Source of the DNA: Allorhodopirellula heiligendammensis
Lineage (GTDB): Bacteria > Planctomycetota > Planctomycetia > Pirellulales > Pirellulaceae
Assembly (NCBI RefSeq): GCF_007860105.1
Contig: NZ_SJPU01000002.1
Span: 571,256 to 635,255 of the forward strand
Reading direction: 5' to 3'
DNA length: 64,000 nucleotides
In this document: piece after piece, positions 1 through 64,000 of the stretch
How the letters are laid out: each line of letters begins with the position of its first letter
Numbering within the stretch: position 1 is the first letter of the stretch
Notes under the pieces: model-generated
The model's database searches: none
Told to the model about the DNA's origin: nothing
Seen by the model: the letters and a program-made list of their open reading frames with translations, nothing else
Translations under genes and position numbers: made by a program

Positions 1-566
1 GCCTTGCATTTCTTTGCTCCCCCTGCAACTCCGATGACGCGGCAGCCTTTGAGCTTAGCCAGTTGGCCCACGACAGAGCCGACCGCTCCCGTTGCCGCAG
101 CAACGACGACTGTCTCACCAGGTTGGGGCTGACCGATGTCGAGCAGGCCCATGTACGCGGTGAAGCCGGGCATTCCCAGTACACCCAGCGATCGCGACGG
201 GTGATCCAGTTGCTGTCCCAGCGGTATCAGACCCTTTCCATCAGATACCGCATAGTCTTGCCAACCGGTGTTGGCCAATACCCAATCGCCTTCCGCATAG
301 TTGGGGTCCCTCGACTGCTCGACGCGACAGACGGCGCCGCCAACCATCACCTCGCCTACCTCAACAGGAGGAGCGTACGAAGGTGCGTCGCTCATGCGGC
401 CACGCATGTAGGGATCCAGAGAAAGGTAAACCGTTCGTAATAAAACTTGCCCATCCGCTGGGGTCGGCAATTCACTGTTTTCCAAACGAAAATTGCTTGG
501 CGTGGGAGCTCCATGGGGACGGGAATTCAACAGGACTTGGCGATTGGTATCACGAGCTTGTGGCAT
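1..566 (-). CDS. NADP-dependent oxidoreductase, MDR family (CurA/2-alkenal reductase-like), C-terminus beyond window
   Basis: Reading the minus strand from an ATG at 566 gives an open frame to the window edge (188 codons), so the C-terminal half is missing. The N-terminal part carries the early landmarks of the zinc-independent medium-chain reductases related to YfmJ/CurA: LLNSRPHGAPTPSNF near the start, LSLDPYMRGRM around residue 50, GMPGFTAYMGL around 130, and the nucleotide-binding segment ETVVVAAATGAVGSVVGQLA followed by KGCRVIGVAGG. Family members reduce alpha,beta-unsaturated carbonyls with NADPH in the cytosol; substrate here is inferred only at that level. It sits alone, 243 bases beyond the stop of the mannitol dehydrogenase-like gene on the same strand. 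No promoter was recognised upstream. Confidence 0.88.
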   Translation of the reverse strand, partial: MPQARDTNRQVLLNSRPHGAPTPSNFRLENSELPTPADGQVLLRTVYLSLDPYMRGRMSDAPSYAPPVEVGEVMVGGAVCRVEQSRDPNYAEGDWVLANTGWQDYAVSDGKGLIPLGQQLDHPSRSLGVLGMPGFTAYMGLLDIGQPQPGETVVVAAATGAVGSVVGQLAKLKGCRVIGVAGGAKKCK

Positions 567-808
567 TATTAACTCTTTCAGAATAGCGAAATACAAGTTA
601 GGTGGACTCGCTCGAATCGAAATGGACTTCTGTCGAACGAGTCAATTATTCAAAGTTAGTTGTCTGAATGCGAGGAAAGCTTTGTCGGCGAGGCCACGTC
701 GTCACTGCCGATTCGGATCGCGAACTAACTCACGGGCGAAACGCATGCGGCAGCACTGTATCGAGCAATCAGGCGGTGCCGGTCGTCGCACGCGTGAGCG
801 GTTGTGAT

Positions 809-2311
809 TCAGGATCCAATTTCATTGGCCATGATTGCTCGCATGTGTTTCGTAACATCGGGGGTGCGATAAACTCGGTCGATCATCTCAGTGTAGGTCT
901 TTGCAAAACGCTCATTTTCAGCCAAGTCACCGAACACAGGTTTGAATTTTAGAAACGATAGACGATTTTCACTGGTTGCGGTCGCTGCGCGGTGCAACTC
1001 GCTTTTGAACGCGTCCTTCACATCAAGCTGCTGGCCGTGACGATCAGCCTGTTTGTCGCTGTAGTAGCACCAGGTTGCCACAACGAACGCTGCGTATTGA
1101 ATGCTGCCACCGCGAGCAAGGTTCTCGCGGATCGTCGGAATTAAGAAGACCGGCAACTTGCTCGAACTCTCTAAGCAAATTCGGGCTAAGTGGTCGCGAA
1201 TGTTTGGATTGCCAAATCTCTGGATCAACGTCGCTTTGTACTCGTCGAGATCAATACCCTCGACGTCATCGAGCACGGGAGTTGCCTCTCTGTCGAAGAA
1301 CTGCCGGAGGTAGCTACGGAAGAGGTCATCGCCAACGCACTCGTCGATCGTTTGGTACCCGAACACACTGCCGAGAATGCCTAAGACCGAGTGCCCCGCA
1401 TTGAGCAGACGCAGTTTCATCTTTTCGTATGGCGAAACATCGGGAACAAATTGCACGCCGACGTCTTGCCAATTGGGGCGGCCGTTTGAGAAGCAGTCCT
1501 CGACAACCCACTGGCAGAACGGTTCGCAAACAACCGGCCAGTCATCACGCAGGTTGTACTGAGATCGCAGGTACTCGATGTCGGCCTCCGTTGTCACTGG
1601 TGTGATACGATCGACCATCGCATTGGGAAAGCTAACATCACGCTCGATCCAGCCAGCTAATTCCTCGTCTTGCAACCGAGCGAAACCGACAAGCATTTTC
1701 CGCGTTAAGTCACCATTGTGTTGTATGTTATCGCAAGATTGAATCGTGAACGGTGGCAGTCCACTTTTTCGACGTTTCTGTAACGCCGCCGTCAGGAACC
1801 CAAAGACCAGCCGGGGTTGCGATGGATTTCTAACGTCGTGTTGGGCATCAGGATTCGATGTGTCGAATTCCCCGGTTTCGGCGTCGACGTTGTATCCACC
1901 CTCGGTGATCGTCAACGAAACGATTTTCGTTTCAGGATGGGCCATGCGGTCAATGACCGCTGCCGGGTCGTCGCACCCCATCATGTAATCGACGATGGAC
2001 CCGATGACCCGCGATTCAATATTGCCATCGGAATCTTTGACAAGCAGCGTGTAAAGGTAATCTTGCTGTTTGAGGAGCGTGGCCATTTTGCGGTCTGCAT
2101 CACGCAGCCCGACGCCACAAATCCCCCACTCTGAAGCATTTTCGGACTGCAGCAAACGATCGGTATAAAAGGCTTCGTGCGAGCGATGGAATCCTCCAAC
2201 GCCCACATGAACAATTCCCGTCTTCACTCGGCTGCGGTCGTACGTCGGACGCACGATCTCACTGGGGAGACGCGAAAGGATTTTCTCGCTCAAGGGCAGC
2301 GGTGGATTCAT
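809..2311 (-). CDS. Mannitol dehydrogenase family protein (long-chain polyol dehydrogenase / fructuronate reductase-like)
   Basis: This 500-residue protein has the length and architecture of the polyol-specific long-chain dehydrogenases. A Rossmann segment, IVHVGVGGFHRSHEAFY, lies at about residues 33-49, and the family's catalytic K-x4-N-x2-H signature is visible as KLRLLNAGH in the C-terminal half. Such enzymes interconvert ketoses or keto-uronates and polyols with NAD(P)H. The substrate (mannitol, arabinitol or fructuronate) cannot be settled from sequence alone. Its ATG overlaps the stop of the upstream permease gene by four bases (ATGA), implying translational coupling, so the pair may take up and reduce or oxidise the same compound; that link is inference. 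Confidence 0.9.
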   Translation of the reverse strand: MNPPLPLSEKILSRLPSEIVRPTYDRSRVKTGIVHVGVGGFHRSHEAFYTDRLLQSENASEWGICGVGLRDADRKMATLLKQQDYLYTLLVKDSDGNIESRVIGSIVDYMMGCDDPAAVIDRMAHPETKIVSLTITEGGYNVDAETGEFDTSNPDAQHDVRNPSQPRLVFGFLTAALQKRRKSGLPPFTIQSCDNIQHNGDLTRKMLVGFARLQDEELAGWIERDVSFPNAMVDRITPVTTEADIEYLRSQYNLRDDWPVVCEPFCQWVVEDCFSNGRPNWQDVGVQFVPDVSPYEKMKLRLLNAGHSVLGILGSVFGYQTIDECVGDDLFRSYLRQFFDREATPVLDDVEGIDLDEYKATLIQRFGNPNIRDHLARICLESSSKLPVFLIPTIRENLARGGSIQYAAFVVATWCYYSDKQADRHGQQLDVKDAFKSELHRAATATSENRLSFLKFKPVFGDLAENERFAKTYTEMIDRVYRTPDVTKHMRAIMANEIGS

Positions 2312-4032
2312 GGTAGCACCTGATTATGTTTTTTCGTTCGTTGCAGTGCCCAGTAGGCAGAGACGAAATAGACGATCGTCGAAACAAAGCCCCACGTGTA
2401 GAAAACGGCAACGTTGCGCTCGTAGGCAATCATGTCCGGGCTGGCGAACATCACTACCGAAGCCAAGATCAGGGTTGCTGCGAGTGCACTCCAACTGACG
2501 ACTCGCAATGCTTTGGACATGGCTGAATCATCGTCAACGTGGGTGCCTTGGGAGAGGGCTTGCTGTGTTTGATATTCTTTGATGGCAACATCTCTATCCC
2601 GCTCGGCCGCCTCCTCCACCGGGTAGCTTTCGCTCGCCCCGTATCGGCTCGCAAGAACCGTATAGACAACGATCGTGAACGCCCAGGTTGGCACGAATAG
2701 GTAGAAAAACGACATGACCTGCAGGTAATTGAGCCCAAACCCAAACACCAAACCCAACGCCCATGATGCCACCGCCGGAGTGCTGTGCGTGAGCCCTTTA
2801 TACTTCACCCAATATCGGGTCAGACCAATCCGCGGAAAGATGACATGCTCCGCGAACACGATTCCGCCTACAGGAACGACAAGCAGTCCCGCGTAAGTCA
2901 GCAGCGGCAATATTTGTTTATAGACAAAGGGAAAGCAGGCGATCACAACGGTTACGACGCCCACGGCAAAGGTCACCCGCATTCGCGAATGGTTGTGAAA
3001 AATCGCTTGTGCCGCCAAGCCCGCTCGATAGAGGTTCGCATTGGCGGTTGTCCATCCGGCGATAATCACGATCACGTAACCCGATAAGCCCAATGCTCGA
3101 TAGGCGACGTCGCCTGGGTCCAGTTCGACGATGGTCGATTTCATCAGTACCGCCGTGCCTGCACCCATGATGCCCGCCGCGATCCAGGCGATATAGTGGC
3201 CGAACAACATCCCGGCACTGGTGCAAAGTCCGTAGACGGTTTTTTTGGCATATCGCAACAATGCCATATCGATCAGACCAAAGTGGGTGATCGTGTTGGC
3301 TGCCCAAGCGAAACCAATCACCTCGAGTAAACCGATTCCAGGTTTGCCGTCACTGTTGGTGCCCGTCCAGATGGATTGGTCGCCAATTGCGATGAAATCG
3401 GCGAAACCTGTTAATTGAGTCCGACCCAGCACAGCGTCACAGAGCGCGGGAAAGAGAGCAAACGCACCGCTGACAAACATCACGACCAACCAAGGCCCGC
3501 ACAGCCCTGAAAATTCGGCGACGGCATTGAACCCGAACATGGCAACGAGCACGACGATCATGCCCACAGCGAAGACAACCAGGACGAATAACCCGTCGGT
3601 GGGATACCATTGCAATTGCGCCGGGATGCCCAGCAACAGTCGCACGGCGGTGCACGAGACCGTAATCATGGCCGCTGAGATCACTGTGAAGATGAGCACA
3701 TTTGCCCAGTTGTACAAATTGCTCATCGAATCTCCAGCGATCTTGTGAAGATACGTGTAGAGACTCAAACGCGTCTGAACAGCAATCGGCGTCGTAATCA
3801 GAGTCCAGCTGAGAATTGCCAGTATATTGCCAATCAAAAGCCCGATTAGAATGTCCTTCGTCGACGCCCCCAGCGCAACGAAGGTGGCGCCGATAACAAA
3901 CTCAGTCGCAGCGACGTGCTCGCCCGCGTATAGTCCCGCAAAATGTGTCCACCCATGGAGTTCGTGGTCAGCGACCGGTAGCTGCTCAGGATTGATTTCG
4001 GATATCGCGAGGGTATCGCTTCTGTCGGTCAT
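2308..4032 (-). CDS. NCS1-like permease (purine/cytosine permease superfamily transporter)
   Basis: A 574-residue integral membrane protein with about 12 hydrophobic segments and a hydrophilic N-terminus. The stretch TTPIAVQTRLSLYTYL near residue 80 and the glycine-rich helix starts resemble NCS1 nucleobase/hydantoin symporters. It is longer than the usual 420-500 residues because of a charged cytoplasmic loop (about residues 470-510, rich in E, D, K and Q) followed by two more hydrophobic segments. The gene overlaps its neighbours by four bases at both ends, so the three genes between 809 and 4703 form one tightly coupled operon. Pairing with a polyol dehydrogenase suggests a non-nucleobase substrate, but this is a guess; membership in the wider APC superfamily is safer. 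Confidence 0.78.
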   Translation of the reverse strand: MTDRSDTLAISEINPEQLPVADHELHGWTHFAGLYAGEHVAATEFVIGATFVALGASTKDILIGLLIGNILAILSWTLITTPIAVQTRLSLYTYLHKIAGDSMSNLYNWANVLIFTVISAAMITVSCTAVRLLLGIPAQLQWYPTDGLFVLVVFAVGMIVVLVAMFGFNAVAEFSGLCGPWLVVMFVSGAFALFPALCDAVLGRTQLTGFADFIAIGDQSIWTGTNSDGKPGIGLLEVIGFAWAANTITHFGLIDMALLRYAKKTVYGLCTSAGMLFGHYIAWIAAGIMGAGTAVLMKSTIVELDPGDVAYRALGLSGYVIVIIAGWTTANANLYRAGLAAQAIFHNHSRMRVTFAVGVVTVVIACFPFVYKQILPLLTYAGLLVVPVGGIVFAEHVIFPRIGLTRYWVKYKGLTHSTPAVASWALGLVFGFGLNYLQVMSFFYLFVPTWAFTIVVYTVLASRYGASESYPVEEAAERDRDVAIKEYQTQQALSQGTHVDDDSAMSKALRVVSWSALAATLILASVVMFASPDMIAYERNVAVFYTWGFVSTIVYFVSAYWALQRTKKHNQVLP

Positions 4033-4703
4033 GGACTTCGCACAGTTTGCTTGCGAGAAAGCGTCTGGGTGACGTTGACTTGGTAGCTCAGTCTATCAGG
4101 GTTTGCGACGCCATGCAGATTGTAAGTGTTCGCGTGGTGCTTCGGTTCAGTTAGCATTCGTGCGTAAGCGAAAGCCAACTGGCGACGCGTCGTATAGCCG
4201 CACAAACCCTCGCCAGCACAGTTTGCGATTTCACCGCGTTGCCGGTATGTCTCGATATAGTCGACGTCGGGTTCCATGTAGATGCCGTTGCGACCAATCA
4301 CCCATTGGAGACCGCTGCTGCGAACATCATCTTCAGTCTGTCGATTGCTCTGAACGATTGGGGAGAACGCCGTGTTCTCCTCGGCACCTTGGATGCTGGT
4401 GTAGACGATCTTGCTCACCCCTGCCCGCGATGCCGCCTGGATCACGTTGCGGTGCTGCGTGACTCGTCTGTCAGGTGCGGCCATTCCGGAGACGAGTAGC
4501 ACCGACCCCACACCCTCGAGAGATCTTTGCAAATCCTGTGGAGACTCGTAGTCGCCGGGACGAATTTCAATACCGAGTGACTCAGCATTGCTTGGCGTCC
4601 GGGCAAGCCCGACCAAGTTCTCGCGACCAACAATGTCGACTACGGCGTTGACGATCTCCGAACCAAGCTGACCACTGGCAGCCGTCACTGCGATGATTGT
4701 CAT
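4029..4703 (-). CDS. NAD(P)-binding NmrA/QorB-like protein, apparently short at the C-terminus
   Basis: First gene of the three-gene operon. The N-terminus, IIAVTAASGQLGSEIVNAV, is an NmrA-type Rossmann fold with a G-x-x-G-x-x-G variant, and the middle (KIVYTSIQGAEE, QWVIGRNGIYMEP) matches the atypical short-chain reductases exemplified by quinone oxidoreductase 2 (QorB). Family proteins are usually about 280-290 residues; this one stops at 224, and its last 25 residues after NTYNLHG do not resemble the family's C-terminal helical region. That suggests truncation or a shifted tail, although the reading frame stays open and coupled (ATGA) to the permease. A redox-sensor or quinone reductase role is possible but unproven. 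Confidence 0.75.
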   Translation of the reverse strand: MTIIAVTAASGQLGSEIVNAVVDIVGRENLVGLARTPSNAESLGIEIRPGDYESPQDLQRSLEGVGSVLLVSGMAAPDRRVTQHRNVIQAASRAGVSKIVYTSIQGAEENTAFSPIVQSNRQTEDDVRSSGLQWVIGRNGIYMEPDVDYIETYRQRGEIANCAGEGLCGYTTRRQLAFAYARMLTEPKHHANTYNLHGVANPDRLSYQVNVTQTLSRKQTVRSP

Positions 4704-4863
4704 TAAACTTCCCTTGTTCTCGATTGAGTTGCCTTGCCGGCCGCCTCAGCCCGCGATGCCTACTGATGACGAGATGCTCTCCATCGTAGCGTAAACATAG
4801 GAGCGTATTTGCAGCAACATTGCCAAGACTGCCGGAAACTGACGCTTCCGTTGGATTGAACTC

Positions 4864-6120
4864 TTGTCTCGAAAGCCCCGCAGGCATAGGTCCTGGCGAC
4901 GAAGACTGCGGGCTGAGAATCTGGAAACCCGGCAACTTCTAGCAGCGAATATTTTTCATAACGCGGCGGTACCTGAAGACGTCAACGAAGACGGGATTGT
5001 CTCGGCTGTGGATGCCCTGACCATTATCAATGAAATGAATCGCCAAACCGACGACGGTGAAGGACTTGAGATCGATGGTGGAGACAGTATGGAGCTCGCT
5101 CGCGGTCGCAGGACCGACGTCAATAATGACGGTCGCCAGTCCGCGCTCGACGCATTGATGGTCATCAATCATCTCAGTCGCGCGCCCGATGGAATTGGTG
5201 CATCGCCACTGGGTCCCGGAAACGGCCCTGATCAATCGGGCCCTGATCAATCGGGTCCTGATCCCACCACGGAGGATCCGACGACCGACAAGCCCACGGC
5301 GTCCGAGCAAAGCGTGGACACCGTGCTTAATTGGAACGATGTCTTCGGTGAAGTGCTCGCCGACAGCGTGGAGAATCAAAACCCCGGCTACGCGTCGCGA
5401 TCCTATGCGATCCTCAATTTAGCGATCTTCGATGCGGTCGCCATCGCCTCGGGAAATTCCGAGGGCACTTTCTATGACCACGAGGGTGACTATGAGGGCG
5501 AGATCGTCGTTTCTGAAACCGACATATCGGCAGAAATGGCCGCCACGGGAGCGGCCTACACAGTGCTCAGTGAGTTGTATCCTGATCAGCAAACCCAACT
5601 CGATGCTGCGCTCGAGAATTCTCTCGCTACGTTGTCTTCGAGCGATGATTCATTTGTGAGTTTAGCGTTGGGTGAGGAAGTGGCCAGCCGAATTTTGGCG
5701 CTCCGTGTCGACGATGGTTCGCAGACGGTTGGGGAATACACGTACACTCGGCGAGTTTCGCTACGAATTGAACGAGGCTGATCTGAACTTGCTGGTTCAA
5801 GACCAGATGGTCGTGGTGACGACGGCGGTTTGAAAGGCTCTCGTTCCCAAGCCGGTCCCAAACGTCCAATCGGAGAAACGTCAGGAGTCGAAGGTATCGA
5901 CGTAGAGTTGCTCGACGGCGACGGGAACGTGGTCGCACAGACCTCAACCAACGCCGATGGCAAGTATTCGTTTGACTCAATTACCGATGCGGGAGCCTAT
6001 CAAGTGCAGATCGCCACGTCGGACGCATGGATGGTTCTTGGCGAAGACCGCATTGACGTTCTCCTCTCGGCAGCCAATGAAAACGTCCGAAGGATCAATT
6101 TTCACGTCAGGCTGACATAG
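4864..6120 (+). pseudogene. Decayed secreted surface protein: LEPR-XLL-like leader, dockerin-type repeats, haloperoxidase-like fragment, SdrD B-like tail
   Basis: Frame 1 opens with a TTG at 4864. An arginine-rich leader ends in LETRQLLA, a variant of the planctomycete LEPR-XLL surface signature. Two dockerin-like calcium-binding units follow (DVNEDGIVSAVDALTIIN and DVNNDGRQSALDALMVIN), then a GPDQS triplication coded by 15-bp tandem repeats. The next 150 residues match the start of vanadium-haloperoxidase-like PAP2 proteins (NPGYASRSYAILNLAIFDAV, AAYTVLSELYPDQQ), but the frame stops at 5779-5781 before any catalytic residues. Frame 2 then shows FRYELNEADLNLLVQDQM with a stop at 5831, and frame 1 resumes with an SdrD B-like domain (GVEGIDVELLDGDGNVV) to 6120. 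I read this as a deletion-fused, frameshifted remnant of one or two secreted proteins. Confidence 0.7.
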
Positions 6121-6144
6121 TGGCAAGCTCGAAGTCGGCGCACC

Positions 6145-6176
6145 TGTCCCTAGCGATGGATGGCTCGCTAGGGACA
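6145..6176. terminator. Perfect 12-bp stem hairpin, probable transcription terminator
   Basis: TGTCCCTAGCGA at 6145-6156 and its exact reverse complement at 6165-6176 enclose an 8-base loop, followed by an A/T-rich run (AATAAAAATT). It lies 25 bases after the decayed haloperoxidase gene and 79 bases before the end of the lipoprotein gene on the other strand, so it could stop transcription from both sides. There is no pure T tract. Confidence 0.65.
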
Positions 6177-6254
6177 ATAAAAATTCCGACCTACGGTCAA
6201 GTAAGGTCAGGCAGATTCAGGATCGGTAAACATAGCTACATGCTGAGATACCAC

Positions 6255-6452
6255 TCATGGGAGTCGCCCTTGATCCTCTTGGAAATCGGCCGCCGTCTCA
6301 GCGTTGAGCTCCTTTTCCATTTGTTTGTAGGCGTCAATGTCGGATTGGTTGACGCCCTCGGTAACGGAGGTTGGCCCTGAGCCGCCGCAGCCCGGTAGGG
6401 CTGTTGAACTGAGCAATGTCATGCAGATTAGTAAGCCGCAATAAGATTTCAT
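6255..6452 (-). CDS. Small lipoprotein
   Basis: The ATG at 6452 gives a 65-residue protein starting MKSYCGLLICMTLLSSTALPGCGG. It has a positively charged start, a hydrophobic core and a lipobox-like ALPGC, so signal peptidase II cleavage before the cysteine at about residue 22 is expected, leaving a short hydrophilic, acidic mature peptide. Small lipoproteins of this kind commonly sit just downstream of DUF1559 genes in planctomycetes, and here the DUF1559 gene lies 107 bases upstream on the same strand, so the two are probably co-transcribed. A longer reading to 6527 exists but would place the signal peptide internally, so I prefer the inner start. Function is unknown. Confidence 0.75.
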   Translation of the reverse strand: MKSYCGLLICMTLLSSTALPGCGGSGPTSVTEGVNQSDIDAYKQMEKELNAETAADFQEDQGRLP

Positions 6453-6559
6453 AAAACTGGAGAGAATTTGTGATTGAATTTGGAAGAGGAAAGCGGGCCG
6501 AGCCTCGTGCGGCTCGCCCGCGAGCATACGAATTGCTGTGGATAATCAATCCGGTGGCG

Positions 6560-7765
6560 CTAGAACGCTTCGTCGATCAATTCTCGACTCGCGCGAGTTC
6601 CGAGGGCACCCCATAATCCATAGGGACTTTGACGCCCTGGAGCTTGGATTCCGGTACCGTTATGCCACACGTTACCGGCGCTGCGGTTGCCAGCCTCAAT
6701 GGAGTCAGTGATGAACTTCACCGCGCCGTCGGCCATGAGCACATTGCATCCCCCTTGGTGCTGGCTCGACATGGGAGCTGTACCCGCCAAATCGTCTCCA
6801 TTATGACGACTGCAATAAACGCTGTTGGGGGGCGAAATGGTGAAACATCCGGTGAACATGATCTTTGCATCAGCCCAGCGGTAGCCACGACCGCGCGTCT
6901 CACGAGAACCACCATTGAGCCAGAACCGAGGCCTTTCCGGATCAACAAATGTGTCGCAGGCACTTGGATTGTCACGGATAGCTGCCATCGAGCCACTGTT
7001 GTTTCCCAGCATCGATCCGTCGTTGGGCAGCACTGCACGAGCATCGCTATTGCCTAGGTAGGTGACGATCTCACCCATCGCAATGGTATTGGAGAGCCCG
7101 TCGAGCGTGTCACGGAATTTGCCGCGATAGTCAAATGGGCGAAAGAATCCTCGCGAGCTTGCTTGCATCCACTGCATGCGATTGCTCGGTGCTGGTTCCT
7201 GCCGATGACCAGCCCAGGGGCCGACATGCACCTGCCAGGTGCTATCACCGAGGCAAGCGGCGTAGTTGGTACGCCCGAGCGAGGGCAGTCCAACACCCGG
7301 GTCACTCGGGCATCGATAGGTCGGTATCTCGAGGGTCCAAGGCCGATAGTCAATATTGTCGGGGGTCGGTCCCATTGCCTGAAAGACATTGCCATTTCCG
7401 TCGTCGTAGGGATTGGAAATTACATTCCAGATCGCTTGCTGCTCAACGAAAGGGAGAATGCCAACCAAGGTGCTCGCCCGCCGGTTGTTGACCCCAGCGT
7501 GGCTCGACCACCACGCTGTCCCCACCCGGGGCTCCGAAACGGTTCCGATCCCATTGGCTGGAATTTTGCTGTAGGCGGAGTGATAATTGTGAATGCCTAA
7601 GCCAATCTGCTTGAAATTATTGCTGCAACTCATTCGCCGCGCCGCTTCTCGAGCGGCTTGAACCGCCGGCAGCAGCAACCCTACCAACACGCCGATGATG
7701 GCGATCACAACAAGTAGCTCGACTAACGTAAAGCCCGAACGAGGACGCTTTTTTTCGATTTTCAT
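6560..7765 (-). CDS. DUF1559 domain-containing protein with type IV pilin-like N-terminus
   Basis: A 401-residue protein with a textbook prepilin leader: KRPRSG followed by FTLVELLVVIAIIGVLVGLL, with cleavage expected between Gly11 and Phe12 and Glu at position 5 of the mature protein. After the transmembrane helix comes AAREAARRMSCSNN, the entry into the DUF1559 globular domain. The C-terminal part (GCNVLMADGAVKFI) resembles the H-x-G-G-x-N-V-x-F-x-D-G-x-V signature of this family. DUF1559 proteins are hugely expanded in planctomycetes and are thought to be secreted through or assembled by a type II secretion or pseudopilus-like machine; the role of individual members is unknown. Precedes the small lipoprotein on the same strand. 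Confidence 0.95.
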   Translation of the reverse strand: MKIEKKRPRSGFTLVELLVVIAIIGVLVGLLLPAVQAAREAARRMSCSNNFKQIGLGIHNYHSAYSKIPANGIGTVSEPRVGTAWWSSHAGVNNRRASTLVGILPFVEQQAIWNVISNPYDDGNGNVFQAMGPTPDNIDYRPWTLEIPTYRCPSDPGVGLPSLGRTNYAACLGDSTWQVHVGPWAGHRQEPAPSNRMQWMQASSRGFFRPFDYRGKFRDTLDGLSNTIAMGEIVTYLGNSDARAVLPNDGSMLGNNSGSMAAIRDNPSACDTFVDPERPRFWLNGGSRETRGRGYRWADAKIMFTGCFTISPPNSVYCSRHNGDDLAGTAPMSSQHQGGCNVLMADGAVKFITDSIEAGNRSAGNVWHNGTGIQAPGRQSPYGLWGALGTRASRELIDEAF

Positions 7766-8430
7766 ATCGAGTACTCACCACACAAAGAAAAGAAGTCATA
7801 GACAAGACTAATTCCGAGAATAGCGACGCTCTCATAAAGATCGATGACGATTTGCGACACGAGGATAACGATTTGCGCACTGCGTGTCTGCAAGGGAAGG
7901 ATTTGTTCCTTTAAGCGGTTTTGCCCGTTCGCGGTACGAAGTGCTCACAGCCTCGGAGGCTCGCGGTGCCAACAAATCTCGTAGGCGAAGAGAGCCGTAA
8001 GTTCAACTCAGCATTCAGCCGGAAGTTATCCGTAGACGCGATAGACCCTGGAGAGTCCAGCGGAGACGTCCGGCTGATAGTCATCGAATCGACTTCCGTG
8101 GCTTTGGCAATACTCGGGTGAGCGGAGTGACGCCCGGGCTTAGGCAACGTCCTGGGGCCGGTCGCCACGCGTCTCTGCTTACGATAATCAGCTGCCAAGC
8201 AGGCTGTTGTTGTTTCGATCCCTGCTCATGATCCGTCTCGAATGCTGGCCTGTGAGATCCCAGCAAAGTACAATCGCGAGCTTCCTGCTGTGATTGGCGT
8301 TGTGGAATTTGCGCTCGCAAACATGCAGACATCCATTACAGCGTTCCGACATCCTCACCGGTCCCGGCCACTGGTAAGCGAAATCGCTAGTCGAAACAAC
8401 TCCGGCCGTTTGCAAAAGGTAAGTTGAGAG
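7766..8430. other. Divergent intergenic region of 665 bp, no recognisable gene
   Basis: This lies between the DUF1559 gene (minus) and the ThuA gene (plus) and should hold promoters for both. Short overlapping open frames on both strands lack motifs, signal peptides or plausible start contexts. A GC-rich patch near 8118-8160 has the look of intergenic repeat sequence, but no second copy was found in this window. Confidence 0.5.
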
Positions 8431-9444
8431 ATGAAAATTCGCTCCTGGTTGGCGCTGAGCTGTGGACTGGCGTGGTTAGTGTGTAGTTGTCTGGCTGGTG
8501 CTGAGATGGCCGCTGCCCAAACAGCGGAACCAAAATTAAAAGCGTTGATTGTCGACGGCCAAAACAATCACCATGTATGGCCCAAATCGACAATCATGAT
8601 TCGGCAGTACTTGGAAGAAACAGACCTGTTTGAAGTCGATGTCGTCCGCACTCAGTTCACGTGGAATGGAAAGCGGGAAAAAGATTTTCTGCCATTGGCG
8701 GGAGCCGGAGAAACGCAAGATCTGCCGGCCCCCAAGCGGGACCCGGAGTTCTCGCCACCGTTTTCTCAATATGATGTCATCATCTCGAATTTTGGTAACA
8801 ACGCGGCGGACTGGCCTGAACCGACCCAGCGGGCTCTCGAAGACTACCTGCGCAACGGCGGCGGGTTTGTTTCGGTGCACGCGGCGGACAACTCATTTGG
8901 TCAATGGACCGAGTACAACAAAATGATCGGCCTTGGCGGTTGGGGCGGCCGCGACCAGGACTCGGGGGAATACGTCTATTACTCAAACGATGGAGAGCTG
9001 ACCCGGGACGCATCACCGGGCGGGGTCGGATCCCACGGTCCGCAGAACAATATCCTGGTCACTGTCCGTGACACCGATCATCCGATTATGTCCGGGCTGC
9101 CTGAAAGCTGGCTGACGGCGAAGGACGAGTGCTATGCTAAACTCCGAGGTCCCGCAGAGAATATGACGATTCTGGCAACAGGCAAGGATCAATCAGGGCG
9201 TGCACCGACTGACCGTCATGAACCGATACTGATGGTGGTCGACTACGGCAAAGGACGCGTTTTTCATACGACATTGGGCCATGACTCCTACTCATGCGAG
9301 GGCGTTGACTTCATCGTTACATTGACGCGTGGTTGCGAATGGGCCGCCACCGGCAAAGTCACTCAATCACTGCCGGGTGACTTTCCCGATGCAGGCAACT
9401 CCGTCAGCCGTCCCTTTAAACTGAAGACAGAGTCACGGCAATAA
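8431..9444 (+). CDS. Secreted ThuA domain protein
   Basis: This 337-residue protein has an N-terminal signal peptide (about residues 1-29, ending AAAQT) and then a single ThuA-type class I glutamine-amidotransferase-like fold. It starts with KALIVDGQNNHHVW and continues with YDVIISNFG, LEDYLRNGGGFVSVHAADNS around 150, and HPIMSGLP and GRVFHTTLGHD further on. ThuA proteins are linked to trehalose and other carbohydrate use; planctomycetes carry many exported copies with unassigned sugar-related roles. A GAGAG stretch lies just before the ATG. The next gene starts 52 bases downstream on the same strand, so the two may be co-transcribed. Confidence 0.93.
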   Translation: MKIRSWLALSCGLAWLVCSCLAGAEMAAAQTAEPKLKALIVDGQNNHHVWPKSTIMIRQYLEETDLFEVDVVRTQFTWNGKREKDFLPLAGAGETQDLPAPKRDPEFSPPFSQYDVIISNFGNNAADWPEPTQRALEDYLRNGGGFVSVHAADNSFGQWTEYNKMIGLGGWGGRDQDSGEYVYYSNDGELTRDASPGGVGSHGPQNNILVTVRDTDHPIMSGLPESWLTAKDECYAKLRGPAENMTILATGKDQSGRAPTDRHEPILMVVDYGKGRVFHTTLGHDSYSCEGVDFIVTLTRGCEWAATGKVTQSLPGDFPDAGNSVSRPFKLKTESRQ

Positions 9445-9495
9445 AGTCATTCGTAACAAAACCCTTGCTGTTCTTGCTCTCACCAACAGTAGATC

Positions 9496-10851
9496 ATGCT
9501 GCTCGTCTGTAGATCGATTGTCGTTATTCTTGCACTAGCTGCAACTGTCGCCGTTGCGCAGCAGCCTCCCTATGATGTATTCCCAGTAGCCGAACCGCCG
9601 TACTATCGCGTTCGGTACGAAGCGTCGGACCAGCCTGGGAAATTGAGCTTCGCGGTCAGTTACACCGTCTGGATTCCAGCGGGTGTGCAGACGCTTCGTG
9701 GCGTCGTCGTGCATCAGCATGGCTGTGGAGAGGGTTCGTGCAAATCAGGCTTGACGGGAGCCTACGATTTGCACTGGCAAGCTCTGGCGAAAAAGCATGG
9801 TTGTGCCTTGCTGTCTCCGTCCTACGAACAGCCCCAGGACGCAGACTGCCAGATGTGGTGTGATCCACGAAATGGTTCCGCCGCGGCGTTTGAGCGGGGG
9901 CTTGTCGAGCTTGGCAAGATGTGTGGTCATCCTGAACTCGCCGCTGCACCACTTGCTCTTTGGGGGCATAGTGGCGGCGGACACTGGTGTGGGGGATTGG
10001 TGATGATGCAGCCCGAGCGAGTTGCCGCGGCCTGGCTGCGGTCGGGTGTGCCGCTGTTGGATGCCGAACCCGATCGAGACAAGATCCGACCGCACTCGGT
10101 TCCAGACGCTGCACTGCGAGTGCCTATGATGTGCAATCTGGGGACAAAAGAAGGCGTGAGTGTGAAAGGAGGCCGGTTCGCCAACACATGGCCCGCTAAC
10201 CTTGCATTCTTCAGAGAGGTGCGGGGCAGCGGCGGATTGTTGGGCATCGCGATTGACCCGCTCACGGCACACGAGTGCGGAAACTCTCGCTATCTGGCAA
10301 TTCCTTGGCTTGATAAGTGTCTTGAGCTGCGGCTGCCGATCCATCATGGCGAAGCATTGCGAATGATTTCGCCCGACGGCGCCTGGCTCACCGAGCCGAT
10401 CGGAACTACCGCGACGCCAGCATCGCAGTTCGATGGCGATCGACTTACCATGGGCTGGTTGCCGGATGAAAGTATCGCCAATGCATGGATGCAATTCTGC
10501 AAGGATACGAACGTCAGCGATCCCTCTCCGCCGCCCGCTCCCACGGGTGTTGAGGTCGACGGTCAACAGTTGCGCTGGCACGCGGAGGCCGACAGCGAAA
10601 GCGGACTTTCCAAGTTCATCGTAATGCGAGACGGAAAACCCCTCGCCGACGTCACGGGCAGGGGCAAGAACCCTTTTGGTCGGCAGTTATTTCAGAATTT
10701 GCAGTACAGCGATACGCCTACCCAGCCGCTTGAAAAAATGGAATTCACCGACGCAACCGCCGTCGGCGAGACGCATCAATACGAGATCATCACGGTCAAC
10801 ACCGTGGGTTTGCAATCAACGCCCACCGCCGCAGTACGACTCTCGAAGTGA
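9496..10851 (+). CDS. Secreted alpha/beta hydrolase with C-terminal fibronectin-III-like domain
   Basis: A 451-residue exported protein with a signal peptide over about residues 1-21 ([15 protein letters not shown]). The catalytic domain has [12 protein letters not shown] as the oxyanion-type strand and [14 protein letters not shown] around residue 155 as the nucleophile elbow (G-H-S-G-G). It resembles PHB depolymerase and feruloyl-esterase-like planctomycete hydrolases, with extra cysteines near the active site. After a PPPAPTG linker at about residue 350, the last 100 residues look like a fibronectin type III fold ([30 protein letters not shown]). Substrate is not predictable. It follows the ThuA gene closely and probably shares its transcript. 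Confidence 0.82.
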
Positions 10852-11019
10852 CTTTCACCCGCCTCGGCTCTTTTCATCCACGAGGGTTTCTGAGACAGTT
10901 TCGAGTTCTCTGTCCATCCCTCCAGTTATGGCTGGGCGATTAAAAGGACGCCGGCACGAGCGAAATCGCAATCATTACCCAATCGCCGGACTGGTGCGTT
11001 CCGAGTCAACGATCAAACC

Positions 11020-11811
11020 ATGAGTGATTACCCCTACAACTTCGACGTTCAAATCACCGAAACGCTCGTCTACTTACCAAAGCATATCGCGTCCAAGTTG
11101 GACATTGGAAAGTCGAAACGAGTGCGAATCGAAGGTGAGATTAACGGCGTTCGCATCGAGTGTGGCTTGATGCCGGATAAGGGCAAGTGGTGCTTTATGG
11201 TGTCGAAGAAGCTGCAGAAGACATGCGGCATTTCACCAGGGGATCTCGCGAGTATCAGTTTTGACATTGCTGATTCTGAATCGGTCGTTGTGCCGTCCGA
11301 GTTGCAGCTGGCGCTCGACGCTAACGATGCAGCAAGGGGGATCTGGGAGCAGTGGACCGCGGGTAAGCGACGTGCAAACTGCCTGCGTGTGTCGTCGGTG
11401 AAGAAGGCCGAGACACGCGAGCGACGCGTCGAAGAGGTGATAGCTCTCTTGATGGCAGAATTGGGCCTGCAAACGGGGATCGCGACATGGCAGATGTTTG
11501 AAAGCATCGACATGCGGGCGGGGACGATTACCGCCGTCGACGATTTCCCTGAGGCCCGCAATCCGGCATTCAAGGTTGCCGTGGACTTCGGACCCGAACT
11601 GGGCACCAAGCGAACGAGCGCCCAAATCACCGTGAACTACACCAAAGACAATTTGCTCGGCCGGCAGATTATTGGTGTTGTCAACTTTTCCTCGAAACAA
11701 ATCGGACCGTTTATGTCCGAGTTCCTCATCCTCGGTTTCTACTGCGAAGATGGCTCCGTCATCCTGGCGACCCCCGATCAGTCAGTCGCCAACGGATCCA
11801 GATTAGCGTAG
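11020..11811 (+). CDS. Fusion of DUF1905/YdeI-OmpD-associated domains with a CsaA-type tRNA-binding domain
   Basis: Residues 1-95 ([45 protein letters not shown]) match DUF1905. Residues 100-150 ([40 protein letters not shown]) match the YdeI/OmpD-associated C-terminal module (OmdA). Residues 155-263 are a complete CsaA/tRNA-binding OB-fold domain ([59 protein letters not shown]). CsaA is normally a free-standing protein of about 110 residues with chaperone-like and tRNA-binding activity, while YdeI-type proteins stand alone at 150-200 residues, so one polypeptide with both is unusual. The frame is continuous with no stop at the joins. It is cytosolic, with no signal peptide. Confidence 0.85.
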
Positions 11812-11834
11812 GCGAACGAGTGAATCTCTCCCAC

Positions 11835-12581
11835 TCAGGAATCGCCCATCAGCTTGGCGACTGTGGGTTCCATTGCTTCCGCCCAGATGGCGTAGCCCTT
11901 TTGTTTGGGGTGCAACAGGTCGGGCATGACCTCGCGGGTTAGGACGCGGTTATCTGACAGGAATGCTGAATTGATGTCGAGGAAGTAAACCATGTCGCCA
12001 TCGGCTAGTTCTTTGATCAACTCGTTGGCCTTCATGTTCACCTGACGCCCCGCGTGGGTGTCATCTTCACCACGAGGGAAAATCGCCAGGATGAGCACCT
12101 TCATGTTCGGGAGCTCGGTTCGCAGTTCGTCAACGATGGCCTCCACGCCCTCGGCAATCTCCTCGGGAGTATTGCTGCCGCAGTTGTTCGTGCCGATCAT
12201 CAGCACGGCCAGTTTGGGCGAGATATTCTCGATATTACCATTCTGGAGACGCCACAGAACATGTTGAGTTCGGTCGCCACCGATACCTAAATTCACGGCA
12301 TTGCGATCGCCGTAGTACTTTTCCCAGACTTCACGTCCGGCGCCTTCCCACCCGTGAGTGATCGAATCGCCGATCATCAGCAGGTCAACGTTGCCTTTCT
12401 GCACACGTTCATTAAAACTCTCGTGACGCTTCATCCAATTCCCGTCGCGGGGAACCGGCACGATCGCCGTGTTGGACTTCGGTGGCGTTGCGGTTTCGAG
12501 AACGGCCTCCTGAGCGACACACACGGAGGCTAGTAGAAGCGTGACGAGGACTGGCAACTGACACAAAACAAGGCGAGGCAT
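11835..12581 (-). CDS. Secreted SGNH/GDSL hydrolase (PAF acetylhydrolase gamma-like)
   Basis: Starting at the ATG at 12581 gives 248 residues with a signal peptide (PRLVLCQLPVLVTLLLASVC, cleavage near AQE). SGNH blocks are visible: block I LLMIGDSITHGW, block II VNLGIGGDRTQH, block III VLMIGTNNCG, and block V with catalytic Asp and His in MPDLLHPKQKGY. This arrangement matches the acetylhydrolase-like lipases related to PAF acetylhydrolase gamma, frequent in planctomycete sugar-ester degradation. A longer frame from 12647 would put charged sequence before the signal peptide and is less likely. Convergent with the CsaA-fusion gene, 23 bases away. Confidence 0.9.
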   Translation of the reverse strand: MPRLVLCQLPVLVTLLLASVCVAQEAVLETATPPKSNTAIVPVPRDGNWMKRHESFNERVQKGNVDLLMIGDSITHGWEGAGREVWEKYYGDRNAVNLGIGGDRTQHVLWRLQNGNIENISPKLAVLMIGTNNCGSNTPEEIAEGVEAIVDELRTELPNMKVLILAIFPRGEDDTHAGRQVNMKANELIKELADGDMVYFLDINSAFLSDNRVLTREVMPDLLHPKQKGYAIWAEAMEPTVAKLMGDS

Positions 12582-12727
12582 TTCAGCGTCTCTTACAACG
12601 GGGAGGGAGGGAAATGGTGGGACCACGGGACCGTGGTGGGAACACAAGCTAATTCAATGCGGGCGCCGAAGCAAGCATCGCGGCTCGATGAGGGACCGAC
12701 AGGTCACCGTATCATCCTTGTTGACTC

Positions 12728-13291
12728 TTAAGCTCGAGCCAAGAACTCACCGGTGCGGGTATCGATTTTCAGCCGCTCGCCCTCCTTGATGTATTCGGGA
12801 ACCTGGACGATGAGGCCTGTTTCGAGGGTCGCAGGTTTGTTTCGTGACGTTGCTGAATTGCCCTTCACGCCGGGATCACACTGGGTGATCGTCAGTTCCA
12901 CAGCAGCGGGCAACTCGATGCCCACACAAGCATCGTTGTAGATCATCGCTCGGATACCTTCCAAGCCTTCGGTCATGTAGGGCAATTCCTCTTCGGCGTC
13001 TTCCAAAGAGATCTCGTACTGCTGGAAATCCTCTTTGTCCATTAAGAATAAGTGGGTCTGGTCGGAATACAACATCTGCACATCGCGGCGTGAAAAGTCT
13101 GCCTCGTCCATCATATCGGTACCCTTCAACGTGAAGTCGACCTTGTTTCGTGTGATCAGATTCCGAGCGCGAAACTTGTAGAGCGTGGCGGCACCGCGTG
13201 CCGACGGAGAATGAACGTTGATTCCTTTGATCACGCACGGATTGCCGTCGTGGACCACAACAGAGCCGGTTTTGAGTTCTTTGGCGAGCAT
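12728..13291 (-). CDS. efpL: EF-P-like elongation factor EfpL (YeiP type)
   Basis: The ATG at 13291 gives 187 residues with the three-domain EF-P fold. Domain I starts LAKELKTGSVVVHDGNP, and its tip loop reads NVHSPSARGAATLYK. That SP-x-ARGAAT loop is the hallmark of the YeiP/EfpL branch rather than canonical EF-P, whose loop is PGKGxA. The C-terminus (NKPATLETGLIVQVPEYIKEGE) is typical. EfpL, like EF-P, helps ribosomes through polyproline and related stalling sequences. GAAGG lies about six bases upstream of the ATG. The reading frame continues open for 100 codons upstream to 13591, but that extension has no EF-P similarity and would disrupt domain I, so it is not counted. Confidence 0.9.
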   Translation of the reverse strand: MLAKELKTGSVVVHDGNPCVIKGINVHSPSARGAATLYKFRARNLITRNKVDFTLKGTDMMDEADFSRRDVQMLYSDQTHLFLMDKEDFQQYEISLEDAEEELPYMTEGLEGIRAMIYNDACVGIELPAAVELTITQCDPGVKGNSATSRNKPATLETGLIVQVPEYIKEGERLKIDTRTGEFLARA

Positions 13292-13880
13292 TTTGGCCTT
13301 CGAGAGGATGGTGAAGTATTGGTCTGACGACCGAGGTACTACGGTAATAATCCATCCGGGTTTCCCGCGATAGGACACCTCTCCCAGAATCCACCGACAC
13401 GCACTCTCGCGGGAGGTCCGCCCCTGCCAACTGGATTTGCGGAGCAAATGGGACCACCGTGAATCGGTCGCAGTCAAGAGATGCTCTGACCACACCAAAG
13501 CGAACAAAAATTGTCCGCATCGCCGTTGACAACAAGTGTTCCATCTCAATCGATTCGTGTTGAACTGCGTTGCGTCTTCGATCAGTTCCATCGCTCACAG
13601 CGGGTTGGTTGATCAGATCCCACGCCGGATGATGGCCCAGCCGCAGCGACGTTCCTCCGAACGCCTTTTCTTCATCGGATAGTGTGATTCTCCCTCTGAG
13701 GGTGACACTCAATCGCACCGCCTCGGTTGAGTTGCGCAAGCCAAGACAGCGCTTTCTATCGTGGTGGCAGTGGCCGCGAGTTTTTGCATGTAGCGTCACA
13801 TCTCTCGTCCGCTTCCTAGGTAGCTGCTCGATTTACCTCTCGCGTACCAAGTGCACCTATGCTCCAGCACCCCCTTTTGT
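13292..13880. other. Upstream region of efpL, 589 bp, no supported gene, with a stray element end
   Basis: Open frames cover this stretch on the minus strand (one runs through to 13799 in a frame shadowing efpL), but none shows a recognisable motif. TCCATCCGGGTTT at about 13351 matches 13 bases of the terminal repeat of the inverted-repeat element found at 13881 and may be a relic end. The efpL promoter should lie here but was not identified. Confidence 0.4.
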
Positions 13881-14204
13881 GGTCCATCCGGGATTATCGT
13901 GGGTAGATCCAGCATGTTGGATTTTGGAGGTATGGCGGTGGCGTCCGAATTGAAGGAGGCCGTAGCAGAAATAACGCTGAAGGCTGGCGCAGACGCCGCC
14001 AGCCCAAGGCACCTTTCGGGTCCAGTTCGACCAGGATATTGCTTGTAGAATCGCCCAGCGGCTGAGCGTACTTCCACCCCTTCCGCACGTGAAACCTGAT
14101 CGGTTGACATCAGCGTGACAAAATTTCGGACGCCACCGCCATGCCTTGAAAATCCCCCACACTTGGCTCACCGCGGCGAAACCCACGGTAAACCCGGATG
14201 GACC
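13881..14204. mobile_element. Inverted-repeat element copy A (324 bp) with probable 8-bp target duplication
   Basis: The left end is GGTCCATCCGGGATTATCG and the right end, reversed, is GGTCCATCCGGGTTTACCG; the inverted similarity continues inwards, both arms containing TATGGCGGTGGCGTCCGAA or CATGGCGGTGGCGTCCGAA. Between the arms are two smaller hairpins: GGCTGGCG/CGCCAGCC around 13983-14005, and a CCC/GGG-closed hairpin around AAGGCACCTTTC. The element is flanked by CCTTTTGT (13873-13880) and CCTTTTGC (14205-14212), 7 of 8 identical, as expected for a target-site duplication. No transposase frame fits inside, so it would be non-autonomous (MITE-like) or a mobile structured element. Related copies lie at 45848 and 48808. 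Confidence 0.75.
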
Positions 14205-14321
14205 CCTTTTGCTTTAGATCTACTCATCGTTAATAACCCTCTTGATTTCGCAGAGCGGGCTAGCCCAAACGCCACGGACGACCACCGAAATTGATGGAAT
14301 CCAATTTACGCTCGCCAAAGT

Positions 14322-14986
14322 TTGCAGATCGAGAAGGTTGCCGGTGAGTCGGTAGTCAAGTGCCCAATCGTTGCTGATTGGGATAATCAGGGACGGCTGG
14401 TCGTTGCCGAGTCGGCCGGTGTCACCATGCCAATCGTCAAACACAACCAGACGAAACCTCATAGGCTGATTCGCTTAGTCGACAGCAATGGTGACGGGGA
14501 GTTTGACAAACGCATCGTAGCCGCCGAGCAACTCGTGTTTCCCGAGGGCGTACTGTTTCTCGGCAACGACTTACTCGTTTCCGCACCTCCGTTGATCTGG
14601 AGATTGACTGATGACGGCGGCGACGGAGTCTTTACATTGGTTTTGTCGGACACGATGTCGGTCCGGAGATCACGCGGATTGGAGCGAGTCGGAGGCGGGA
14701 TGCGTTGCGGGAAGTGATCTTGTTTCCAAGTGCGCGTTAATAGCAAAGCTACCAGGGATCGCGAGTGCTGACGGTCGATGGCGATATTCACAACGCAATG
14801 ATTAAGCATCGCACTCCCGAAACGATAGAGGTTCAAGTCAATGCTGAGCGATCAGTCGTGATCGCCACGGACGAGATGGAGATTTTGCAATCAAGCGATG
14901 TTTCAGTGATGCCCGCCGGTTTGGTGGAGCAGATGACAATTCCCGAGTTTTCGGACCTCATGGCATTCCTGCAATCGGCCAAGTGA
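14322..14986 (+). pseudogene. Remnant of a PVC-type dehydrogenase/cytochrome c gene
   Basis: The first 110 codons match the N-terminal beta-propeller of planctomycete membrane-bound dehydrogenase proteins (VVKCPIVADWDNQGRLVVAES, LIRLVDSNGDGEFD, LLVSAPPLIW). Near 14650 the similarity jumps to a second frame that matches only the C-terminal end of the same family: HDVGPEITRIGASR, REVILFPSAR, then adjacent TAA and TAG codons at 14738-14743, then LTVDGDIHNAMIKHRTPETI and the usual ending SDVSVMPAGLVEQMTIPEF to a stop at 14984-14986. The middle of the protein, including the HEAT repeats and haem motif, is deleted. This is a clearly dead gene next to the inverted-repeat element; an intact relative is at 48904-52290. 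Confidence 0.85.
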
Positions 14987-15042
14987 GCTGGGTTCGCGAT
15001 CAATCGATAATGCCCCAAGTCCAATTTGGAAAACCAGACCTG

Positions 15043-15711
15043 CTAGTTTTGCGTTTTGAGCGTCGCTAAACATCCGTAAATGAATGCCAATATCAATGCC
15101 CCCGAAGCAGGAAACAGCATTGCCAGCACGTGGAATCGATCAAACAGCAGTGCGCCAATGCTCCCTCCCACTACAAACCCAGTAATTAGAAGTAGGTACA
15201 GGACCGCCTGCCTAACATTGAATGAGTGCCCGCGAAACCAAGTGCCTAGCATCGTGCCCAAGTCGGTCAGTAGCCCCGTAACATGGGTCGTTCTGACAAC
15301 CGCTCCACTGTAGGTACTGACCATGCCATTTTGAAGTCCGCATGCGGTCGCGGCGAGGCAGTGACCGAGGACCGAGTCCGTTGATAGTAACGCGAACATC
15401 GCGCCAATCAATAGGAATGATTCCATTACGAGCGCAACGCCGTAACGTCGTCCCAGTTTCAGAGAGGCGTTTCCTAGCAGAGCACCCGCAATCACCGCGC
15501 CTAACACAAACGAAAGGATGATGCCGAGCAATCGTGCAGTATCCACGACGTTGAATCTTCCTAAAGATACTCCGAGTAAAGTCGACGTTCCCGTGACATG
15601 GGAGACCGCTTGAAACCTGAAACCAAGCAAGCCGATTGCATTTGTCGCACCCGCAATGCACGACAGCCAAAAACCACCAATTTCAACCCAACGAGGAAGC
15701 TTAGTTATCAC
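15043..15711 (-). CDS. DUF1275 (YoaK) family membrane protein
   Basis: A 222-residue integral membrane protein with six predicted hydrophobic helices. Family landmarks are the opening GGFWLSCIAGATNAIGLLGF, the SHVTGTSTLLGVSLG motif near residue 38, CGLQNGMVSTYSGAVVRTTHVTG around 124 and the following LTDLGTMLG. DUF1275 proteins are widespread and of unknown function, sometimes described as putative transporters. It stands alone between the PVC-cytochrome remnant and an empty stretch. The ATG at 15711 starts a short charged segment before helix 1. Confidence 0.88.
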   Translation of the reverse strand: MITKLPRWVEIGGFWLSCIAGATNAIGLLGFRFQAVSHVTGTSTLLGVSLGRFNVVDTARLLGIILSFVLGAVIAGALLGNASLKLGRRYGVALVMESFLLIGAMFALLSTDSVLGHCLAATACGLQNGMVSTYSGAVVRTTHVTGLLTDLGTMLGTWFRGHSFNVRQAVLYLLLITGFVVGGSIGALLFDRFHVLAMLFPASGALILAFIYGCLATLKTQN

Positions 15712-16128
15712 GGCCGAAACAACCCTGGTCGTCTAGAATCAGTCCGAGACTCGCGACATGCGGCTATGAAACCGATACCGCCCGCGAACGCCGCTATGCA
15801 ACTGGGACGACTCATTGGCATAAATATATCAGGCAGGACTTCGAACCAGAATGGAATTCTAGAGACAGCCAGCGCACTTGCAGGCGAGATCGCTGACGCC
15901 AAAGACTGTACTTTGAGTCAGCGGAATCTGAAAGGCCTAGCCGGGTTGGAGGGCAACGGCGGTACACAAAGACCCTCAGTCAGACAGTTAAGGGTACGCT
16001 GAACCCAACGCTAAGTGCCCTCGAAAACGAGACGGCCTGATTGAGTATCCTGCTTCCGCCGCGATCGGCTGGTATACTTTTTTCCACGAACTAACCGATC
16101 GAATTTCTCTCCTTCGAAGACATCCACC
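15712..16128. other. Intergenic region, 417 bp, no recognisable gene
   Basis: A 64-codon minus-strand frame and a plus-strand overlap from the DUF1275 region have no recognisable motif. The right end carries the probable promoter of the SGNH hydrolase gene. Confidence 0.4.
16070..16078 (+). promoter_or_regulatory. Extended -10 promoter element for the SGNH hydrolase gene
   Basis: TGGTATACT at 16070-16078 fits an extended -10 (TGn plus TATACT). It lies 51 bases before the ATG at 16129. No convincing -35 box is present at the usual distance, which is compatible with an extended -10 promoter. Confidence 0.45.
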
Positions 16129-17106
16129 ATGCTCCGATCACTACTGTTATTGATTCTCTTATCCCACTGTGTGTTCGCGCTGGTGCCTTCAGCAATTGCC
16201 GCAACGCCCGTGGTTCAGCCGCGTGAGCCGCAAAAACACATTCGCATTCTGACCGTCGGTAACAGTTTCACTCACAACGCTACGCGGTATTTGGACGAAA
16301 TCATCGAAGCGTCAGGCCACCAACTAACACACAAAATGCTTTCAATTGGTGGCTCCTCACTCGAACAGCACGCGACCAAAGCGATGGCGTTTGAGCAGGA
16401 TCCGGTGGATAAGTCTGCACGGTACGCGAGCGGAGAGAGCTTGCAGGAAGCATTACGGAGCGAACCCTGGGACTTTGTTACGATTCAACAGGTCAGCATC
16501 AAGAGTCATGATGTCCAGAGCTATCGACCCCACGCTCAGCAGCTAGCAGAGATCATTCGTCGCGAAGCGCCCCAAGCGAAGTTACTCGTCCATCAGACCT
16601 GGGCCTACCGAGTCGATGACCCGCGGTTCAGTAAACGCAAGCCGGTCGCTGGGGAACCGGCCTCCCAACAGGCTATGTACGAAGGGCTGAGTGAGGCCTA
16701 TCACACGATCACCGCGGAACTGTCGGCTCGTCGCATTCCTGTCGGTGATGCCTTTTGGATGGCCGACAACGATACGAAAATTGGGTATTGCGTGTCTCCG
16801 GAATTCGATGCGGGCAACTACGAACCTCCTCAGCTTCCCGAACAACAACACTCGCTGCACGTGGGCTACCGCTGGAGCGACCGCAATGGCAGGCCACAGT
16901 TGGGCATGGACGGCCATCATGCGAACGTGGCCGGTGAATACTTGGGTGCCTGTGTGTGGTTTGAATGCTTGTACGGCGAGAGCCCAGTGGGCAATAGCTT
17001 TGTGCCCAAAAAGCTGGATGCTGAGTTTGCAGCACAGTTGCAAGCGATTGCTCATCAAGCGGCGCAGCAAGGCGGGGATGTGGCCACCGCTCAGCCCAAT
17101 GAATAA
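16129..17106 (+). CDS. Secreted SGNH/GDSL-like hydrolase (DUF4886-like)
   Basis: This 325-residue protein has a signal peptide (SLLLLILLSHCVFALVPSAIAA) and then IRILTVGNSFTHNATRYL, the block I of the divergent SGNH family in which GNSF replaces GDS. Further on are KMLSIGGSSLEQHA (block II), EPWDFVTIQQVSIKSHD (block III region) and DGHHANVAGEYLGAC with the catalytic Asp-x-x-His near residue 265. DUF4886 proteins of this kind are presumed carbohydrate or peptide esterases; substrate is unknown. Flanked by decayed genes on both sides yet intact. An extended -10 promoter is visible upstream. Confidence 0.85.
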   Translation: MLRSLLLLILLSHCVFALVPSAIAATPVVQPREPQKHIRILTVGNSFTHNATRYLDEIIEASGHQLTHKMLSIGGSSLEQHATKAMAFEQDPVDKSARYASGESLQEALRSEPWDFVTIQQVSIKSHDVQSYRPHAQQLAEIIRREAPQAKLLVHQTWAYRVDDPRFSKRKPVAGEPASQQAMYEGLSEAYHTITAELSARRIPVGDAFWMADNDTKIGYCVSPEFDAGNYEPPQLPEQQHSLHVGYRWSDRNGRPQLGMDGHHANVAGEYLGACVWFECLYGESPVGNSFVPKKLDAEFAAQLQAIAHQAAQQGGDVATAQPNE

Positions 17107-17162
17107 GGCCTCATCCGGCATTTTCGTGGTTTCGGTAGAATTCTCTGCAAAGGAGAATCACC

Positions 17163-17290
17163 ATGCAAGCCAAAGAATTGTATCAGAGAATTTTTTGGAA
17201 TCAGTTCACCCTGGTATGTGAGCAGCGTTGAACTTGACCAGAAAGAATCGGAGATCTAAGTGAAGGTTGACCACGCCTATTGCGTCAAGT
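17163..17290 (+). pseudogene. Remnant of the N-terminus of an ISL3-type transposase
   Basis: A strong AAAGGAG Shine-Dalgarno lies seven bases before the ATG at 17163, which opens MQAKELYQRI. After a T-rich run the similarity shifts frame to LGISSPWYVSSVELDQKES, followed by an in-frame TAA and VKVDHA. That pattern resembles the start of ISL3-family transposases (position-specific W-x-V-x-x-V-E-L-D). The rest of the transposase is missing. At least one frameshift and one stop make it non-functional. Confidence 0.55.
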
Positions 17291-17488
17291 TTTGCGGCCC
17301 CCAATACCTATGGTTGCTGGCATAGACGTACGCACCAAAATACTCCAACTCATCTTCGACGATGACAGCGTCCTTCTCCATCGGACACCTTCTCTTCGTT
17401 CGCCCGCTTGACAGCGACGGCAAACGCCAAGAAATCCATCGCGATGCTAATCGACGAGATGATTTAGGGTAGGAACGGCTCACGACAA

Positions 17489-18134
17489 CTATTCATTGAC
17501 ATTCTTTTCGTTGCCCGAACCTAGCGGGAAGAGCTGTAGCGTTTTCTCAATTACATGCTGTTGCGTTTGCTGTTCAAAATTCCCTTCGACTTCCAGATAT
17601 TCCCGGTAGTCCTCCTGCTTTACAGATTTATTCCCGTCGCGACCGACGCAATCGATCGTCATGATTTTTTTCCAGGTGTTTACCATCAGCTTCCGTCGCT
17701 TCCTGATATCCGTTGACGATGTGAAGGGAGGGATGATCGAACGGGGCACGTTCGTAGCGTACGTTTTCGTCGGTCAGGCAGAGCAGAAAGAAATGCAACG
17801 CAACTTTGTCGTACGGCGCAAGGAAATCGATGTCGCGTATCAGCGGGTGCATGTCCGGGTTGATTTTCAGATCCGCTTTGATGTCACCACCACGAGCATA
17901 GAATGCGATCACGTCGGGCAGTGTCATCAAGCGACCGTTGTGCATGTACGGGGCGGTCAGTTCAATGTTGCGTAGCGTCGGGGTACGGAAACATCGACGG
18001 AGACTCTTCGGGTTGCTGTTGATGGCGTTTGCTTCTCCTGTGGCCCGCGTCAGGGAGCAGCTCCCATCGAGGGACTGGTGGGCGTGTCGTCCCTCGCCAA
18101 CGCGACTGGTCGTGACGCGAGCAGGCAAGATCAT
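17489..18134 (-). pseudogene. C-terminal remnant of a di-haem cytochrome c peroxidase (MauG/CCP family)
   Basis: The segment beginning FRTPTLRNIELTAPYMHNG, with LPDVIAFYARGGD and then TDENVRYERAPFDHPSL, is the unmistakable C-terminal part of a bacterial di-haem cytochrome c peroxidase; the methionine-region motif APYMHNG is present, but both CXXCH haem sites and the whole N-terminal two thirds are gone. In a run of seven A/T bases at 17665-17671 the reading frame slips, and the likely continuation (KIMTIDCVGRDGNK) is in the next frame, ending at 17489. The 5-prime sequence before GEANAINSNPKS is unrelated. Its 5-prime end touches the stop of the hydrolase gene at 18131. Confidence 0.8.
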
Positions 18135-19090
18135 TCATTGAATGCTGGAATCGGAATTTCGTCTGAGCCGGCAACTATCTCATTCATCCAGTGCCAAACC
18201 TGGTCGCGGTACGTGCTGGGTTTCAGTAGCCAGCGATCGGTATGCGAGGACTTCGCGACATCGTTTGGGAAGCTACCCAGAATCGCCTTGGTGTTGATGT
18301 TAGCGAATTGAAAATGGCTGCAATCTGAAACCACGGAACGGACGAATTGTTCTGTCCCGCGATCGCTACCATTCTGACTGACCCAGTATGGGCGGTTGCC
18401 CAATCTCGCCAATCGCTGCTTTGCGTTGTGCTGGTAGACCGCCAACGACGAACCCCAAGGCGTGCTCCATTGCTTCGCTCCGTCAAAATGATCGTGCGCA
18501 ACGAATGCTGTCCAAAGCCCGGCAATTTCGTCATCGTGCAGACCAAGATAGTTCACCCCAATCGCACCGCGCGAAAACCCGCACAGGAAAACGGCATCTC
18601 TTCGGGCATCAAATTGTTCGATGATGCGAGGAACATTCCGTTTCGCGTACTCAACGGTTGCGTCCTCGTCACCCCACCATGTCACTTCATTCGCGGTTCC
18701 GGAGGAATTGACGTATGGCAGTGACACCCAGATATACTTGCCTCCTGAAAGGCCGTACCCCAACGCCGCATCCTTTGGTTTTCCCGTCGATCCGCTGCTC
18801 GGAAAATAGTTGCCCGTGTACTCAAAGATGATGGGGACCGTTCCATTGGGCTTCCACTGCGGCGGAAGATAGAGGATGTGTTTCACCTCAGTGCCAACGT
18901 ACTCCGGAGAGGTGATGGCAACTCTCTTTCCTGCCGCGGGCGGACCATCGGAGAGTTCCGGGACGGTCAACTCCACAGCGAAAGAGGCAATCATCGCAGA
19001 ATCCTCAGCGATCGCGAGCATCGATGTCACAACTAAGATTGAAAACGTTGCCAACGCCCCAAAATGTCCAATCGGGCTTCTTGATTTCAT
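18131..19090 (-). CDS. Secreted alpha/beta hydrolase-like protein
   Basis: Starting at the ATG at 19090 gives 319 residues with a signal peptide (FGALATFSILVVTSMLAIAE). The fold is an esterase-like alpha/beta hydrolase: HILYLPPQWKPNGTVPIIFEYTGNY as the first strand and oxyanion region, and VFLCGFSRGAIGVNY around residue 170 as the nucleophile elbow with serine in G-F-S-R-G. A His near the C-terminus (DCSHFQFANINTKAIL) could complete the triad. It starts 15 bases after the stop of the very long upstream gene, so the two form an operon. Substrate unknown. Confidence 0.78.
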   Translation of the reverse strand: MKSRSPIGHFGALATFSILVVTSMLAIAEDSAMIASFAVELTVPELSDGPPAAGKRVAITSPEYVGTEVKHILYLPPQWKPNGTVPIIFEYTGNYFPSSGSTGKPKDAALGYGLSGGKYIWVSLPYVNSSGTANEVTWWGDEDATVEYAKRNVPRIIEQFDARRDAVFLCGFSRGAIGVNYLGLHDDEIAGLWTAFVAHDHFDGAKQWSTPWGSSLAVYQHNAKQRLARLGNRPYWVSQNGSDRGTEQFVRSVVSDCSHFQFANINTKAILGSFPNDVAKSSHTDRWLLKPSTYRDQVWHWMNEIVAGSDEIPIPAFNE

Positions 19091-19105
19091 GCTGATCACC
19101 AGAGT

Positions 19106-22100
19106 TTACATTCCAAAATAAATCCGGTGACGAACGACCAATTGCCGGAGTTTCGAAAGTCTTTCCGCGTCCTGTTCTCGCTGGAAGAGTTTCTCTGCCA
19201 ATTCGAACCAACGCGTGCTGGTCCTGTCCTTTGCATAGTACGCATCCATTCCCCGTAAGACTCGATCAGGATCGAATCGCATGAAATCACTGGCGGGTTG
19301 CCCGCTCGGGTAATAGCGCGCAGAACTGACGATCAATCTGGCGTACATCGCGTCGCCGTCGTTGCCACCCAATTGGTCGCAAACTCGATCGATGTAGTTC
19401 TCAAAATCACCGGGGTTCCCGTGCCACCGTGGCAGCAGATAGTTCACTGCTGCAGAGTGTACCTCCAAGCTATTTTTCGCGGGCGTTTCCATCGCTCGTC
19501 GGGTCAACTCGCCCACCGCTGTTTTAGGAGCCGACAGCCCCGTGGCGAATGACACCGAAAGCGAGAACACTCTCGTGGCAGGTTGCTGCTTCTTCAGCAA
19601 CGGTTTGATGTGATTCAGTGCGACGGTTAACTGCTCGTGATAGGTTTGCATCCCTTCATTGGTAACCGTATTGACGAATCCGCTCCCACGCGCTGCCCAT
19701 GCCAAGTCGCTGTGATACTGAGCACGCAGCATAGGGATCACGATGGACTGCGGCATCCGTTCGCCGGCTCGCTTCAACCACAATTCTCTCCGGATCCGAG
19801 GATCGCCGCCGTGAACCCAGCCATATTCTTGGGAGACGAGGTAGAGCGCATTGAGAAACTCTTCACTTAACTCGTCGGGATATTCACCCACGTCCGCGAT
19901 CGATGGTGTCCGCAGGTATGCGAACACAGCATCCAATTGATCGATCCGATCGTCGTCGATCAGATCCTCCGCCAAGACGCGGAGAACGCGATCCGCGTTG
20001 ATTTGCTCTGGAGCCACGGCATGAATCCATTGGTCGCCTCGACGGAACACCATCGCCTTGCCCCGCCCGGCGATCATCACCGGACCAGTCAAATCGCAAT
20101 TCACGGATTCTACGACGCCCATGGGGTGGCCGTTGAAATCAACGTGCGACACAAACGCATAAGGATCTTCCGAACCCGCCAATCCAGGAAGCATCCCCAT
20201 GATGCGAATCAGTGGAATCCCTTCGTCGGCCTCGACGTTCTTCATCCAGTGAGGAATGATGCCCAACTGACGTTTGGCTTGCACCAACTTTCCTTCCTCG
20301 ACACCGAAGTAGATGGCCCAGGGTTGTTCCACCGTGCTGACCCAAGCCCTGTGATCCAAGACCGCCATTTCGCGAATTCTTGGAAACTTCTTCAGTCGAT
20401 TTTGGTTCGCGATCTTTCCTGTGGTTTCGTCCACCTTTAACAGGTACATGTTCTGATCGCTCGTCGCGATAAAGTTTTGCCCGTCGCTCGAACACCACAA
20501 CTCTCGGGTCATGCGTTCGTCTTCGAGTAACTCAATGCGAGAACGTTGGACTTCCATCGATGCCAAATTCAAGAGGTTGAACGATCCATCGTGGGTAGCG
20601 AAGGCGAATCGGTCGCCGTCGGCGCTTTGCGTCGATACCAAGGGTTGCTTGACGGCTGGATAACTCGCCAACTTGGTTTGCTGCTGCAGATCCCAAACGG
20701 TCAAAACACCACTTTCAAATCCAATCAATTGGTTGTTGTCCGGCGACAGATAAACTGGGTGCTGCTCATCCCATTGGCGTGGGATTCGATGGATGGTTTT
20801 CCCGGCTGAGTCCACCACGGCAGGATTGTTTCCTGTAACCACCATGCACGATCCATCCACTGAAATCTGCCGCACGGTCTGGCCTGGACTCAGCGTTAAC
20901 TGCGTTTCTTTCCATTGGGGTGAGAAACCACGCCGCAGCACCTCCAAACGCTGCCGGTATTCGGCATCGAGAGTGGCTGGACGCTCAATGATCTCATCTT
21001 CGGTAACCGGCAGAGCCAGACGCTCATCGACTTGATCGTCCCATTCAATTCCATGTTCGCGGCGGTACAACTCCGCCCGCAGCTCCGATCCATCGACCGG
21101 ATGAAGTTCGTCCACGGACAATTGGGTCAGCAGCCCTTCCTCGTTTTCCACATCGATGTAGTAGCGATTCGCACGGATTGGCGTGCCCGGTCGAGTTGTC
21201 CGCCCGTCCGCCCGTCGAATCGCTCGATGGGTGATGGTGGACGGATCCAGTCCGGCCGTCCTGCCCGCTTTCCCTTCCTGGCGAAACTCAGCGGCGAGCT
21301 CCTCCATCCTCTCCAGAGCATGTTCCTGGAACAAACCGCGTGCGATGCGAAAATGGACACCTAAGGAGCTAAGCATGATCACGTCCTCGCCATCAAAACG
21401 TTCAAAATGAGCGGCCAAATGGTCCTTTGAGTCCGCCAAATGCCAAGTCTGAAAACTTGCTGGCTTCGGCAAGTTGCGTAGTTCCCCCTCCAGCTCTCGC
21501 CGAAGTTTCTCCTGGAACTCATTGACCTTTTGCGTCGCAGCATACTCGTCCTCCGTCGAAACCGTTCGTCTCACCTCGGACTCCGAACGAAATTGCACAT
21601 CGAGTTCGAGTTGCTCCAAATGTGAGAAAGCGGCTTTCGGGATCGATTGACGTTTGCCTTCCCAATCCGTGAACTGCCACTCGTCGTTATCGCTCCAGCT
21701 CGGATCCTCCGCTGGCGGCAACGGCGCCTTTCCGACCGACCCGTAGACCCGCAGGGTAGGAACACTGATCGGGATGGCTTGGTTTGGAAACTGCTCTTTC
21801 AGAGCCTGCCATTGCTGGGACGCTTGCTCGTTGCTGCGGTCCGTCATTAGCTCCGTGTCAATCAGGAAATCAACTGTTCCATCGCGGATGATCCAACTAT
21901 CGAGATGTTTGCCGACGACAACGCCGTCGAAACCAATTTGCGTCTGGTAAAGCGGTTGATGCCAGCTCACGGACCAGTCTTCCATCGATCTCGCCGAGGG
22001 GAGCTGCAGTCCAAAGATTGTTTTCTGCTCAAAATGTTCCTGCAGCTTGATCCACTGGAGCCGCTCCTCACGAGAGGCTTTGGCAATTTCAGGCATTCGC

Positions 22101-23656
22101 TTGGTTGATGAGCCAGGCTCGGATTCCAGCATCATCAAGTTCATCTCCATCGCATCGGCGTAATGCAGTTGATCCGCTAGCAAGACCACCGGTGTGTCAC
22201 GGCCGGCCATTTTGACCTTTAACTTTGTCTCGCCCGCGACTTCCAGTGGTTTGATGAAAAGCAGGATCGCGTGAGAACGTCGGACGATGAAATATTCGGA
22301 ATGCAGGGAAGGGCGTTTTGCCTTCGGATGGGCCTCAAAGTACTCGTTCATTCTTTGGACGCTTTGTTCGGCGACCTCTCGCCAAGGCTCGTCCAATTCC
22401 GTTTTTAAAACCGCTGCCGTCACGTCCTCCCCTCCGACCTGATAGACATAAAACGGGTGTCTCTCGCCGATCAGCGTCGCGGTAACACGAGAATTGGGAT
22501 CGGTGTCTTTGAGTCGCCAAACCACCGTCGTATTGAGGTACCGCAGTGGATCCCGCTCCACCAGCGACTTGCGTTGATCGCTCCAAATTTCCGCTACTTT
22601 CTCAGCGGAAACGTTGGCGTCGGCCTCGTGCAACTTTCGTTCGAAAAGCACCCGCCGCAGATCCAATTCAGAGGGTCCGTTGAACGAACCGAGCGATTCC
22701 CACCGCTTGATCCGAAACTTGCGAAAGCGAGCTCGTTCGGGTCGATGATCTGGAACGGCCCACGAAACTTTGCTCTGCGAAGGATCCGCTTCGTCTTCCA
22801 CAATCTCGAGAGGTTTGCCTGGACCGAGCATCCCCAACCTGCCCGGCCAACACCACAGATCCGATTGTTCCAGACCGGGAATTTGCTTCACCTTTCCGGA
22901 CTTCAGCCAACCACCTGCCCGTTCGCGATCAACGTCGGCGAGCAAGTTTTTGCGGACACGAAATCGAGCCATCACGGGATAGGAGGCATACGGTTTCCAA
23001 ATGCGACCAAAGACATACGTATCGTCGACCTCACCGAGCAGCTCCGCTCGAAACGCCACGCCAGGATCCTGGGTCTGCCAGACCGAAAGCTCGCCGAGAA
23101 GCTGACGTCGTTTTTGAATCAAATCACGCTGTTCACCCGTGAACGATGTCAACGGAATGGCGATCAACGCTTGCTGAATACTCCAAAACGACATGTCGTC
23201 GTCAACCGACAACAAACTCGCGTTGTTCAGCTCTCGATCACCTTGTCTCCACGGCTTGGCACCTGCATCGCGAATGGGAAATTCCTGCCGAAGCCGGGTG
23301 ACCAACTGTCGCCAAGGTCCGAGTGTCTTCTCAATGAGTTCGCGATCCGATTCGCTAAACTGCCTTGGCGGAAACGACTGGATTCTCTGGAATCGGTCTT
23401 CGATATGGATCCAATTATCAGGACCGATCCACTGGACCAGCCGCCCCTGAACTGGACCACGATCCTCCAATTGCCACTCGCGAAGTTCGGTCACTTTGGG
23501 AGCATCTTCGGCGCGGGCGCTCAAGACGACTTTGGCACCATCGGCGATCGCAGACGGTGTCAGGCCACCGAGCAATTGCGCCTGTGCTGGCAAGCCAAAC
23601 CACAGCACACAAACCGACATCAATATCAAGCGTTGGACAAGAGATCTTGTCGTCAT
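19106..23656 (-). CDS. Very large exported protein with SHD1-like repeats and a WD40-like propeller
   Basis: The ATG at 23656 gives 1516 residues. A signal peptide (LVQRLILMSVCVLWFGLPAQAQ) shows export. Near residues 50-105 the pattern REWQLEDRGPVQGRLVQW followed by PPRQFSESDREL resembles the SHD1-type module seen in planctomycete proteins, and a looser second example occurs near residue 660 (WQFTDWEGKRQSIPKAAFSH). A beta-propeller-like part spans roughly 940-1200 (HPVYLSPDNNQLIGFESGVLTVWDL, DRFAFATHDGSFNLLNL). The final 300 residues are mostly helical and include repeated R-R-L/W patterns. No catalytic signature was recognised. The hydrolase gene follows 15 bases downstream. Function unknown; a periplasmic scaffold is one possibility. 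Confidence 0.8.
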   Translation of the reverse strand: MTTRSLVQRLILMSVCVLWFGLPAQAQLLGGLTPSAIADGAKVVLSARAEDAPKVTELREWQLEDRGPVQGRLVQWIGPDNWIHIEDRFQRIQSFPPRQFSESDRELIEKTLGPWRQLVTRLRQEFPIRDAGAKPWRQGDRELNNASLLSVDDDMSFWSIQQALIAIPLTSFTGEQRDLIQKRRQLLGELSVWQTQDPGVAFRAELLGEVDDTYVFGRIWKPYASYPVMARFRVRKNLLADVDRERAGGWLKSGKVKQIPGLEQSDLWCWPGRLGMLGPGKPLEIVEDEADPSQSKVSWAVPDHRPERARFRKFRIKRWESLGSFNGPSELDLRRVLFERKLHEADANVSAEKVAEIWSDQRKSLVERDPLRYLNTTVVWRLKDTDPNSRVTATLIGERHPFYVYQVGGEDVTAAVLKTELDEPWREVAEQSVQRMNEYFEAHPKAKRPSLHSEYFIVRRSHAILLFIKPLEVAGETKLKVKMAGRDTPVVLLADQLHYADAMEMNLMMLESEPGSSTKRMPEIAKASREERLQWIKLQEHFEQKTIFGLQLPSARSMEDWSVSWHQPLYQTQIGFDGVVVGKHLDSWIIRDGTVDFLIDTELMTDRSNEQASQQWQALKEQFPNQAIPISVPTLRVYGSVGKAPLPPAEDPSWSDNDEWQFTDWEGKRQSIPKAAFSHLEQLELDVQFRSESEVRRTVSTEDEYAATQKVNEFQEKLRRELEGELRNLPKPASFQTWHLADSKDHLAAHFERFDGEDVIMLSSLGVHFRIARGLFQEHALERMEELAAEFRQEGKAGRTAGLDPSTITHRAIRRADGRTTRPGTPIRANRYYIDVENEEGLLTQLSVDELHPVDGSELRAELYRREHGIEWDDQVDERLALPVTEDEIIERPATLDAEYRQRLEVLRRGFSPQWKETQLTLSPGQTVRQISVDGSCMVVTGNNPAVVDSAGKTIHRIPRQWDEQHPVYLSPDNNQLIGFESGVLTVWDLQQQTKLASYPAVKQPLVSTQSADGDRFAFATHDGSFNLLNLASMEVQRSRIELLEDERMTRELWCSSDGQNFIATSDQNMYLLKVDETTGKIANQNRLKKFPRIREMAVLDHRAWVSTVEQPWAIYFGVEEGKLVQAKRQLGIIPHWMKNVEADEGIPLIRIMGMLPGLAGSEDPYAFVSHVDFNGHPMGVVESVNCDLTGPVMIAGRGKAMVFRRGDQWIHAVAPEQINADRVLRVLAEDLIDDDRIDQLDAVFAYLRTPSIADVGEYPDELSEEFLNALYLVSQEYGWVHGGDPRIRRELWLKRAGERMPQSIVIPMLRAQYHSDLAWAARGSGFVNTVTNEGMQTYHEQLTVALNHIKPLLKKQQPATRVFSLSVSFATGLSAPKTAVGELTRRAMETPAKNSLEVHSAAVNYLLPRWHGNPGDFENYIDRVCDQLGGNDGDAMYARLIVSSARYYPSGQPASDFMRFDPDRVLRGMDAYYAKDRTSTRWFELAEKLFQREQDAERLSKLRQLVVRHRIYFGM

Positions 23657-23717
23657 TGCAGTCACCAGAATCAAGAATGGATCGATCGAATAAACAGCTC
23701 GCCTCTACACTGTTGTC

Positions 23718-23966
23718 TCAACTCGTTGCAGTTGTATTCGTAATCGTATTTGCCCAATCGTATCCCGATGTTATCGGTGGCAAGGGTTTCCTCTCAGCTT
23801 CGTAAAGCTCTATTATTTCTTTGACGATTCGGCAGAGTTCTGCGAAAACCAACTTCTCGTCACTGCCGTGACACCCACCGTAAAACAGATTGGGGCAGCT
23901 ACCGACGAAGCAGTTATCTTCGTCGGACCATTCGACCAACTTAACGTATTTTGCAGCTTTGTTCAT
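23718..23966 (-). CDS. hicB: HicB-family antitoxin
   Basis: This 82-residue protein starts KYVKLVEWSDEDNCFVGSCPNL, the partially degraded RNase H-like fold of HicB antitoxins, with the F-V-G-x-C/x-P pattern and a following helical segment (AELCRIVKEIIELYEAE). It lacks an added DNA-binding domain, so self-regulation may need an outside factor. The start codon overlaps the hicA stop by four bases (ATGA), the usual toxin-first order. It should neutralise the HicA ribonuclease. Confidence 0.85.
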   Translation of the reverse strand: MNKAAKYVKLVEWSDEDNCFVGSCPNLFYGGCHGSDEKLVFAELCRIVKEIIELYEAERKPLPPITSGYDWANTITNTTATS

Positions 23967-24160
23967 GACCTAGATTCCTCGATTGCTTTGCGAACGGGCC
24001 GCTCCTGATATGCCTTCGCATCGTCTCCGACCTTGCCAGAAAGCGTGAGCGGTTTGACAACCTTTGGATGGATGAAGTTTCGATGGCTCCCTTTTTTGCC
24101 ACGATTCTGAAATCCCGCTGCGTGCAAATCAGCAATAAGTTCGCGAATCTTCTTTGGCAC
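23963..24160 (-). CDS. hicA: HicA-family mRNA interferase toxin
   Basis: Starting at GTG 24160 gives 65 residues of a double-stranded-RNA-binding-like HicA fold: KIRELIADLHAAGFQNRGKK, then GSHRNFIHP with the catalytic histidine at about residue 26. An AAAGGA sequence sits about ten bases before the GTG. A longer frame to 24280 exists, but the added 40 residues have no HicA similarity. HicA cleaves mRNA when HicB is lost. It is the first gene of a two-gene module with hicB and lies just outside the giant-protein operon. Confidence 0.85.
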   Translation of the reverse strand: MPKKIRELIADLHAAGFQNRGKKGSHRNFIHPKVVKPLTLSGKVGDDAKAYQERPVRKAIEESRS

Positions 24161-24530
24161 CTTTACATCCTTTTGGCGATCAACATAAGCACGATTGTAT
24201 CCCTTCCACAAACCGATTCCAAGCAAACCGGATGTCAATGCTCTCATTCCAGCAGTTTTCCGCACCCGCTCCGCCCTCAACGAGCGAGTTTTAACCAGGA
24301 TCGCGGCTTCTTACCGACGACAGCGACATACTCGTGTGCGTCGCTATTGCTCCGCACTGGTACGATCAGGAGTGCGCAAGACCGGCATTCGGAGGCGAGC
24401 AAGGGGAACGGAGCGGAGGCCCAGTCCCCCAGTCTTTTGTTGGATGCAAGGAAACCCATTTCGATTTCGTTGGGGGCGACCTGCCTCATCTAGCCTCGTG
24501 TCAGCTGGTCAAATACCTGTCGCTGCCTGT

Positions 24531-24881
24531 CTACTTTTCGAGAATCTCAACCACATTTTCGAGCGGGCGACCGATCGCGGCACGCCCCTCGTGAACGACA
24601 ATGGGTCGCTCGATGAGCGCGGGATACGAAGCGAGGATGGCGATCCATTCCTCGTCCGACAGGTCTTGCTCGGCTAGCTTCAGATCCTTAAACAGTTTCT
24701 CTCCTTTCCGCACCAACCGCGCTGGTTCGATACCAAGCAGCTTCACGATTTTTCGAATCTCTTTTTCGCTGGGTGGCGATTCCAAGTACTTGACAACCTC
24801 GAATTCGAGCCCCCGTGAACTTAGCAGCTCGACCGCAGCGCGAGATTTCGAGCACCTCGGATTGTGAAAGACTGTCGTCAT
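24531..24881 (-). CDS. arsC: Arsenate reductase-like protein (ArsC, glutaredoxin-coupled family)
   Basis: The ATG at 24881 gives 116 residues matching the thioredoxin-fold ArsC family. The active-site cysteine is Cys10 in FHNPRCSKSRAAVELL, and downstream landmarks are YLESPPSEKEIRKIV, GIEPARLVRKGE and the arginine-bearing segment YPALIERPIVVHEGRAAIGRP. Family members reduce arsenate with glutathione/glutaredoxin, though some (YffB/Spx-like) have other redox roles. No arsenite pump or ArsR gene is beside it, so the arsenic role is inferred from sequence only. A longer frame to 24932 is not supported by similarity. Confidence 0.88.
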   Translation of the reverse strand: MTTVFHNPRCSKSRAAVELLSSRGLEFEVVKYLESPPSEKEIRKIVKLLGIEPARLVRKGEKLFKDLKLAEQDLSDEEWIAILASYPALIERPIVVHEGRAAIGRPLENVVEILEK

Positions 24882-25082
24882 GATTTCCCACCGGCATCCA
24901 AAACAGATTTTTGCATTTTGACTTTGCAGCAACCACTTGCCGCAGGCACTGAGGTAATTGTATCCGTATAGCCAGTCAGTTCGAGGGCTCGGGGAGACTG
25001 GAGGGGGTCGGCCGCGAGCGTCCGCTCAAACTCAATTCGAGAACAACAAATGTCGCCCAAACGCATCTTCCGTATGTTTGAA

Positions 25083-25312
25083 CTACAGGGCGTTTAGAAT
25101 GGATTCCGTGACCTGCTGTGCGATCCTCTGATAACCCTCCTGGGTATAGTGGACATTACCGGGACCATCAAACTGGTCGGTAGCAAACGTCTTGGTCAGC
25201 TCGTGCAGATCATTGGTACCGATGCCGTGCTTTTTCATGACCCTCGCAGCCGCTTCATTGTACTTCGCGTCGTCACCCTGAATACGACCGGCTTCCTTTT
25301 CCGGAACAATGG
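25083..25312 (-). pseudogene. C-terminal remnant of an SGNH/GDSL hydrolase
   Basis: On the minus strand, from about 25311 to the stop at 25083-25085, the reading is IVPEKEAGRIQGDDAKYN, then VMKKHGIGTNDLHELTKTF, then GPGNVHYTQEGYQRIAQQV. This is the end of a planctomycete SGNH hydrolase, including the final Asp/His catalytic block (N-V-H-Y-T). An in-frame TGA stops the reading immediately upstream, and the serine block is absent. Confidence 0.75.
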
Positions 25313-25807
25313 TAGTGGATCATCCGACCAGTGCGTACTCGGTGTTGCCGGAGGCTATTCAGGCAGGATTCAAGTGTCCAGTAATCATAAAAACGTCCTC
25401 GGCAAACCGAAGTCCGCCGGGTCCCGTCGGCGCTTTTGACTCACGGTGTATGCAGGGGATCGTGGGCAAGTTATGCAGGGGATTGTGGGCAAGCAGGGAT
25501 GCACTTTGTCAAACCAGCCCTGCGGTAGAGATCGACACCGGTGCTACCGGCTCTCTCAGTCTACTGTCAGTAGAACTTGCAAACAAACCCATCCTTTGAC
25601 ACTGGAGTGATGCCTGAAGGAGAATTCGGCGCACACTTCGGCTGGATGAGCGGGGATTATTGCCTCGTAGACGATCTCAGTTTCTGGTTAACATTTCCGT
25701 AACCGTGGGACATCGATCAACGTCTCCCGCCCCAGGCACGTCGCCGGCCAGCGAGGGTCACAGGCAAAGCGGAGTCTCGCGCTCGAGCATGCTGCGCCGG
25801 GGGCGCG
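25313..25807. other. Gene-free stretch of 495 bp with a short tandem repeat
   Basis: No convincing gene was seen on either strand. It lies between the SGNH remnant and merC and contains the two-unit tandem repeat listed separately. CAGTTTCTGGTTAACATTT near 25679 is A/T-rich but has no clear function. Confidence 0.4.
25450..25493. repeat. Two-unit tandem repeat, period 23 bp
   Basis: ATGCAGGGGATCGTGGGCAAG (25450-25470) and a copy differing at one of 21 positions (25473-25493) are separated by TT. No coding frame uses it. Confidence 0.7.
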
Positions 25808-26467
25808 TCATGCAGTTTGTACGGGATTTTCGCAGCACCCGCAAAGGCATCCCCAGCGACGGTTCAGCAAGTGTGCGCAAACCAACAGAATTCCGCCCAA
25901 CGGTGTAATCCAGAGTGCAAACGGCGCGATGAAGGCTTGCATACCCGAGGCCTCCGGCTTGCCGTTGATGGCCGACTGGCGGCTTGATTTGAGCTTGTTG
26001 GACGTGCGCTCGGTCGATGGGGGCAAAGTGGCGGTGCCCTCCGCTGCGGCACAGTGCTCGCAACACGCATCAGTGCACACGGTGGGCCCCGTCGCCGCGA
26101 TGCCCGGTGTCGCGCAAGCGGCACAGCAGTCGCCAGCGAGTCCAAAGGCGGCACCGGTAATGAGCACCAGTCCCAGGCTGGCGACGGCCATCGGTGTTTT
26201 CCGGCGATGCTTTCGCCAACCGGGAACAAATGCAGCGATTGCGATCAAGAAGCATGCCAGTGCCATCCATTGATGAAACGATTCGTCGGCCAGGAAGCTG
26301 AGCCCTAGTGCAGGTAAGAACGCAATCACAAACGGCATCGCCGCACAATGAACCGCACATCCGATGGATGCCATGATTCCAATCCAGTCGCGCCAGGTCG
26401 AAAGGGTTGCGGTTTCGAGAGAGCGAAGCGGCAACACAGGCGCCGTTTCGTAAGGGATATCGCTCAT
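25808..26467 (-). CDS. merC: MerC domain membrane protein
   Basis: This 219-residue protein has four or five hydrophobic segments and opens the membrane part with WRDWIGIMASIGCAVHCAAMPFVIAF; the C-x3-HC pair in the first helix is typical of MerC. A cysteine-rich cytoplasmic loop (GDCCAACATPG, CTDACCEHCAAAE) and a CLCGCCENP tail give many metal ligands, more than in classical mercury-resistance MerC. It is divergent from a Fur-family regulator, with a good promoter between them. Mercury uptake is the classical role, but with a Fur/Zur neighbour and no merA or merR here, zinc or another metal is equally likely; that is inference. Confidence 0.85.
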   Translation of the reverse strand: MSDIPYETAPVLPLRSLETATLSTWRDWIGIMASIGCAVHCAAMPFVIAFLPALGLSFLADESFHQWMALACFLIAIAAFVPGWRKHRRKTPMAVASLGLVLITGAAFGLAGDCCAACATPGIAATGPTVCTDACCEHCAAAEGTATLPPSTERTSNKLKSSRQSAINGKPEASGMQAFIAPFALWITPLGGILLVCAHLLNRRWGCLCGCCENPVQTA

Positions 26468-26587
26468 TGTTCAGGCTCCATTGAGTTGTCGGGACGTCCT
26501 GTTCCACCGTTGGTAAGGGGATGGAGTGGATCGCTACGTAGAAGAGTGTTCGCAGTTCTATTTGCCTTTCGGTGCACATGCACTTCG

Positions 26588-26634
26588 GTTGCATTAAAGA
26601 AAGCAGGCCCGTGGATGTCAACCCGAAATGCAAC
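26588..26634 (-). promoter_or_regulatory. merC promoter flanked by an exact inverted repeat
   Basis: On the minus strand TTGACA (26616-26621) and TTTAAT (26593-26598) are separated by 17 bases, a near-ideal sigma-70 promoter. GTTGCATT (26588-26595, overlapping the -10) and AATGCAAC (26627-26634, just upstream of the -35) are exact inverted repeats bracketing it. Further TGCA-containing sequences lie on both sides. The divergent Fur-family gene makes these candidate operator half-sites. Confidence 0.6.
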
Positions 26635-26871
26635 AGTGATGCAGGTGCATTTGCGACAAAGAGTTAGTAGAGGCCTTGTTGCGGGGGGGCACGCATCCAG
26701 CTACGGAGAGGCAGGGACGGAAAGGCCCGTGATGGAGAGGCCCGGCCTGCTGTTCCGGATTCTCTGATCACTCTCAGGGTCATGATCGCGACCGCACCGC
26801 TGGGCCGTCACACGGCCATCGCGTTCACCACTACGACGGCGCATTCGCAAGTCGCCAATCGCGGTTTGTAT

Positions 26872-26899
26872 TTGCAAGAGGATTGCAAGGTGCTATGAT
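26872..26899 (+). promoter_or_regulatory. Promoter of the Fur-family gene with TTGCAA direct repeat
   Basis: TTGCAA (26872-26877) and TATGAT (26894-26899) lie 16 bases apart and fit -35 and -10 boxes. The -35 is directly repeated within the spacer as TTGCAAgaggaTTGCAA. The distance to the GTG start at 26949 leaves about 43 bases for the leader. Confidence 0.55.
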
Positions 26900-26948
26900 G
26901 CGGAGTGATCTTCGAATCCTGGTCCGGTTCATTTTTTAGGTTAACTCT

Positions 26949-27380
26949 GTGAGCAAGTCGTCTGAGTCGATTGAAGCAATCAAGCAGGCGATCCGTGATG
27001 CGGGGTTGCGAGCAACTCCCGCGAGAATCGCCACGCTCGTCATGCTTCGGGAGGCGAACGCTCCGTTGACCCACGCCAACGTCGCCGAGCAACTGAGTAT
27101 CAGCGGCATCGACAAAGCGACTGCGTTTCGCAACTTGAACGACATGGCTGACTCGGGATTGCTGCGCCGGACGGAATTGGGGGATCACGTTTGGCGATTT
27201 GAGGCGATCGCGGACGGCGACCATGATCAATCGGCTCATCCGCATTTTTTATGCGTTGATTGCGGAACCGTCTCTTGCCTGGATGAGGTGAAATTGACCG
27301 CGAGCAGTCAGCGCGAGAGCGGCAAAGTCGGTGAAGTGACCGAAATTCTGCTTCGAGGCCATTGCAATGCATGCCGGTAG
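26949..27380 (+). CDS. Fur-family metal-dependent regulator (Fur/Zur/PerR type)
   Basis: A 143-residue protein starting at GTG 26949. The N-terminal winged helix reads EAIKQAIRDAGLRATPARIATL with the family's ATPAR motif, then LTHANVAEQLSISGIDKATAFRNLN as recognition helix. The C-terminal half holds the structural zinc pairs CVDC and CNAC around residues 99-142 and an AHPHFLC segment with sensing histidines. Which metal or oxidant it senses is not determined by these motifs. It is divergent from merC across a 481-bp region with promoters on both sides, so merC is its most likely target along with itself. Confidence 0.9.
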   Translation: MSKSSESIEAIKQAIRDAGLRATPARIATLVMLREANAPLTHANVAEQLSISGIDKATAFRNLNDMADSGLLRRTELGDHVWRFEAIADGDHDQSAHPHFLCVDCGTVSCLDEVKLTASSQRESGKVGEVTEILLRGHCNACR

Positions 27381-27742
27381 TCCATGCCGGAGAAGTCACG
27401 TCCGGATCTTGCGATGGCCCTCGCTGACTGACGGTAGTGTCTCTCGGTAGCGAGCAAAAATCTCGACAAGTTGTCGGCTCGCCGTACCGTACCCCAGAAT
27501 TTCGGGAGACTGGCCGCTTGGGACGCTGCGTTGCCGTTCAAAAACGCTGCGTTTGACAGCATGGAGTTCGGGGGACTTCTGCAAATTTGAAATGACCGGG
27601 GAAGACCGCCCCTGCGCACGCTGGGGCATTGGCCACCGTGCTGCACTGACGCCGTTTGCTGAGTAGTCTCCCAAGTGTTGACCGATCGGTCTAAACTGCG
27701 TAAGTTTGGTTACAGCAGGTACAATTTTCGCGAGACAAAACC
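27381..27742. other. Intergenic region, 362 bp, with the TetR operator candidate
   Basis: No coding frame is supported between the Fur-family and TetR genes; the long minus-strand frame here overlaps the TetR gene antisense and lacks motifs. The right end holds the palindrome described next. Confidence 0.4.
27678..27691. promoter_or_regulatory. TetR-type operator palindrome overlapping a -35 box
   Basis: GACCGATCGGTC at 27680-27691 is a perfect 12-bp palindrome. It overlaps TTGACC (27678-27683), a possible -35, with TAAGTT 17 bases further as a weak -10. It lies 52 bases upstream of the TetR gene start, the classical position for autorepression. Confidence 0.6.
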
Positions 27743-28324
27743 ATGCCGTGGGAAAAATCATTTGACGAGTCCGATGTGATCGAGCGGGCGATGGAGGTCT
27801 TCTGGGAAAAGGGGTATGCCGCGACATCAATCTCTGACATCACGAGTGCGACCGGAATCAAGCGTGGCAGCCTCTACAACGCATTCGATGGCAAACACGA
27901 TATTTTTATTCGGGCGCTTCAGAAGTATGGTGACGAACGCCGGACGAGCAAGCTACAGATATTGGAAACCGTCGACGATCCTTGTGAAGCAATTGCGTTG
28001 TTCTTCGACTTTACGGTCGAGAGCACATTGAATGATCCCGAGAGAAAAGGGTGTTTGCTGTTCAATACCGCGCTTGACTATTCATTGCACGACGACGATG
28101 TGAAACGAGTCGTTTCCGATGGAATTCAGGAGGTCGTCACATTTTTCGAACGGCAAATCACGCGTGGCAAGGAACGCGGAGACATTCCCGACACCGTTGA
28201 AGTACGGCCGACCGCGAAAGCCCTCGTCGCCTTGGTGGTTGGGATCCGAGTACTGGGGCGTGGGGCGATTGAGAAAACAGCGTTGCGGCAGATTTCTTGT
28301 CAAGCAATCCGTCTGATTTCATAG
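27743..28324 (+). CDS. TetR/AcrR-family transcriptional regulator
   Basis: This 193-residue protein has the TetR helix-turn-helix near the N-terminus: VIERAMEVFWEKGYAATSISDI, TGIKRGSLYNAFDGKHDIF, then the ligand-binding helices (KGCLLFNTALDYSLHD, TAKALVALVVGIRVLGR). The C-terminal pattern resembles the TetR_C group seen in YcdC/NemR-like repressors of electrophile or xenobiotic defence. A perfect palindrome lies in its own promoter region. The downstream dehalogenase-peroxiredoxin and hydrolase genes run in the same direction after a 291-bp gap and are plausible targets; the ligand is unknown. Confidence 0.92.
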   Translation: MPWEKSFDESDVIERAMEVFWEKGYAATSISDITSATGIKRGSLYNAFDGKHDIFIRALQKYGDERRTSKLQILETVDDPCEAIALFFDFTVESTLNDPERKGCLLFNTALDYSLHDDDVKRVVSDGIQEVVTFFERQITRGKERGDIPDTVEVRPTAKALVALVVGIRVLGRGAIEKTALRQISCQAIRLIS

Positions 28325-28615
28325 GTAGTGGCTGAGATTCTCAGCGGGAAGTTCTGGCGAAAGTCGACGGGCTTTTCTGGGCAGCACGCTTTCACGGGCT
28401 TTCTCAGACGCTAGGGTGGGACCCCACATGGTCTTGGAAGCAGTGCGGATCGAAGAGTGTTTCGTGCTGTCAAAAAATACGAACATACTATTTTCCCCGG
28501 CATGTTAAATGCTCGCTATCCGCGTTGGTTTGTGAGTGCCACGCAGGTGGAACGTTTTGTCGTGACGATGGACTGCCGTAGCTTTCCGAACATGCCATCA
28601 AATTGGAGAAATGAA

Positions 28616-30112
28616 ATGAAGACAAGATCAATTTCACTTGCCGTTTCCATGTTCGTAATGGGGCTCACGGGCAACGCCTATGGGCAGGTAGCCAGTGGCG
28701 CCGTTTCAACTCGAGGGGGACAACCGATGCCCACGCCCAAGATTTTGATTTTCGACGTCAATGAAACCCTGCTGGATCTGACGCCGCTGAAGGCGTCTGT
28801 CGGTGAAGCTCTCCACGGCCGGGAAGACCTTTTGCCGCTCTGGTTCTCGACGATACTTCACTACTCGCTAGTGGAAACTTTGAGCGGTGAGTACCATAGC
28901 TTTGGCGAGATTGGAACGGCTGCCTTAATGATGGTTGCCGAAACGAAAGGCATTGAACTCACTTCTGACAGAGCGAAGGAGGCAATTGTCACACCACTCC
29001 GTTCGCTTCCGCCACATGCGGATGTCATCGCGGGACTGAGAGCACTCAAGGATGATGGTTTTCGGATCGTGAGTTTGACCAATTCATCGGCGATCGGGGT
29101 TGAGACGCAATTTCGAAATGCGGGGTTGATCGATCTGTTTGAGACGCGTTACAGCGTGGACAGCGTAAAAAAATTCAAGCCGCACCCAGACACCTACCGC
29201 TTCGTTCTCAAAGAATTGGGCGTGCAGCCAGAAGAGGTTCTCATGGTTGCCGCACACGCATGGGACTTGGCTGGCGCAAAAAATGTCGGTCTGCAAACCG
29301 CGTTCATTGCTCGTCCCGGTAAGACACTTTATCCAAACGTCGCTAAGCCCGACTACGTCGTGAGCGATTTAGCGGAACTCCAAAAAGCCTTGAAAGTGTC
29401 GTCGCAACGAGATCAAGCGAACTCGCTTGAAAAGCCGAACGCACCTACAGCGGTAGGCGATACCGCATCGCTTTCGGCGCAACTCCAAGAAAAGGCTGCC
29501 GCGAACGCGGCAAATTATCCTGCGGACGTGGTGCAGACCTACGCGCAAGGTATCGAGATCGTCCGGGCGACCGACATCGAAGAATCTGCAAAGCAGGTGG
29601 GGGAGATGGCTATCGACGCCCAGCTTTCTGGTTGGAAGGGCGAGCAGGTCAGGCTCAGTGACCTGTGGCAGGACGGGCCCATTGTATTGATGTGGTACCG
29701 AGGAGGTTGGTGCCCTTATTGCAACCTCCAACTTCGCGCCATGCAACAAGCCATCGACCAGATCGAACATGCCGGAGCCAAGTTGGTTGTGTTGACACCG
29801 GAGTTGCCCGAAAAGGCGAGAGCGACGGCCGAGGCGAATGAACTAGACATCGTGGCATTGCACGATAGGGACAGCGCCGTTGCAAGAAAGTATGGCCTCG
29901 TGTTTCAGCTGCCGGAAGTGATCATTCCGGCCTACCGCGACAAGCTCAGGTTGCCCGAATACAACGGCAACGATGCCATGGAGTTGCCGCTTTCCGCGAC
30001 GTACGTCATCGACAAGTCCGGCAGGATCACATTTGCGTTCCTTGACGCTGACTACAAGAAACGGGCCGAACCGGCGGATGTGATCAAAGCAGTTCAGGCC
30101 GCTGCTCGCTAG
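28616..30112 (+). CDS. Exported fusion of haloacid dehalogenase type II and AhpC/TSA peroxiredoxin-like domains
   Basis: The ATG at 28616 follows GGAG by seven bases and gives 498 residues; a longer frame from 28457 would bury the signal peptide. Residues 1-24 are a signal peptide ending NAYGQ. Residues 42-260 form a HAD fold of the type II haloacid dehalogenase kind, with nucleophile Asp47 in IFDVNETLLDL, and later SLTNSSAIGVETQFRNAGL, KKFKPHPDTYRFVLKELG and VAAHAWDLAGAKNVGLQTAF. Residues about 300-498 are a thioredoxin-fold peroxiredoxin-like domain: LSDLWQDGPIVLMWYRGGW then CPYC near residue 366, and ELPEKARATAEANELDIVALHD. Haloacid dehalogenases normally are single-domain cytosolic enzymes, so export and fusion are both unusual. 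Bifunctional dehalogenation and peroxide detoxification is inference. Confidence 0.85.
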   Translation: MKTRSISLAVSMFVMGLTGNAYGQVASGAVSTRGGQPMPTPKILIFDVNETLLDLTPLKASVGEALHGREDLLPLWFSTILHYSLVETLSGEYHSFGEIGTAALMMVAETKGIELTSDRAKEAIVTPLRSLPPHADVIAGLRALKDDGFRIVSLTNSSAIGVETQFRNAGLIDLFETRYSVDSVKKFKPHPDTYRFVLKELGVQPEEVLMVAAHAWDLAGAKNVGLQTAFIARPGKTLYPNVAKPDYVVSDLAELQKALKVSSQRDQANSLEKPNAPTAVGDTASLSAQLQEKAAANAANYPADVVQTYAQGIEIVRATDIEESAKQVGEMAIDAQLSGWKGEQVRLSDLWQDGPIVLMWYRGGWCPYCNLQLRAMQQAIDQIEHAGAKLVVLTPELPEKARATAEANELDIVALHDRDSAVARKYGLVFQLPEVIIPAYRDKLRLPEYNGNDAMELPLSATYVIDKSGRITFAFLDADYKKRAEPADVIKAVQAAAR

Positions 30113-30183
30113 CAGTCACTCAAGTCTTGTCGCGATTTAGTGACAAGTGAAATTAGACTTCGCCACTACTTTTTTCTAGGAGA

Positions 30184-31038
30184 ATGAACGTGAATCATCA
30201 AACGTTTCGTAGCCGTCAAAAATCAATTGAAATTAATGGCATCATCGATGAGTCGCTCACGGTTGCCTATACCGATGTCGGCAAGGGTGACCCAGTGTTG
30301 CTACTGCACGGAATCCCAACGTGGTCATATCTGTTTCACGAGATCATCGAGCCGCTATCGGAACGTTATCGCGTCATCGCGCCGGACTTGATCGGCTATG
30401 GGTACTCGGATCGTCGGGACCGATTTGATCGCTCGATCGCGGTCCAGGCTGATGTGATCGAACGCTTTCTCGCTGAGCTCGATATCGAAAGTGCCCATTT
30501 CGTTGCCCATGACATTGGTGGCGGCGTCGCCCTGATTCTCGCCGATCGCGTGCCGAAACTCGTTCGTTCGATGGTGCTTTCCAATAGTGTCGCCTACGAT
30601 AGCTGGCCTGTTGATGAGATGCTCACGCTGGGCCATCCTCGCAATGCGAAGATGAAGCCCGAAGAGATGAAGGAGCTGTTGGAGAAAGCGTTCGAGTTCG
30701 GTTTGTCACGCCCTGAAAGACTGACGGACGAATTTCGCGAGGGAGTGATGGCGCCATATCTGGATCCAGAGGGAATCGTCAGCTTGGTACGTAACGCATC
30801 GAGCCTGAATACGAACCACACTACGCCGTTGACCGATCGATTGAGTCGAATGTCTCAACCGACACGCTTGCTGTGGGGCGTCGACGATCGTTGGCAACCG
30901 GTTTCGACCGCTGAACGCTTGATCAGGGATATGCCCCATGCGGAATTGCACCCGATTAAGAATTGTTCGCACTGGGTGCCTCAAGACGCTCCCGAAGATT
31001 TCACAGCCTTGACTCTCGATCTGTTGAATCAGTTTTAG
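30184..31038 (+). CDS. Alpha/beta-fold hydrolase, haloalkane dehalogenase-like
   Basis: A 284-residue cytosolic protein with the alpha/beta-hydrolase layout: DPVLLLHGIPTWSYLFHEII with HG oxyanion motif, APDLIGYGYSDRRD, and HFVAHDIGGGVALILADR with Asp110 as nucleophile. Asp at this position is found in haloalkane dehalogenases, fluoroacetate dehalogenases and epoxide hydrolases rather than esterases. His263 in NCSHWVPQDAPEDF completes the triad. AGGAG lies only one base before the ATG at 30184 but seven before GTG 30190, so the latter may be the real start. It follows the dehalogenase-peroxiredoxin gene by 71 bases. Confidence 0.87.
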   Translation: MNVNHQTFRSRQKSIEINGIIDESLTVAYTDVGKGDPVLLLHGIPTWSYLFHEIIEPLSERYRVIAPDLIGYGYSDRRDRFDRSIAVQADVIERFLAELDIESAHFVAHDIGGGVALILADRVPKLVRSMVLSNSVAYDSWPVDEMLTLGHPRNAKMKPEEMKELLEKAFEFGLSRPERLTDEFREGVMAPYLDPEGIVSLVRNASSLNTNHTTPLTDRLSRMSQPTRLLWGVDDRWQPVSTAERLIRDMPHAELHPIKNCSHWVPQDAPEDFTALTLDLLNQF

Positions 31039-31228
31039 CAAGGCGATCCGTGCGATTCACGAGCTCGCTGAAAAGCGGTTGCCCGAAACGGACGATCCCG
31101 GGTCTCACCGGATCGACGTGGGCGAGCGATGACGCCTGCACGCCCAGCCGGAATCGGCTCCGGCAGACTTCGACGCACCCCAGGACGGATGAGCAACTCA
31201 ATGAATTGCTGCATCGTTGCAGAAAGAG

Positions 31229-32443
31229 CTAAGCCTGCCGAATCAATTCGCCGCTTTGCACGGCGGTTCGCCCCAGGATGGCCGCGGCCGTGCTAGCGAT
31301 CGCGTGCTCAAGCTCGAACGGTGCTTCTCCAGCGCGTAGGCTTGCGATTAATTCGTTGAACTGACGCTGCCAGCCTTTGCCTGGGATTTCTTTGGCCTCG
31401 CTTTGCCAGATCAGTTTTCCGTCGGAGTTGTGAATGGCGGCGCGCGACATATCACATGTCCCGTGCGTGCCATGGAAGAACTCGCCCAGGTTCCGGCCAC
31501 CTCGCGTTTGACGACACTGTGAGATCATTGGGAAGTTGTTCGGGTAGGTAAACTCGATGAGCTGGTATGCCGACACGTCTCCACTGGCATTCCCAAACCC
31601 CTGGGCCGCGACGGGACCGTGGCCGAGTACCCAATTCACAATATCGAGACTCTGTACGTGTCGATCCTCTTGGGAGTCACTGCTGTAGGTACGCGCGTAA
31701 ATCAGATCGCCGATAACACCGTCGCGCAGCTTTGCCACGCACTCGCGGGTGCGTAGTTCGTGCCGTCGTTGATGACCGACGGCAACAGCGAGTCCGGAGG
31801 TTTGGGCCAACCGTCCGGCGTCTGCGATACGTTGCACATCATGGCTATTGATTGCGATTGGGCATTCCATGAAAACATGTTTGCCCGCCCGGACAGCTTC
31901 TTCAAAGTGCCCGGCACGGGATGCGGGCGGAGTCGCCAAGATCACGAGGTCCACGTCACTCGCGAGGACTCCACGCCAGCCATCAGGGCCGACGAAGCGG
32001 CGACTACCCACGTCCACGCTGTCACGATGGCGTCCTTTGACGGTCCTGTATGCTGTCTGCAGTTGACTTGAGGATGTGTCGGCCATGGCGACCAAATGGA
32101 CGCCGGAAAAATCATTGCAATCGCTTAAGCCATTCCGGCCTGCCGTGATCGCTTCGATGACGGCAGCTTTGCCGCGGGCGCCGCAGCCGATCAAGCCGAT
32201 GCGGATGCGATCGCTACCGCCTAAGTGCACACCCGCGTGCGCGCCAACGTTCGCCAAAATCGATCCACCCGTCGCCACCGCAGCCGCACCGCCCAGGGCC
32301 ACGGTGCTGCCCAACGCCATGGTGCTCCGCGCGAAGAACTCTCGGCGGTTTCCAGCAACGCGTTCCACGTGAGCTGCCAGCGGCGAGGACGTTGGCGGTG
32401 AGCCCGTATTACGCTCGCGCGAGAGGGGTGTTTTCTTGGTCAA
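31229..32443 (-). CDS. Tat-exported Gfo/Idh/MocA family oxidoreductase
   Basis: This protein (404 residues from TTG 32443) has a twin-arginine signal, NRREFFARSTMALGS (Arg33-Arg34), followed by a small-residue hydrophobic stretch. The NAD(P)-binding domain starts IRIGLIGCGARGKAAVIEAI and continues HLVAMADTSSSQLQTAY. DVDLVILATPPASRAGHFEE and GKHVFMECPIAINSHDV give the E-K-P-like catalytic motif, here ECP, so the usual lysine is replaced. Planctomycetes export many such oxidoreductases, presumed to act on sugars in the periplasm. A GTG at 32365 is an alternative start that keeps the Tat motif. No clear operon partner. Confidence 0.87.
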   Translation of the reverse strand: MTKKTPLSRERNTGSPPTSSPLAAHVERVAGNRREFFARSTMALGSTVALGGAAAVATGGSILANVGAHAGVHLGGSDRIRIGLIGCGARGKAAVIEAITAGRNGLSDCNDFSGVHLVAMADTSSSQLQTAYRTVKGRHRDSVDVGSRRFVGPDGWRGVLASDVDLVILATPPASRAGHFEEAVRAGKHVFMECPIAINSHDVQRIADAGRLAQTSGLAVAVGHQRRHELRTRECVAKLRDGVIGDLIYARTYSSDSQEDRHVQSLDIVNWVLGHGPVAAQGFGNASGDVSAYQLIEFTYPNNFPMISQCRQTRGGRNLGEFFHGTHGTCDMSRAAIHNSDGKLIWQSEAKEIPGKGWQRQFNELIASLRAGEAPFELEHAIASTAAAILGRTAVQSGELIRQA

Positions 32444-32672
32444 AAGACTGCGATCGGGGCGGGAGAATCAGGTGGGCGGGTGAGAAATGAAGCAGGTTAA
32501 CCGAGACTGGTGTCGGCGGAGTGCTCAGTCAGCAGTCATTGCAAAGCAAGGGGGGCGTGCCGAACCAGGACCCTGAGCAGCCGGTTCACGCTGCCGACGC
32601 CATTTCTAAACGTAGAAGCAGGTGTCACTTATTATACGCGGCAAACGAGTCGATGGGCACCATAAAACGCTG

Positions 32673-33608
32673 TCAAATCATCTTGTCCAGCCCTGTGCTG
32701 AGCGGCGTGAGCGGGCGAGCGAGGATTTTTTTCATTTTCGTAATATCCGGACAGCGACGGGTCATGTCACCTTCAGCCAGGGGATCAGTGTGCACGATCC
32801 GAGATTTGCTGCCGACTTTGTCGATGATCCGTTGGGCGAGGTCGAGCACGCTGATTTCCACGTCGCTGCCGATATTGATGATTTCGCCAGCTAGAGATTC
32901 ATCGGCCAAAATCCTTTCAGTCGTATCGAGATTGTCTTCGATGTAGCAAAACGTCCGTGTCTGCGACCCATCCCCATAAATCGTGATGTCGCGATTGGCG
33001 CGGGCTGCTGCGATGAATTTGGGGATCACGAAATCCGTCGTCTGCTTTGGTCCGTAGGTGTTGAAAAACCGGAAAACGTTGAAGGGTAAGCCGAACTCTT
33101 GATGGTAAGAACGGAAATACGATTCACCCAGGTTTTTGATGATGGCGTAAGGCAACCGAGAGTTGAGCGGCGTCGTCTGTTCGTGTTGAGGCAGCTCGAC
33201 CGGTTCCCCGTAAACCTCACTGCTGCTGGCGTAGAAGACTCGCCGTACGCCGGTGTTTTTAGCCAGCAGGAGCACGTTACGAATCCCATCGATGTCGCGA
33301 AGTACCGCGACCGGGTTGGCCAACGTCCGTTGCACGCCGACGAGTGCGGCGTAGTGAAATACCACATCGAAACGATGCGCCGTCATGATCGGTGAGAGAT
33401 CGTTCAGATCGTTCACGTCCGCTTTGATGAAGCGAAAATTGGCCGGCGGCGGTGTCGGTAGTTTTTGCAAGCTCCCAGTAACTAAATTGTCCACCACCAC
33501 GACCTCGTTGTGCGGTGACGCTGCCAATCGACATGCGAGCGACCCGCCGACATTGCCCGCCCCGCCGGTGATCAAAATTCGTTGGCGTGCGGCAGGCTGA
33601 TGAGGCAT
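32673..33608 (-). CDS. NAD-dependent epimerase/dehydratase (nucleotide-sugar SDR)
   Basis: From ATG 33608 the protein has 311 residues, normal for extended short-chain dehydrogenases. The Rossmann motif is ILITGGAGNVGGSLA (residues 11-25), followed by VVVVDNLVTG and DVNDLNDLSPIM. YASSSEVYGEP supplies the catalytic serine region, and PYAIIKNLGE the Tyr-x-x-x-Lys pair. FNVFRFFNTYGPKQ and IYGDGSQTRTFCYIED are typical of UDP-glucose 4-epimerase and UDP-glucuronate decarboxylase relatives. The exact sugar cannot be assigned. A longer frame to 33725 would add an unrelated N-terminus. The gene faces away from the HTTM pair at 33843. Confidence 0.9.
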   Translation of the reverse strand: MPHQPAARQRILITGGAGNVGGSLACRLAASPHNEVVVVDNLVTGSLQKLPTPPPANFRFIKADVNDLNDLSPIMTAHRFDVVFHYAALVGVQRTLANPVAVLRDIDGIRNVLLLAKNTGVRRVFYASSSEVYGEPVELPQHEQTTPLNSRLPYAIIKNLGESYFRSYHQEFGLPFNVFRFFNTYGPKQTTDFVIPKFIAAARANRDITIYGDGSQTRTFCYIEDNLDTTERILADESLAGEIINIGSDVEISVLDLAQRIIDKVGSKSRIVHTDPLAEGDMTRRCPDITKMKKILARPLTPLSTGLDKMI

Positions 33609-33842
33609 TGATGGAGAACTTTGCGAGGGAGAGCTGGAGTTGAAAACCAAGAGATTTCGTGCCGATCGTTGGTGAAATTTAACAGATGCCAGCAGCAAAC
33701 CGAATCGGGGGCGCGGTGAATCCATCAGCCACCATCAGGTTATCGCCACCAAGGTGTCATGTGCGGCTATACATCCTTGCCAGAGCGACTATTTTGGGAA
33801 CTCCGATTCCAACGCCCTGATTCGTCAGTTTTTTGCTTGTCC

Positions 33843-34679
33843 ATGCCCTCACCTCCTCCCTTGTCACGACGTCTCCGGGTGATCCTGAGCGTATTGATTC
33901 TCGTTCATTTGGCCGCGGTCTTTGCACCTCCGATGGCTTTCCAGAGTCGTGGCCCGCGCGGGTTGTCACCCTCGGTATCGAATCTGCTCGCGCCGCTGGC
34001 GGCTTATGGTCAATTCCTATATCTGGACCGCGGATACGCGTTCTTCGCCCCTGACCCAGGCCCCAGCCATCTACTGCGCGTCGAAGTTGGGGGCGCTGAT
34101 GCAGGTGGAGCGGCCGCGTCGAGTTCTGCCGCAGCGGACGCTGCCGAGATTCACTGGTATCCAGATCTGAACGAGCAGTGGCCACGACTGTCGTACCATC
34201 GCCATTTCATGTTGGCTGAGTTTCTCAATGACTCCTACCAACCGCAGCTGCCCGCCGATGCGGCGCAGTTAGTGGGACCTGAATTGCCGCTGGGTGAACT
34301 GCAGGTGTGGCGGTTGGGTCGCCGACGCTACGACATGATCCTCGCCTCGATGACCCGCCATCTGCAAACCGAATTCGGTGATCGTTCGATCAAGATCGAC
34401 CGTGTGGAACACCTACTACCTGATTTCGTGGCCTATGCTTCCAGCCCGGTGCCGCTCGACGACCCCGCGGCCTATGTCGTGCTCGAGGACATCCCGATCA
34501 GCATGGAAGCACTGCTGGACGTGCAGCCCGAGACCTTACCGCCAGTGTCTCCGCTGCGTACGGCGCCTGACGAGGTGGTCCCGAATGATTCCATGCCCGG
34601 TCCTGTTCGCCCCGCCAGACAGCGGTTATTTCGCGACGACCCCGGTTCAGATGGTCCCGTGGGAGGACAAACCAAATGA
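33843..34679 (+). CDS. Membrane-anchored hypothetical protein paired with HTTM gene
   Basis: The ATG at 33843 gives 278 residues; a longer reading from 33759 adds an unlikely N-terminus. One strong transmembrane helix (LRVILSVLILVHLAAVFAPP) lies near the start, and the sequence after it (YGQFLYLDRGYAFFAPDPGP) resembles proteins encoded next to HTTM-domain genes in planctomycetes. The rest is soluble, with an Ala-rich insertion and W/Y-rich segments (EIHWYPDLNEQWPRLSYHRHFM). The stop overlaps the HTTM start by four bases. Function unknown; the tight coupling suggests the two proteins work together. Confidence 0.75.
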   Translation: MPSPPPLSRRLRVILSVLILVHLAAVFAPPMAFQSRGPRGLSPSVSNLLAPLAAYGQFLYLDRGYAFFAPDPGPSHLLRVEVGGADAGGAAASSSAAADAAEIHWYPDLNEQWPRLSYHRHFMLAEFLNDSYQPQLPADAAQLVGPELPLGELQVWRLGRRRYDMILASMTRHLQTEFGDRSIKIDRVEHLLPDFVAYASSPVPLDDPAAYVVLEDIPISMEALLDVQPETLPPVSPLRTAPDEVVPNDSMPGPVRPARQRLFRDDPGSDGPVGGQTK

Positions 34680-35755
34680 GCCGACTCTCACAATTTGTCG
34701 CTGAGCAGCGACGTCAACTCAAGCAGTCAACACTTGAATTCGCATCCGCTTGGAATGCGTTTTGGTTCTGTCCTCGTCCGATCGAGATCCTGGCCTTGCT
34801 GCGGATTATTGCCGGGGCAATGTTGCTGTACACGAACCTGGTGCTGGCAGCGGATTTGGGAACATTTATCGGTGTCGATGCGTGGATCAACAACGACACC
34901 GCGCGTGCGCTGCACGATGGCAGCCTGGGTGAAGCCACCGCCGCGTGGTCTTACCTTTGGAGTGTTGATAGCTCCGCATTGCTGTTGGTCCATCAACTGA
35001 TGGTGATCCTGGTATCGGCGTCATTCATGCTCGGATTATTTACCCGGATCACAGGACCGCTGGCATGGTGGTTTCAACTGATGATTGTGCATCGATTACT
35101 GGGGAGTCTATTCGGGCTCGATCAGATTCTGACCTATTGCGTGATGTATCTCGCGTTCACACCTTGCGGCAGTGTTTTTTCGGTCGATGCGTGGTTGCGA
35201 CGCCGGATCATTGGTAATTCTCAGCGGCCTGTTTCGAAAGTTTTGGCGTGGCTATGGCCTGAAGAACGGCCGACGGTAACAGCGAATGTTGCCACACGAT
35301 TGCTGCAATTGCATCTCTGCATGATCTATCTGTTCGGAGGGCTGGCGAAAGCACGTGGCCAGATGTGGTGGGATGGTACGGCGTTGTGGTATGCCGTGGG
35401 GAACTATGAATATCAGTCATGGGACGCAACGTTCATTGCGGCCTACCCCAGCCTGTTCACTGCTCTGACGCACGTGACGTTGTTTTGGGAGATTTTCTAC
35501 TGCGCACTGGTGTGGCCGCGCTGGACGCGTCCATTCACGTTGGCGATTGCGGTAGCCGTTCACGCTGGCATTGGGCTGGGGTTGGGGATGGCGACATTTG
35601 GAATCATGATGATCGCCGCCAATGGAGTCTTCATCAGCCCCGAATTGATCCGGCGTTGGCGGCGTTCGGACCGGCTGGTGGGCGATGCCGACAGCCACGC
35701 AAGCGGTGAGGGCCGCCGCACGACAGATCAGGCCGCGGGACTGGCAATCGAGTGA
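34676..35755 (+). CDS. HTTM domain membrane protein (vitamin-K-dependent gamma-carboxylase-like)
   Basis: A 359-residue membrane protein with about eight hydrophobic helices. The opening FWFCPRPIEILALLRIIAGAMLLYTN and FGLDQILTYCVMYLAFTPCG are landmarks of HTTM (horizontally transferred transmembrane) proteins, the bacterial relatives of the transmembrane part of vitamin-K-dependent gamma-carboxylase. YLFGGLAKARGQMWWDGTALWYAV and FWEIFYCALVWPR continue the pattern, while the lumenal carboxylase domain of the eukaryotic enzyme is absent. Activity in bacteria is unknown. The ATG lies in the stop of the preceding gene (ATGA). Confidence 0.87.
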   Translation: MSRLSQFVAEQRRQLKQSTLEFASAWNAFWFCPRPIEILALLRIIAGAMLLYTNLVLAADLGTFIGVDAWINNDTARALHDGSLGEATAAWSYLWSVDSSALLLVHQLMVILVSASFMLGLFTRITGPLAWWFQLMIVHRLLGSLFGLDQILTYCVMYLAFTPCGSVFSVDAWLRRRIIGNSQRPVSKVLAWLWPEERPTVTANVATRLLQLHLCMIYLFGGLAKARGQMWWDGTALWYAVGNYEYQSWDATFIAAYPSLFTALTHVTLFWEIFYCALVWPRWTRPFTLAIAVAVHAGIGLGLGMATFGIMMIAANGVFISPELIRRWRRSDRLVGDADSHASGEGRRTTDQAAGLAIE

Positions 35756-35788
35756 ACCGCTGCGGCGGCTCCCACGATCACTTTCGTC

Positions 35789-36808
35789 TCACGGTACAGA
35801 CGGAAAAATCTGATTCCAGTTTTCCTTCATTCCGATGACGATCCAGCCGTTCTCGGTGGCGTCGTCCATTAAAGATTGAGGAAACGTGCCTATCTTCGAG
35901 TCGGGCAATCCGCCTGCGGGACCGTAGGCGTACTCACGCTCGGCGTCGTTGTGGTAGACGAGCAATCCCAAGCGTGCCCCGCTGCCGCCCGTGGTGTACT
36001 GCAGCATTTCGAGGTCGCCTGTAGAGTTACCGACCGCTAGGATGGGACGCTTGCCGATGTGTTGGCCAATTCCCACTGGCTTACCAGCTTTATCGTCGAC
36101 GAAGTTTACCTTCGGTAGCCGCATGAGCACGGGCTGGCCGTCAACAAACTGGAATTCGGTCGCGATGCTGGAACCAACGACCTGGGGTGATGAAATGCCG
36201 TACACCCTTTCGGTCCATGGACGCATGAACTCGATGCCGCCACCCGACACGATAAATGTTTTGAATCCATTTTCACGCAGATACTTAAGCAGTTCGAGCT
36301 GGGGTTGATAAACACACTCCGTGTAGAGTCTTTTGAAGCGAGGGTGCTGGGCCGTCGAGATCCAGTCGCTCGTGATCTTGTCGAAGTCGTCGCTCGTCAT
36401 GCCGGCGTGGGTGGCTGCAATGATTTGCTCCAACGCATGTTTTCCACCGGTCTTCAGTGTTTCGAGGTCTCCATCGAGAACCGATTTGTAAGGCTGTTGC
36501 GTTTTCCATTCGGGGTGCTGAGGTGCCATGGACCTGAGGCGGTCCAAGGCGAACGCCAATTGCGTGTAGATGGGTTGCTCGACCCATAGGGTGCCATCAT
36601 TGTCAAACGTGGCGATCCGGTCGGACTCGGGTACAAAGTCAGCGGAACCTTCGTTGGTCACTTTCGCGACAAAGCCTAGCACTGCTTGTTTCGCACTGGA
36701 GTCGTTCCATGCTGGCAGCGGGTCGGCAGCGATCCCGGGACCGGCCAAAACAGTGAAAATGCCCAGCGTCACGGCGACGAGGAAGGGGGGGGTATGGGAA
36801 CGTTTCAT
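35789..36808 (-). CDS. Secreted HAD-superfamily phosphatase-like hydrolase
   Basis: Beginning at ATG 36808 the protein has 339 residues with a signal peptide (PPFLVAVTLGIFTVLAGPGIAA). The HAD nucleophile motif is ATFDNDGTLWVE with Asp69 and Asp71; motif II is probably FKTFIVSGGGIEFM, and motif IV GKRPILAVGNSTGDLEML with the terminal Gly-x-x-x-Asp. This is close to the phosphoserine-phosphatase-like HAD group used by acid phosphatases. Alternative start ATG 36820 adds four residues. Convergent with the HTTM gene, 33 bases away. Phosphoester hydrolysis outside the cytoplasm is inferred. Confidence 0.87.
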   Translation of the reverse strand: MKRSHTPPFLVAVTLGIFTVLAGPGIAADPLPAWNDSSAKQAVLGFVAKVTNEGSADFVPESDRIATFDNDGTLWVEQPIYTQLAFALDRLRSMAPQHPEWKTQQPYKSVLDGDLETLKTGGKHALEQIIAATHAGMTSDDFDKITSDWISTAQHPRFKRLYTECVYQPQLELLKYLRENGFKTFIVSGGGIEFMRPWTERVYGISSPQVVGSSIATEFQFVDGQPVLMRLPKVNFVDDKAGKPVGIGQHIGKRPILAVGNSTGDLEMLQYTTGGSGARLGLLVYHNDAEREYAYGPAGGLPDSKIGTFPQSLMDDATENGWIVIGMKENWNQIFPSVP

Positions 36809-37048
36809 AGAGCGAATCATGTCCTGGAATGGTTCATATCGCCACCAACGCAGTGCCTAGTCAGTTCTGTCGCTGAGGCAGGGAGGATCGCACTCGCTGA
36901 ACGACCAAACACGATCGAGTGCGTGCTGGGTTCAATAAGCGGATTTTGCAAGAAGTGGAATCCTATGATAGTGGATTCCAGGCGGTGCGCGTGCGGGTGC
37001 CAGATAGGGGCAGGGCGCGGGTGCGAGTTAGGTGCAGGGGACGGACGG

Positions 37049-37070
37049 GCGGCCTCGAGAGTGAGGCCGC
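37049..37070 (-). terminator. Hairpin after the coiled-coil membrane protein gene
   Basis: GCGGCCTC (37049-37056) and GAGGCCGC (37063-37070) form a perfect 8-bp GC-rich stem with a 6-base loop, three bases beyond the stop of the gene ending at 37073. No T tract follows on the minus strand. Confidence 0.45.
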
Positions 37071-37072
37071 GA

Positions 37073-38542
37073 TTACCTCGTGCTGGTGGTCGTCAGCGAG
37101 TTGACACGTGACTGGATCCTGCCCTGAATCTCAGCGAGTTCGCCTTCGAGGGACTGATTGCTGCGATACAGCTGGACCAATTTCTCGCGAGTTTCTTTCA
37201 GTTCGACGCGAAGTTTCTCGTTATAACCTTCGATTGCTTTACGCTCGGTTTCGGTTTGGTCAAAATCTTGCTCGAGAAGCAATTTCTCCGTCTGATAGGA
37301 GGCCAGCATGCTGACGGTGGCATCAATGGCACGTTGCAGAACTTCTTTTTCGAAGCCCAGGATTTTACTGCGGTTTTGTAGATCGGCGATCCGCAACCGC
37401 ATCCGCCGTAGCACAAAGCGATAATCATTGAGTGGTCGGAGATAATATTCGTCGACCAGTCGGGCCACGCCTTCAGCCCGCATGGCATCGGCAGCCTCTT
37501 TCTTGACGAGTAACAATTCTCCCTTGGCCAGTTTGACCTCACCTTTGCTATCGCCACCCACTTTCAGCCGGCTATCAGCCGCTCGGCCACTACCATCGAA
37601 GAAGCCTTCTACCAAGGCACCACGTTCGTCCAGACTATCGACAGTAATGGTGTAGGGTTTGAGGAATTCGACTTTCACCCATCGCGACAGTGGGGGGTCG
37701 TCGGCGCGAGATCGGGAGCCGTCACGAAGGTAGTTCTCGCGAGTCTCTTCGGAGGTGTTTGCTAGAATCGTATTAATCAGATCTTCGTCAACGCGTCCAA
37801 ATACATTGTTGTCGTCCGGGACGCTACCCTCCGCAACGAAGGGCATGTGGCCGTCGAGCGGGAGCAGCTCGTAAACCGACCAGCTGCTGGCTTTGCCGTC
37901 TTGAATCAACTGCTGCTGGTCGGCCATCAATGGACCGGTGGGCGACAGTGTGACCTGGTTGGGTGTGCTGCTGACGACTCGGAACTCCCCTAGGTAACCC
38001 ACCGGGACAGGTACGTCGATATTGGGTCCACGCCCTTCACCAAATCCGTACACCACCATGCCTTCAGCGATCAAGGGACCGGCTTCCGCATCGGGCTTGG
38101 GAGCCTCGGCCTCCAATTCTTCGCCGGGGGCAGGTTCCTGAGGTGGGCGCGTCAGGACAATGGTGGGCTGACCGTTGAAGTTCGAGTTGCTCAACCGCAG
38201 GCCACGCCACCGTCGACCAGCTTCCAGTCCGATCGCAGCCAGCTTTTGCGACATTGGTAGCACACCCTGTTCGGACAGGGGGTTGTTCCGATCGCCATCG
38301 CGAAGCTCTTTTTGTTCGGTTTGAGCTTTCTCTAAACGAGCGTCGAGCTCCTCTTTTTTCTTGTACCACGCAGAGCGGCTTTTCAGGGCTCCGGCGACGG
38401 GGAACACGAAAACAACGGCCAGGATGGTGGTCATGATGATCGCCACCATCTCATACCATCGCCATGTAGTGGCTGCCTTCCAAAGCAAGAATGCTTGGGC
38501 CAACACCAATACGATCAGTAGTCCGAGCAGGGCGTACGACAT
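37073..38542 (-). CDS. Hypothetical membrane protein with two N-terminal helices and C-terminal coiled coil
   Basis: A 489-residue protein. Two transmembrane helices occupy about residues 2-20 (YALLGLLIVLVLAQAFLLW) and 32-52. A charged coiled-coil segment follows (KKKEELDARLEKAQTEQKEL), then a soluble beta-rich middle with two-part similarity to planctomycete conserved hypothetical proteins (YGFGEGRGPNIDVPVPVGYLG). A long C-terminal coiled coil covers about residues 385-480 (LRIADLQNRSKILGFEKEVL, ETREKLVQLYRSNQSLEGEL). No enzyme motif is visible. It is divergent from the TolC-like lipoprotein gene across 453 bp, so a shared role in an envelope complex is possible but speculative. Confidence 0.78.
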   Translation of the reverse strand: MSYALLGLLIVLVLAQAFLLWKAATTWRWYEMVAIIMTTILAVVFVFPVAGALKSRSAWYKKKEELDARLEKAQTEQKELRDGDRNNPLSEQGVLPMSQKLAAIGLEAGRRWRGLRLSNSNFNGQPTIVLTRPPQEPAPGEELEAEAPKPDAEAGPLIAEGMVVYGFGEGRGPNIDVPVPVGYLGEFRVVSSTPNQVTLSPTGPLMADQQQLIQDGKASSWSVYELLPLDGHMPFVAEGSVPDDNNVFGRVDEDLINTILANTSEETRENYLRDGSRSRADDPPLSRWVKVEFLKPYTITVDSLDERGALVEGFFDGSGRAADSRLKVGGDSKGEVKLAKGELLLVKKEAADAMRAEGVARLVDEYYLRPLNDYRFVLRRMRLRIADLQNRSKILGFEKEVLQRAIDATVSMLASYQTEKLLLEQDFDQTETERKAIEGYNEKLRVELKETREKLVQLYRSNQSLEGELAEIQGRIQSRVNSLTTTSTR

Positions 38543-38995
38543 CGAATAGTAGACAAGAGGAGTGGAGGGCGAACGGAGATCGAGGCACTAAGCGGGTCGG
38601 AGGAAGTATTTCGGCATAGCTCGCTCAGCGGCGTGGGCAGGGCCCGGCGTGTTTCGCGTTTCCGCGATCTATCGAGGACGCGGTCAAACGGAAATCATTC
38701 GTTGGATAGGCTTAGTTTAGTTAACAAGTCTAATCGACGAACCGACCCTGCTGCGAGAATTTCACCAAGTTTTCCAAACCGAATGGCTTACCCGGCAGAT
38801 CGAAGCCCGCTAATCGCTACATTTTGCCCATCACGCACGAGGTGCACCGGCCTGGTGGGGATGTACCGTCTTTTCGCTCCGCAACGGTCAAGACAATTAC
38901 TCCTCCCGTCCGAACCAAGGTGATGGGAGAATAGCCGCGTCACGGATGACGCATTCACCCGTTTCGATCTGACGATCTGCCATGGATGGTATTAC
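38543..38995. other. Divergent promoter region of 453 bp, no gene seen
   Basis: This separates the coiled-coil membrane protein gene (minus) from the TolC-like gene (plus). Small frames here carry no motif. The TTAGTTTAGTTAAC tract near 38710 is the most A/T-rich part and may hold a promoter, but no clear box pair was found. Confidence 0.4.
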
Positions 38996-41839
38996 GTGAC
39001 TAACCGAGCATTGTTTGACGATTTCTACGGCCGCAGCGGCGGTAGCTGCGGGCGGGCGGCGATCCTCACGGCGATCGTGGCGTGCGTGCTGGTCATGGTG
39101 GGGTGCTCGCGGGCCCACTACCGGATCCAAGCCAACGGGGAGGCGAACGCGTTGATCGCCGAAAAAGCCTCTCACGTTTCCCGTCCGCCCGACACGCGGC
39201 TGAACATCGACCTCGATCCCCGAAGCCGGATGTTCAATCCGTTTGACCCAGATTTTCAACCGATGCCGTTGGATGATCCGGCGTCCCATCGCTACATGCA
39301 ATGCGTCGATGGCCGGCGAGGGTACCCCTTGTGGGATGGTGCCGGATTGACCAACACCGCTGAAAATCCCGTGTGGTGGCAGTACCTGCCGCTCAACGAA
39401 AACGGGGTCTTGGAACTCAACTCCGAGAACTCGGTCCGCATCGCGATGTTGCATTCTCCCGACTATCAACAACAGCTCGAAAGCCTCTTCCTTTCGGCTT
39501 TGGACGTCAGTAGTGAACGGTTCCAATTCGACACGCAGTTCTTTGGAGGCCAGCGAGCCTTCTTCAGTACGACGGGACCCGGCCGCACCGGCAACAGCAG
39601 CACTCAACTTGGCCTGGGTGGGTACAGTGTCGGACCGCGTGACTTCTCAATGCAGCGTGCCTTTGCCACCGGTGGTAACCTCGTGGTCGGTGTCGCCAAC
39701 AATATCGTGTGGGAACTCAGTGGCCCGAACTCGCAATCGGCCGTGACTGTCCTTGACTTCGCTATGCTGCAGCCACTGCTACGCAATGCCGGACGCGACC
39801 GGGTGATGGAGCGTCTGACGATCTCCGAGCGAAGGCTGCTGGCGAACGTCCGCTCGTTCGAGCGATATCGCCGGGCGTTCTACCTCAATATCACCACCGG
39901 GCGAAACATCGACACAAGTGTCCAGCGTAGCGGCGGCGTATTCGGCGTGGGGCTGGGTGGCTTCACCGGTCTCGGAAGTGGATTCGGGGGCGTCGGCGGT
40001 GGCGGCGGTAATTTCGGTTTCAGCGGCGGCGGCGTCCCTGACGCTGGGGGATTCATCGGCTTGCTGCAGGATCAATTGCAAATTCGTAACCTGGAGGAAA
40101 ACGTCGCTCGGCTCGGGGAAAACCTCCTCGTGCTCGAAAACACACTCGTGGAACTGCTCACCACCATTCCCGAAGACCCCGAGGAGATCATTCGGCAGCG
40201 ACTGCAGGTCTCACAATCTCGCTCCTCACTTCTGAGTGCTCAGAGTGCGTTGGTCACACGGCGGGTGGGCTATCAAAATTCGATCGACACCTTCCTCACG
40301 AACCTCGGCTTGCCTCCCTATATTTGCGTTGAAATCAAGGATCCCGCGCTCAATCGGTTCGAACTGATTGACCGCGAATTGCGAATGCGTCGCGAAGAAC
40401 TCATCGCGGTCCGCACGCACATCGGTCGCCTGAATGTTGCTCTGTTGGATCGCGCTGAACGACAAATTGATCCCGCCACAGGCTTGCCTACATCACGATT
40501 GGTCTGGGACGATGAAACGAAGAGCCTCGTCGAACAGTTGCAACAATCACTCGTGCCTGTCTCGCAGTTCTCCCATAGTCTCGTCGAAGAAGATCTGCCA
40601 CGGGTTCGCCAGGATTTGGCGACATTCAAAGAGCAACTGCCCGAGCGGCGACGGCAAGCCGAGTCACTGCTTGCGCTCTACCGAGAAGAACAGAACAATA
40701 TCTGCTCGCTACTCGGCATTGAAGCTGTCGACGAATCGATTTTCGATATCGAGCCAGTCCTTGAGGCCGGTCAAGAGTTGGACGAAAATTTTGTCGAGCT
40801 GTCCGCTCGCTTGGAGGCCTATCAACCCCAGGTCGATGCGTTGATCGAATCGATTGCTGAATTCCGCGCGGTGGGACCCAACTCAAGCGACAACGCGGAG
40901 GTGGCTCAACAAGTCCGAAATCGGGTTATCCTGTCAAGCCAAAACTTACTGGCCCAGTTGGGTGACGACGTGCTCAGCCTCCAGTTGGTGCAGGCTCGCG
41001 CCCGAGTGGAAAGTCTCGTGCTTCCCGAGGTGGAAATCGATCCCGGTGAGGCATTGGAAATCGCGCGGGTGAACCGCCGAGACTGGGCCAATGCCCGGGC
41101 GAGCTTGGTCGACAAATATCGCTCGATCGAATTCATCGCTGACAACCTCGAAAGCACGCTCGACGTGACTTTTGCAGGGGGCGTCCAGAATGACGGCAAC
41201 AACCCCTTCGCACTGAAGAGCAATACCACGGCGCTGCGTGTGGGTTTGCAATGGGATGCGCCCATCACACGCCTGCAAGAACGCAATACCTACCGCCAAT
41301 CTCTGATCGAGTATGAACAGTCCAAGCGGGCTTACTATGGGTATGAGGACAATATTTGGCGACTCCTGCGATCAACCATTCGGCAGCTACGGGCTAACCG
41401 CATCAACTTTGAACTGGGCCGGCAGGCGGTGCGAATCGCGGCCTCCCAGCTGGAACTCAACGAAGATATCCGTGAGTTTCGCGACGCCCGCGGCCTCAGC
41501 AGTGGTCCAACCGCCGCACGCGATACCATCACAGCTCTGAGCGCCCTGCTGGATTCGCAGAACGGGCTGTTGAACTTGTATGTGAATTTCGAAGTAGTGC
41601 GACGCGGGTTGGATCTCGATCTCGGCACCATGGAATTGACACCCGACGGGATGTGGATTGATCCCGGTCCCATCGATCCTGCGGCGCTGCTGGGGTTAGT
41701 GGGCACCATGGAAGGCGGGATGATTGAATGCGGGCAAGCCCCATTCATCGACGGCGAAAATCCATGCACGCCGCCCGCCTGTGGCAACATGCCCCTGCGG
41801 CCGCAGTCCACCGAGGCCATCTACGGTCGCGGGATTTAA
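38996..41839 (+). CDS. Large TolC-family outer-membrane efflux lipoprotein
   Basis: The GTG at 38996 begins a 947-residue protein, about twice the length of ordinary TolC proteins. The N-terminus has a lipoprotein signal with the lipid-modified cysteine at Cys37 (LVMVGC). TolC-type helical repeats are seen in the middle (IRNLEENVARLGENLLVLEN, SRSSLLSAQSALVTRRVGYQNSI) and at the end (LRVGLQWDAPITRLQERNTYRQ and later REFRDARGLSSG). A glycine-rich insertion of about 45 residues (around 310-355, with G-F-G-G-V-G-G-G-G-G) sits in the first half. Type I secretion or multidrug efflux partners (inner-membrane pump, adaptor) are not adjacent. Substrate unknown. Confidence 0.85.
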   Translation: MTNRALFDDFYGRSGGSCGRAAILTAIVACVLVMVGCSRAHYRIQANGEANALIAEKASHVSRPPDTRLNIDLDPRSRMFNPFDPDFQPMPLDDPASHRYMQCVDGRRGYPLWDGAGLTNTAENPVWWQYLPLNENGVLELNSENSVRIAMLHSPDYQQQLESLFLSALDVSSERFQFDTQFFGGQRAFFSTTGPGRTGNSSTQLGLGGYSVGPRDFSMQRAFATGGNLVVGVANNIVWELSGPNSQSAVTVLDFAMLQPLLRNAGRDRVMERLTISERRLLANVRSFERYRRAFYLNITTGRNIDTSVQRSGGVFGVGLGGFTGLGSGFGGVGGGGGNFGFSGGGVPDAGGFIGLLQDQLQIRNLEENVARLGENLLVLENTLVELLTTIPEDPEEIIRQRLQVSQSRSSLLSAQSALVTRRVGYQNSIDTFLTNLGLPPYICVEIKDPALNRFELIDRELRMRREELIAVRTHIGRLNVALLDRAERQIDPATGLPTSRLVWDDETKSLVEQLQQSLVPVSQFSHSLVEEDLPRVRQDLATFKEQLPERRRQAESLLALYREEQNNICSLLGIEAVDESIFDIEPVLEAGQELDENFVELSARLEAYQPQVDALIESIAEFRAVGPNSSDNAEVAQQVRNRVILSSQNLLAQLGDDVLSLQLVQARARVESLVLPEVEIDPGEALEIARVNRRDWANARASLVDKYRSIEFIADNLESTLDVTFAGGVQNDGNNPFALKSNTTALRVGLQWDAPITRLQERNTYRQSLIEYEQSKRAYYGYEDNIWRLLRSTIRQLRANRINFELGRQAVRIAASQLELNEDIREFRDARGLSSGPTAARDTITALSALLDSQNGLLNLYVNFEVVRRGLDLDLGTMELTPDGMWIDPGPIDPAALLGLVGTMEGGMIECGQAPFIDGENPCTPPACGNMPLRPQSTEAIYGRGI

Positions 41840-41850
41840 GTCTTGGCATG

Positions 41851-41875
41851 ACGCTCGCCACACTCAGGCGAGCGT
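41851..41875 (+). terminator. Hairpin after the TolC-like gene
   Basis: ACGCTCGCC (41851-41859) and GGCGAGCGT (41867-41875) form a perfect 9-bp stem with a 7-base loop, starting 12 bases after the stop of the TolC-like gene. No clear T tract follows, so it may be a weak or factor-assisted terminator. Confidence 0.5.
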
Positions 41876-42018
41876 GGCCGCGTGACCGTGGTCATGTGCA
41901 TCGAAGTGCAGTCGCGATCGCGGCTGCGTTGGTACCAGTCCGTTGGGGCCAACGAGGCGGATTAAGCTGGCATAACATCCCTCGATCGCCCATGCCGTTC
42001 GAAGCAGGCGATCACGTC

Positions 42019-43110
42019 TTAGAAGGGAACTGAACCCGGGGGATCGTCACCCTCCTCCCAGTCATCTAAGAAATCATCGATCGATCCGCCCCGGACCTCA
42101 TGATCCTCGAGAAATCCATCGTCGTCGTCGAGCAAGTCGTCGAGTTCTTCCTCGAGGTCCTCATCGCCAGGATCGAGCAAATAGTCTGGTGGTGAGGATG
42201 AGTCGTCGGGAATCCAGCGAATCGTGGGACGGGGGGGATCCGACAACGAGGTGCCACATTCGATGGCCGTCCAGCTGATATCGCCGGGCCCGTCGGCTGT
42301 GTCACCGGTACAAACATCTTCGTCACCGGCTAGCAAGTAGAGCGTCGCGTGACGCAGAAAGTTTTCAATATCGCCGGGCTTGTAGGCGTCACCGCGGCAG
42401 ACCGCTTCCATGTCCGGTAGGTCGAATTGGCCGTTGCCCACGGTGTCCATCACCACCCAGTCATCGTCTTCGGTGAAAATTCGTACGTTGGTCCACATGT
42501 CCAGCGGCGGCAATTCGTGATTCCACGCATGATTCAGACCTTGGCGGAGCAACGTGGCATCCCGCAAAATCTCGCCACCTGGGTTGAAGTAGCACAATGC
42601 AGCGGGGGATTCGAGGAGAGCTGTTGCCGCTCGCGTCAATGTCTGCAGCTCGGCCATTGAATCATAGTCATCGGGGACCAAGGGCAGGTCCTCGTCGTCG
42701 TCTTCGTCCGGTCCCAGCACGTAGCTGATCAACAACCGTACATGGGCGGTGTGTTCTCGCACCGCATCGGCAGCCCCATCCCAGCCCCAGGACTGCGCTG
42801 CTGCTCGCTCAAGACCGCCGGGAAACGCCAGCGGACCGTACTGTCCAAGTGACCAGGCGACAAACCGTTCGGGGGATTCATCGGGGTCACCCATGTCGTC
42901 CGGCCACGGCGCAGTGGTGGGGGTCACGAGTAAATGTCCACCACAATCCGGGCGAAATTCGTAGACCAGCGTTTCAGGTGCCTCAGCATCATCAGACTCC
43001 TGTCGAGCAACCAGCTCAAAGCTGCGCAACCGCTGCCGGATTTCGTCGATTGGTAGCTGCTGTTTCAAGAGGACGCACATGCCCTGGGTGAACAATCCTT
43101 TCGCCATCAC
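42019..43110 (-). CDS. Hypothetical acidic protein, possibly DUF4261-like
   Basis: A 363-residue cytosolic protein without signal peptide. The first two thirds look like a compact domain (MCVLLKQQLPIDEIRQRLRSFELV, GGHLLVTPTTAPWPDDMG, RFVAWSLGQYGPLAFPG, CYFNPGGEILRD), tentatively DUF4261-like because of the layout of the F-N-P-G-G-E region and the helical C-terminal part. The last 60 residues are almost entirely Asp/Glu-rich and low in complexity (EDLEEELDDLLDDDDGF). The acidic tail may bind cations or basic partners; this is speculation. No neighbour gives further clues. Confidence 0.65.
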   Translation of the reverse strand: MMAKGLFTQGMCVLLKQQLPIDEIRQRLRSFELVARQESDDAEAPETLVYEFRPDCGGHLLVTPTTAPWPDDMGDPDESPERFVAWSLGQYGPLAFPGGLERAAAQSWGWDGAADAVREHTAHVRLLISYVLGPDEDDDEDLPLVPDDYDSMAELQTLTRAATALLESPAALCYFNPGGEILRDATLLRQGLNHAWNHELPPLDMWTNVRIFTEDDDWVVMDTVGNGQFDLPDMEAVCRGDAYKPGDIENFLRHATLYLLAGDEDVCTGDTADGPGDISWTAIECGTSLSDPPRPTIRWIPDDSSSPPDYLLDPGDEDLEEELDDLLDDDDGFLEDHEVRGGSIDDFLDDWEEGDDPPGSVPF

Positions 43111-43762
43111 GTCACTCCTGTTCGGTTAAATTGCTAGCGATCCTTGCTTTTCTGCGGATGCCGAACCGATCGGACTTCTGTCACGCCAATTTCTCGCTCT
43201 CACTCCCCTCAATCGTAAGGCAACAGCGGGACGTTGGCGACCGATTCCCTGCATTTTTCGAGTTCAAAGGGAAATATTTCGACTTCGAACCCGGTTGGCG
43301 TTTCGTGATCCCGGGTGGCCTGGGCCCCAGGGGGACTAGGGATCGATCGAGATTCCAAGTGACCGCACGTCGCCGTCCCTCCTGTGGGGGTGGGGCACAA
43401 GGCGATTGGTGATGATTTTTTAACAAACCGAATATCCCCCGGCAGACGGATACTGTATACTGAAAGAATCGCCTTGAGTGGCTAACACCCACCCGGCAGA
43501 AATTTCCCGTTTTTTTTAAAAAATTTCTGCAGGCGAGACAGAGATATCGGCTATCGGAATCCGTGTTTTTTGAAATACAACCGTCAATGAAAGATATCTT
43601 TCATGAATTGATGAACTGCCACCATTGGTTGACGTAGTGCTACCATGCAGAGGTAGGCTGAAATTCCGCGACTTGGCGGTGAGTGGAACTGATTCGCCAT
43701 TGGTTACGTCTACTGAGGTATACGAACCACACAACCACACCTAATAGATTGGAAAAAATCCC
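43111..43762. other. Upstream region of the response regulator gene, 652 bp, no gene seen
   Basis: No coding frame here shows a motif. It contains two noteworthy inverted repeats: an A/T-rich hairpin at 43497-43529 (CAGAAATTT ... AAATTTCTG around a T8 run) and the perfect palindrome listed below. This is the longest regulatory-looking stretch in the window. Confidence 0.5.
43587..43604. promoter_or_regulatory. Perfect 18-bp palindrome, candidate operator
   Basis: ATGAAAGATATCTTTCAT is identical to its reverse complement over all 18 bases. It lies 158 bases before the ATG of the response regulator gene, in a noncoding stretch, so a dimeric regulator (possibly the LuxR-type protein itself) could bind it. 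Confidence 0.6.
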
Positions 43763-44395
43763 ATGTCGAAGCGACTTTTAATTGTCGATGACCACGCTGT
43801 CTCGCGTTTGGGGACACGCGCCGCCTTGAGCGAAACAGATATCGAGATTGTTGGTGAAGCAACCAAGGCAGCGGAGGCGTTAGAGTTTATCGCCAACGAT
43901 GTCCCCGATGCCGTATTGCTCGACATCCGGATGGAAGGCGGTGACGGCCTCAATACCCTCGGCCGGATCAAACTGGATCATCCCGACCTGCCCATTTTGC
44001 TGTTTTCGGGCTACGATAATCCCACCTATGTCGCCCGTGCAGTGGCCCTTGGCGCTGCTGGTTACGTGCTCAAGTCCGCACCGATCGAGCGGTTGATTGA
44101 ATCGTTGAATCTCTGTTTTGCTGGTGAGCAATCATGGACTCGCGAAGAACTGCGTCGCGTCACCGGTGCCCTGGCGACTCCCCGGATGAGCCAGGATATT
44201 GATGTGCCCCTCACCCAGCGAGAGAGTGAAGTGCTGCGGCAGATGGCACTTGGCTTGACCAACAAGGAAATCGCGAAGATGCTGGGCATCAGCTACGAGA
44301 CAGTCAAAGAGCATGTCCAGCACATCCTTCGCAAGCTCGGTGTGTCTGATCGCACGCAAGCAGCCGTTTGGGCCGTTCGAAAAGATTTGGTTTAG
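43763..44395 (+). CDS. Response regulator, NarL/FixJ (LuxR-type) family
   Basis: A standard 210-residue two-domain regulator. The receiver domain carries LIVDDHAVSRLGTRAAL with the acidic pair, phospho-acceptor Asp54 in AVLLDIRMEGGDG, and later FSGYDNPTYVARAVALGAAGYVLKSA with the conserved Lys near residue 107. The output domain is a LuxR helix-turn-helix: LTQRESEVLRQMALGLTNKEI, LGISYETVKEHVQHILRKLG. No sensor kinase gene lies nearby, so it is an orphan regulator in this window. The stop codon is immediately followed by the GTG of the enolase-family gene. Confidence 0.95.
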   Translation: MSKRLLIVDDHAVSRLGTRAALSETDIEIVGEATKAAEALEFIANDVPDAVLLDIRMEGGDGLNTLGRIKLDHPDLPILLFSGYDNPTYVARAVALGAAGYVLKSAPIERLIESLNLCFAGEQSWTREELRRVTGALATPRMSQDIDVPLTQRESEVLRQMALGLTNKEIAKMLGISYETVKEHVQHILRKLGVSDRTQAAVWAVRKDLV

Positions 44396-45781
44396 GTGTC
44401 GATTCAGGATCGAGTGACCGCTCCCACCGCGCTGGTTGATGTTTCGTTTCAACTAGCGACGGAATCCTATCGCTATCGTACGCCGATGAAATTCGGCGGT
44501 CGGGTGGTGAATGATGTCACCGTGCTCAATGCCACGTGCGATGCCACGCTGGCGAGTGGGCAGCGTGGGCGGGGGCTGGGAAGCATGACGATGGGTGTCG
44601 CGTGGGCGTGGCCCGATCCATCCATTGAAGATGCCAAGAAGCTGGCAGTCGTGCTGGAGATTGCCGAACGCTTAGCTGCAGCCTGCCATGAAATTGATGG
44701 CGCAGGCCATCCCGTTGAGATCTGCCTAAATCTTGCCCAACGGCGCAGCCAAATCGCCGTCGAAGTGGCTCAGCGACAATCGCTCACCACGCCGATTCCT
44801 GAACTTGCCGTGTTGCTGGCCGGTTCGGTGATTGAAGCGGCACTGTTTGACGCTCAAGGCAAGGCAGCCGCGATGAGCAGCTATGCGTTGCTCACCAGTG
44901 AGCATCTGCCTCACGATCTGGGCGAACTGCTCGGCGACCCTGACTACAAGGGTTTGACGCTCGATCAATTCGTTTCAGCCCAGCCGATAGCGACCCTACC
45001 GCTCTATCACCTCGTGGGGGCTCTCGATCCGTTGACCCAAGATGAGGTGAAACAGCCCGTGGGCGATGGGCTACCTGAATCGCTCGGTGAGTGGATCGAA
45101 CGAAATGAACTTACGCACCTGAAAATCAAACTCGCGGGCGACGATGCTGTCTGGGATTTGCAGCGTGTTATCGGGATCCATCAAGTCGCCTGCCAGACTC
45201 AACAGCGAGGGAGCTCAACGGGCAAGCCGTATTTTTATTCACTCGATTTCAACGAACGCTGTCCTGATGAAGAATACGTTCTGAAGCTGCTCGCGGACCT
45301 GCAGCAGCAGAGTCCAGATGGCTACGAGCGGGTGCAGTATATCGAGCAGCCTACTGCGCGTGACTTAACGCGGCCCGATGCCGTGACGATGCACCGAGTC
45401 GGCAAGCTCAAACCGGTGGTGATCGACGAATCGCTCACCGATTTGAATAGCTTGCGATTGGCTGTCGCTCAGGGTTACTCAGGAATCGCGTTAAAGGCGT
45501 GCAAGGGACATGCAGAAGCTCTGTTGCTCGGCGCCGTGGCGCAGCATGAGGGTCTGTTTTTGTGCGTGCAGGATCTGACCTGTGTCGGCGCATCCTTCCT
45601 CCACTCAGCCTCCCTGGCTGCTCATATCCCCGCCGTTGCAGCCGTAGAGAGTAACGGCCGCCAGTACAGCCCCGCTGGAAATGCAGCGTGGATGAAACGA
45701 TACCCTGAGATGTTCGAAATTCGCGGCGGCGAGATTCCCACGAGAGTGCTAGACGGTCCAGGGCTCGGCTACGCTCTCTAA
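44396..45781 (+). CDS. Mandelate racemase/muconate lactonizing enzyme (enolase superfamily)
   Basis: A 461-residue protein starting at GTG 44396, the base after the regulator's stop. The N-terminal part has an enolase-superfamily capping domain (RYRTPMKFGGRVVNDVTVL), and the barrel shows HLKIKLAGDDAVWDLQRV, a probable first metal ligand in FYSLDFNERCPDEEYVLKLL, IEQPTARDLTRPDAV with Glu for the second, and PVVIDESLTDLNSLRLAV with Asp-Glu for the third. ALKACKGHAEALLLGAV contains the catalytic Lys. Members abstract protons from carboxylates (racemisation, dehydration, cycloisomerisation); the substrate is not determined. The coupling to a response regulator is unusual and may make the enzyme's synthesis depend on the signal. 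Confidence 0.85.
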   Translation: MSIQDRVTAPTALVDVSFQLATESYRYRTPMKFGGRVVNDVTVLNATCDATLASGQRGRGLGSMTMGVAWAWPDPSIEDAKKLAVVLEIAERLAAACHEIDGAGHPVEICLNLAQRRSQIAVEVAQRQSLTTPIPELAVLLAGSVIEAALFDAQGKAAAMSSYALLTSEHLPHDLGELLGDPDYKGLTLDQFVSAQPIATLPLYHLVGALDPLTQDEVKQPVGDGLPESLGEWIERNELTHLKIKLAGDDAVWDLQRVIGIHQVACQTQQRGSSTGKPYFYSLDFNERCPDEEYVLKLLADLQQQSPDGYERVQYIEQPTARDLTRPDAVTMHRVGKLKPVVIDESLTDLNSLRLAVAQGYSGIALKACKGHAEALLLGAVAQHEGLFLCVQDLTCVGASFLHSASLAAHIPAVAAVESNGRQYSPAGNAAWMKRYPEMFEIRGGEIPTRVLDGPGLGYAL

Positions 45782-45847
45782 AGCGTGGCAGACATCACAT
45801 TGTGTCGTTGTCATTTGTAGGTGAGGGTGAATTTTGGGGATTCTATT

Positions 45848-46172
45848 GGTCCGTCCGGGTTTATCGTGGAAAAATCCAGCATGTTGAGCTTGTAAGGCAT
45901 CGCGGTGGCGTCCGAAATGAGCGATACCGTCTCAGAAGAAATGCTGACGGCGGACAAAGCCGCCGCCAGGTGAAGGCACCTTTCGGTTCACCCCGACCTA
46001 GATATTCCTCGGCAAGGTGCTTCCCAGCAGGGCTCGCTTCCGCTTCTCCTGGCGGCTTAATCCTACCACGGACACATCAGCATGAGAAAAACTCTCGGAC
46101 GCCACCGCCATGCCGTGATAATCCCCACACCTGGCTCACCGCTGCGAAACCCATGATAGACCCGGCTGGACT
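45848..46172. mobile_element. Inverted-repeat element copy B, abutting an ISAs1 transposase fragment
   Basis: The left end GGTCCGTCCGGGTTTATCG and right end (reversed) AGTCCAGCCGGGTCTATCA match the ends of the copy at 13881, as do the internal GGCGGTGGCGTCCGAAA on both arms and the AAGGCACCTTTCGG core at about 45975. The inner hairpin stems differ (here CTGACGGCGG/CCGCCGCCAG and GGTGAA/TTCACC instead of GGCTGGCG/CGCCAGCC and CCC/GGG), so the stems are kept while their sequence changed. Its right boundary coincides with the point where the ISAs1 transposase reading is cut. Flanking 8-mers ATTCTATT and ATGTTTTT do not form a convincing duplication. Confidence 0.7.
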
Positions 46173-46743
46173 ATGTTTTTCTGGCATCCAGCGGTATCAA
46201 TCGGGACGACGGAATCTGCGATCTCGATTTGATCTAATGGCTTGGGAATCGCGGTGATTTCATTCGACTTCTCCTCCGTAGCTAGCTGGTGCAGGCTGAT
46301 AACACTATGGACCGCCCATGCGCTGACAAGAAACAGCGGGCCAAGTTCAGCAGCCTTGTCGTGACTGCAGCGAAGCGCCTCGCCATCAATGGCAACGACG
46401 TCCAGTTCATCCTTATGGCGGTTGCCAGAGAGACGCTTGATCCAACGCTCAAAGCAAAGTTGAAACGCTGCCGGCTTGAGTGTCATCAACACGCGACCGA
46501 TCGTGTCGTGCGATGGAATTCCATTGGGGAGTTGAAGACGATCGGTCAGCCAGTCCTCATTGCTCTTGGCCCAAACCCCGGTTGCCTTGGGACCTTCCGC
46601 ACCAGCGATGACTGTCATAATGCTGATGACGATTATATCTCCGAGACGGTGCCGCTGATTGATACGCAACCGAGGAACAGGCAGCTCGGCAAAGTCTTGA
46701 AGGATAGAATCAACATCAAGCTCATTCGCATTTTTCTTGGCTA
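46173..46743 (-). pseudogene. Truncated ISAs1-family transposase
   Basis: On the minus strand NANELDVDSILQDFAELPVP starts the family's N-terminal region, followed by RLGDIIVISIMTVIAGAEG, and then the DDE-domain start LDVVAIDGEALRCSHDKA with the first catalytic Asp, ELGPLFLVSAWAVHSVISL and EKSNEITAIPKPL. It ends after DTAGCQKN, exactly where the inverted-repeat element starts, so the second Asp region is present (VPIDTAG) and the final Glu part is missing. The frame at the extreme N-terminus has no ATG and may also be damaged. Not functional. Confidence 0.85.
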
Positions 46744-47012
46744 ATTGAGCACTGCCTGCGATGGTTTCTGGAACATGGAATCAACGAAACCATGATCGCA
46801 AAACTAACTCACCCGCGATTCCCAGACTGCCCAAAGCGCGCGTCGACCCTGGTCCAATCGCCTCGCCGCAAGAGCGGCATTTTTACCTTAATTTTGCTTG
46901 ACAGGCGGATCAGGCAGCGTAAAACAACGAGAATCCTAGGTTGCAAAAATTAAATGAAGTCGATTTCTCGTCTTCTGAGCGACCAACTTCTGATTAGGTG
47001 AGGGAAACTCTG
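46744..47012. other. Leader region of the next gene and right flank of the transposase remnant
   Basis: No coding frame is supported. The right half becomes A/T-rich like the following gene. No ISAs1 terminal repeat could be defined with confidence. Confidence 0.3.
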
Positions 47013-48002
47013 ATGAGCTATTTGCCACTCTTGAAGAATGTGACTGTGTCATGCTTGGCCCTTGTATTTACTTGTGTTGAACCTGGGGTAGCCACAGGTC
47101 AGCAGTATGTTTCAGGAGGGCTGATCGAAGAAACGGATCAGAACGGAATAACTCGATCAACCACCGCTGCAGCAACCTCTGGCAACCTCGAGGCAGGCTG
47201 GAGTTTGTTTGGCGGGTGGGTGAATACCGATGCTGACTGGATATTGTCTTTCGCTGCAGGTGCGGATGCTATTTCCGATTTATATGACAATATTGTAGAT
47301 GCGCAGGCGTCGGTGGACAGTACTCGCCTTGGAGCGCACGCGGGGCCGGTTTCCTTGGTCGATCATACGACCTCTGGTATAATTGCTGCAGGCACCGCAA
47401 ATGATGCGTCAGCAGAAATTGATATTAATGCAGCGGCGTACGGTAGATATATAATTCTTGCGCCTGCGCCTTCCATCACGCCTCCAGTTCCTGTTGCAGT
47501 GCTTGATGGCGCACTTAGTGTGGTGCTCCTACCCGGACAAGATGGCCATGGATTCGGGAGTGCGATCGCAAGTGCTGGAAAATCGTTGGTCTTCGTCAGT
47601 GTAAATGATGATTTCACCGAACTGGGGCCTTTTGCATTAAGTCGGCGTGCTTTCATCAATTCTAGCGGACAGCAAGCCTTTAGAGTTGTGCTGACTCTCG
47701 GTGCTCTTGGAGAGTACATTGAGTACGAGGAAATTACGACTCTCGGCGCAGTAGAGATTGTTAATACAAGTTTTGATTATCACCATCTTTGGTTCTCTTA
47801 CTACGGGGAAATTAATACAGACATGAGCAGTGTAGTTACCATGGCCACGGCCGCTGTGAACGTTTACGGGGCTACCCCAAACGAAAGCGAGGATCCTAAC
47901 GACGACGACGGTGCAATCGTATTTGAGACAACAGATAGCAACGTTGGAAACTACAGCGTTGGCGAACTAATCAATTGGGCGTTAGCAGGTGGACCAGGGT
48001 AG
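47013..48002 (+). CDS. Exported hypothetical protein of A/T-rich composition
   Basis: Beginning at ATG 47013 (GAGGGA about ten bases upstream), this 329-residue protein has a signal peptide (LLKNVTVSCLALVFTCVEPGVATGQQ). The rest is rich in beta-forming and small residues (ASAEIDINAAAYGRYIILAP, VAVLDGALSVVLLPGQDGHG), without cysteine-rich or catalytic motifs, and ends with an acidic NESEDPNDDDG stretch and GELINWALAGG. Codon choices are visibly more A/T-ending than in neighbouring genes. It lies between transposase remnants, so it may be recently acquired. I do not recognise the family; an extracellular or surface role is suggested only by the signal peptide. Confidence 0.65.
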   Translation: MSYLPLLKNVTVSCLALVFTCVEPGVATGQQYVSGGLIEETDQNGITRSTTAAATSGNLEAGWSLFGGWVNTDADWILSFAAGADAISDLYDNIVDAQASVDSTRLGAHAGPVSLVDHTTSGIIAAGTANDASAEIDINAAAYGRYIILAPAPSITPPVPVAVLDGALSVVLLPGQDGHGFGSAIASAGKSLVFVSVNDDFTELGPFALSRRAFINSSGQQAFRVVLTLGALGEYIEYEEITTLGAVEIVNTSFDYHHLWFSYYGEINTDMSSVVTMATAAVNVYGATPNESEDPNDDDGAIVFETTDSNVGNYSVGELINWALAGGPG

Positions 48003-48122
48003 TTATGGATTGCCAGGTTAGAACCTATTTGGAATAGAGATTGAGAGTTTTATACGAAGACGGTTTTGCCAATTGTTTTGACCTCCAGCAAAACTGCAGC
48101 GAAGGGTACTGTGTCCAGCTGA

Positions 48123-48148
48123 GCCTCCATTCAAGGAGAAATGGAGGC
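48123..48148. terminator. Perfect 9-bp hairpin between the A/T-rich gene and IS5 remnant
   Basis: GCCTCCATT (48123-48131) and AATGGAGGC (48140-48148) form a perfect stem with an 8-base loop. It is 121 bases after the A/T-rich gene and 32 bases beyond the IS5-type transposase end, so it might be a terminator or part of an IS end. Confidence 0.4.
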
Positions 48149-48179
48149 CAGCTAATTTAGCTCTGAAATTAGGCACTTT

Positions 48180-48805
48180 CTATCGAAGTAGTATGACGGC
48201 GAGATGAGCGAATGTTAGGTAGCAGCATGTCAGTTTATCGACACTTGGTCGCCACGCGATTCCTTTAGCCACCCGATTATACGCTCAACGATATTGCGTC
48301 AGCGATAGGCGTGGCGGTCGAAATCTTCATCTAGCGACTCGTTGGACTGCGTCCAGATTACTGGTTCGATGCATCATTCTCGAATCGACTCCCAAATCGC
48401 CAGCGAAGTATATCCCTTGTTCACGTGCGATCGTATCGGGACGGCTGACATATCGGCGTAGGCTCAGTTCGCAATTGGCAAACGGGTTTTCAAGCTTGGT
48501 TGACTCGTGGCGTTGTCCACCGGAGCCAGCAGCCGCCAGTATAGTTGCGCGACCGTCACAGAAAACGCGAAACTATCATCGATTACCAGCGGCGAGAGCG
48601 TCCTAAGGCGTTTAATTCGGCGTTTTCGTTAAGTCGCTGGATCATTCCCCGGGGCACCAAGGCGCTGTTATCACTCTGTCAACTTGCTAAAGATTCTGAT
48701 CGATCTTGTCCACTCGTTTCAACAGCGTGTGTAGTCCAATCCCAAAAACTCTGGTCTGTTCATCACCGAAAGCGTGCGCAAACGGTCTGCCACTTGCCAG
48801 AAAAA
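48180..48805 (-). pseudogene. Degenerate IS5-type transposase
   Basis: The minus strand reads GKWQTVCARFR near 48797, part of the conserved N-terminal block of IS5-family transposases. The C-terminal block appears as RNIVERIIGWLKESRG around 48290, preceded by an in-frame stop where the family has Q, and then in another frame VDKLTCCYLTFAHLAVILL before a stop at 48180-48182. Several frameshifts and stops in between make it dead. Its N-terminal end is cut by the 67-bp palindromic element at 48808. Confidence 0.75.
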
Positions 48806-48807
48806 TC

Positions 48808-48874
48808 GGTCCATCCGGGTTTAACTTGGGGAATCCAACATGCTGGATCTACCCACGATAATCCCGGATGGACC
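48808..48874. repeat. 67-bp palindromic solo end of the inverted-repeat element (copy C)
   Basis: GGTCCATCCGGGTTTAACTT at 48808 pairs with the reverse of the sequence ending at 48874 (GGATCTACCCACGATAATCC then CGGATGGACC), leaving about six bases in the centre. One arm is identical over about 30 bases to the left end of copy A (13881-13910), and the other resembles its right end. It is thus the two ends of the long element joined with the interior deleted. It borders the truncated IS5-type transposase. Confidence 0.75.
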
Positions 48875-48903
48875 AAAAAGTTGTTGACGATGCAGGCGTC
48901 TGG

Positions 48904-51900
48904 TCACTCAGCGGGGAGCTCAATCTGTGCTGGTGACTGAAGGTAGGCGATCAAGTCTGCGATTTGCGAGTCGCTGAGCGGTTGGAGTAAACCGCTAGGC
49001 ATGGGAGATTGATCCGTGGGGATTTCCTCCTCAACGTCTTCGAGGCTGATCGTTTCGGTGGTCGCCGCCGAGGCGATTGTCAATGTTTGTCGCGTCCGTT
49101 GAGTGATCAGCCCGACGAGCAAGCGTCCATCGACGGTCAAAACTTTCGTTGCACGGTAGTCGGCACCGACGACGCCGTCGGGGTCGACAATATTACTGAG
49201 CAAGTAGTCCATATTTCCTCGCTGCGCCCCCGTTATGTCCGGTCCGACATGGTTACCGTTACCATACAACTTGTGGCAGTTCATGCAGTTGCGGTCGAAG
49301 AGTCGCCTGCCCGCCTGCAGGTTTGCGCCGTGCAATCGATCGGCTGTCAAAAGATGACTCAATCGAGTGATTTCTTTCAATCGTTCCTCCGATGTTTGTC
49401 GAATCTGGCCCCACACCGCTCCCACTCGTCTGGAAAGGGCATCGTTGCCCAACGCCGCAATCGCACGCACGTGTGAGGCGGACAGGATCTCCTTAGGCAG
49501 TTCGCCCTTTTCGATTTGCTCGATCAGTGCTGTTGCAAACATTTCGCGAGCACACAAAAGCGAAACCACACTGTCTCGCAGTGGCGCGCGGAATCGCCCG
49601 TAGTTCTTTAGCAAGACATCGGCAACCTTCGGATGCTCGACCCGAGCGAGTGATTCGGCTGCTGCCATGTTGACGTGGGGGTCGGATATCAGCGGACGTG
49701 CGGCGAACGCTAACGCTGCTGCTGTATCTACGTCTCGATGCTCACTCTCCTGCCACGCTGCCACCAAGCCCTGGAACGCCGCGAGGCGTTCGAGCACGTC
49801 GGCATTTGCATTGTCGAGAATCGCTTGCAGCTCAGCCGTGCTTAGGCCCTCGCCATAGAGCGAATCGATCTGATCGACGAGCGATTTACGGTCGGGTGTG
49901 GAGGCAAGAATGGCTTCGCGGAGACGCGACCAGTGATCTGTGGGAGGAGCTCGTCGGATTCCGATGAGTCCTTGCTCCACACCCGTCAGCATGGCCTCCC
50001 ACCAAGGGTCCGTGGTGACCGCCCCCTGTCCTCGGTGTTTTTGCAGTGCTGCGAGTTGGAGTTGTGCAAATGCATGGGGAGAGGATTCGGCTTGTTCTGC
50101 AATACTGCGCGCGAGGTAAGTCGTCAGTTCAGGCAGCTCACACACTTGCAGTACGTCAATCATCTCATCCGGCGTTGTGGACGCACGGTCCATCAAACCG
50201 AACCAAATTAACTTCGGCAGATTGTGGTCATCGATATCCTGGCTGCCGCTGAACTTCAAAAGTTGGATCGCCGCATCGGCTCGCATTGATACTGGTAGAC
50301 GCTGTAGCGACGATGCGAGATTCAATCGGATGAGTGGCGAAGCGTCAGCCCCGAGGCCGTCCATGAGGTCAACGAACGCCTGGGCTCGGTCGGCAAATTC
50401 CGGCCACGCTGCACGACCGTCTGCTGTGGGGCCATACACGTCGTCGATTGGCCAGTGCTGCACGTACGAGCGAATCGCCGCTGCGCGAACGTATTCGGAA
50501 GAATCTGAAAACCAAGGGGCGTAGTCGTGCAGTGCACCGAGGGTGTCGAGAGTCCACATCAATCGGCAGCGACACGCCGGATCGTCCTGTTCGTGAACGA
50601 GCTCCTGTAGGCGACCGATGGCCCCCGACATGTCTGTTCCACGGGCGCTGAGTTCATGCAGTCGCAGTATCGCTTGGTGCGAGAACCACCGATCGTCACC
50701 TTGCACCAAATCGACTAACGAGGAGGTGTCGTTTGAGATTTCCGGTTGGCGATGCGGCACACTTGAGTCGACCGAAATCTTATAGATTCGACCGCTGCTG
50801 CGATGCACACCAGTATGTTCATGACATTCGCCGAGATCGCTCCAGTCGAGGACGAATACATTTCCGTCTGGGCCCGCTGACAAGTCCATCCCACGAAACC
50901 ACTCGTCGCTCGATAGAAAGAAGTCTTTGCCATGGGTCGCGACATATCCGCTTCGGCGCCGGACTAGATTTTCGCGATTCGCACGCCGTCCATGAAAATT
51001 GAGCGTCATCAGTGATCCCTGATAGGCGGCCGGCCACAGCGACTCTTGATAGATCATCAGTCCACAATGCGCATGTCCGCCGCCGAGATCATTGGCGGCA
51101 CCGTCGCGAGACTTCGTCCAGTGTTGGCCGGTATCAAAGTGATAGTGGTCGGCGTGTTGATCGATCGTCGCGAACACGTTCGGGTTCGGATCCAGGGTGA
51201 AAGGGCGATTAAAGTGAGCGCCGTGAATCCCGTGCCACAAGTGCCCGTTAACTGTATTGATAAAGAACAAATCGCCGTATTGGTTGAAGTCATGGCCCCA
51301 AGGGTTGGTTGTGCCATGACAGATGACCTCGAATCGCCTGTGGGAGAGGTCGTACCGCCAGATCCCTCCCTCCAGTGCAACGCGCTGTTCATCGACAGTG
51401 CCCGGTGCGCCGATCCGTCCGGGGCATGAGCCACCGCAACGCCCATACAGCCAACCGTCGTCTCCGAATCGCAGTCCGTTGGCAAAGTTGTGGTAGTTTT
51501 GTTTGGCGATATCGAAGCCATCGAGGATGACCTGAGGCGGCCCGTCAGGAATGAGGTCATGATCTGCATCGGGCACAAACAAGAGTTGGGGTGGGCACAT
51601 CAGCCAAACGCCGTGGACGCCGCCGGGCCCCGGCCCGACCTCGACACTCGTCAGCCGCGTTAGCGTGTCCATGAATACGATCCGTTGTTCGGGCGTGCCG
51701 TCGTGATCAGCATCGGCAAACACAATGACGCGGTCTCGCAGGTCATCACGAAATCGAACGCCGGTCTTGGCATAGGTGAAGTTCTCCGCCACCCACATTC
51801 GGCCCGCGGAGTCCCACGCTAGGTCAATGGGATTCTGGACATCGGGCTCGGCCGCAAACACAGACACCGAAAACCCAACGGGTACTTCGATTGCTGCGGC

Positions 51901-52290
51901 ACTGGCGTCCGGGGTGAGTTGCGGATGGGAGGCCGCCAGTGGCTCGGTGTCTTCGATGTCGGGGAAGGTATTTTCAGGTCGCCGATGCGGAGGATCCGCC
52001 GCAGATGATGCGGAGGCTATCCAGCCTGCCCAGAAAATGATCGTAGCTGTGCAGCAGAGCTCCCATGCGGGCCGCACGGCAGCAGATAGACTGGGACCGG
52101 GGCCCTGAGGGATACCCAGCTTTCGGCCCCCGCGAAAAGCGTGCGAGCGATTTGCCGGCATTTGAGCGTGGCGAACACTGCGGAATACGTCGTTTTCTCG
52201 CTCTCGCAGGCACAGCATGGATGGCCGGACGTCAAGACGTCGTGCATTCGGGCCCAGAAGTGCGTAGAACATAGAGGAAATAAAATTCAT
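48904..52290 (-). CDS. PVC-type dehydrogenase with HEAT-like repeats and C-terminal cytochrome c
   Basis: About 1128 residues from ATG 52290; the membrane signal (CCTATIIFWAGWIASASSA) lies near residue 85, so an inner start such as ATG 52161 may be the true one. An N-terminal six-bladed propeller follows (DLAWDSAGRMWVAENFTY, VIVFADADHDGTPEQRI, FANGLRFGDDGWLYGRCGG, GTTNPWGHDFNQYGDLFFIN). HEAT-like helical repeats fill about residues 540-960, and a monohaem cytochrome c domain has CMNCH near residue 1000 and KLYGNGNHVGPDITGAQRG. The C-terminal block VDGRLLVGLITQRTRQT then SPMPSGLLQPLSDSQIADLI is typical. Probably a periplasmic redox enzyme on sugars or alcohols; substrate unknown. A decayed relative lies at 14322-14986. 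Confidence 0.9.
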   Translation of the reverse strand: MNFISSMFYALLGPNARRLDVRPSMLCLRERENDVFRSVRHAQMPANRSHAFRGGRKLGIPQGPGPSLSAAVRPAWELCCTATIIFWAGWIASASSAADPPHRRPENTFPDIEDTEPLAASHPQLTPDASAAAIEVPVGFSVSVFAAEPDVQNPIDLAWDSAGRMWVAENFTYAKTGVRFRDDLRDRVIVFADADHDGTPEQRIVFMDTLTRLTSVEVGPGPGGVHGVWLMCPPQLLFVPDADHDLIPDGPPQVILDGFDIAKQNYHNFANGLRFGDDGWLYGRCGGSCPGRIGAPGTVDEQRVALEGGIWRYDLSHRRFEVICHGTTNPWGHDFNQYGDLFFINTVNGHLWHGIHGAHFNRPFTLDPNPNVFATIDQHADHYHFDTGQHWTKSRDGAANDLGGGHAHCGLMIYQESLWPAAYQGSLMTLNFHGRRANRENLVRRRSGYVATHGKDFFLSSDEWFRGMDLSAGPDGNVFVLDWSDLGECHEHTGVHRSSGRIYKISVDSSVPHRQPEISNDTSSLVDLVQGDDRWFSHQAILRLHELSARGTDMSGAIGRLQELVHEQDDPACRCRLMWTLDTLGALHDYAPWFSDSSEYVRAAAIRSYVQHWPIDDVYGPTADGRAAWPEFADRAQAFVDLMDGLGADASPLIRLNLASSLQRLPVSMRADAAIQLLKFSGSQDIDDHNLPKLIWFGLMDRASTTPDEMIDVLQVCELPELTTYLARSIAEQAESSPHAFAQLQLAALQKHRGQGAVTTDPWWEAMLTGVEQGLIGIRRAPPTDHWSRLREAILASTPDRKSLVDQIDSLYGEGLSTAELQAILDNANADVLERLAAFQGLVAAWQESEHRDVDTAAALAFAARPLISDPHVNMAAAESLARVEHPKVADVLLKNYGRFRAPLRDSVVSLLCAREMFATALIEQIEKGELPKEILSASHVRAIAALGNDALSRRVGAVWGQIRQTSEERLKEITRLSHLLTADRLHGANLQAGRRLFDRNCMNCHKLYGNGNHVGPDITGAQRGNMDYLLSNIVDPDGVVGADYRATKVLTVDGRLLVGLITQRTRQTLTIASAATTETISLEDVEEEIPTDQSPMPSGLLQPLSDSQIADLIAYLQSPAQIELPAE

Positions 52291-52317
52291 CGGACGGTCA
52301 TTCTGGAAATATTGAAG

Positions 52318-53280
52318 ATGCGGCGAATTGGCAACCTACCGGGCGAGAACCAGGCAAATCGCTTCTGCGACTTTTTGCAAACCCAGTCGATCGACGCGAA
52401 AGCAAGTTCGACTGACGAATCGGCAGCGCCAGCTTCCACGCCCCATGATATCTGGATCCGCCATGAGCAGGATGTAGAGCGGGCCCGCGAGCTGTTCGGG
52501 GAGTTCGTGGCAAATCCGTCAGCCAAAGAGTATGACGTCTCCGCCGAGGCTGCGCGGCAACGCAAGCAGCGTTCTCAAGAGATCGCCCAGAAATTAGCCG
52601 CTCAGAAGAAGGCACAAATGCAACTGCGTCGTAACAGCGGCGCAGGACTGGGGGGGCCCGGCCAGTCGCCCGCATCGATTCCGGTCACGATTGGCTTTGT
52701 CGTCCTTGCGACGGTGATCGGCTTCATCACCAATTTTGGTCGCCCGAGACCGAACGACATGACCGCCGTCCGCGTGATGAATGCGCTTTCATGCGTTGAT
52801 GAGATGACCTACCAGACCACCGGTGATCTCACGGCGTCCATCAAACAGGGGGAGGTGTGGCGAATTTTCACACCCATGTTATTGCACGGCAGCATGATGC
52901 ATTTAGCGTTCAACATGCTCAATCTCGTCTTTCTTGGCGGTGTGGTCGAACGCATTCATGGGCGTTGGTTTTTCCTGTTCCTATTTTTAGTATGTGGCGG
53001 CATTGGAACGCTGACTCAGATCCTGATGCCATATTCATGGGGGGGAGGTCCGGTCATCGGTGCTTCGGGCGGGGTGCTGGGTATTTTCGGTTTCATTTGG
53101 ATCCGCCCCAAATTTCAACCGGGTTACCCCGTCGAGATTCCGCCGATCGGCGTCATGTACATGTTGGGGTTCCTCGTGCTGTGCTTTACCCCCATGATGC
53201 CGAATATTGCCAACGGAGCCCACATCGGTGGGCTGCTCACCGGGATGCTGATCGCCGTGACGGCCCCGAAAACACTCTAG
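52318..53280 (+). CDS. Rhomboid-family intramembrane serine protease
   Basis: The ATG at 52318 gives 320 residues; longer readings start inside the divergent gene. A 120-residue cytosolic part (possibly a small ferredoxin-like domain, with KKAQMQLRR) precedes six or so membrane helices. Catalytic Ser250 lies in GASGGVLGIFGF and His302 in NGAHIGGLLTG. Rhomboid landmarks WRIFTPMLLHGSMMHLAFNML and FLGGVVERIHGRWFFLFLF are intact. Rhomboids cleave single-span membrane proteins; the substrate is not known. Divergent from the PVC-cytochrome gene with only 27 bases between the start codons used here, so promoters overlap or lie inside genes. Confidence 0.93.
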   Translation: MRRIGNLPGENQANRFCDFLQTQSIDAKASSTDESAAPASTPHDIWIRHEQDVERARELFGEFVANPSAKEYDVSAEAARQRKQRSQEIAQKLAAQKKAQMQLRRNSGAGLGGPGQSPASIPVTIGFVVLATVIGFITNFGRPRPNDMTAVRVMNALSCVDEMTYQTTGDLTASIKQGEVWRIFTPMLLHGSMMHLAFNMLNLVFLGGVVERIHGRWFFLFLFLVCGGIGTLTQILMPYSWGGGPVIGASGGVLGIFGFIWIRPKFQPGYPVEIPPIGVMYMLGFLVLCFTPMMPNIANGAHIGGLLTGMLIAVTAPKTL

Positions 53281-53550
53281 CGAGGGATGCCGTATCTGAA
53301 ATGAGAGGGGGTGGCGGTTGAGCCGCGGCGCCGATCAATTAGATTCTTCCAAACGAGTCAAACGTCAGGGGTAGCTGGATGGGGCGTTCGTCGGACTCGT
53401 AGTCATAAATGGGCTCTTTGTCATAAAAGCTGCCGGCAAACCCTATCAGCCAACATCTCAGCCACATCGTCTGATCGGATCTGGTCGAGCTCTATCGAGG
53501 CGTGTTATAGTTCCGCCACGATTTTGCTGCCCCAATCGAGATCAATTCAC

Positions 53551-53964
53551 TTGGCTAAGAAGAATTCTGCCGCGATGCCTGCACCCTCTTCCTCCTCTTC
53601 AGCACTGGATCAACCCGGTGAAGAGCTGGACTTTGAGGCCACCCTCGGAGAGATTGAGACGGTTGTGCGGAAGCTGGAGAGTGGCGAACTATCATTGAAT
53701 GATTCGCTCCGCCAGTACGAGTCAGCTGTTAGCAAGATGCGGCGTTGCTACGAATTGCTCGAAGTCGCCGAGCGACGTGTCAGCGTGCTCGCGGGATTTG
53801 ATGCCGACGGCAATCCAGTCATGCAGCCGCTCGAGGATTCCGGTGACGGCCACGGCAATGACGCGGAAACCCTGATCGAAAAACAAAAAACACGGGGTCG
53901 CAGGCGGGGAGCCGCTGCGGGAGGCACCGCGCCAACGAGTTCCGAAATGAGCGATGAGATATGA
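53551..53964 (+). CDS. xseB: Exodeoxyribonuclease VII small subunit
   Basis: From TTG 53551 (reading MAKKNSAAMPAP) the protein has 137 residues; ATG 53575 is the alternative. The XseB domain (about residues 28-90) shows FEATLGEIETVVRKLESGEL, SLNDSLRQYESAVSKMRRCY and ERRVSVL. The C-terminal 45 residues are a basic and acidic tail not found in short XseB proteins. ExoVII, with the large subunit XseA (not in this window), degrades single-stranded DNA. The stop overlaps ispA (ATGA), the usual xseB-ispA-dxs order. Confidence 0.88.
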   Translation: MAKKNSAAMPAPSSSSSALDQPGEELDFEATLGEIETVVRKLESGELSLNDSLRQYESAVSKMRRCYELLEVAERRVSVLAGFDADGNPVMQPLEDSGDGHGNDAETLIEKQKTRGRRRGAAAGGTAPTSSEMSDEI

Positions 53965-54953
53965 GTGACATTGAGGAGCTGCTGCAACCGTATCGAAGTG
54001 CGATCGAACCCGCACTCGAGGCGGCCACCGAATTTGGTCCTGGTTGCCCTGAGAAGCTACGCGAGGCGATTCGTTACGCTCTCCTGGCGCCGGGCAAACG
54101 ACTGCGGCCGGCTTTGGTGATGATGTCAGCAGAGGCCTGCGGGGGATCGATCTCTGATGCCCTGGCACCAGCGGTCGCTGTCGAGATGATCCACGCCTAT
54201 TCGTTGATCCATGACGATTTGCCGGCGATGGACGATGATGATCTGCGTCGTGGCCGTCCGACCACGCACATCCAGTTCGGTGAAGCAACCGCGATTTTAG
54301 CAGGGGACGCCTTGCAGGCGGCAGCCTTCTCGCACCTCTATAGGTACTGCCGCGAACCGGCGCGGGCGGCGCGTCTGATGGGGGAGCTCGCCCTCGCAGC
54401 GGGCCCGGCGGGATTAGTCGGCGGCCAAGAGGACGACCTCGCGGCGGAAAATATTCGGATCGACCAATTTGCATCACCCTTGGCGGCGCGGAAGCATCTG
54501 GAGTCCATTCATCGCCGAAAGACCGGGGATCTATTCATAGCATGCGCCAAGTTGGGCGGCATCGCGGTGGGTGGCAGCGACGAGCAGATCGATGCTCTCG
54601 TTCAGTTTGCGGGCGCCTTTGGACTCGCCTTCCAAATTACCGACGATGTTCTTGATTTTACCGCGAGCGACGAGCAGCTCGGAAAGCGGACGGGAAAGGA
54701 CAGTGAACGGGGCAAGTTCACCTTTCCAGACTTGATGGCGGCTGAACAGGCGGACAAGTCTCAACTAGAATCAAATCAGGCAGCAGGCCGGACCGGTCAT
54801 GTGACCGCAACTGAAATACACCCTGGAATTGAGCTGGCCCGCGACCACGCGGCAGCCGGGATCAGGGATGCACACCGATCACTCGAGTTATTTGGAGCCC
54901 GAGCAGTGCGGTTAGGCCAAATGGCGGACTATCTTTTGGAGCGAACCTCATGA
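53961..54953 (+). CDS. ispA: Farnesyl/geranylgeranyl diphosphate synthase
   Basis: This 330-residue protein is a trans-prenyltransferase. First aspartate-rich motif: HAYSLIHDDLPAMDDDDLRR beginning at Asp85-Asp86; second: FQITDDVLDFTASDEQLGK with DDxxD. GKRLRPALVMMSAE and GEATAILAGDALQAAAFSHL are also conserved. It condenses isopentenyl diphosphate with allylic diphosphates. A stretch of about 30 residues near 270-300 (QADKSQLESNQAAGRTGHV) is longer than in E. coli IspA and of low complexity. Overlaps dxs by four bases at its end, coupling precursor and chain synthesis. Confidence 0.95.
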   Translation: MSDIEELLQPYRSAIEPALEAATEFGPGCPEKLREAIRYALLAPGKRLRPALVMMSAEACGGSISDALAPAVAVEMIHAYSLIHDDLPAMDDDDLRRGRPTTHIQFGEATAILAGDALQAAAFSHLYRYCREPARAARLMGELALAAGPAGLVGGQEDDLAAENIRIDQFASPLAARKHLESIHRRKTGDLFIACAKLGGIAVGGSDEQIDALVQFAGAFGLAFQITDDVLDFTASDEQLGKRTGKDSERGKFTFPDLMAAEQADKSQLESNQAAGRTGHVTATEIHPGIELARDHAAAGIRDAHRSLELFGARAVRLGQMADYLLERTS

Positions 54954-56878
54954 ATACCAACGATAATCAACCGACGGGCGAGACAGATGTTCGTCATCCA
55001 ATGTTGGCTGGACTGCAGGACGCGCGCGGACTATCGGGCATGTCGGCGGACCAACTGTCCAGCATTGGAGTCGAGATTCGCGATGTTCTCTGCAACCTAT
55101 TGGCGACCCGTACAGCACACTTTGCTTCGAATCTCGGTGTCGTTGAGTTGTGCCTGGCGTTGCACGCTGAGTTTGACTTTCTCAACGATCGCTTGATCTG
55201 GGACACCGGACATCAAATCTATCCTCACAAGCTGATCACCGGGCGGTATGGGCAGTTTGAATCGATTCGCACCCGTGGCGGACTGATGGGATACCCCAAT
55301 CCTGCGGAGAGCGACTACGATCTGTTCATGACCGGTCATGCGGGCAGTAGCGTCAGCACGGCGGTGGGGCTGCGCAGCGGCGATATCTTAACTGGCCACG
55401 CTGACCGCCGAACGGTCGCGGTCATCGGTGATGGCGCGTTTCCGAGCGGAATTGTCTTTGAAGCACTCAACAACGCGGGGGCTTCGCGTGAAGATCTGAC
55501 GATCGTGCTCAATGACAATAAAATGTCAATCTGTCATCGGACGGGTGCCGTTGCGAGCTATCTGGATCGACTGCGAAACAATCCCTTCTACACCGGACTG
55601 AAGCATGAGGTGGGGCGGTTGCTCGATCATGTGCCGATGTTCGGTGACCCTGCCGAAAGACTGCTGGCGCAGATGAAGGAAGGTGTGAAAGCAGGTTTGT
55701 TAGGCGGGATGCTGTTCGAGGAACTCGACATTCGCTACATCGGTCCGATCGATGGGCATAATATCCCGCTGCTGCGCAAGTATTTGAAACTCTGCAAGGA
55801 GACGCCTGGCCCGGTACTGCTGCACGTTGTGACTGAGAAGGGACACGGATACAAACCCGCGGCAGAAGATCCTGTCTTTTTCCACACTCCCCCTGCTTTC
55901 GAAGATCGCGGTGGGACGCCGATTACTCGTGGTAGTGAAGGCCGGCCGCCCTACACCACCCACGCTCGCGATGCGATCGGTGAGGCGATGAAACGCGATG
56001 AGCGAGTGACCGTCATTACGGCAGCGATGTGTCAGGGTAATAAACTTGAACCGGTCCGTGAGCGTTTTCCCAAACGATTTTTTGACGTAGGAATCTGTGA
56101 ATCGCACGCGGTCGCCTTTGCCGCTGGCCAATGCAAGGCAGGGATGCGACCGATCGTTGATATTTACAGCACCTTCCTCCAACGCAGTTATGACCAGATT
56201 TTTCAGGAAGTCGTACTGCAGGACCTGCCTGTCATTTTCATGATGGACCGCGCTGGCCTGACCGGTCCCGATGGTCCGACGCACCATGGTGTCTATGACA
56301 TTGCGTACATGCGATTATTCCCCAATCTCGCGCTGATGGCACCCGGCTATGCAGCCGAGTTACCGTTGATGCTGGATGCCTGTCTGGCCCACGATCATCC
56401 CTCGGGGATTCGCTATCCCAAAGCGTCTGCTCTGGATCTGAAGCACACGCCGGCACCGATCGAAATCGGTAAAGCGGAGTGGATTCGCGAAGGCGTTGAT
56501 GGCACAATTGTCGCCTACGGGGCAATGCTCGAACAAGCTCTGGCCGCCGCAACCGCCCTGGAGGGTGAGCTCAGTGTTGGCGTGGTCAACGCACGGTTCG
56601 TGAAACCGATCGATCGCGAGATGGTTGCCCGATCGATGGCGGATGGGCGATTCGTTGTCACACTCGAAGAAGGCACGATTGTCGGTGGTTTCGCGTCCGC
56701 GTTCTTGGAATCTGCGGCCGATCAACGACTCGACACACGCAACATCCATCGCGTGGCTCTACCTGACGTCTTCGTCGAGCATGGCGACCGCAGCGACTTG
56801 TTGGCTGATTCGTCATTGTCGGCCGAAGGCATCGCAGAAACCTGCCGTTCCGCCGCCTCGAGCGTCAGTAGTGTATAA
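54950..56878 (+). CDS. dxs: 1-Deoxy-D-xylulose-5-phosphate synthase
   Basis: The 642 residues match full-length Dxs. Thiamine-diphosphate binding: GDGAFPSGIVFEALNNAG starting at Gly160. Catalytic and domain landmarks: WDTGHQIYPHKLITGR, TGHAGSSVSTAVGLRSGD, YIGPIDGHNIPLLRKYL, GHGYKPAAEDP, and in the transketolase middle domain ICESHAVAFAAGQCKAGMRP, MMDRAGLTGPDGPTHHGVYD. It joins pyruvate and glyceraldehyde 3-phosphate in the first step of the MEP pathway. Starts inside the ispA stop codon; nadK follows 72 bases later. Confidence 0.97.
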   Translation: MNTNDNQPTGETDVRHPMLAGLQDARGLSGMSADQLSSIGVEIRDVLCNLLATRTAHFASNLGVVELCLALHAEFDFLNDRLIWDTGHQIYPHKLITGRYGQFESIRTRGGLMGYPNPAESDYDLFMTGHAGSSVSTAVGLRSGDILTGHADRRTVAVIGDGAFPSGIVFEALNNAGASREDLTIVLNDNKMSICHRTGAVASYLDRLRNNPFYTGLKHEVGRLLDHVPMFGDPAERLLAQMKEGVKAGLLGGMLFEELDIRYIGPIDGHNIPLLRKYLKLCKETPGPVLLHVVTEKGHGYKPAAEDPVFFHTPPAFEDRGGTPITRGSEGRPPYTTHARDAIGEAMKRDERVTVITAAMCQGNKLEPVRERFPKRFFDVGICESHAVAFAAGQCKAGMRPIVDIYSTFLQRSYDQIFQEVVLQDLPVIFMMDRAGLTGPDGPTHHGVYDIAYMRLFPNLALMAPGYAAELPLMLDACLAHDHPSGIRYPKASALDLKHTPAPIEIGKAEWIREGVDGTIVAYGAMLEQALAAATALEGELSVGVVNARFVKPIDREMVARSMADGRFVVTLEEGTIVGGFASAFLESAADQRLDTRNIHRVALPDVFVEHGDRSDLLADSSLSAEGIAETCRSAASSVSSV

Positions 56879-56950
56879 CGTGGCTTAGGCGTGCAGTCCG
56901 TGTTGACTCCATGAGCATTGCCTAACCTCCATGAATACAGGAACCGCCAC

Positions 56951-57826
56951 GTGAGCGAAATCAGCTGGTGCCACTGCGACCGCCCTCCGCGGATCGTGGT
57001 CATGGGAACGCCTGAGCGACAACGCGTTCAGGCAGCATGGCGGCGACTGCGACCGGTGATCGCCGCCAGTGCCGAAATTGTGGCAGAGGATTTTTCGTTT
57101 GCGTATGAATTCACCAATCGAGATGACGTTGACCTCGTAATTGTGCTCGGTGGCGACGGTTCCATTCTGCAGTCTGCGCGACAGATGGGCGCTCATCAAG
57201 TTCCAGTGCTTGGCATCAATTGTGGTCACCTGGGCTTCCTGGCGGCCCTGTCGCCCGAGGACTTCCTGGATGCTTGGCCGCGAGTCTGTGAAGGTGACTT
57301 TCACGTTATCGATCATTTGATGCTGCAGGTGCAGATCATTCGTGGTGATGCGGTGGTGGCCGAGCAACTCGCTCTCAACGAAGCCGCTGTGCTGTCAGGA
57401 CCTCCCTTCAGCATCTTGGACATTGACTACTATGCCGATGGGGAGCTGGCGACGCAGTATCGTTGCGACGGCCTGATTGTCGCCACACCGGTAGGCTCGA
57501 CCGCCCACAGTCTTTCCGCAGGCGGTCCCATTGTGCGGCGACAATTGCAGGCCATGATTTTGTCACCGATCAGCCCTCACACGCTCACTTACCGACCGGT
57601 CGTTGAGTCCGCCGATACGCTGATTGAACTCACCGTGACTGAACCCCTACCGACCACCTGTATCCTCGTTGATGGACGGGTGCTCGGTGCGCTGCTGGCC
57701 GGCGATCGAGTTCGAATTCAGCGATCACCGGTATCCTTTCGTATGCTACGTGTGCCCGGTCAGAACGACTATCGCACGTTGCGTGAGAAGCTGGGGTGGA
57801 GTGGTTCCCTGAACCTACGACGTTGA
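56951..57826 (+). CDS. nadK: NAD kinase
   Basis: The GTG at 56951 gives 291 residues; a TTG 33 bases upstream is less likely. NadK motifs: LVIVLGGDGSILQSARQM with Gly67-Gly68-Asp69-Gly70, GINCGHLGFLAAL, LALNEAAV around residue 140, and DGLIVATPVGSTAHSLSAGGPIV. It phosphorylates NAD to NADP. The last 31 bases overlap the pseudouridine synthase gene start. Fits in the xseB-ispA-dxs-nadK cluster, which supplies isoprenoid precursors and NADP. Confidence 0.93.
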   Translation: MSEISWCHCDRPPRIVVMGTPERQRVQAAWRRLRPVIAASAEIVAEDFSFAYEFTNRDDVDLVIVLGGDGSILQSARQMGAHQVPVLGINCGHLGFLAALSPEDFLDAWPRVCEGDFHVIDHLMLQVQIIRGDAVVAEQLALNEAAVLSGPPFSILDIDYYADGELATQYRCDGLIVATPVGSTAHSLSAGGPIVRRQLQAMILSPISPHTLTYRPVVESADTLIELTVTEPLPTTCILVDGRVLGALLAGDRVRIQRSPVSFRMLRVPGQNDYRTLREKLGWSGSLNLRR

Positions 57827-58536
57827 TCTCGCTGCTCTGGCAATGCGACAGTGCCGTCGCGGTGAACAAGCCTGCGGGACTCAGTACCACATCTCCGCCG
57901 GGTACCGACAGTCTCGAGTGGCGTCTGCGTGCCCAGCTCGATTGCGAGGCGGGCTTCCTCTCGGCTGTGCATCGTCTCGACCGCGATGTCAGTGGGGTCG
58001 TGCTCATTGCCCTCTCGAAGAAGGCAGCAAGGCTTCTCTCTGCACAATTTGCTGCCCGCCGTGTCTCGAAAACCTACCATGCTTGGGTCTGTGGATGCAT
58101 GTCAGTGCCGGCGCCAGACGCCCCGCTCGAACGCTGGACGGATTATCTACGAAAGATTGACGATGTCGCACAGGGCGAGGTTTGCCCTTCGGATGCGCCG
58201 GGTGCCAAGCTCGCACAAACCGATGTTCGTCTGCTTCGCTACGATGCACCGAGTGACCGTACGCTGCTGGAGCTCCATCCGATCACTGGTCGGATGCATC
58301 AACTTCGCATTCAAACTGCGGCACGCGGCCACGCCATCGTGGGTGACCCCATTTACGGCCTGTCCGTTGAGTCTACCGGAGTTAGCGACACGGCATTGCC
58401 GACAGGTTGCATCGCCCTCACTGCCGTCAAAATCGCCTTCCATCATCCCCGCAGCGGCAAACGCACGGTGGTGAGTTTGGAATCTTCGCAGAGCGAGGGT
58501 GGCAAGGAGGTCCAGCAGCCAACGCGCCCGCTTTAA
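57796..58536 (+). CDS. RluA-family pseudouridine synthase
   Basis: A 246-residue protein without the S4 RNA-binding domain of RluC/RluD, so it is of the shorter RluA/TruC kind. The catalytic aspartate is Asp62 in VHRLDRDVSGVVLIALSKKA. The second half contains KTYHAWVCGCM, HPITGRMHQLRIQTAARGHAI and GDPIYGL. It isomerises uridine in rRNA or tRNA; the site is unknown. The ATG at 57796 lies 31 bases inside nadK; a start downstream (the TTG at about 57823) cannot be excluded. Last gene of the operon by position. Confidence 0.9.
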   Translation: MEWFPEPTTLISLLWQCDSAVAVNKPAGLSTTSPPGTDSLEWRLRAQLDCEAGFLSAVHRLDRDVSGVVLIALSKKAARLLSAQFAARRVSKTYHAWVCGCMSVPAPDAPLERWTDYLRKIDDVAQGEVCPSDAPGAKLAQTDVRLLRYDAPSDRTLLELHPITGRMHQLRIQTAARGHAIVGDPIYGLSVESTGVSDTALPTGCIALTAVKIAFHHPRSGKRTVVSLESSQSEGGKEVQQPTRPL

Positions 58537-58600
58537 TGTTGCAGTTGCAATGCCCTGATCACGCCCTGACGACAATCCCTATGCACGCAGTCCGTGCATG

Positions 58601-60148
58601 CTAACGAATTAGTTGATCATCCAGTGGTGGCGAGGCAGGGTCGATTCGTTGTCCTTCCCAGTAGAAACCGTCCGGTCGTTGCTCGAGGATGCGATGGGCG
58701 CTGCCAACGGCGAGCGGTCGGTCCTGCTCGGGTAACCATTTTCGCAGACGCTCGACGACCTCGCGGAGGTCGGGACCGTGCGTTTCACCGGAGAGAAGAT
58801 TGTTGAACTCGTTGGGGTCCTCAGCGCGATCGTAGAGTTCTTCACTGCCATCGGCGTAGACGATGTACCGCCATCGCAGGTCGCAGACGCTATGGTTACC
58901 CGCATTGTGCGTACAGATCGCGGGGCGCTCCCGCGGAGTGGACACGTCGTTGAGTTGTGGGGTGAGTGCCATTCCTTCGACGCCTGCGGGTTGGGGCAGG
59001 CCAGCCAGCGACGCCAGGGTGGGATAGATGTCCAATAGCTCGGCGGGTTGATTGCACTTGCGATTACCCTCAATCCGTGGCCCGGCGATAATCAAGGGCA
59101 CACGGGTTGAGCGGGTCCAGAGCGAATTCTTTCCCGAGATCGCCTTCTCGCCCAGGTGATACCCATGGTCGCTCCATAGGACCACGATGGTGTTGTCGGC
59201 ATATGGCGACGCTTCGAGAGCGTCCAGCACTCGACCCACCTGACTATCGACAAAACTGATCGATGCGAGATAGGCGCGCACCAACGGTTTGAGCTGATTG
59301 TTTTCAAGGAGCCATTTTGTCCGGGGTTCGGGAAGATTCCAGTGAATGTACCAGGACGCCAGGGGCGTATCGTCGCGGTCTCCGGAGACGATGGGCGGTA
59401 GCTGGAGTTCGTGTTCGGGGTACAGGTCAAACCATTTCTGTGTTGCATAGCAGGGAACGTGCGGTAAGAAAAAGCCAACCGATAAGAAGAACGGTTTGTC
59501 GGCAGGCATCTTTTCAAGTTCCTTCACTGCCCACGATGCCACTTTCCAGTCCCCCTTGTCCTCATCACGATGGGGGAACGTCCCCCAATCCATCAAGGCG
59601 TGGTTTCCGCCGGGTGTGGGAGGAATCCGCTTCTGTTTTGGCGTCACACCCACCGAGGCATTCGGTCCCCATGTGTCACACTCGTCGCTCGAGTTTTTGC
59701 CGCGGCCGTAGGGGCCGTGAAATATCTTGCCACCAATCAAGGTCCGGTAGCCATGGCGTTGGAAGTACTGTTGCAAGGTAACGCGGTCCTCAAATTCAGG
59801 CAGGGTACGAAACCAAGGTGCGAGTCCGTACACACCCGTCGATTCCGGTCGCAATCCGGTCATGATGGAAGTGCGACTGGGGTTGCAGAGCGGCGCCTGA
59901 CAGTGAGCGTTGGTGAACGTGACTCCTCGCTGAGCAAGCTGCGCGATGGCGGGCGTCTGTACCTGAGGATGTCCGGCGAGAGGCTCGACCCAGTCGTTCA
60001 AATCGTCGATTGCGATCATCACTATGTTCGGCTGTGATGACACCTTCTGAGGTTGGGGAATGGGTTGAACCGCCTCCTGTTGGGCGCTCACTGTAAGCGT
60101 CGTCGCTGGTAGCAAACAGAATATGAGGGCAATCGTCCGAGTCGGCAT
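58601..60148 (-). CDS. Secreted sulfatase (iduronate-2-sulfatase-like)
   Basis: This 515-residue type I sulfatase has a signal peptide (IALIFCLLPATTLTVSAQQ). Calcium-binding start NIVMIAIDDLNDW; activation motif C-N-P-S-R at Cys88-Arg92 in APLCNPSRTSIMTG, which is the canonical C-x-P-S-R. Downstream YRTLIGGKIFHGPYGR, VGFFLPHVPCYA, NTIVVLWSDHGYHLGE and AGLPQPAGVEG fit iduronate-2-sulfatase relatives. It desulfates polysaccharides outside the cytoplasm after conversion of Cys88 to formylglycine. It is the last of three sulfatase genes read in the same direction, but has a 171-bp gap from the middle one. Confidence 0.95.
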   Translation of the reverse strand: MPTRTIALIFCLLPATTLTVSAQQEAVQPIPQPQKVSSQPNIVMIAIDDLNDWVEPLAGHPQVQTPAIAQLAQRGVTFTNAHCQAPLCNPSRTSIMTGLRPESTGVYGLAPWFRTLPEFEDRVTLQQYFQRHGYRTLIGGKIFHGPYGRGKNSSDECDTWGPNASVGVTPKQKRIPPTPGGNHALMDWGTFPHRDEDKGDWKVASWAVKELEKMPADKPFFLSVGFFLPHVPCYATQKWFDLYPEHELQLPPIVSGDRDDTPLASWYIHWNLPEPRTKWLLENNQLKPLVRAYLASISFVDSQVGRVLDALEASPYADNTIVVLWSDHGYHLGEKAISGKNSLWTRSTRVPLIIAGPRIEGNRKCNQPAELLDIYPTLASLAGLPQPAGVEGMALTPQLNDVSTPRERPAICTHNAGNHSVCDLRWRYIVYADGSEELYDRAEDPNEFNNLLSGETHGPDLREVVERLRKWLPEQDRPLAVGSAHRILEQRPDGFYWEGQRIDPASPPLDDQLIR

Positions 60149-60302
60149 CGTTTCACCAAAATGGAGGAGTCGTTCAGTTGGATGGCGGTATGTGATGATT
60201 CATCGCCGGTGGGTGGGAGATCATGAGGCGACATTGCGATCGTGACTTACGCCTTTGTCACGTTAGCGTCGCGTCGCGTCGAGTCGATGGGCCGTTCAAG
60301 AG

Positions 60303-60332
60303 TTCTATTTCCACAACTTCTATTTCCACAAC
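60303..60332. repeat. 15-bp tandem duplication at the sulfatase stop codon
   Basis: TTCTATTTCCACAAC occurs twice head to tail at 60303-60317 and 60318-60332. The second copy contains the last codons and TAG of the middle sulfatase gene (minus strand); the first lies in the 3-prime untranslated part. A recent slippage duplication that keeps the protein end unchanged. Confidence 0.8.
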
Positions 60333-61762
60333 GGCTTCGCTTGAAGTTGATTCCAATTCTGCCACATCATTGAGAGTTGATTTGCGATATCGACACGGTC
60401 ATCTGCCAAGTCGATTGTTTCGCCAATGTCGATCGATAAATCGTAGAGCTCCCACGGACGTTCACCGGTTCGAACCAGTTTCCAATGTTTGTGCCGCACC
60501 GCATGTTTTGCACCCATGCGCCAATAGTGCGTTTGGCGAGGATGGGAGGTACCCGCGCGGCGAAGTGTGGGCAGCAAGTCAACGCCATCGAGATGATGTT
60601 GGTCTGTATCGACTCCGGCTGCCGTCAGGGCCGTGGTCGTTAGGTCCAATGAACTGGCGATTGCGTCAGATGTTCCTGGTTGCAGTTGATCTTTCCAGGA
60701 AATAATCATAGGGATGCGGACACCGCCCTCATACAAGCTGCCTTTGCCCCCACGAAGTGGCAGGTTACTACTAGTCAGTTCCGCGGTAGGACCCCCGTTG
60801 TCGCTCAAGAAAAGGATTAATGTCGTTTCCTGTAGATTGCGTTGCGCCAGCGAGTCGATCACTTTGCCGACGCTCTCGTCGAGGTGCGATAACATGGCGG
60901 CAAAGATACGACGCTGCATGTCGCGGATGTGTGGGAATCGTGCCATGTACTCGTCATCGCCCTGCAGCGGGCTGTGGACTGAGTTGTATGACAGATAGAG
61001 AAAGAAAGGCTGTTCCTGCTTGCGGTCGATAAAGTCGCATGCCTCGCGAGTGAAGGCATCGGTCAAGTTCTCCTGTTCCTCGACCGGTTGACTCGACCTC
61101 ATCACCGGGTTGTCGGCATCGTAGGGCGGTTCATTGTGTCCGAGGTGGGTGCTCCAAATGGTTCGTCCATCGGGTGAACTCCAGCGTCCCTTTCCACCCG
61201 TGGGCAGCGTCGTGCGTCGCAGCCAGGTGGTGACGCCGTGCCAGGGCGGGGGCACATAGAAATGGCCCTCGTGAAGAAAACCGAAGAATTCGTCGAATCC
61301 GTGCCGCTGGGGGTGAAATTCGGCGGTCCCGCCAAGATGCCATTTTCCGACTAGGCTCGTCGAGTAACCCTGGCCGCGTAGATACTCGGCGATGGTGGTT
61401 TCTCGGGGCGGCAGACCGATAGTCGGATCGTTGTTCTTAACGCCCACGGGATTGAATTCAAATCCGAAGCGAGTTTGGTAGCGTCCGGTCATCATGCCGG
61501 CTCGCGACGCCGCACAATAGGGAGCAGTGACATACCCGTTCGTGAGACGCACACCGCTGGCCGCCAATGAGTCGAGGTTAGGCGTCGGGATCTCGAGACC
61601 GCCGTAGCAACCAAGCTCTCCGTAACCGAGATCATCGGCAACGATCAAGACGATGTTGGGGCGTCCGCCAGCCATCAGGGAGCCGGCGACAAGCATTCGC
61701 AAAAGGAACGCGGCGGTGAAGAGAGCTAATCGATACGACACTTGCACTGGTAGATCACTCAC
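60320..61762 (-). CDS. Secreted sulfatase with C-A-A-S-R motif
   Basis: The GTG at 61762 forms GTGA with the stop of the upstream sulfatase gene, so the start is set by translational coupling, giving 480 residues. A signal peptide follows (LALFTAAFLLRMLVAGSL). The metal-binding start is NIVLIVADDLGYGELGC; the activation motif is C-A-A-S-R from Cys83 (TAPYCAASRAGMMTGRY), the recognised C-x-A-S-R variant. Others: STSLVGKWHLGG, HSPLQGDDEYMARFP, TTLILFLSDNGGPT, LPTLRRAGTSHPRQT. Probably a polysaccharide sulfatase in the same uptake or degradation process as its neighbours. Confidence 0.94.
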   Translation of the reverse strand: MSDLPVQVSYRLALFTAAFLLRMLVAGSLMAGGRPNIVLIVADDLGYGELGCYGGLEIPTPNLDSLAASGVRLTNGYVTAPYCAASRAGMMTGRYQTRFGFEFNPVGVKNNDPTIGLPPRETTIAEYLRGQGYSTSLVGKWHLGGTAEFHPQRHGFDEFFGFLHEGHFYVPPPWHGVTTWLRRTTLPTGGKGRWSSPDGRTIWSTHLGHNEPPYDADNPVMRSSQPVEEQENLTDAFTREACDFIDRKQEQPFFLYLSYNSVHSPLQGDDEYMARFPHIRDMQRRIFAAMLSHLDESVGKVIDSLAQRNLQETTLILFLSDNGGPTAELTSSNLPLRGGKGSLYEGGVRIPMIISWKDQLQPGTSDAIASSLDLTTTALTAAGVDTDQHHLDGVDLLPTLRRAGTSHPRQTHYWRMGAKHAVRHKHWKLVRTGERPWELYDLSIDIGETIDLADDRVDIANQLSMMWQNWNQLQAKPLWK

Positions 61763-63264
61763 TTGTTCTGCCACCACTGTTGCCACTGGGCCGCCATATC
61801 GTTCACTTTATCTGACTGGCTAGCGGCGAGATTTACGCACTCGGTCGGATCCGCATCGAGGTCGTATAACTCCCAGTCTGAATTGCCGTATCGAACCAGT
61901 TTCCAGTTGTGGTCACGCATCGCTTTGGCGCGATTGAACTGCCAAAAAAGCGGCCAGGAACGGCTGGTTGAAGCACCTGAAAGGGCTGGCTGCAATGCGT
62001 TGCCAGGCAGGCCATCTACGGGAGGTGCTTGGGCAAACTCCAGCATCGTGGGCATGAAGTCGATCAGATGTCCGACACGATCCGTGATCGACCCCGGCTC
62101 CGTCACACCTGGCCAGACCGCGATCATAGGCGTTCGTGTTCCTCCTTCGTAATCGGTCGTTTTGTATTTTCGGTAGGGCGTATTGGATGCGTTGGCCCAA
62201 TTGCGGCCTTGGGTTTGAAAGCTTGTGACCTCCCAGGGTTTGGCTCCAGCAACTGTTGAGCGATCAGCTGAGTCTTCGCAGGCACCATTGTCGGACAGGA
62301 AAAAGATCGCTGTGTTTTCAAGTTCTCCATTGTCACGCAGTTTATCAACAATACGGCCAATATTGCGGTCCATGCGATCGATCATCGCCGCGTACGTCGC
62401 CATCCGCAAATCCCAGTCGTCTCGTTCGGTTGCGGGAATGTCCCTCCAAGCTGGTAGGTCTGGATCTCGCGGAGACAGTTCCGCATGGGGTGAGAGCACC
62501 CCGAGCTGCTGTTGGCGAGCGAATCGCTGGCGGCGGAGTTCATCCCAGCCGATTGCGCCATACTTCCCTCGGTAGCGAGCGATATCCTCCTCGCTGGCGT
62601 GCATTGGGTAATGCGGGGCGGTATATGCCACGTAAAGCAGAAAAGGTTGGTCCTCATCTTTGTATTCGTCGAGGTATTTTAGTGCGTAGTCGGTAAAGGC
62701 ATCCGTTGTATAGAAGTCATCGTGAGGTGGTTGGTAGGGTAAGAACTCCTGATCGTCGATGGCCCAGCGACGAACCTTTTTCTTCGCGGGTTCCGGCTCA
62801 CCGTCGCGGGCGTGACCGGGATTCCAAAAGTTACAGCAACCATCGGTGAGTCCGTAGTGCCGATCAAAACCACGTTGAAAAGGTGTTTGTCCGGCGTGCC
62901 ATTTTCCGGTCATCAGAGTTCGGTAACCGGCCTCACGCATCCGTTCACCATAGGTTGGTTCACTGTACCGAGCGGTTGCCGAAGCACCGACATGATGCCA
63001 CCAATGCCCAGTCAACAACGATGCTCGCGTCAGCTCACACTTGGCATTGTTATAAAAGTTGCGGAACCGCATGCCGCGAGCAGCTAACGCATCAATATTC
63101 GGTGTCGCAATCTCGCCACCGTAGCACCCAATGTCCGAGAAACCCATGTCATCGGCCATGATCAGCACGATATTGGGGCGGTCATCAGCAGCGTTAAGGC
63201 GGCAACGATCGCACGGCAGCGAAAGTACGCTAAATAGAATGGATAGCAAGCAAAATCGGATCAT
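61759..63264 (-). CDS. Secreted sulfatase with non-canonical C-E-L-T-R activation motif
   Basis: From ATG 63264 the protein has 501 residues; the frame to 63471 adds an unlikely N-terminus. Signal peptide: FCLLSILFSVLSLPCDRC. Calcium site NIVLIMADDMGFSDIGCY and late motif TAIFFLSDNGACED are normal, as are YRTLMTGKWHAG and MRDHNWKLVRYGNSDWELYD. The maturation motif reads C-E-L-T-R from Cys76 to Arg80 in NNAKCELTRASLLTGHWWH: the usual Pro or Ala at the third position is Leu. Canonical motifs are C-x-P/A-S/T-R. It is first in a coupled pair with the next sulfatase. If unmodified by the formylglycine enzyme it would be inactive. Confidence 0.92.
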   Translation of the reverse strand: MIRFCLLSILFSVLSLPCDRCRLNAADDRPNIVLIMADDMGFSDIGCYGGEIATPNIDALAARGMRFRNFYNNAKCELTRASLLTGHWWHHVGASATARYSEPTYGERMREAGYRTLMTGKWHAGQTPFQRGFDRHYGLTDGCCNFWNPGHARDGEPEPAKKKVRRWAIDDQEFLPYQPPHDDFYTTDAFTDYALKYLDEYKDEDQPFLLYVAYTAPHYPMHASEEDIARYRGKYGAIGWDELRRQRFARQQQLGVLSPHAELSPRDPDLPAWRDIPATERDDWDLRMATYAAMIDRMDRNIGRIVDKLRDNGELENTAIFFLSDNGACEDSADRSTVAGAKPWEVTSFQTQGRNWANASNTPYRKYKTTDYEGGTRTPMIAVWPGVTEPGSITDRVGHLIDFMPTMLEFAQAPPVDGLPGNALQPALSGASTSRSWPLFWQFNRAKAMRDHNWKLVRYGNSDWELYDLDADPTECVNLAASQSDKVNDMAAQWQQWWQNK

Positions 63265-63483
63265 GTTGGTTCCTAAAGTTGTGGAACCCGCCATTGTAGA
63301 CGATTTTTGCGTGATCGTTGCCGATCGTGCGGCGTGTTGATCTTGATAGCCAAGGGGGCAACAACTGCCCGGCTCTACGGGGCCCAGCAGAATTAGGCAC
63401 GCACACTCGCCTGCCCGAGAGACAAGCGTTCTAGCGACTTGAGTGGGTTCGTCGGCGCGCCACCAGGGCATCGCCGCAGACCT

Positions 63484-64000
63484 CTATGATCCCAGCCGAT
63501 GTACATGAAATTCATCAGGGGCGAGCGTCTGTTCGGCCAGCTCGATGAGATGTTCGTGGTGAGTGAACAGTATGACCTGAGTCCTCTGTGATAAGTCCGA
63601 AAATGCTCGCATAGCGGCCGCTGATCGACCGTCGTCAAGCTGTACCAGACAGTCATCAACGACCAGAGGCAGCGGTGTGCTGCGTGAAAGTTGGTGATCG
63701 ATTGAGGCCAGTCGCAGTGACAAATAGAGCGTATCGGCGGTTCCCGTGCTCATCGCGTTGGCGGGAACGTCCGTGTCCTGGCCTGCAGGGCGAACGCCGA
63801 ATAAGGTCGCTTTGCCCTTGTTGTCGAAGTCGACTTTCAATGATGCGTATTCGTTTCGAGTGAGCTGCGAAAAAATGCCAGAGGCGAGCTGCAGAACCGG
63901 CCCCTGGTTTTCCTGCCGGTAATCCTCGATCGCCTGCCTTAGAATCATCGCAGCGATCTTCACTCGCGAATATTCTTCGAGCTCATTCTCGAGTTTTCCG
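63484..64000 (-). CDS. YhaN-like AAA ATPase, C-terminal part (continues beyond the window)
   Basis: The frame runs in from the window edge (GKLENELEEYSRV at 63961-64000) to a stop at 63484, about 172 codons. IAAMILRQAIEDYRQENQGPVLQLASGIFSQLTRNEYASL, read in parts, is the end of the coiled coil and start of the C-terminal ABC-like half. MSTGTADTLYLSLRLASIDH is the signature motif, PLPLVVDDCLVQLDDGRSAA the Walker B, and QVILFTHHEHLIELAEQ the H-loop region. YhaN proteins resemble SbcC/Rad50 and usually pair with an MRE11-like nuclease (YhaO), which should lie outside this window. Role in DNA ends repair is inferred. Confidence 0.88.
   Translation of the reverse strand, partial: GKLENELEEYSRVKIAAMILRQAIEDYRQENQGPVLQLASGIFSQLTRNEYASLKVDFDNKGKATLFGVRPAGQDTDVPANAMSTGTADTLYLSLRLASIDHQLSRSTPLPLVVDDCLVQLDDGRSAAAMRAFSDLSQRTQVILFTHHEHLIELAEQTLAPDEFHVHRLGS

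What the first reader, a model, noticed from the sequence alone, without database searches (positions are those of the whole stretch)
13873..14212. A 324-bp inverted-repeat element with probable 8-bp target duplication and no transposase
Both ends (GGTCCATCCGGG...) and an inner 19-base block (ATGGCGGTGGCGTCCGAA) are inverted repeats, and the flanks CCTTTTGT/CCTTTTGC look like a target-site duplication. Inside are two further hairpins. A non-coding element of this size with nested hairpins could be a MITE, a mobile structured RNA, or both. This is the strongest candidate for an undescribed system in the window.
Basis: seen in the sequence. Interest (0 to 1): 0.75.

Follow-up and report, generated by a model that had tools for sequence, protein, structure and literature searches.

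The report
Miniature transposon carrying small RNA gene
The element is a tiny mobile DNA piece that most likely moves with a borrowed transposase, and its lineage carries a small structured RNA gene that also sits beside several unrelated transposons in distant bacteria.

Summary
Window 13881-14204 is a 324-bp element with 24-bp terminal and 31-bp inner inverted repeats and a 7-of-8 target duplication. Its genome holds ten other near-full copies; four copies, one truncated, are 98-100% identical. An AT-rich 8-bp duplication flanks 8 of 17 paired copies (shifted controls 0), and two homologous unoccupied sites carry one target copy. The ends match 1298-bp ISL3-family insertion sequences in related genomes; no close partner was found in its own draft genome. 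It is an ISL3-type MITE.

The core is the surprise. Sibling copies, including window 45848-46172, carry on the minus strand a covarying 59-nt RNA fold; relatives of it have a positioned -10 box and a terminator-like hairpin. No Rfam family matched it in the loci scanned. In genomes from several phyla, 70 of 118 copies lie within 600 nt of a transposase-type ORF of unrelated families. The finding's own copy does not match the structured model. Transcription and function are untested; a published motif lacking an Rfam accession could be the same.

The parts
13873..13880 (.). left target-site duplication CCTTTTGT
   Evidence: 7 of 8 identical to 14205-14212; family-wide test
13881..14204 (.). 324-bp ISL3-type MITE (family A, the near-identical subfamily)
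13881..13904 (+). left terminal inverted repeat GGTCCATCCGGGATTATCGTGGGT
   Evidence: resembles ISL3 ends
13919..13949 (+). left inner inverted repeat
   Evidence: covarying between families
13982..14004 (.). hairpin h1, at the place of the terminator-like stem 3' of the RNA on the minus strand
   Evidence: terminator test on relatives
14006..14087 (-). decayed copy of the RNA motif (plus-strand sequence model R1 54 bits; structured model R2 no match at E<=1)
14116..14121 (-). TTGTCA at the place of a -35 box; the -10 box is not intact here
   Evidence: sequence read by eye against the layout; inference
14125..14155 (-). right inner inverted repeat
14181..14204 (-). right terminal inverted repeat
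14205..14212 (.). right target-site duplication CCTTTTGC
45848..46172 (.). second family-A copy, 325 bp, flanks agree at only 5 of 8
   Evidence: 617103-617427 of the contig
45978..46054 (-). RNA motif, structured model R2 65.3 bits, E 3.4e-14
46060..46065 (-). TAGGAT, 13 nt 5' of helix P1, at the place of the -10 box; TTCTCA at 46083-46088 with a 17-nt spacer
   Evidence: sequence by eye; position rule
48808..48874 (.). 67-bp fold-back derivative with both terminal repeats (flanks agree at only 5 of 8)

Best explanation
The element is a non-autonomous DNA transposon (MITE). An ISL3-family DDE transposase acting in trans recognises its terminal repeats and inserts it into an AT-rich site with an 8-bp duplication. 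Its lineage is not an empty MITE: the core is a small-RNA gene on the minus strand, with a sigma70-type -10 box 13 nt before helix P1, a 59-nt fold (P1, conserved internal loop GAAACGGA/AAGGGAUA, P2, CUCU/AA loop, P3, GNRA-like loop) and a terminator-like hairpin. The same RNA gene lies next to IS3, IS110, IS21 and other transposase genes in several phyla, mostly on the strand opposite to IS3 and IS110 genes, and on the same strand just after AAA-ATPase genes. My inference is that it is a trans-acting regulatory RNA of mobile elements that works through a conserved host partner, and that MITEs spread it as cargo. Shown: mobility signature, ISs with matching ends, conserved fold, positioned promoter and terminator-like signals, association. 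Inferred: that ISL3 transposase moves it, that it is transcribed, and its function. In the copy of the finding the RNA gene has decayed, although that subfamily spread recently.
For: TSD >=7/8 in 8 of 17 A pairs and 18 of 29 B/C pairs, 0 at eight outward shifts, cross-copy 4 of 272 and 5 of 812; flanks 80%/74% AT against 49%/45% further out; unoccupied homologues with one GAAAAATC and one ATTTATTT. ISL3 elements with these ends: PF01610, PF14690, PF13542 in 5 of 5 proteins; 8/8 duplications at 2 of these 5 and 7/8 at a sixth. Sister MITE families B and C match one end of other ISL3 elements 24 of 24. End pattern in 67 of 241 family genomes, against 11 genomes with one hit each for the reversed control. 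Two 79-bp forms that hold little but the ends have 8/8 and 7/8 duplications. RNA: covariation 0.562 against 0.199 shuffled and <=0.105 slid (rows chosen after a pairing script). Fairer check: in 94 distinct copies found by a pattern that left P1 and P2 free, nine free pairs form in 74-94 of 94. Strand: 20 G-U against 4 A-C on the minus strand, one terminal pair left out. -10 box in 40 of 99 at one offset, next best 8. Hairpin plus T-run in 64 of 91, 59 of them starting 11-32 nt after P1. Transposase-type ORF within 600 nt in 65 of 109, 0 of 109 at 2.0-2.6 kb.
Against: No cognate IS was found in the window's own genome (best full-length ISL3 33% identical, other ends), though it is a draft. 9 of 17 A pairs lack a good duplication, and 3 of the 5 cognate ISs agree at only 3-4 of 8. 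The finding's copy does not match the structured RNA model. Transcription is untested. The terminator test is permissive: it also fired in 45 of 91 on the other side. Only 13 of 49 copies with a -10 box have a -35 (control 2). Terminal pair 17-44 favours the plus strand (10 cells). The 15 transposase representatives were mostly picked from neighbours of the motif, nine of them from the 118 copies themselves, so the near count is raised by selection; 48 of 118 copies had no such ORF near. In one plasmid the match lies on the same strand as an IS110 gene. Inner-stem changes fall mainly between families, so they are few events.
Confidence: 0.78

Rival explanations
1. The element is an ordinary ISL3-type MITE and the conserved core is an inert relic or filler; its folds reflect palindrome correction in DNA, not an RNA.
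For: 79-bp forms without the core moved; the most recently spread subfamily has a decayed core; long palindromes can be homogenised without any RNA role (general knowledge).
Against: The 59-nt fold occurs outside MITEs and ISL3 elements, covaries at free positions, and has a positioned -10 box and terminator-like hairpins.
Confidence: 0.15
2. The core is a captured IS110/IS1111 bridge RNA (seekRNA), so the element is a transposase-free relative of RNA-guided IS110 elements.
For: In G091, G064 and G101 the motif follows an IS110-type stop codon by 28, 30 and 53 nt, and in G226 it lies inside a repeated 1554-bp unit with an IS110-like ORF; IS110-like fragments sit inside some MITE copies (by eye).
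Against: The motif accompanies unrelated DDE families too; strand counts put the RNA opposite to the transposase, whereas the seekRNA region is presumed to be transcribed from the tnp promoter (passages of PMC11187229); ISEc21 insertion makes no target duplication (same passages), while this element makes 8 bp.
Confidence: 0.04
3. The RNA is a freeloading gene with no benefit to the transposons, a selfish RNA cassette that hops between unrelated elements.
For: The same RNA lies beside IS3, IS110, IS21, IS256 and AAA-ATPase genes and inside MITEs with three end types; 32 of 118 copies lie within 300 nt of the end of the sequence held, as repeats often do in assemblies.
Against: A fairly fixed position and, for IS3 and IS110, orientation relative to the gene suggests a working relation.
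Confidence: 0.25

Closest known systems
MITEs derived from insertion sequences (review PMC10969869 and PMC5896051, both seen only as listing and start of abstract)
   Same: Short, terminal inverted repeats, target duplication, no transposase, many copies, autonomous relative with the same ends.
   Different: Core shared by three end types and carrying an RNA gene that also occurs outside MITEs. The title of PMC5896051 links Coxiella MITEs to small RNA evolution, so MITE-borne small RNAs are not new as such.
ISL3 family insertion sequences (Pfam PF01610)
   Same: End sequence, 8-bp AT-rich duplication.
   Different: No transposase; by eye only about the first 24-35 bp are shared.
IS110/IS1111 seekRNA or bridge RNA (passages of PMC11187229)
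   Same: Structured RNA from the noncoding part of a transposable element.
   Different: Other strand, other transposase families, target duplication present.
IS10 antisense RNA (named in the abstract start of PMC5006887; details recalled)
   Same: RNA encoded against a transposase gene within an element.
   Different: Here one fold goes with unrelated transposases and mostly lies 3' of the gene, so pairing with each message is unlikely to be the whole story.
'Transposase-resistance' and 'Rhodopirellula-1' motifs (Table 1 of PMC2864571, passages read)
   Same: Several phyla; Proteobacteria and Planctomycetes; neither has an Rfam accession in that table.
   Different: Both listed as probably cis-regulatory and of ambiguous RNA status.

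Membership tests
MITE | terminal inverted repeats at both ends | tested here: met
   (24 nt, 92%)
MITE | target-site duplications at several copies | tested here: met
   8 of 17 pairs at >=7/8, shifted controls 0
MITE | no transposase gene | tested here: met
   longest ORF 109 aa; six frames read by eye, no family search
MITE | multicopy, with unoccupied homologous sites | tested here: met
   (two sites)
MITE of the ISL3 family | autonomous element with the same ends and an ISL3 transposase | tested here: met
   in related genomes; not found in its own genome
MITE of the ISL3 family | actual mobilisation by that transposase | not testable with these tools
   needs a transposition assay
independent small-RNA gene | conserved secondary structure with compensatory changes | tested here: met
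   in sibling copies, not in the finding's own copy
independent small-RNA gene | own promoter and terminator | tested here: inconclusive
   -10 box at one offset in 40 of 99; terminator-like hairpin in 64 of 91 but the loose test also fires in 45 of 91 on the other side
independent small-RNA gene | transcription | not testable with these tools
   no expression data
any Rfam 15 family | score at or above the gathering threshold | tested here: not met
   Searches (window; 15 loci; 12 loci): no match on the motif; only weak matches below threshold
IS110/IS1111 seekRNA (bridge RNA) | RNA transcribed with, and on the strand of, the recombinase gene | tested here: not met
   strand counts; 8 of 8 nearest IS110-type genes opposite; one same-strand exception
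IS110/IS1111 seekRNA (bridge RNA) | insertion without target duplication | tested here: not met
   against passages of PMC11187229
Weinberg 2010 'Transposase-resistance' or 'Rhodopirellula-1' motif | published consensus sequence and structure | not testable with these tools

The most novel reading that the evidence does not exclude
A single structured small-RNA gene, not matched by Rfam, has become the common passenger of at least five unrelated transposase families across many bacterial phyla, and in Planctomycetota it has even become a transposon of its own by borrowing three different ISL3 end types. It would be a transferable RNA module for living as a mobile element, acting on a host factor common to distant bacteria.
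Probability: 0.5. Interest if true: 0.85.

Novelty: new variant of a known kind. Interest (0 to 1): 0.66.

Why it matters
Transposons are usually thought to be regulated each in its own way. One conserved RNA, apparently with its own promoter, beside IS3, IS110, IS21, IS256 and AAA-ATPase elements in distant phyla would point to a shared host target and give a direct handle to find it. The MITE families, with three end types on one core, also suggest how a non-autonomous element can outlive a transposase lineage by matching new ends.

Tried and rejected
Bridge-RNA reading: followed up because the core lies 3' of IS110-type genes; dropped after the strand counts and the DDE neighbours.

IS110 as mobiliser: IS110-like pieces in the 404- and 818-bp copies sit at one core site (CCCAGC^AGAGC) and look like nested insertions (by eye).

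Own-genome ISL3 as mobiliser of family A: possible by cross-action, but the ends differ (GGCTCATCCGACTAAAGCGT).

Coding remnant: reverse frames of families A and C share a short stretch (PGE.E.SSA), but no frame holds over the core in family B (by eye); not pursued.

Row choice: A3 (29 rows) came from 53 core hits scanned by a script that looks for pairing. I kept 30 that fitted one layout and dropped one of these for length. The 23 left out include both window copies, all three B copies and four of five C copies; one (G079b) fitted but was left out. That favours pairing, so one search is the fairer test. A4 (28 rows) leaves out one more. h1 is misaligned between families in A1, so its pairing is shown only by separate folds.

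Swapped-flank control: own flank pairs averaged 22.4 of 28 against 20.6 for swapped pairs, and only 3 of 44 exceeded the 99th percentile of swapped pairs; many hits outside MITEs have no left arm, and related copies share arms. This is weak support for the inner stem as such.

Paper searches. In their listings I saw no description of this RNA, apart from the two motif names whose sequences I could not see.

Full report
WHAT IS THERE. The inverted repeats, their coordinates and the flanking 7-of-8 duplication are as described; the inner block is 18 bases and lies in 31-nt arms. The element is 324 bp, 13881-14204.

IT IS A MITE. A search of the window's own genome (G000, 7.18 Mb, 35 contigs, 97.6% complete) gave 93 aligned pieces. 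Ten other near-full copies range from 98% to 72% identity; a further copy is 99% identical but cut at its right end. The ends pair up at several sizes: 67, 79, 97, 313-325, 404 and 818 bp. I took 17 such pairs in G000 (truncated copies without a second end, and longer alternative pairings of one end, left out). In 8 of them the flanks agree at 7 or 8 of 8 positions; eight outward-shifted controls gave 0 and cross-copy pairs 4 of 272. The 8+8 flanks are 80% AT, against 49% further out. Two 79-bp forms, little more than the two ends, have 8/8 and 7/8 duplications at their own sites, so the core is not needed for movement.

EMPTY SITES. Two copies (C1:1567841-1568154 and C1:1861697-1862019) sit inside other elements. 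A homologue of each host in the same-genus genome G006 reads straight through: L234 has one GAAAAATC where the occupied site has two, and L206 has one ATTTATTT where the occupied site has ATTTATTT and ATATATTT.

WHO MOVES IT. The end pattern, with up to 3 mismatches, occurs in 67 of 241 genomes of the family; the reversed control gave 11 genomes with one hit each, so a few single hits will be chance. Four pairs in that listing lie about 1.3 kb apart and a fifth was found on fetching. All five hold an ORF with the three ISL3 Pfam domains. Two of the five have 8/8 duplications (L130, L140); the other three agree at 3-4 of 8. A sixth, in the same genus as the window (G011, protein 96% identical to that of G023 in another genus), has 7/8. 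By eye the first 32-35 bp of the MITE's left end resemble the 3' end of these ISs. G000 itself has ten ISL3-like matches, the full-length ones at most 33% identical and with other ends, besides a 36-aa piece at 56%. A cognate copy may be missing from the draft.

THREE END TYPES, ONE CORE. The host elements proved to be sister MITEs. Family B has an end GGTTCTTCTCGGAATTTAGTGGCA and family C an end GGCTCATCCGACGGAAGCGTGCGC; each matches 24 of 24 bases at one end of a different ISL3 element, in G006 and in G000 itself. G006 gave 99 matching pieces, mostly family C. 18 of 29 paired B/C elements have duplications at 7 or 8 of 8. The cores of A, B and C align. In 17 aligned sequences the inner stem (29 pairs) has 89.5% paired cells, 10 pairs with double changes and a covariation score of 0.322 against 0.168 in shuffles and at most 0.104 when slid; the number of double-changed pairs alone is not exceptional (81 of 500 shuffles reach it). 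Most of these changes separate whole families, so they are few events.

THE CORE IS WIDER THAN THE MITEs. A sequence model of the core (R1, 17 sequences) matched 66 of 241 family genomes and 28 of 68 genera (at most 18 candidates scored per genome). Elements with A-, B- or C-like ends turned up in other genera (the B-like one without a duplication found). Other hits were not MITEs. Of 23 loci looked at, the upstream ORF read as a transposase by eye in six: IS110-type in L306, L273, L270 (gaps 28, 30, 53 nt) and L309 (125 nt), an IS3-type integrase in L301 (gap 9) and IstA in L310 (gap 94; an IstB-like start follows the core there and in L267); the others had no clear one there. L306, L301 and L310 were confirmed by Pfam. 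In G226 the core is inside a 1554-bp repeated unit with an IS110-like ORF.

THE FOLD. Reading 53 core hits side by side showed: P1, TAT[CT]CCT, P2 (6 bp of varied sequence), TT, 3 bp, 4-nt loop, 3 bp, AGAG, P2', TCCG[CT]TTC, P1'. In 29 that fitted this layout, 92.1% of cells pair, 10 of 14 pairs have double changes, score 0.562 against 0.199 shuffled and at most 0.105 slid. Since these rows were picked after a pairing script, I tested afresh: a pattern with P1 and P2 left free was scanned over the named-species collection. Among 94 distinct copies the nine free pairs are formed in 86, 86, 91, 92 (P1) and 74, 88, 89, 87, 94 (P2).

STRAND AND GENE SIGNALS. Leaving out the terminal pair 17-44, the minus strand has 20 G-U against 4 A-C; that pair itself has 10 A-C there (related rows, so not independent). 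On the minus strand a TATAAT-like box starts exactly 13 nt before P1 in 40 of 99 copies; the next best offset has 8. Of 49 within one base, 13 have a -35 at 16-18 nt (control hexamer 2). A hairpin followed by a T-run lies within 125 nt downstream in 64 of 91, 59 of them starting 11-32 nt after P1; the same loose test fired in 45 of 91 on the other side. This is the layout of a free-standing small-RNA gene. Rfam gave no match on the motif in the window, in 15 loci and in 12 loci.

COMPANY. Of 118 copies, 70 have a transposase-type ORF within 600 nt (E<=1e-5 to 15 representatives). Among the 109 copies with room, 65 do, against 0 at 2.0-2.6 kb. The representatives were mostly picked from neighbours of the motif, nine from these very copies, which raises the near count. 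Commonest: AAA ATPase upstream on the same strand (22), IS3-type genes on the opposite strand (28), IS110 on the opposite strand (8); IS21, IS256, TniA-like and ISL3 genes in one to a few copies each and in mixed orientation. Pfam found rve/rve_3, Transposase_mut, AAA_22, DEDD_Tnp_IS110 with Transposase_20, IstB and the like in 10 of 10 proteins checked. Record titles name Planctomycetota, Bacteroidota, Desulfobulbaceae, Alphaproteobacteria, Calditrichota, Nitrospinota, Verrucomicrobia, Terriglobia, Magnetococcales and Neomarinimicrobiota among others. Many are metagenome bins, where repeats can be misplaced; but Desulfosarcina alkanivorans is a complete genome with four listed records, in which a repeated unit holds the RNA about 270 bp from its end, and plasmids of Acidisarcina polymorpha and Tunicatimonas pelagia match 46-52 nt of the motif at 83-89%, the first 22 nt after an IS110 gene and on its strand, the second with no transposase gene listed in the 3.6 kb shown (that gene table holds no RNA genes, so the lack of an annotation says nothing). 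A structured model (R2) matched 29 of 392 genomes drawn across the phylum, 25 of 267 genera, G000 included.

THE COPY IN THE FINDING. R2 matches window 45978-46054, minus strand, in the second copy (65.3 bits) but nothing in 13881-14204 at E<=1. Its core still scores 54 bits by sequence. None of the four near-identical copies is among the 11 R2 matches of G000 (only 12 candidates scored). So the subfamily that spread most recently seems to carry a decayed RNA: the RNA is not needed in cis for movement.

MECHANISM. Movement by ISL3 transposase in trans: well supported by ends, duplication length and empty sites, not shown directly. RNA function: because the same fold goes with unrelated transposases, a target common to all hosts (a protein or the translation machinery) is likelier than pairing with each transposase message; this is inference. 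A selfish passenger remains possible.

NOVELTY. The MITE is a new member of a known kind; small RNAs have been linked to MITEs before (title of PMC5896051, listing only). The RNA family I did not find in Rfam or in the paper searches listed. Two published candidate motifs without Rfam accessions, 'Transposase-resistance' (several phyla) and 'Rhodopirellula-1' (Proteobacteria, Planctomycetes), might be it.

Noticed in passing
L013/L017 (G000:C1:1333433-1334250), L014/L016 (G000:C1:2349555-2349958), L094 (G006:C3:190396-191800): IS110-like elements or their remnants, with inverted CCAAGGAACTT/AAGTTCCTTGAG near the ends in one of them, are inserted at the same core site of three MITE copies (by eye); the core may be a preferred IS110 target.
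   Followed up: partly
L296-L300 (G226): A 1554-bp IS110-like element occurs next to a GC-rich hairpin (CTTCTCCCCC...GGGGGAGAAG) in five places, four of them inside a 1.8-kb unit with ends GGGACGTCGATT, an apparent further MITE family (by eye).
   Followed up: partly
G023 L140 and G011 L155: ISL3 transposases 96% identical between two genera of one family, suggesting recent transfer.
   Followed up: no
L080 (G000:C1:505591-506934): An ORF resembling a REP-associated tyrosine transposase (by eye, no family search) lies near a MITE end and an IS3-like gene.
   Followed up: no
upstream of the RNA in Planctomycetota, e.g. L305, L306, L273: A box GGATTTTTTGAGGCATGGCTCNGGTGTTCAA precedes the RNA gene and is conserved without a pairing partner in IS loci; in the MITEs it is doubled as the inner inverted repeat. 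Possibly a regulator site.
   Followed up: partly
L304:341-386 and L341:4694-6519: Acido-Lenti-1 RNA and a group II intron lie in fetched loci that hold the motif.
   Followed up: no
window 54-84, minus strand: Very weak partial match (13.2 bits) to the structured RNA model, probably chance.
   Followed up: no
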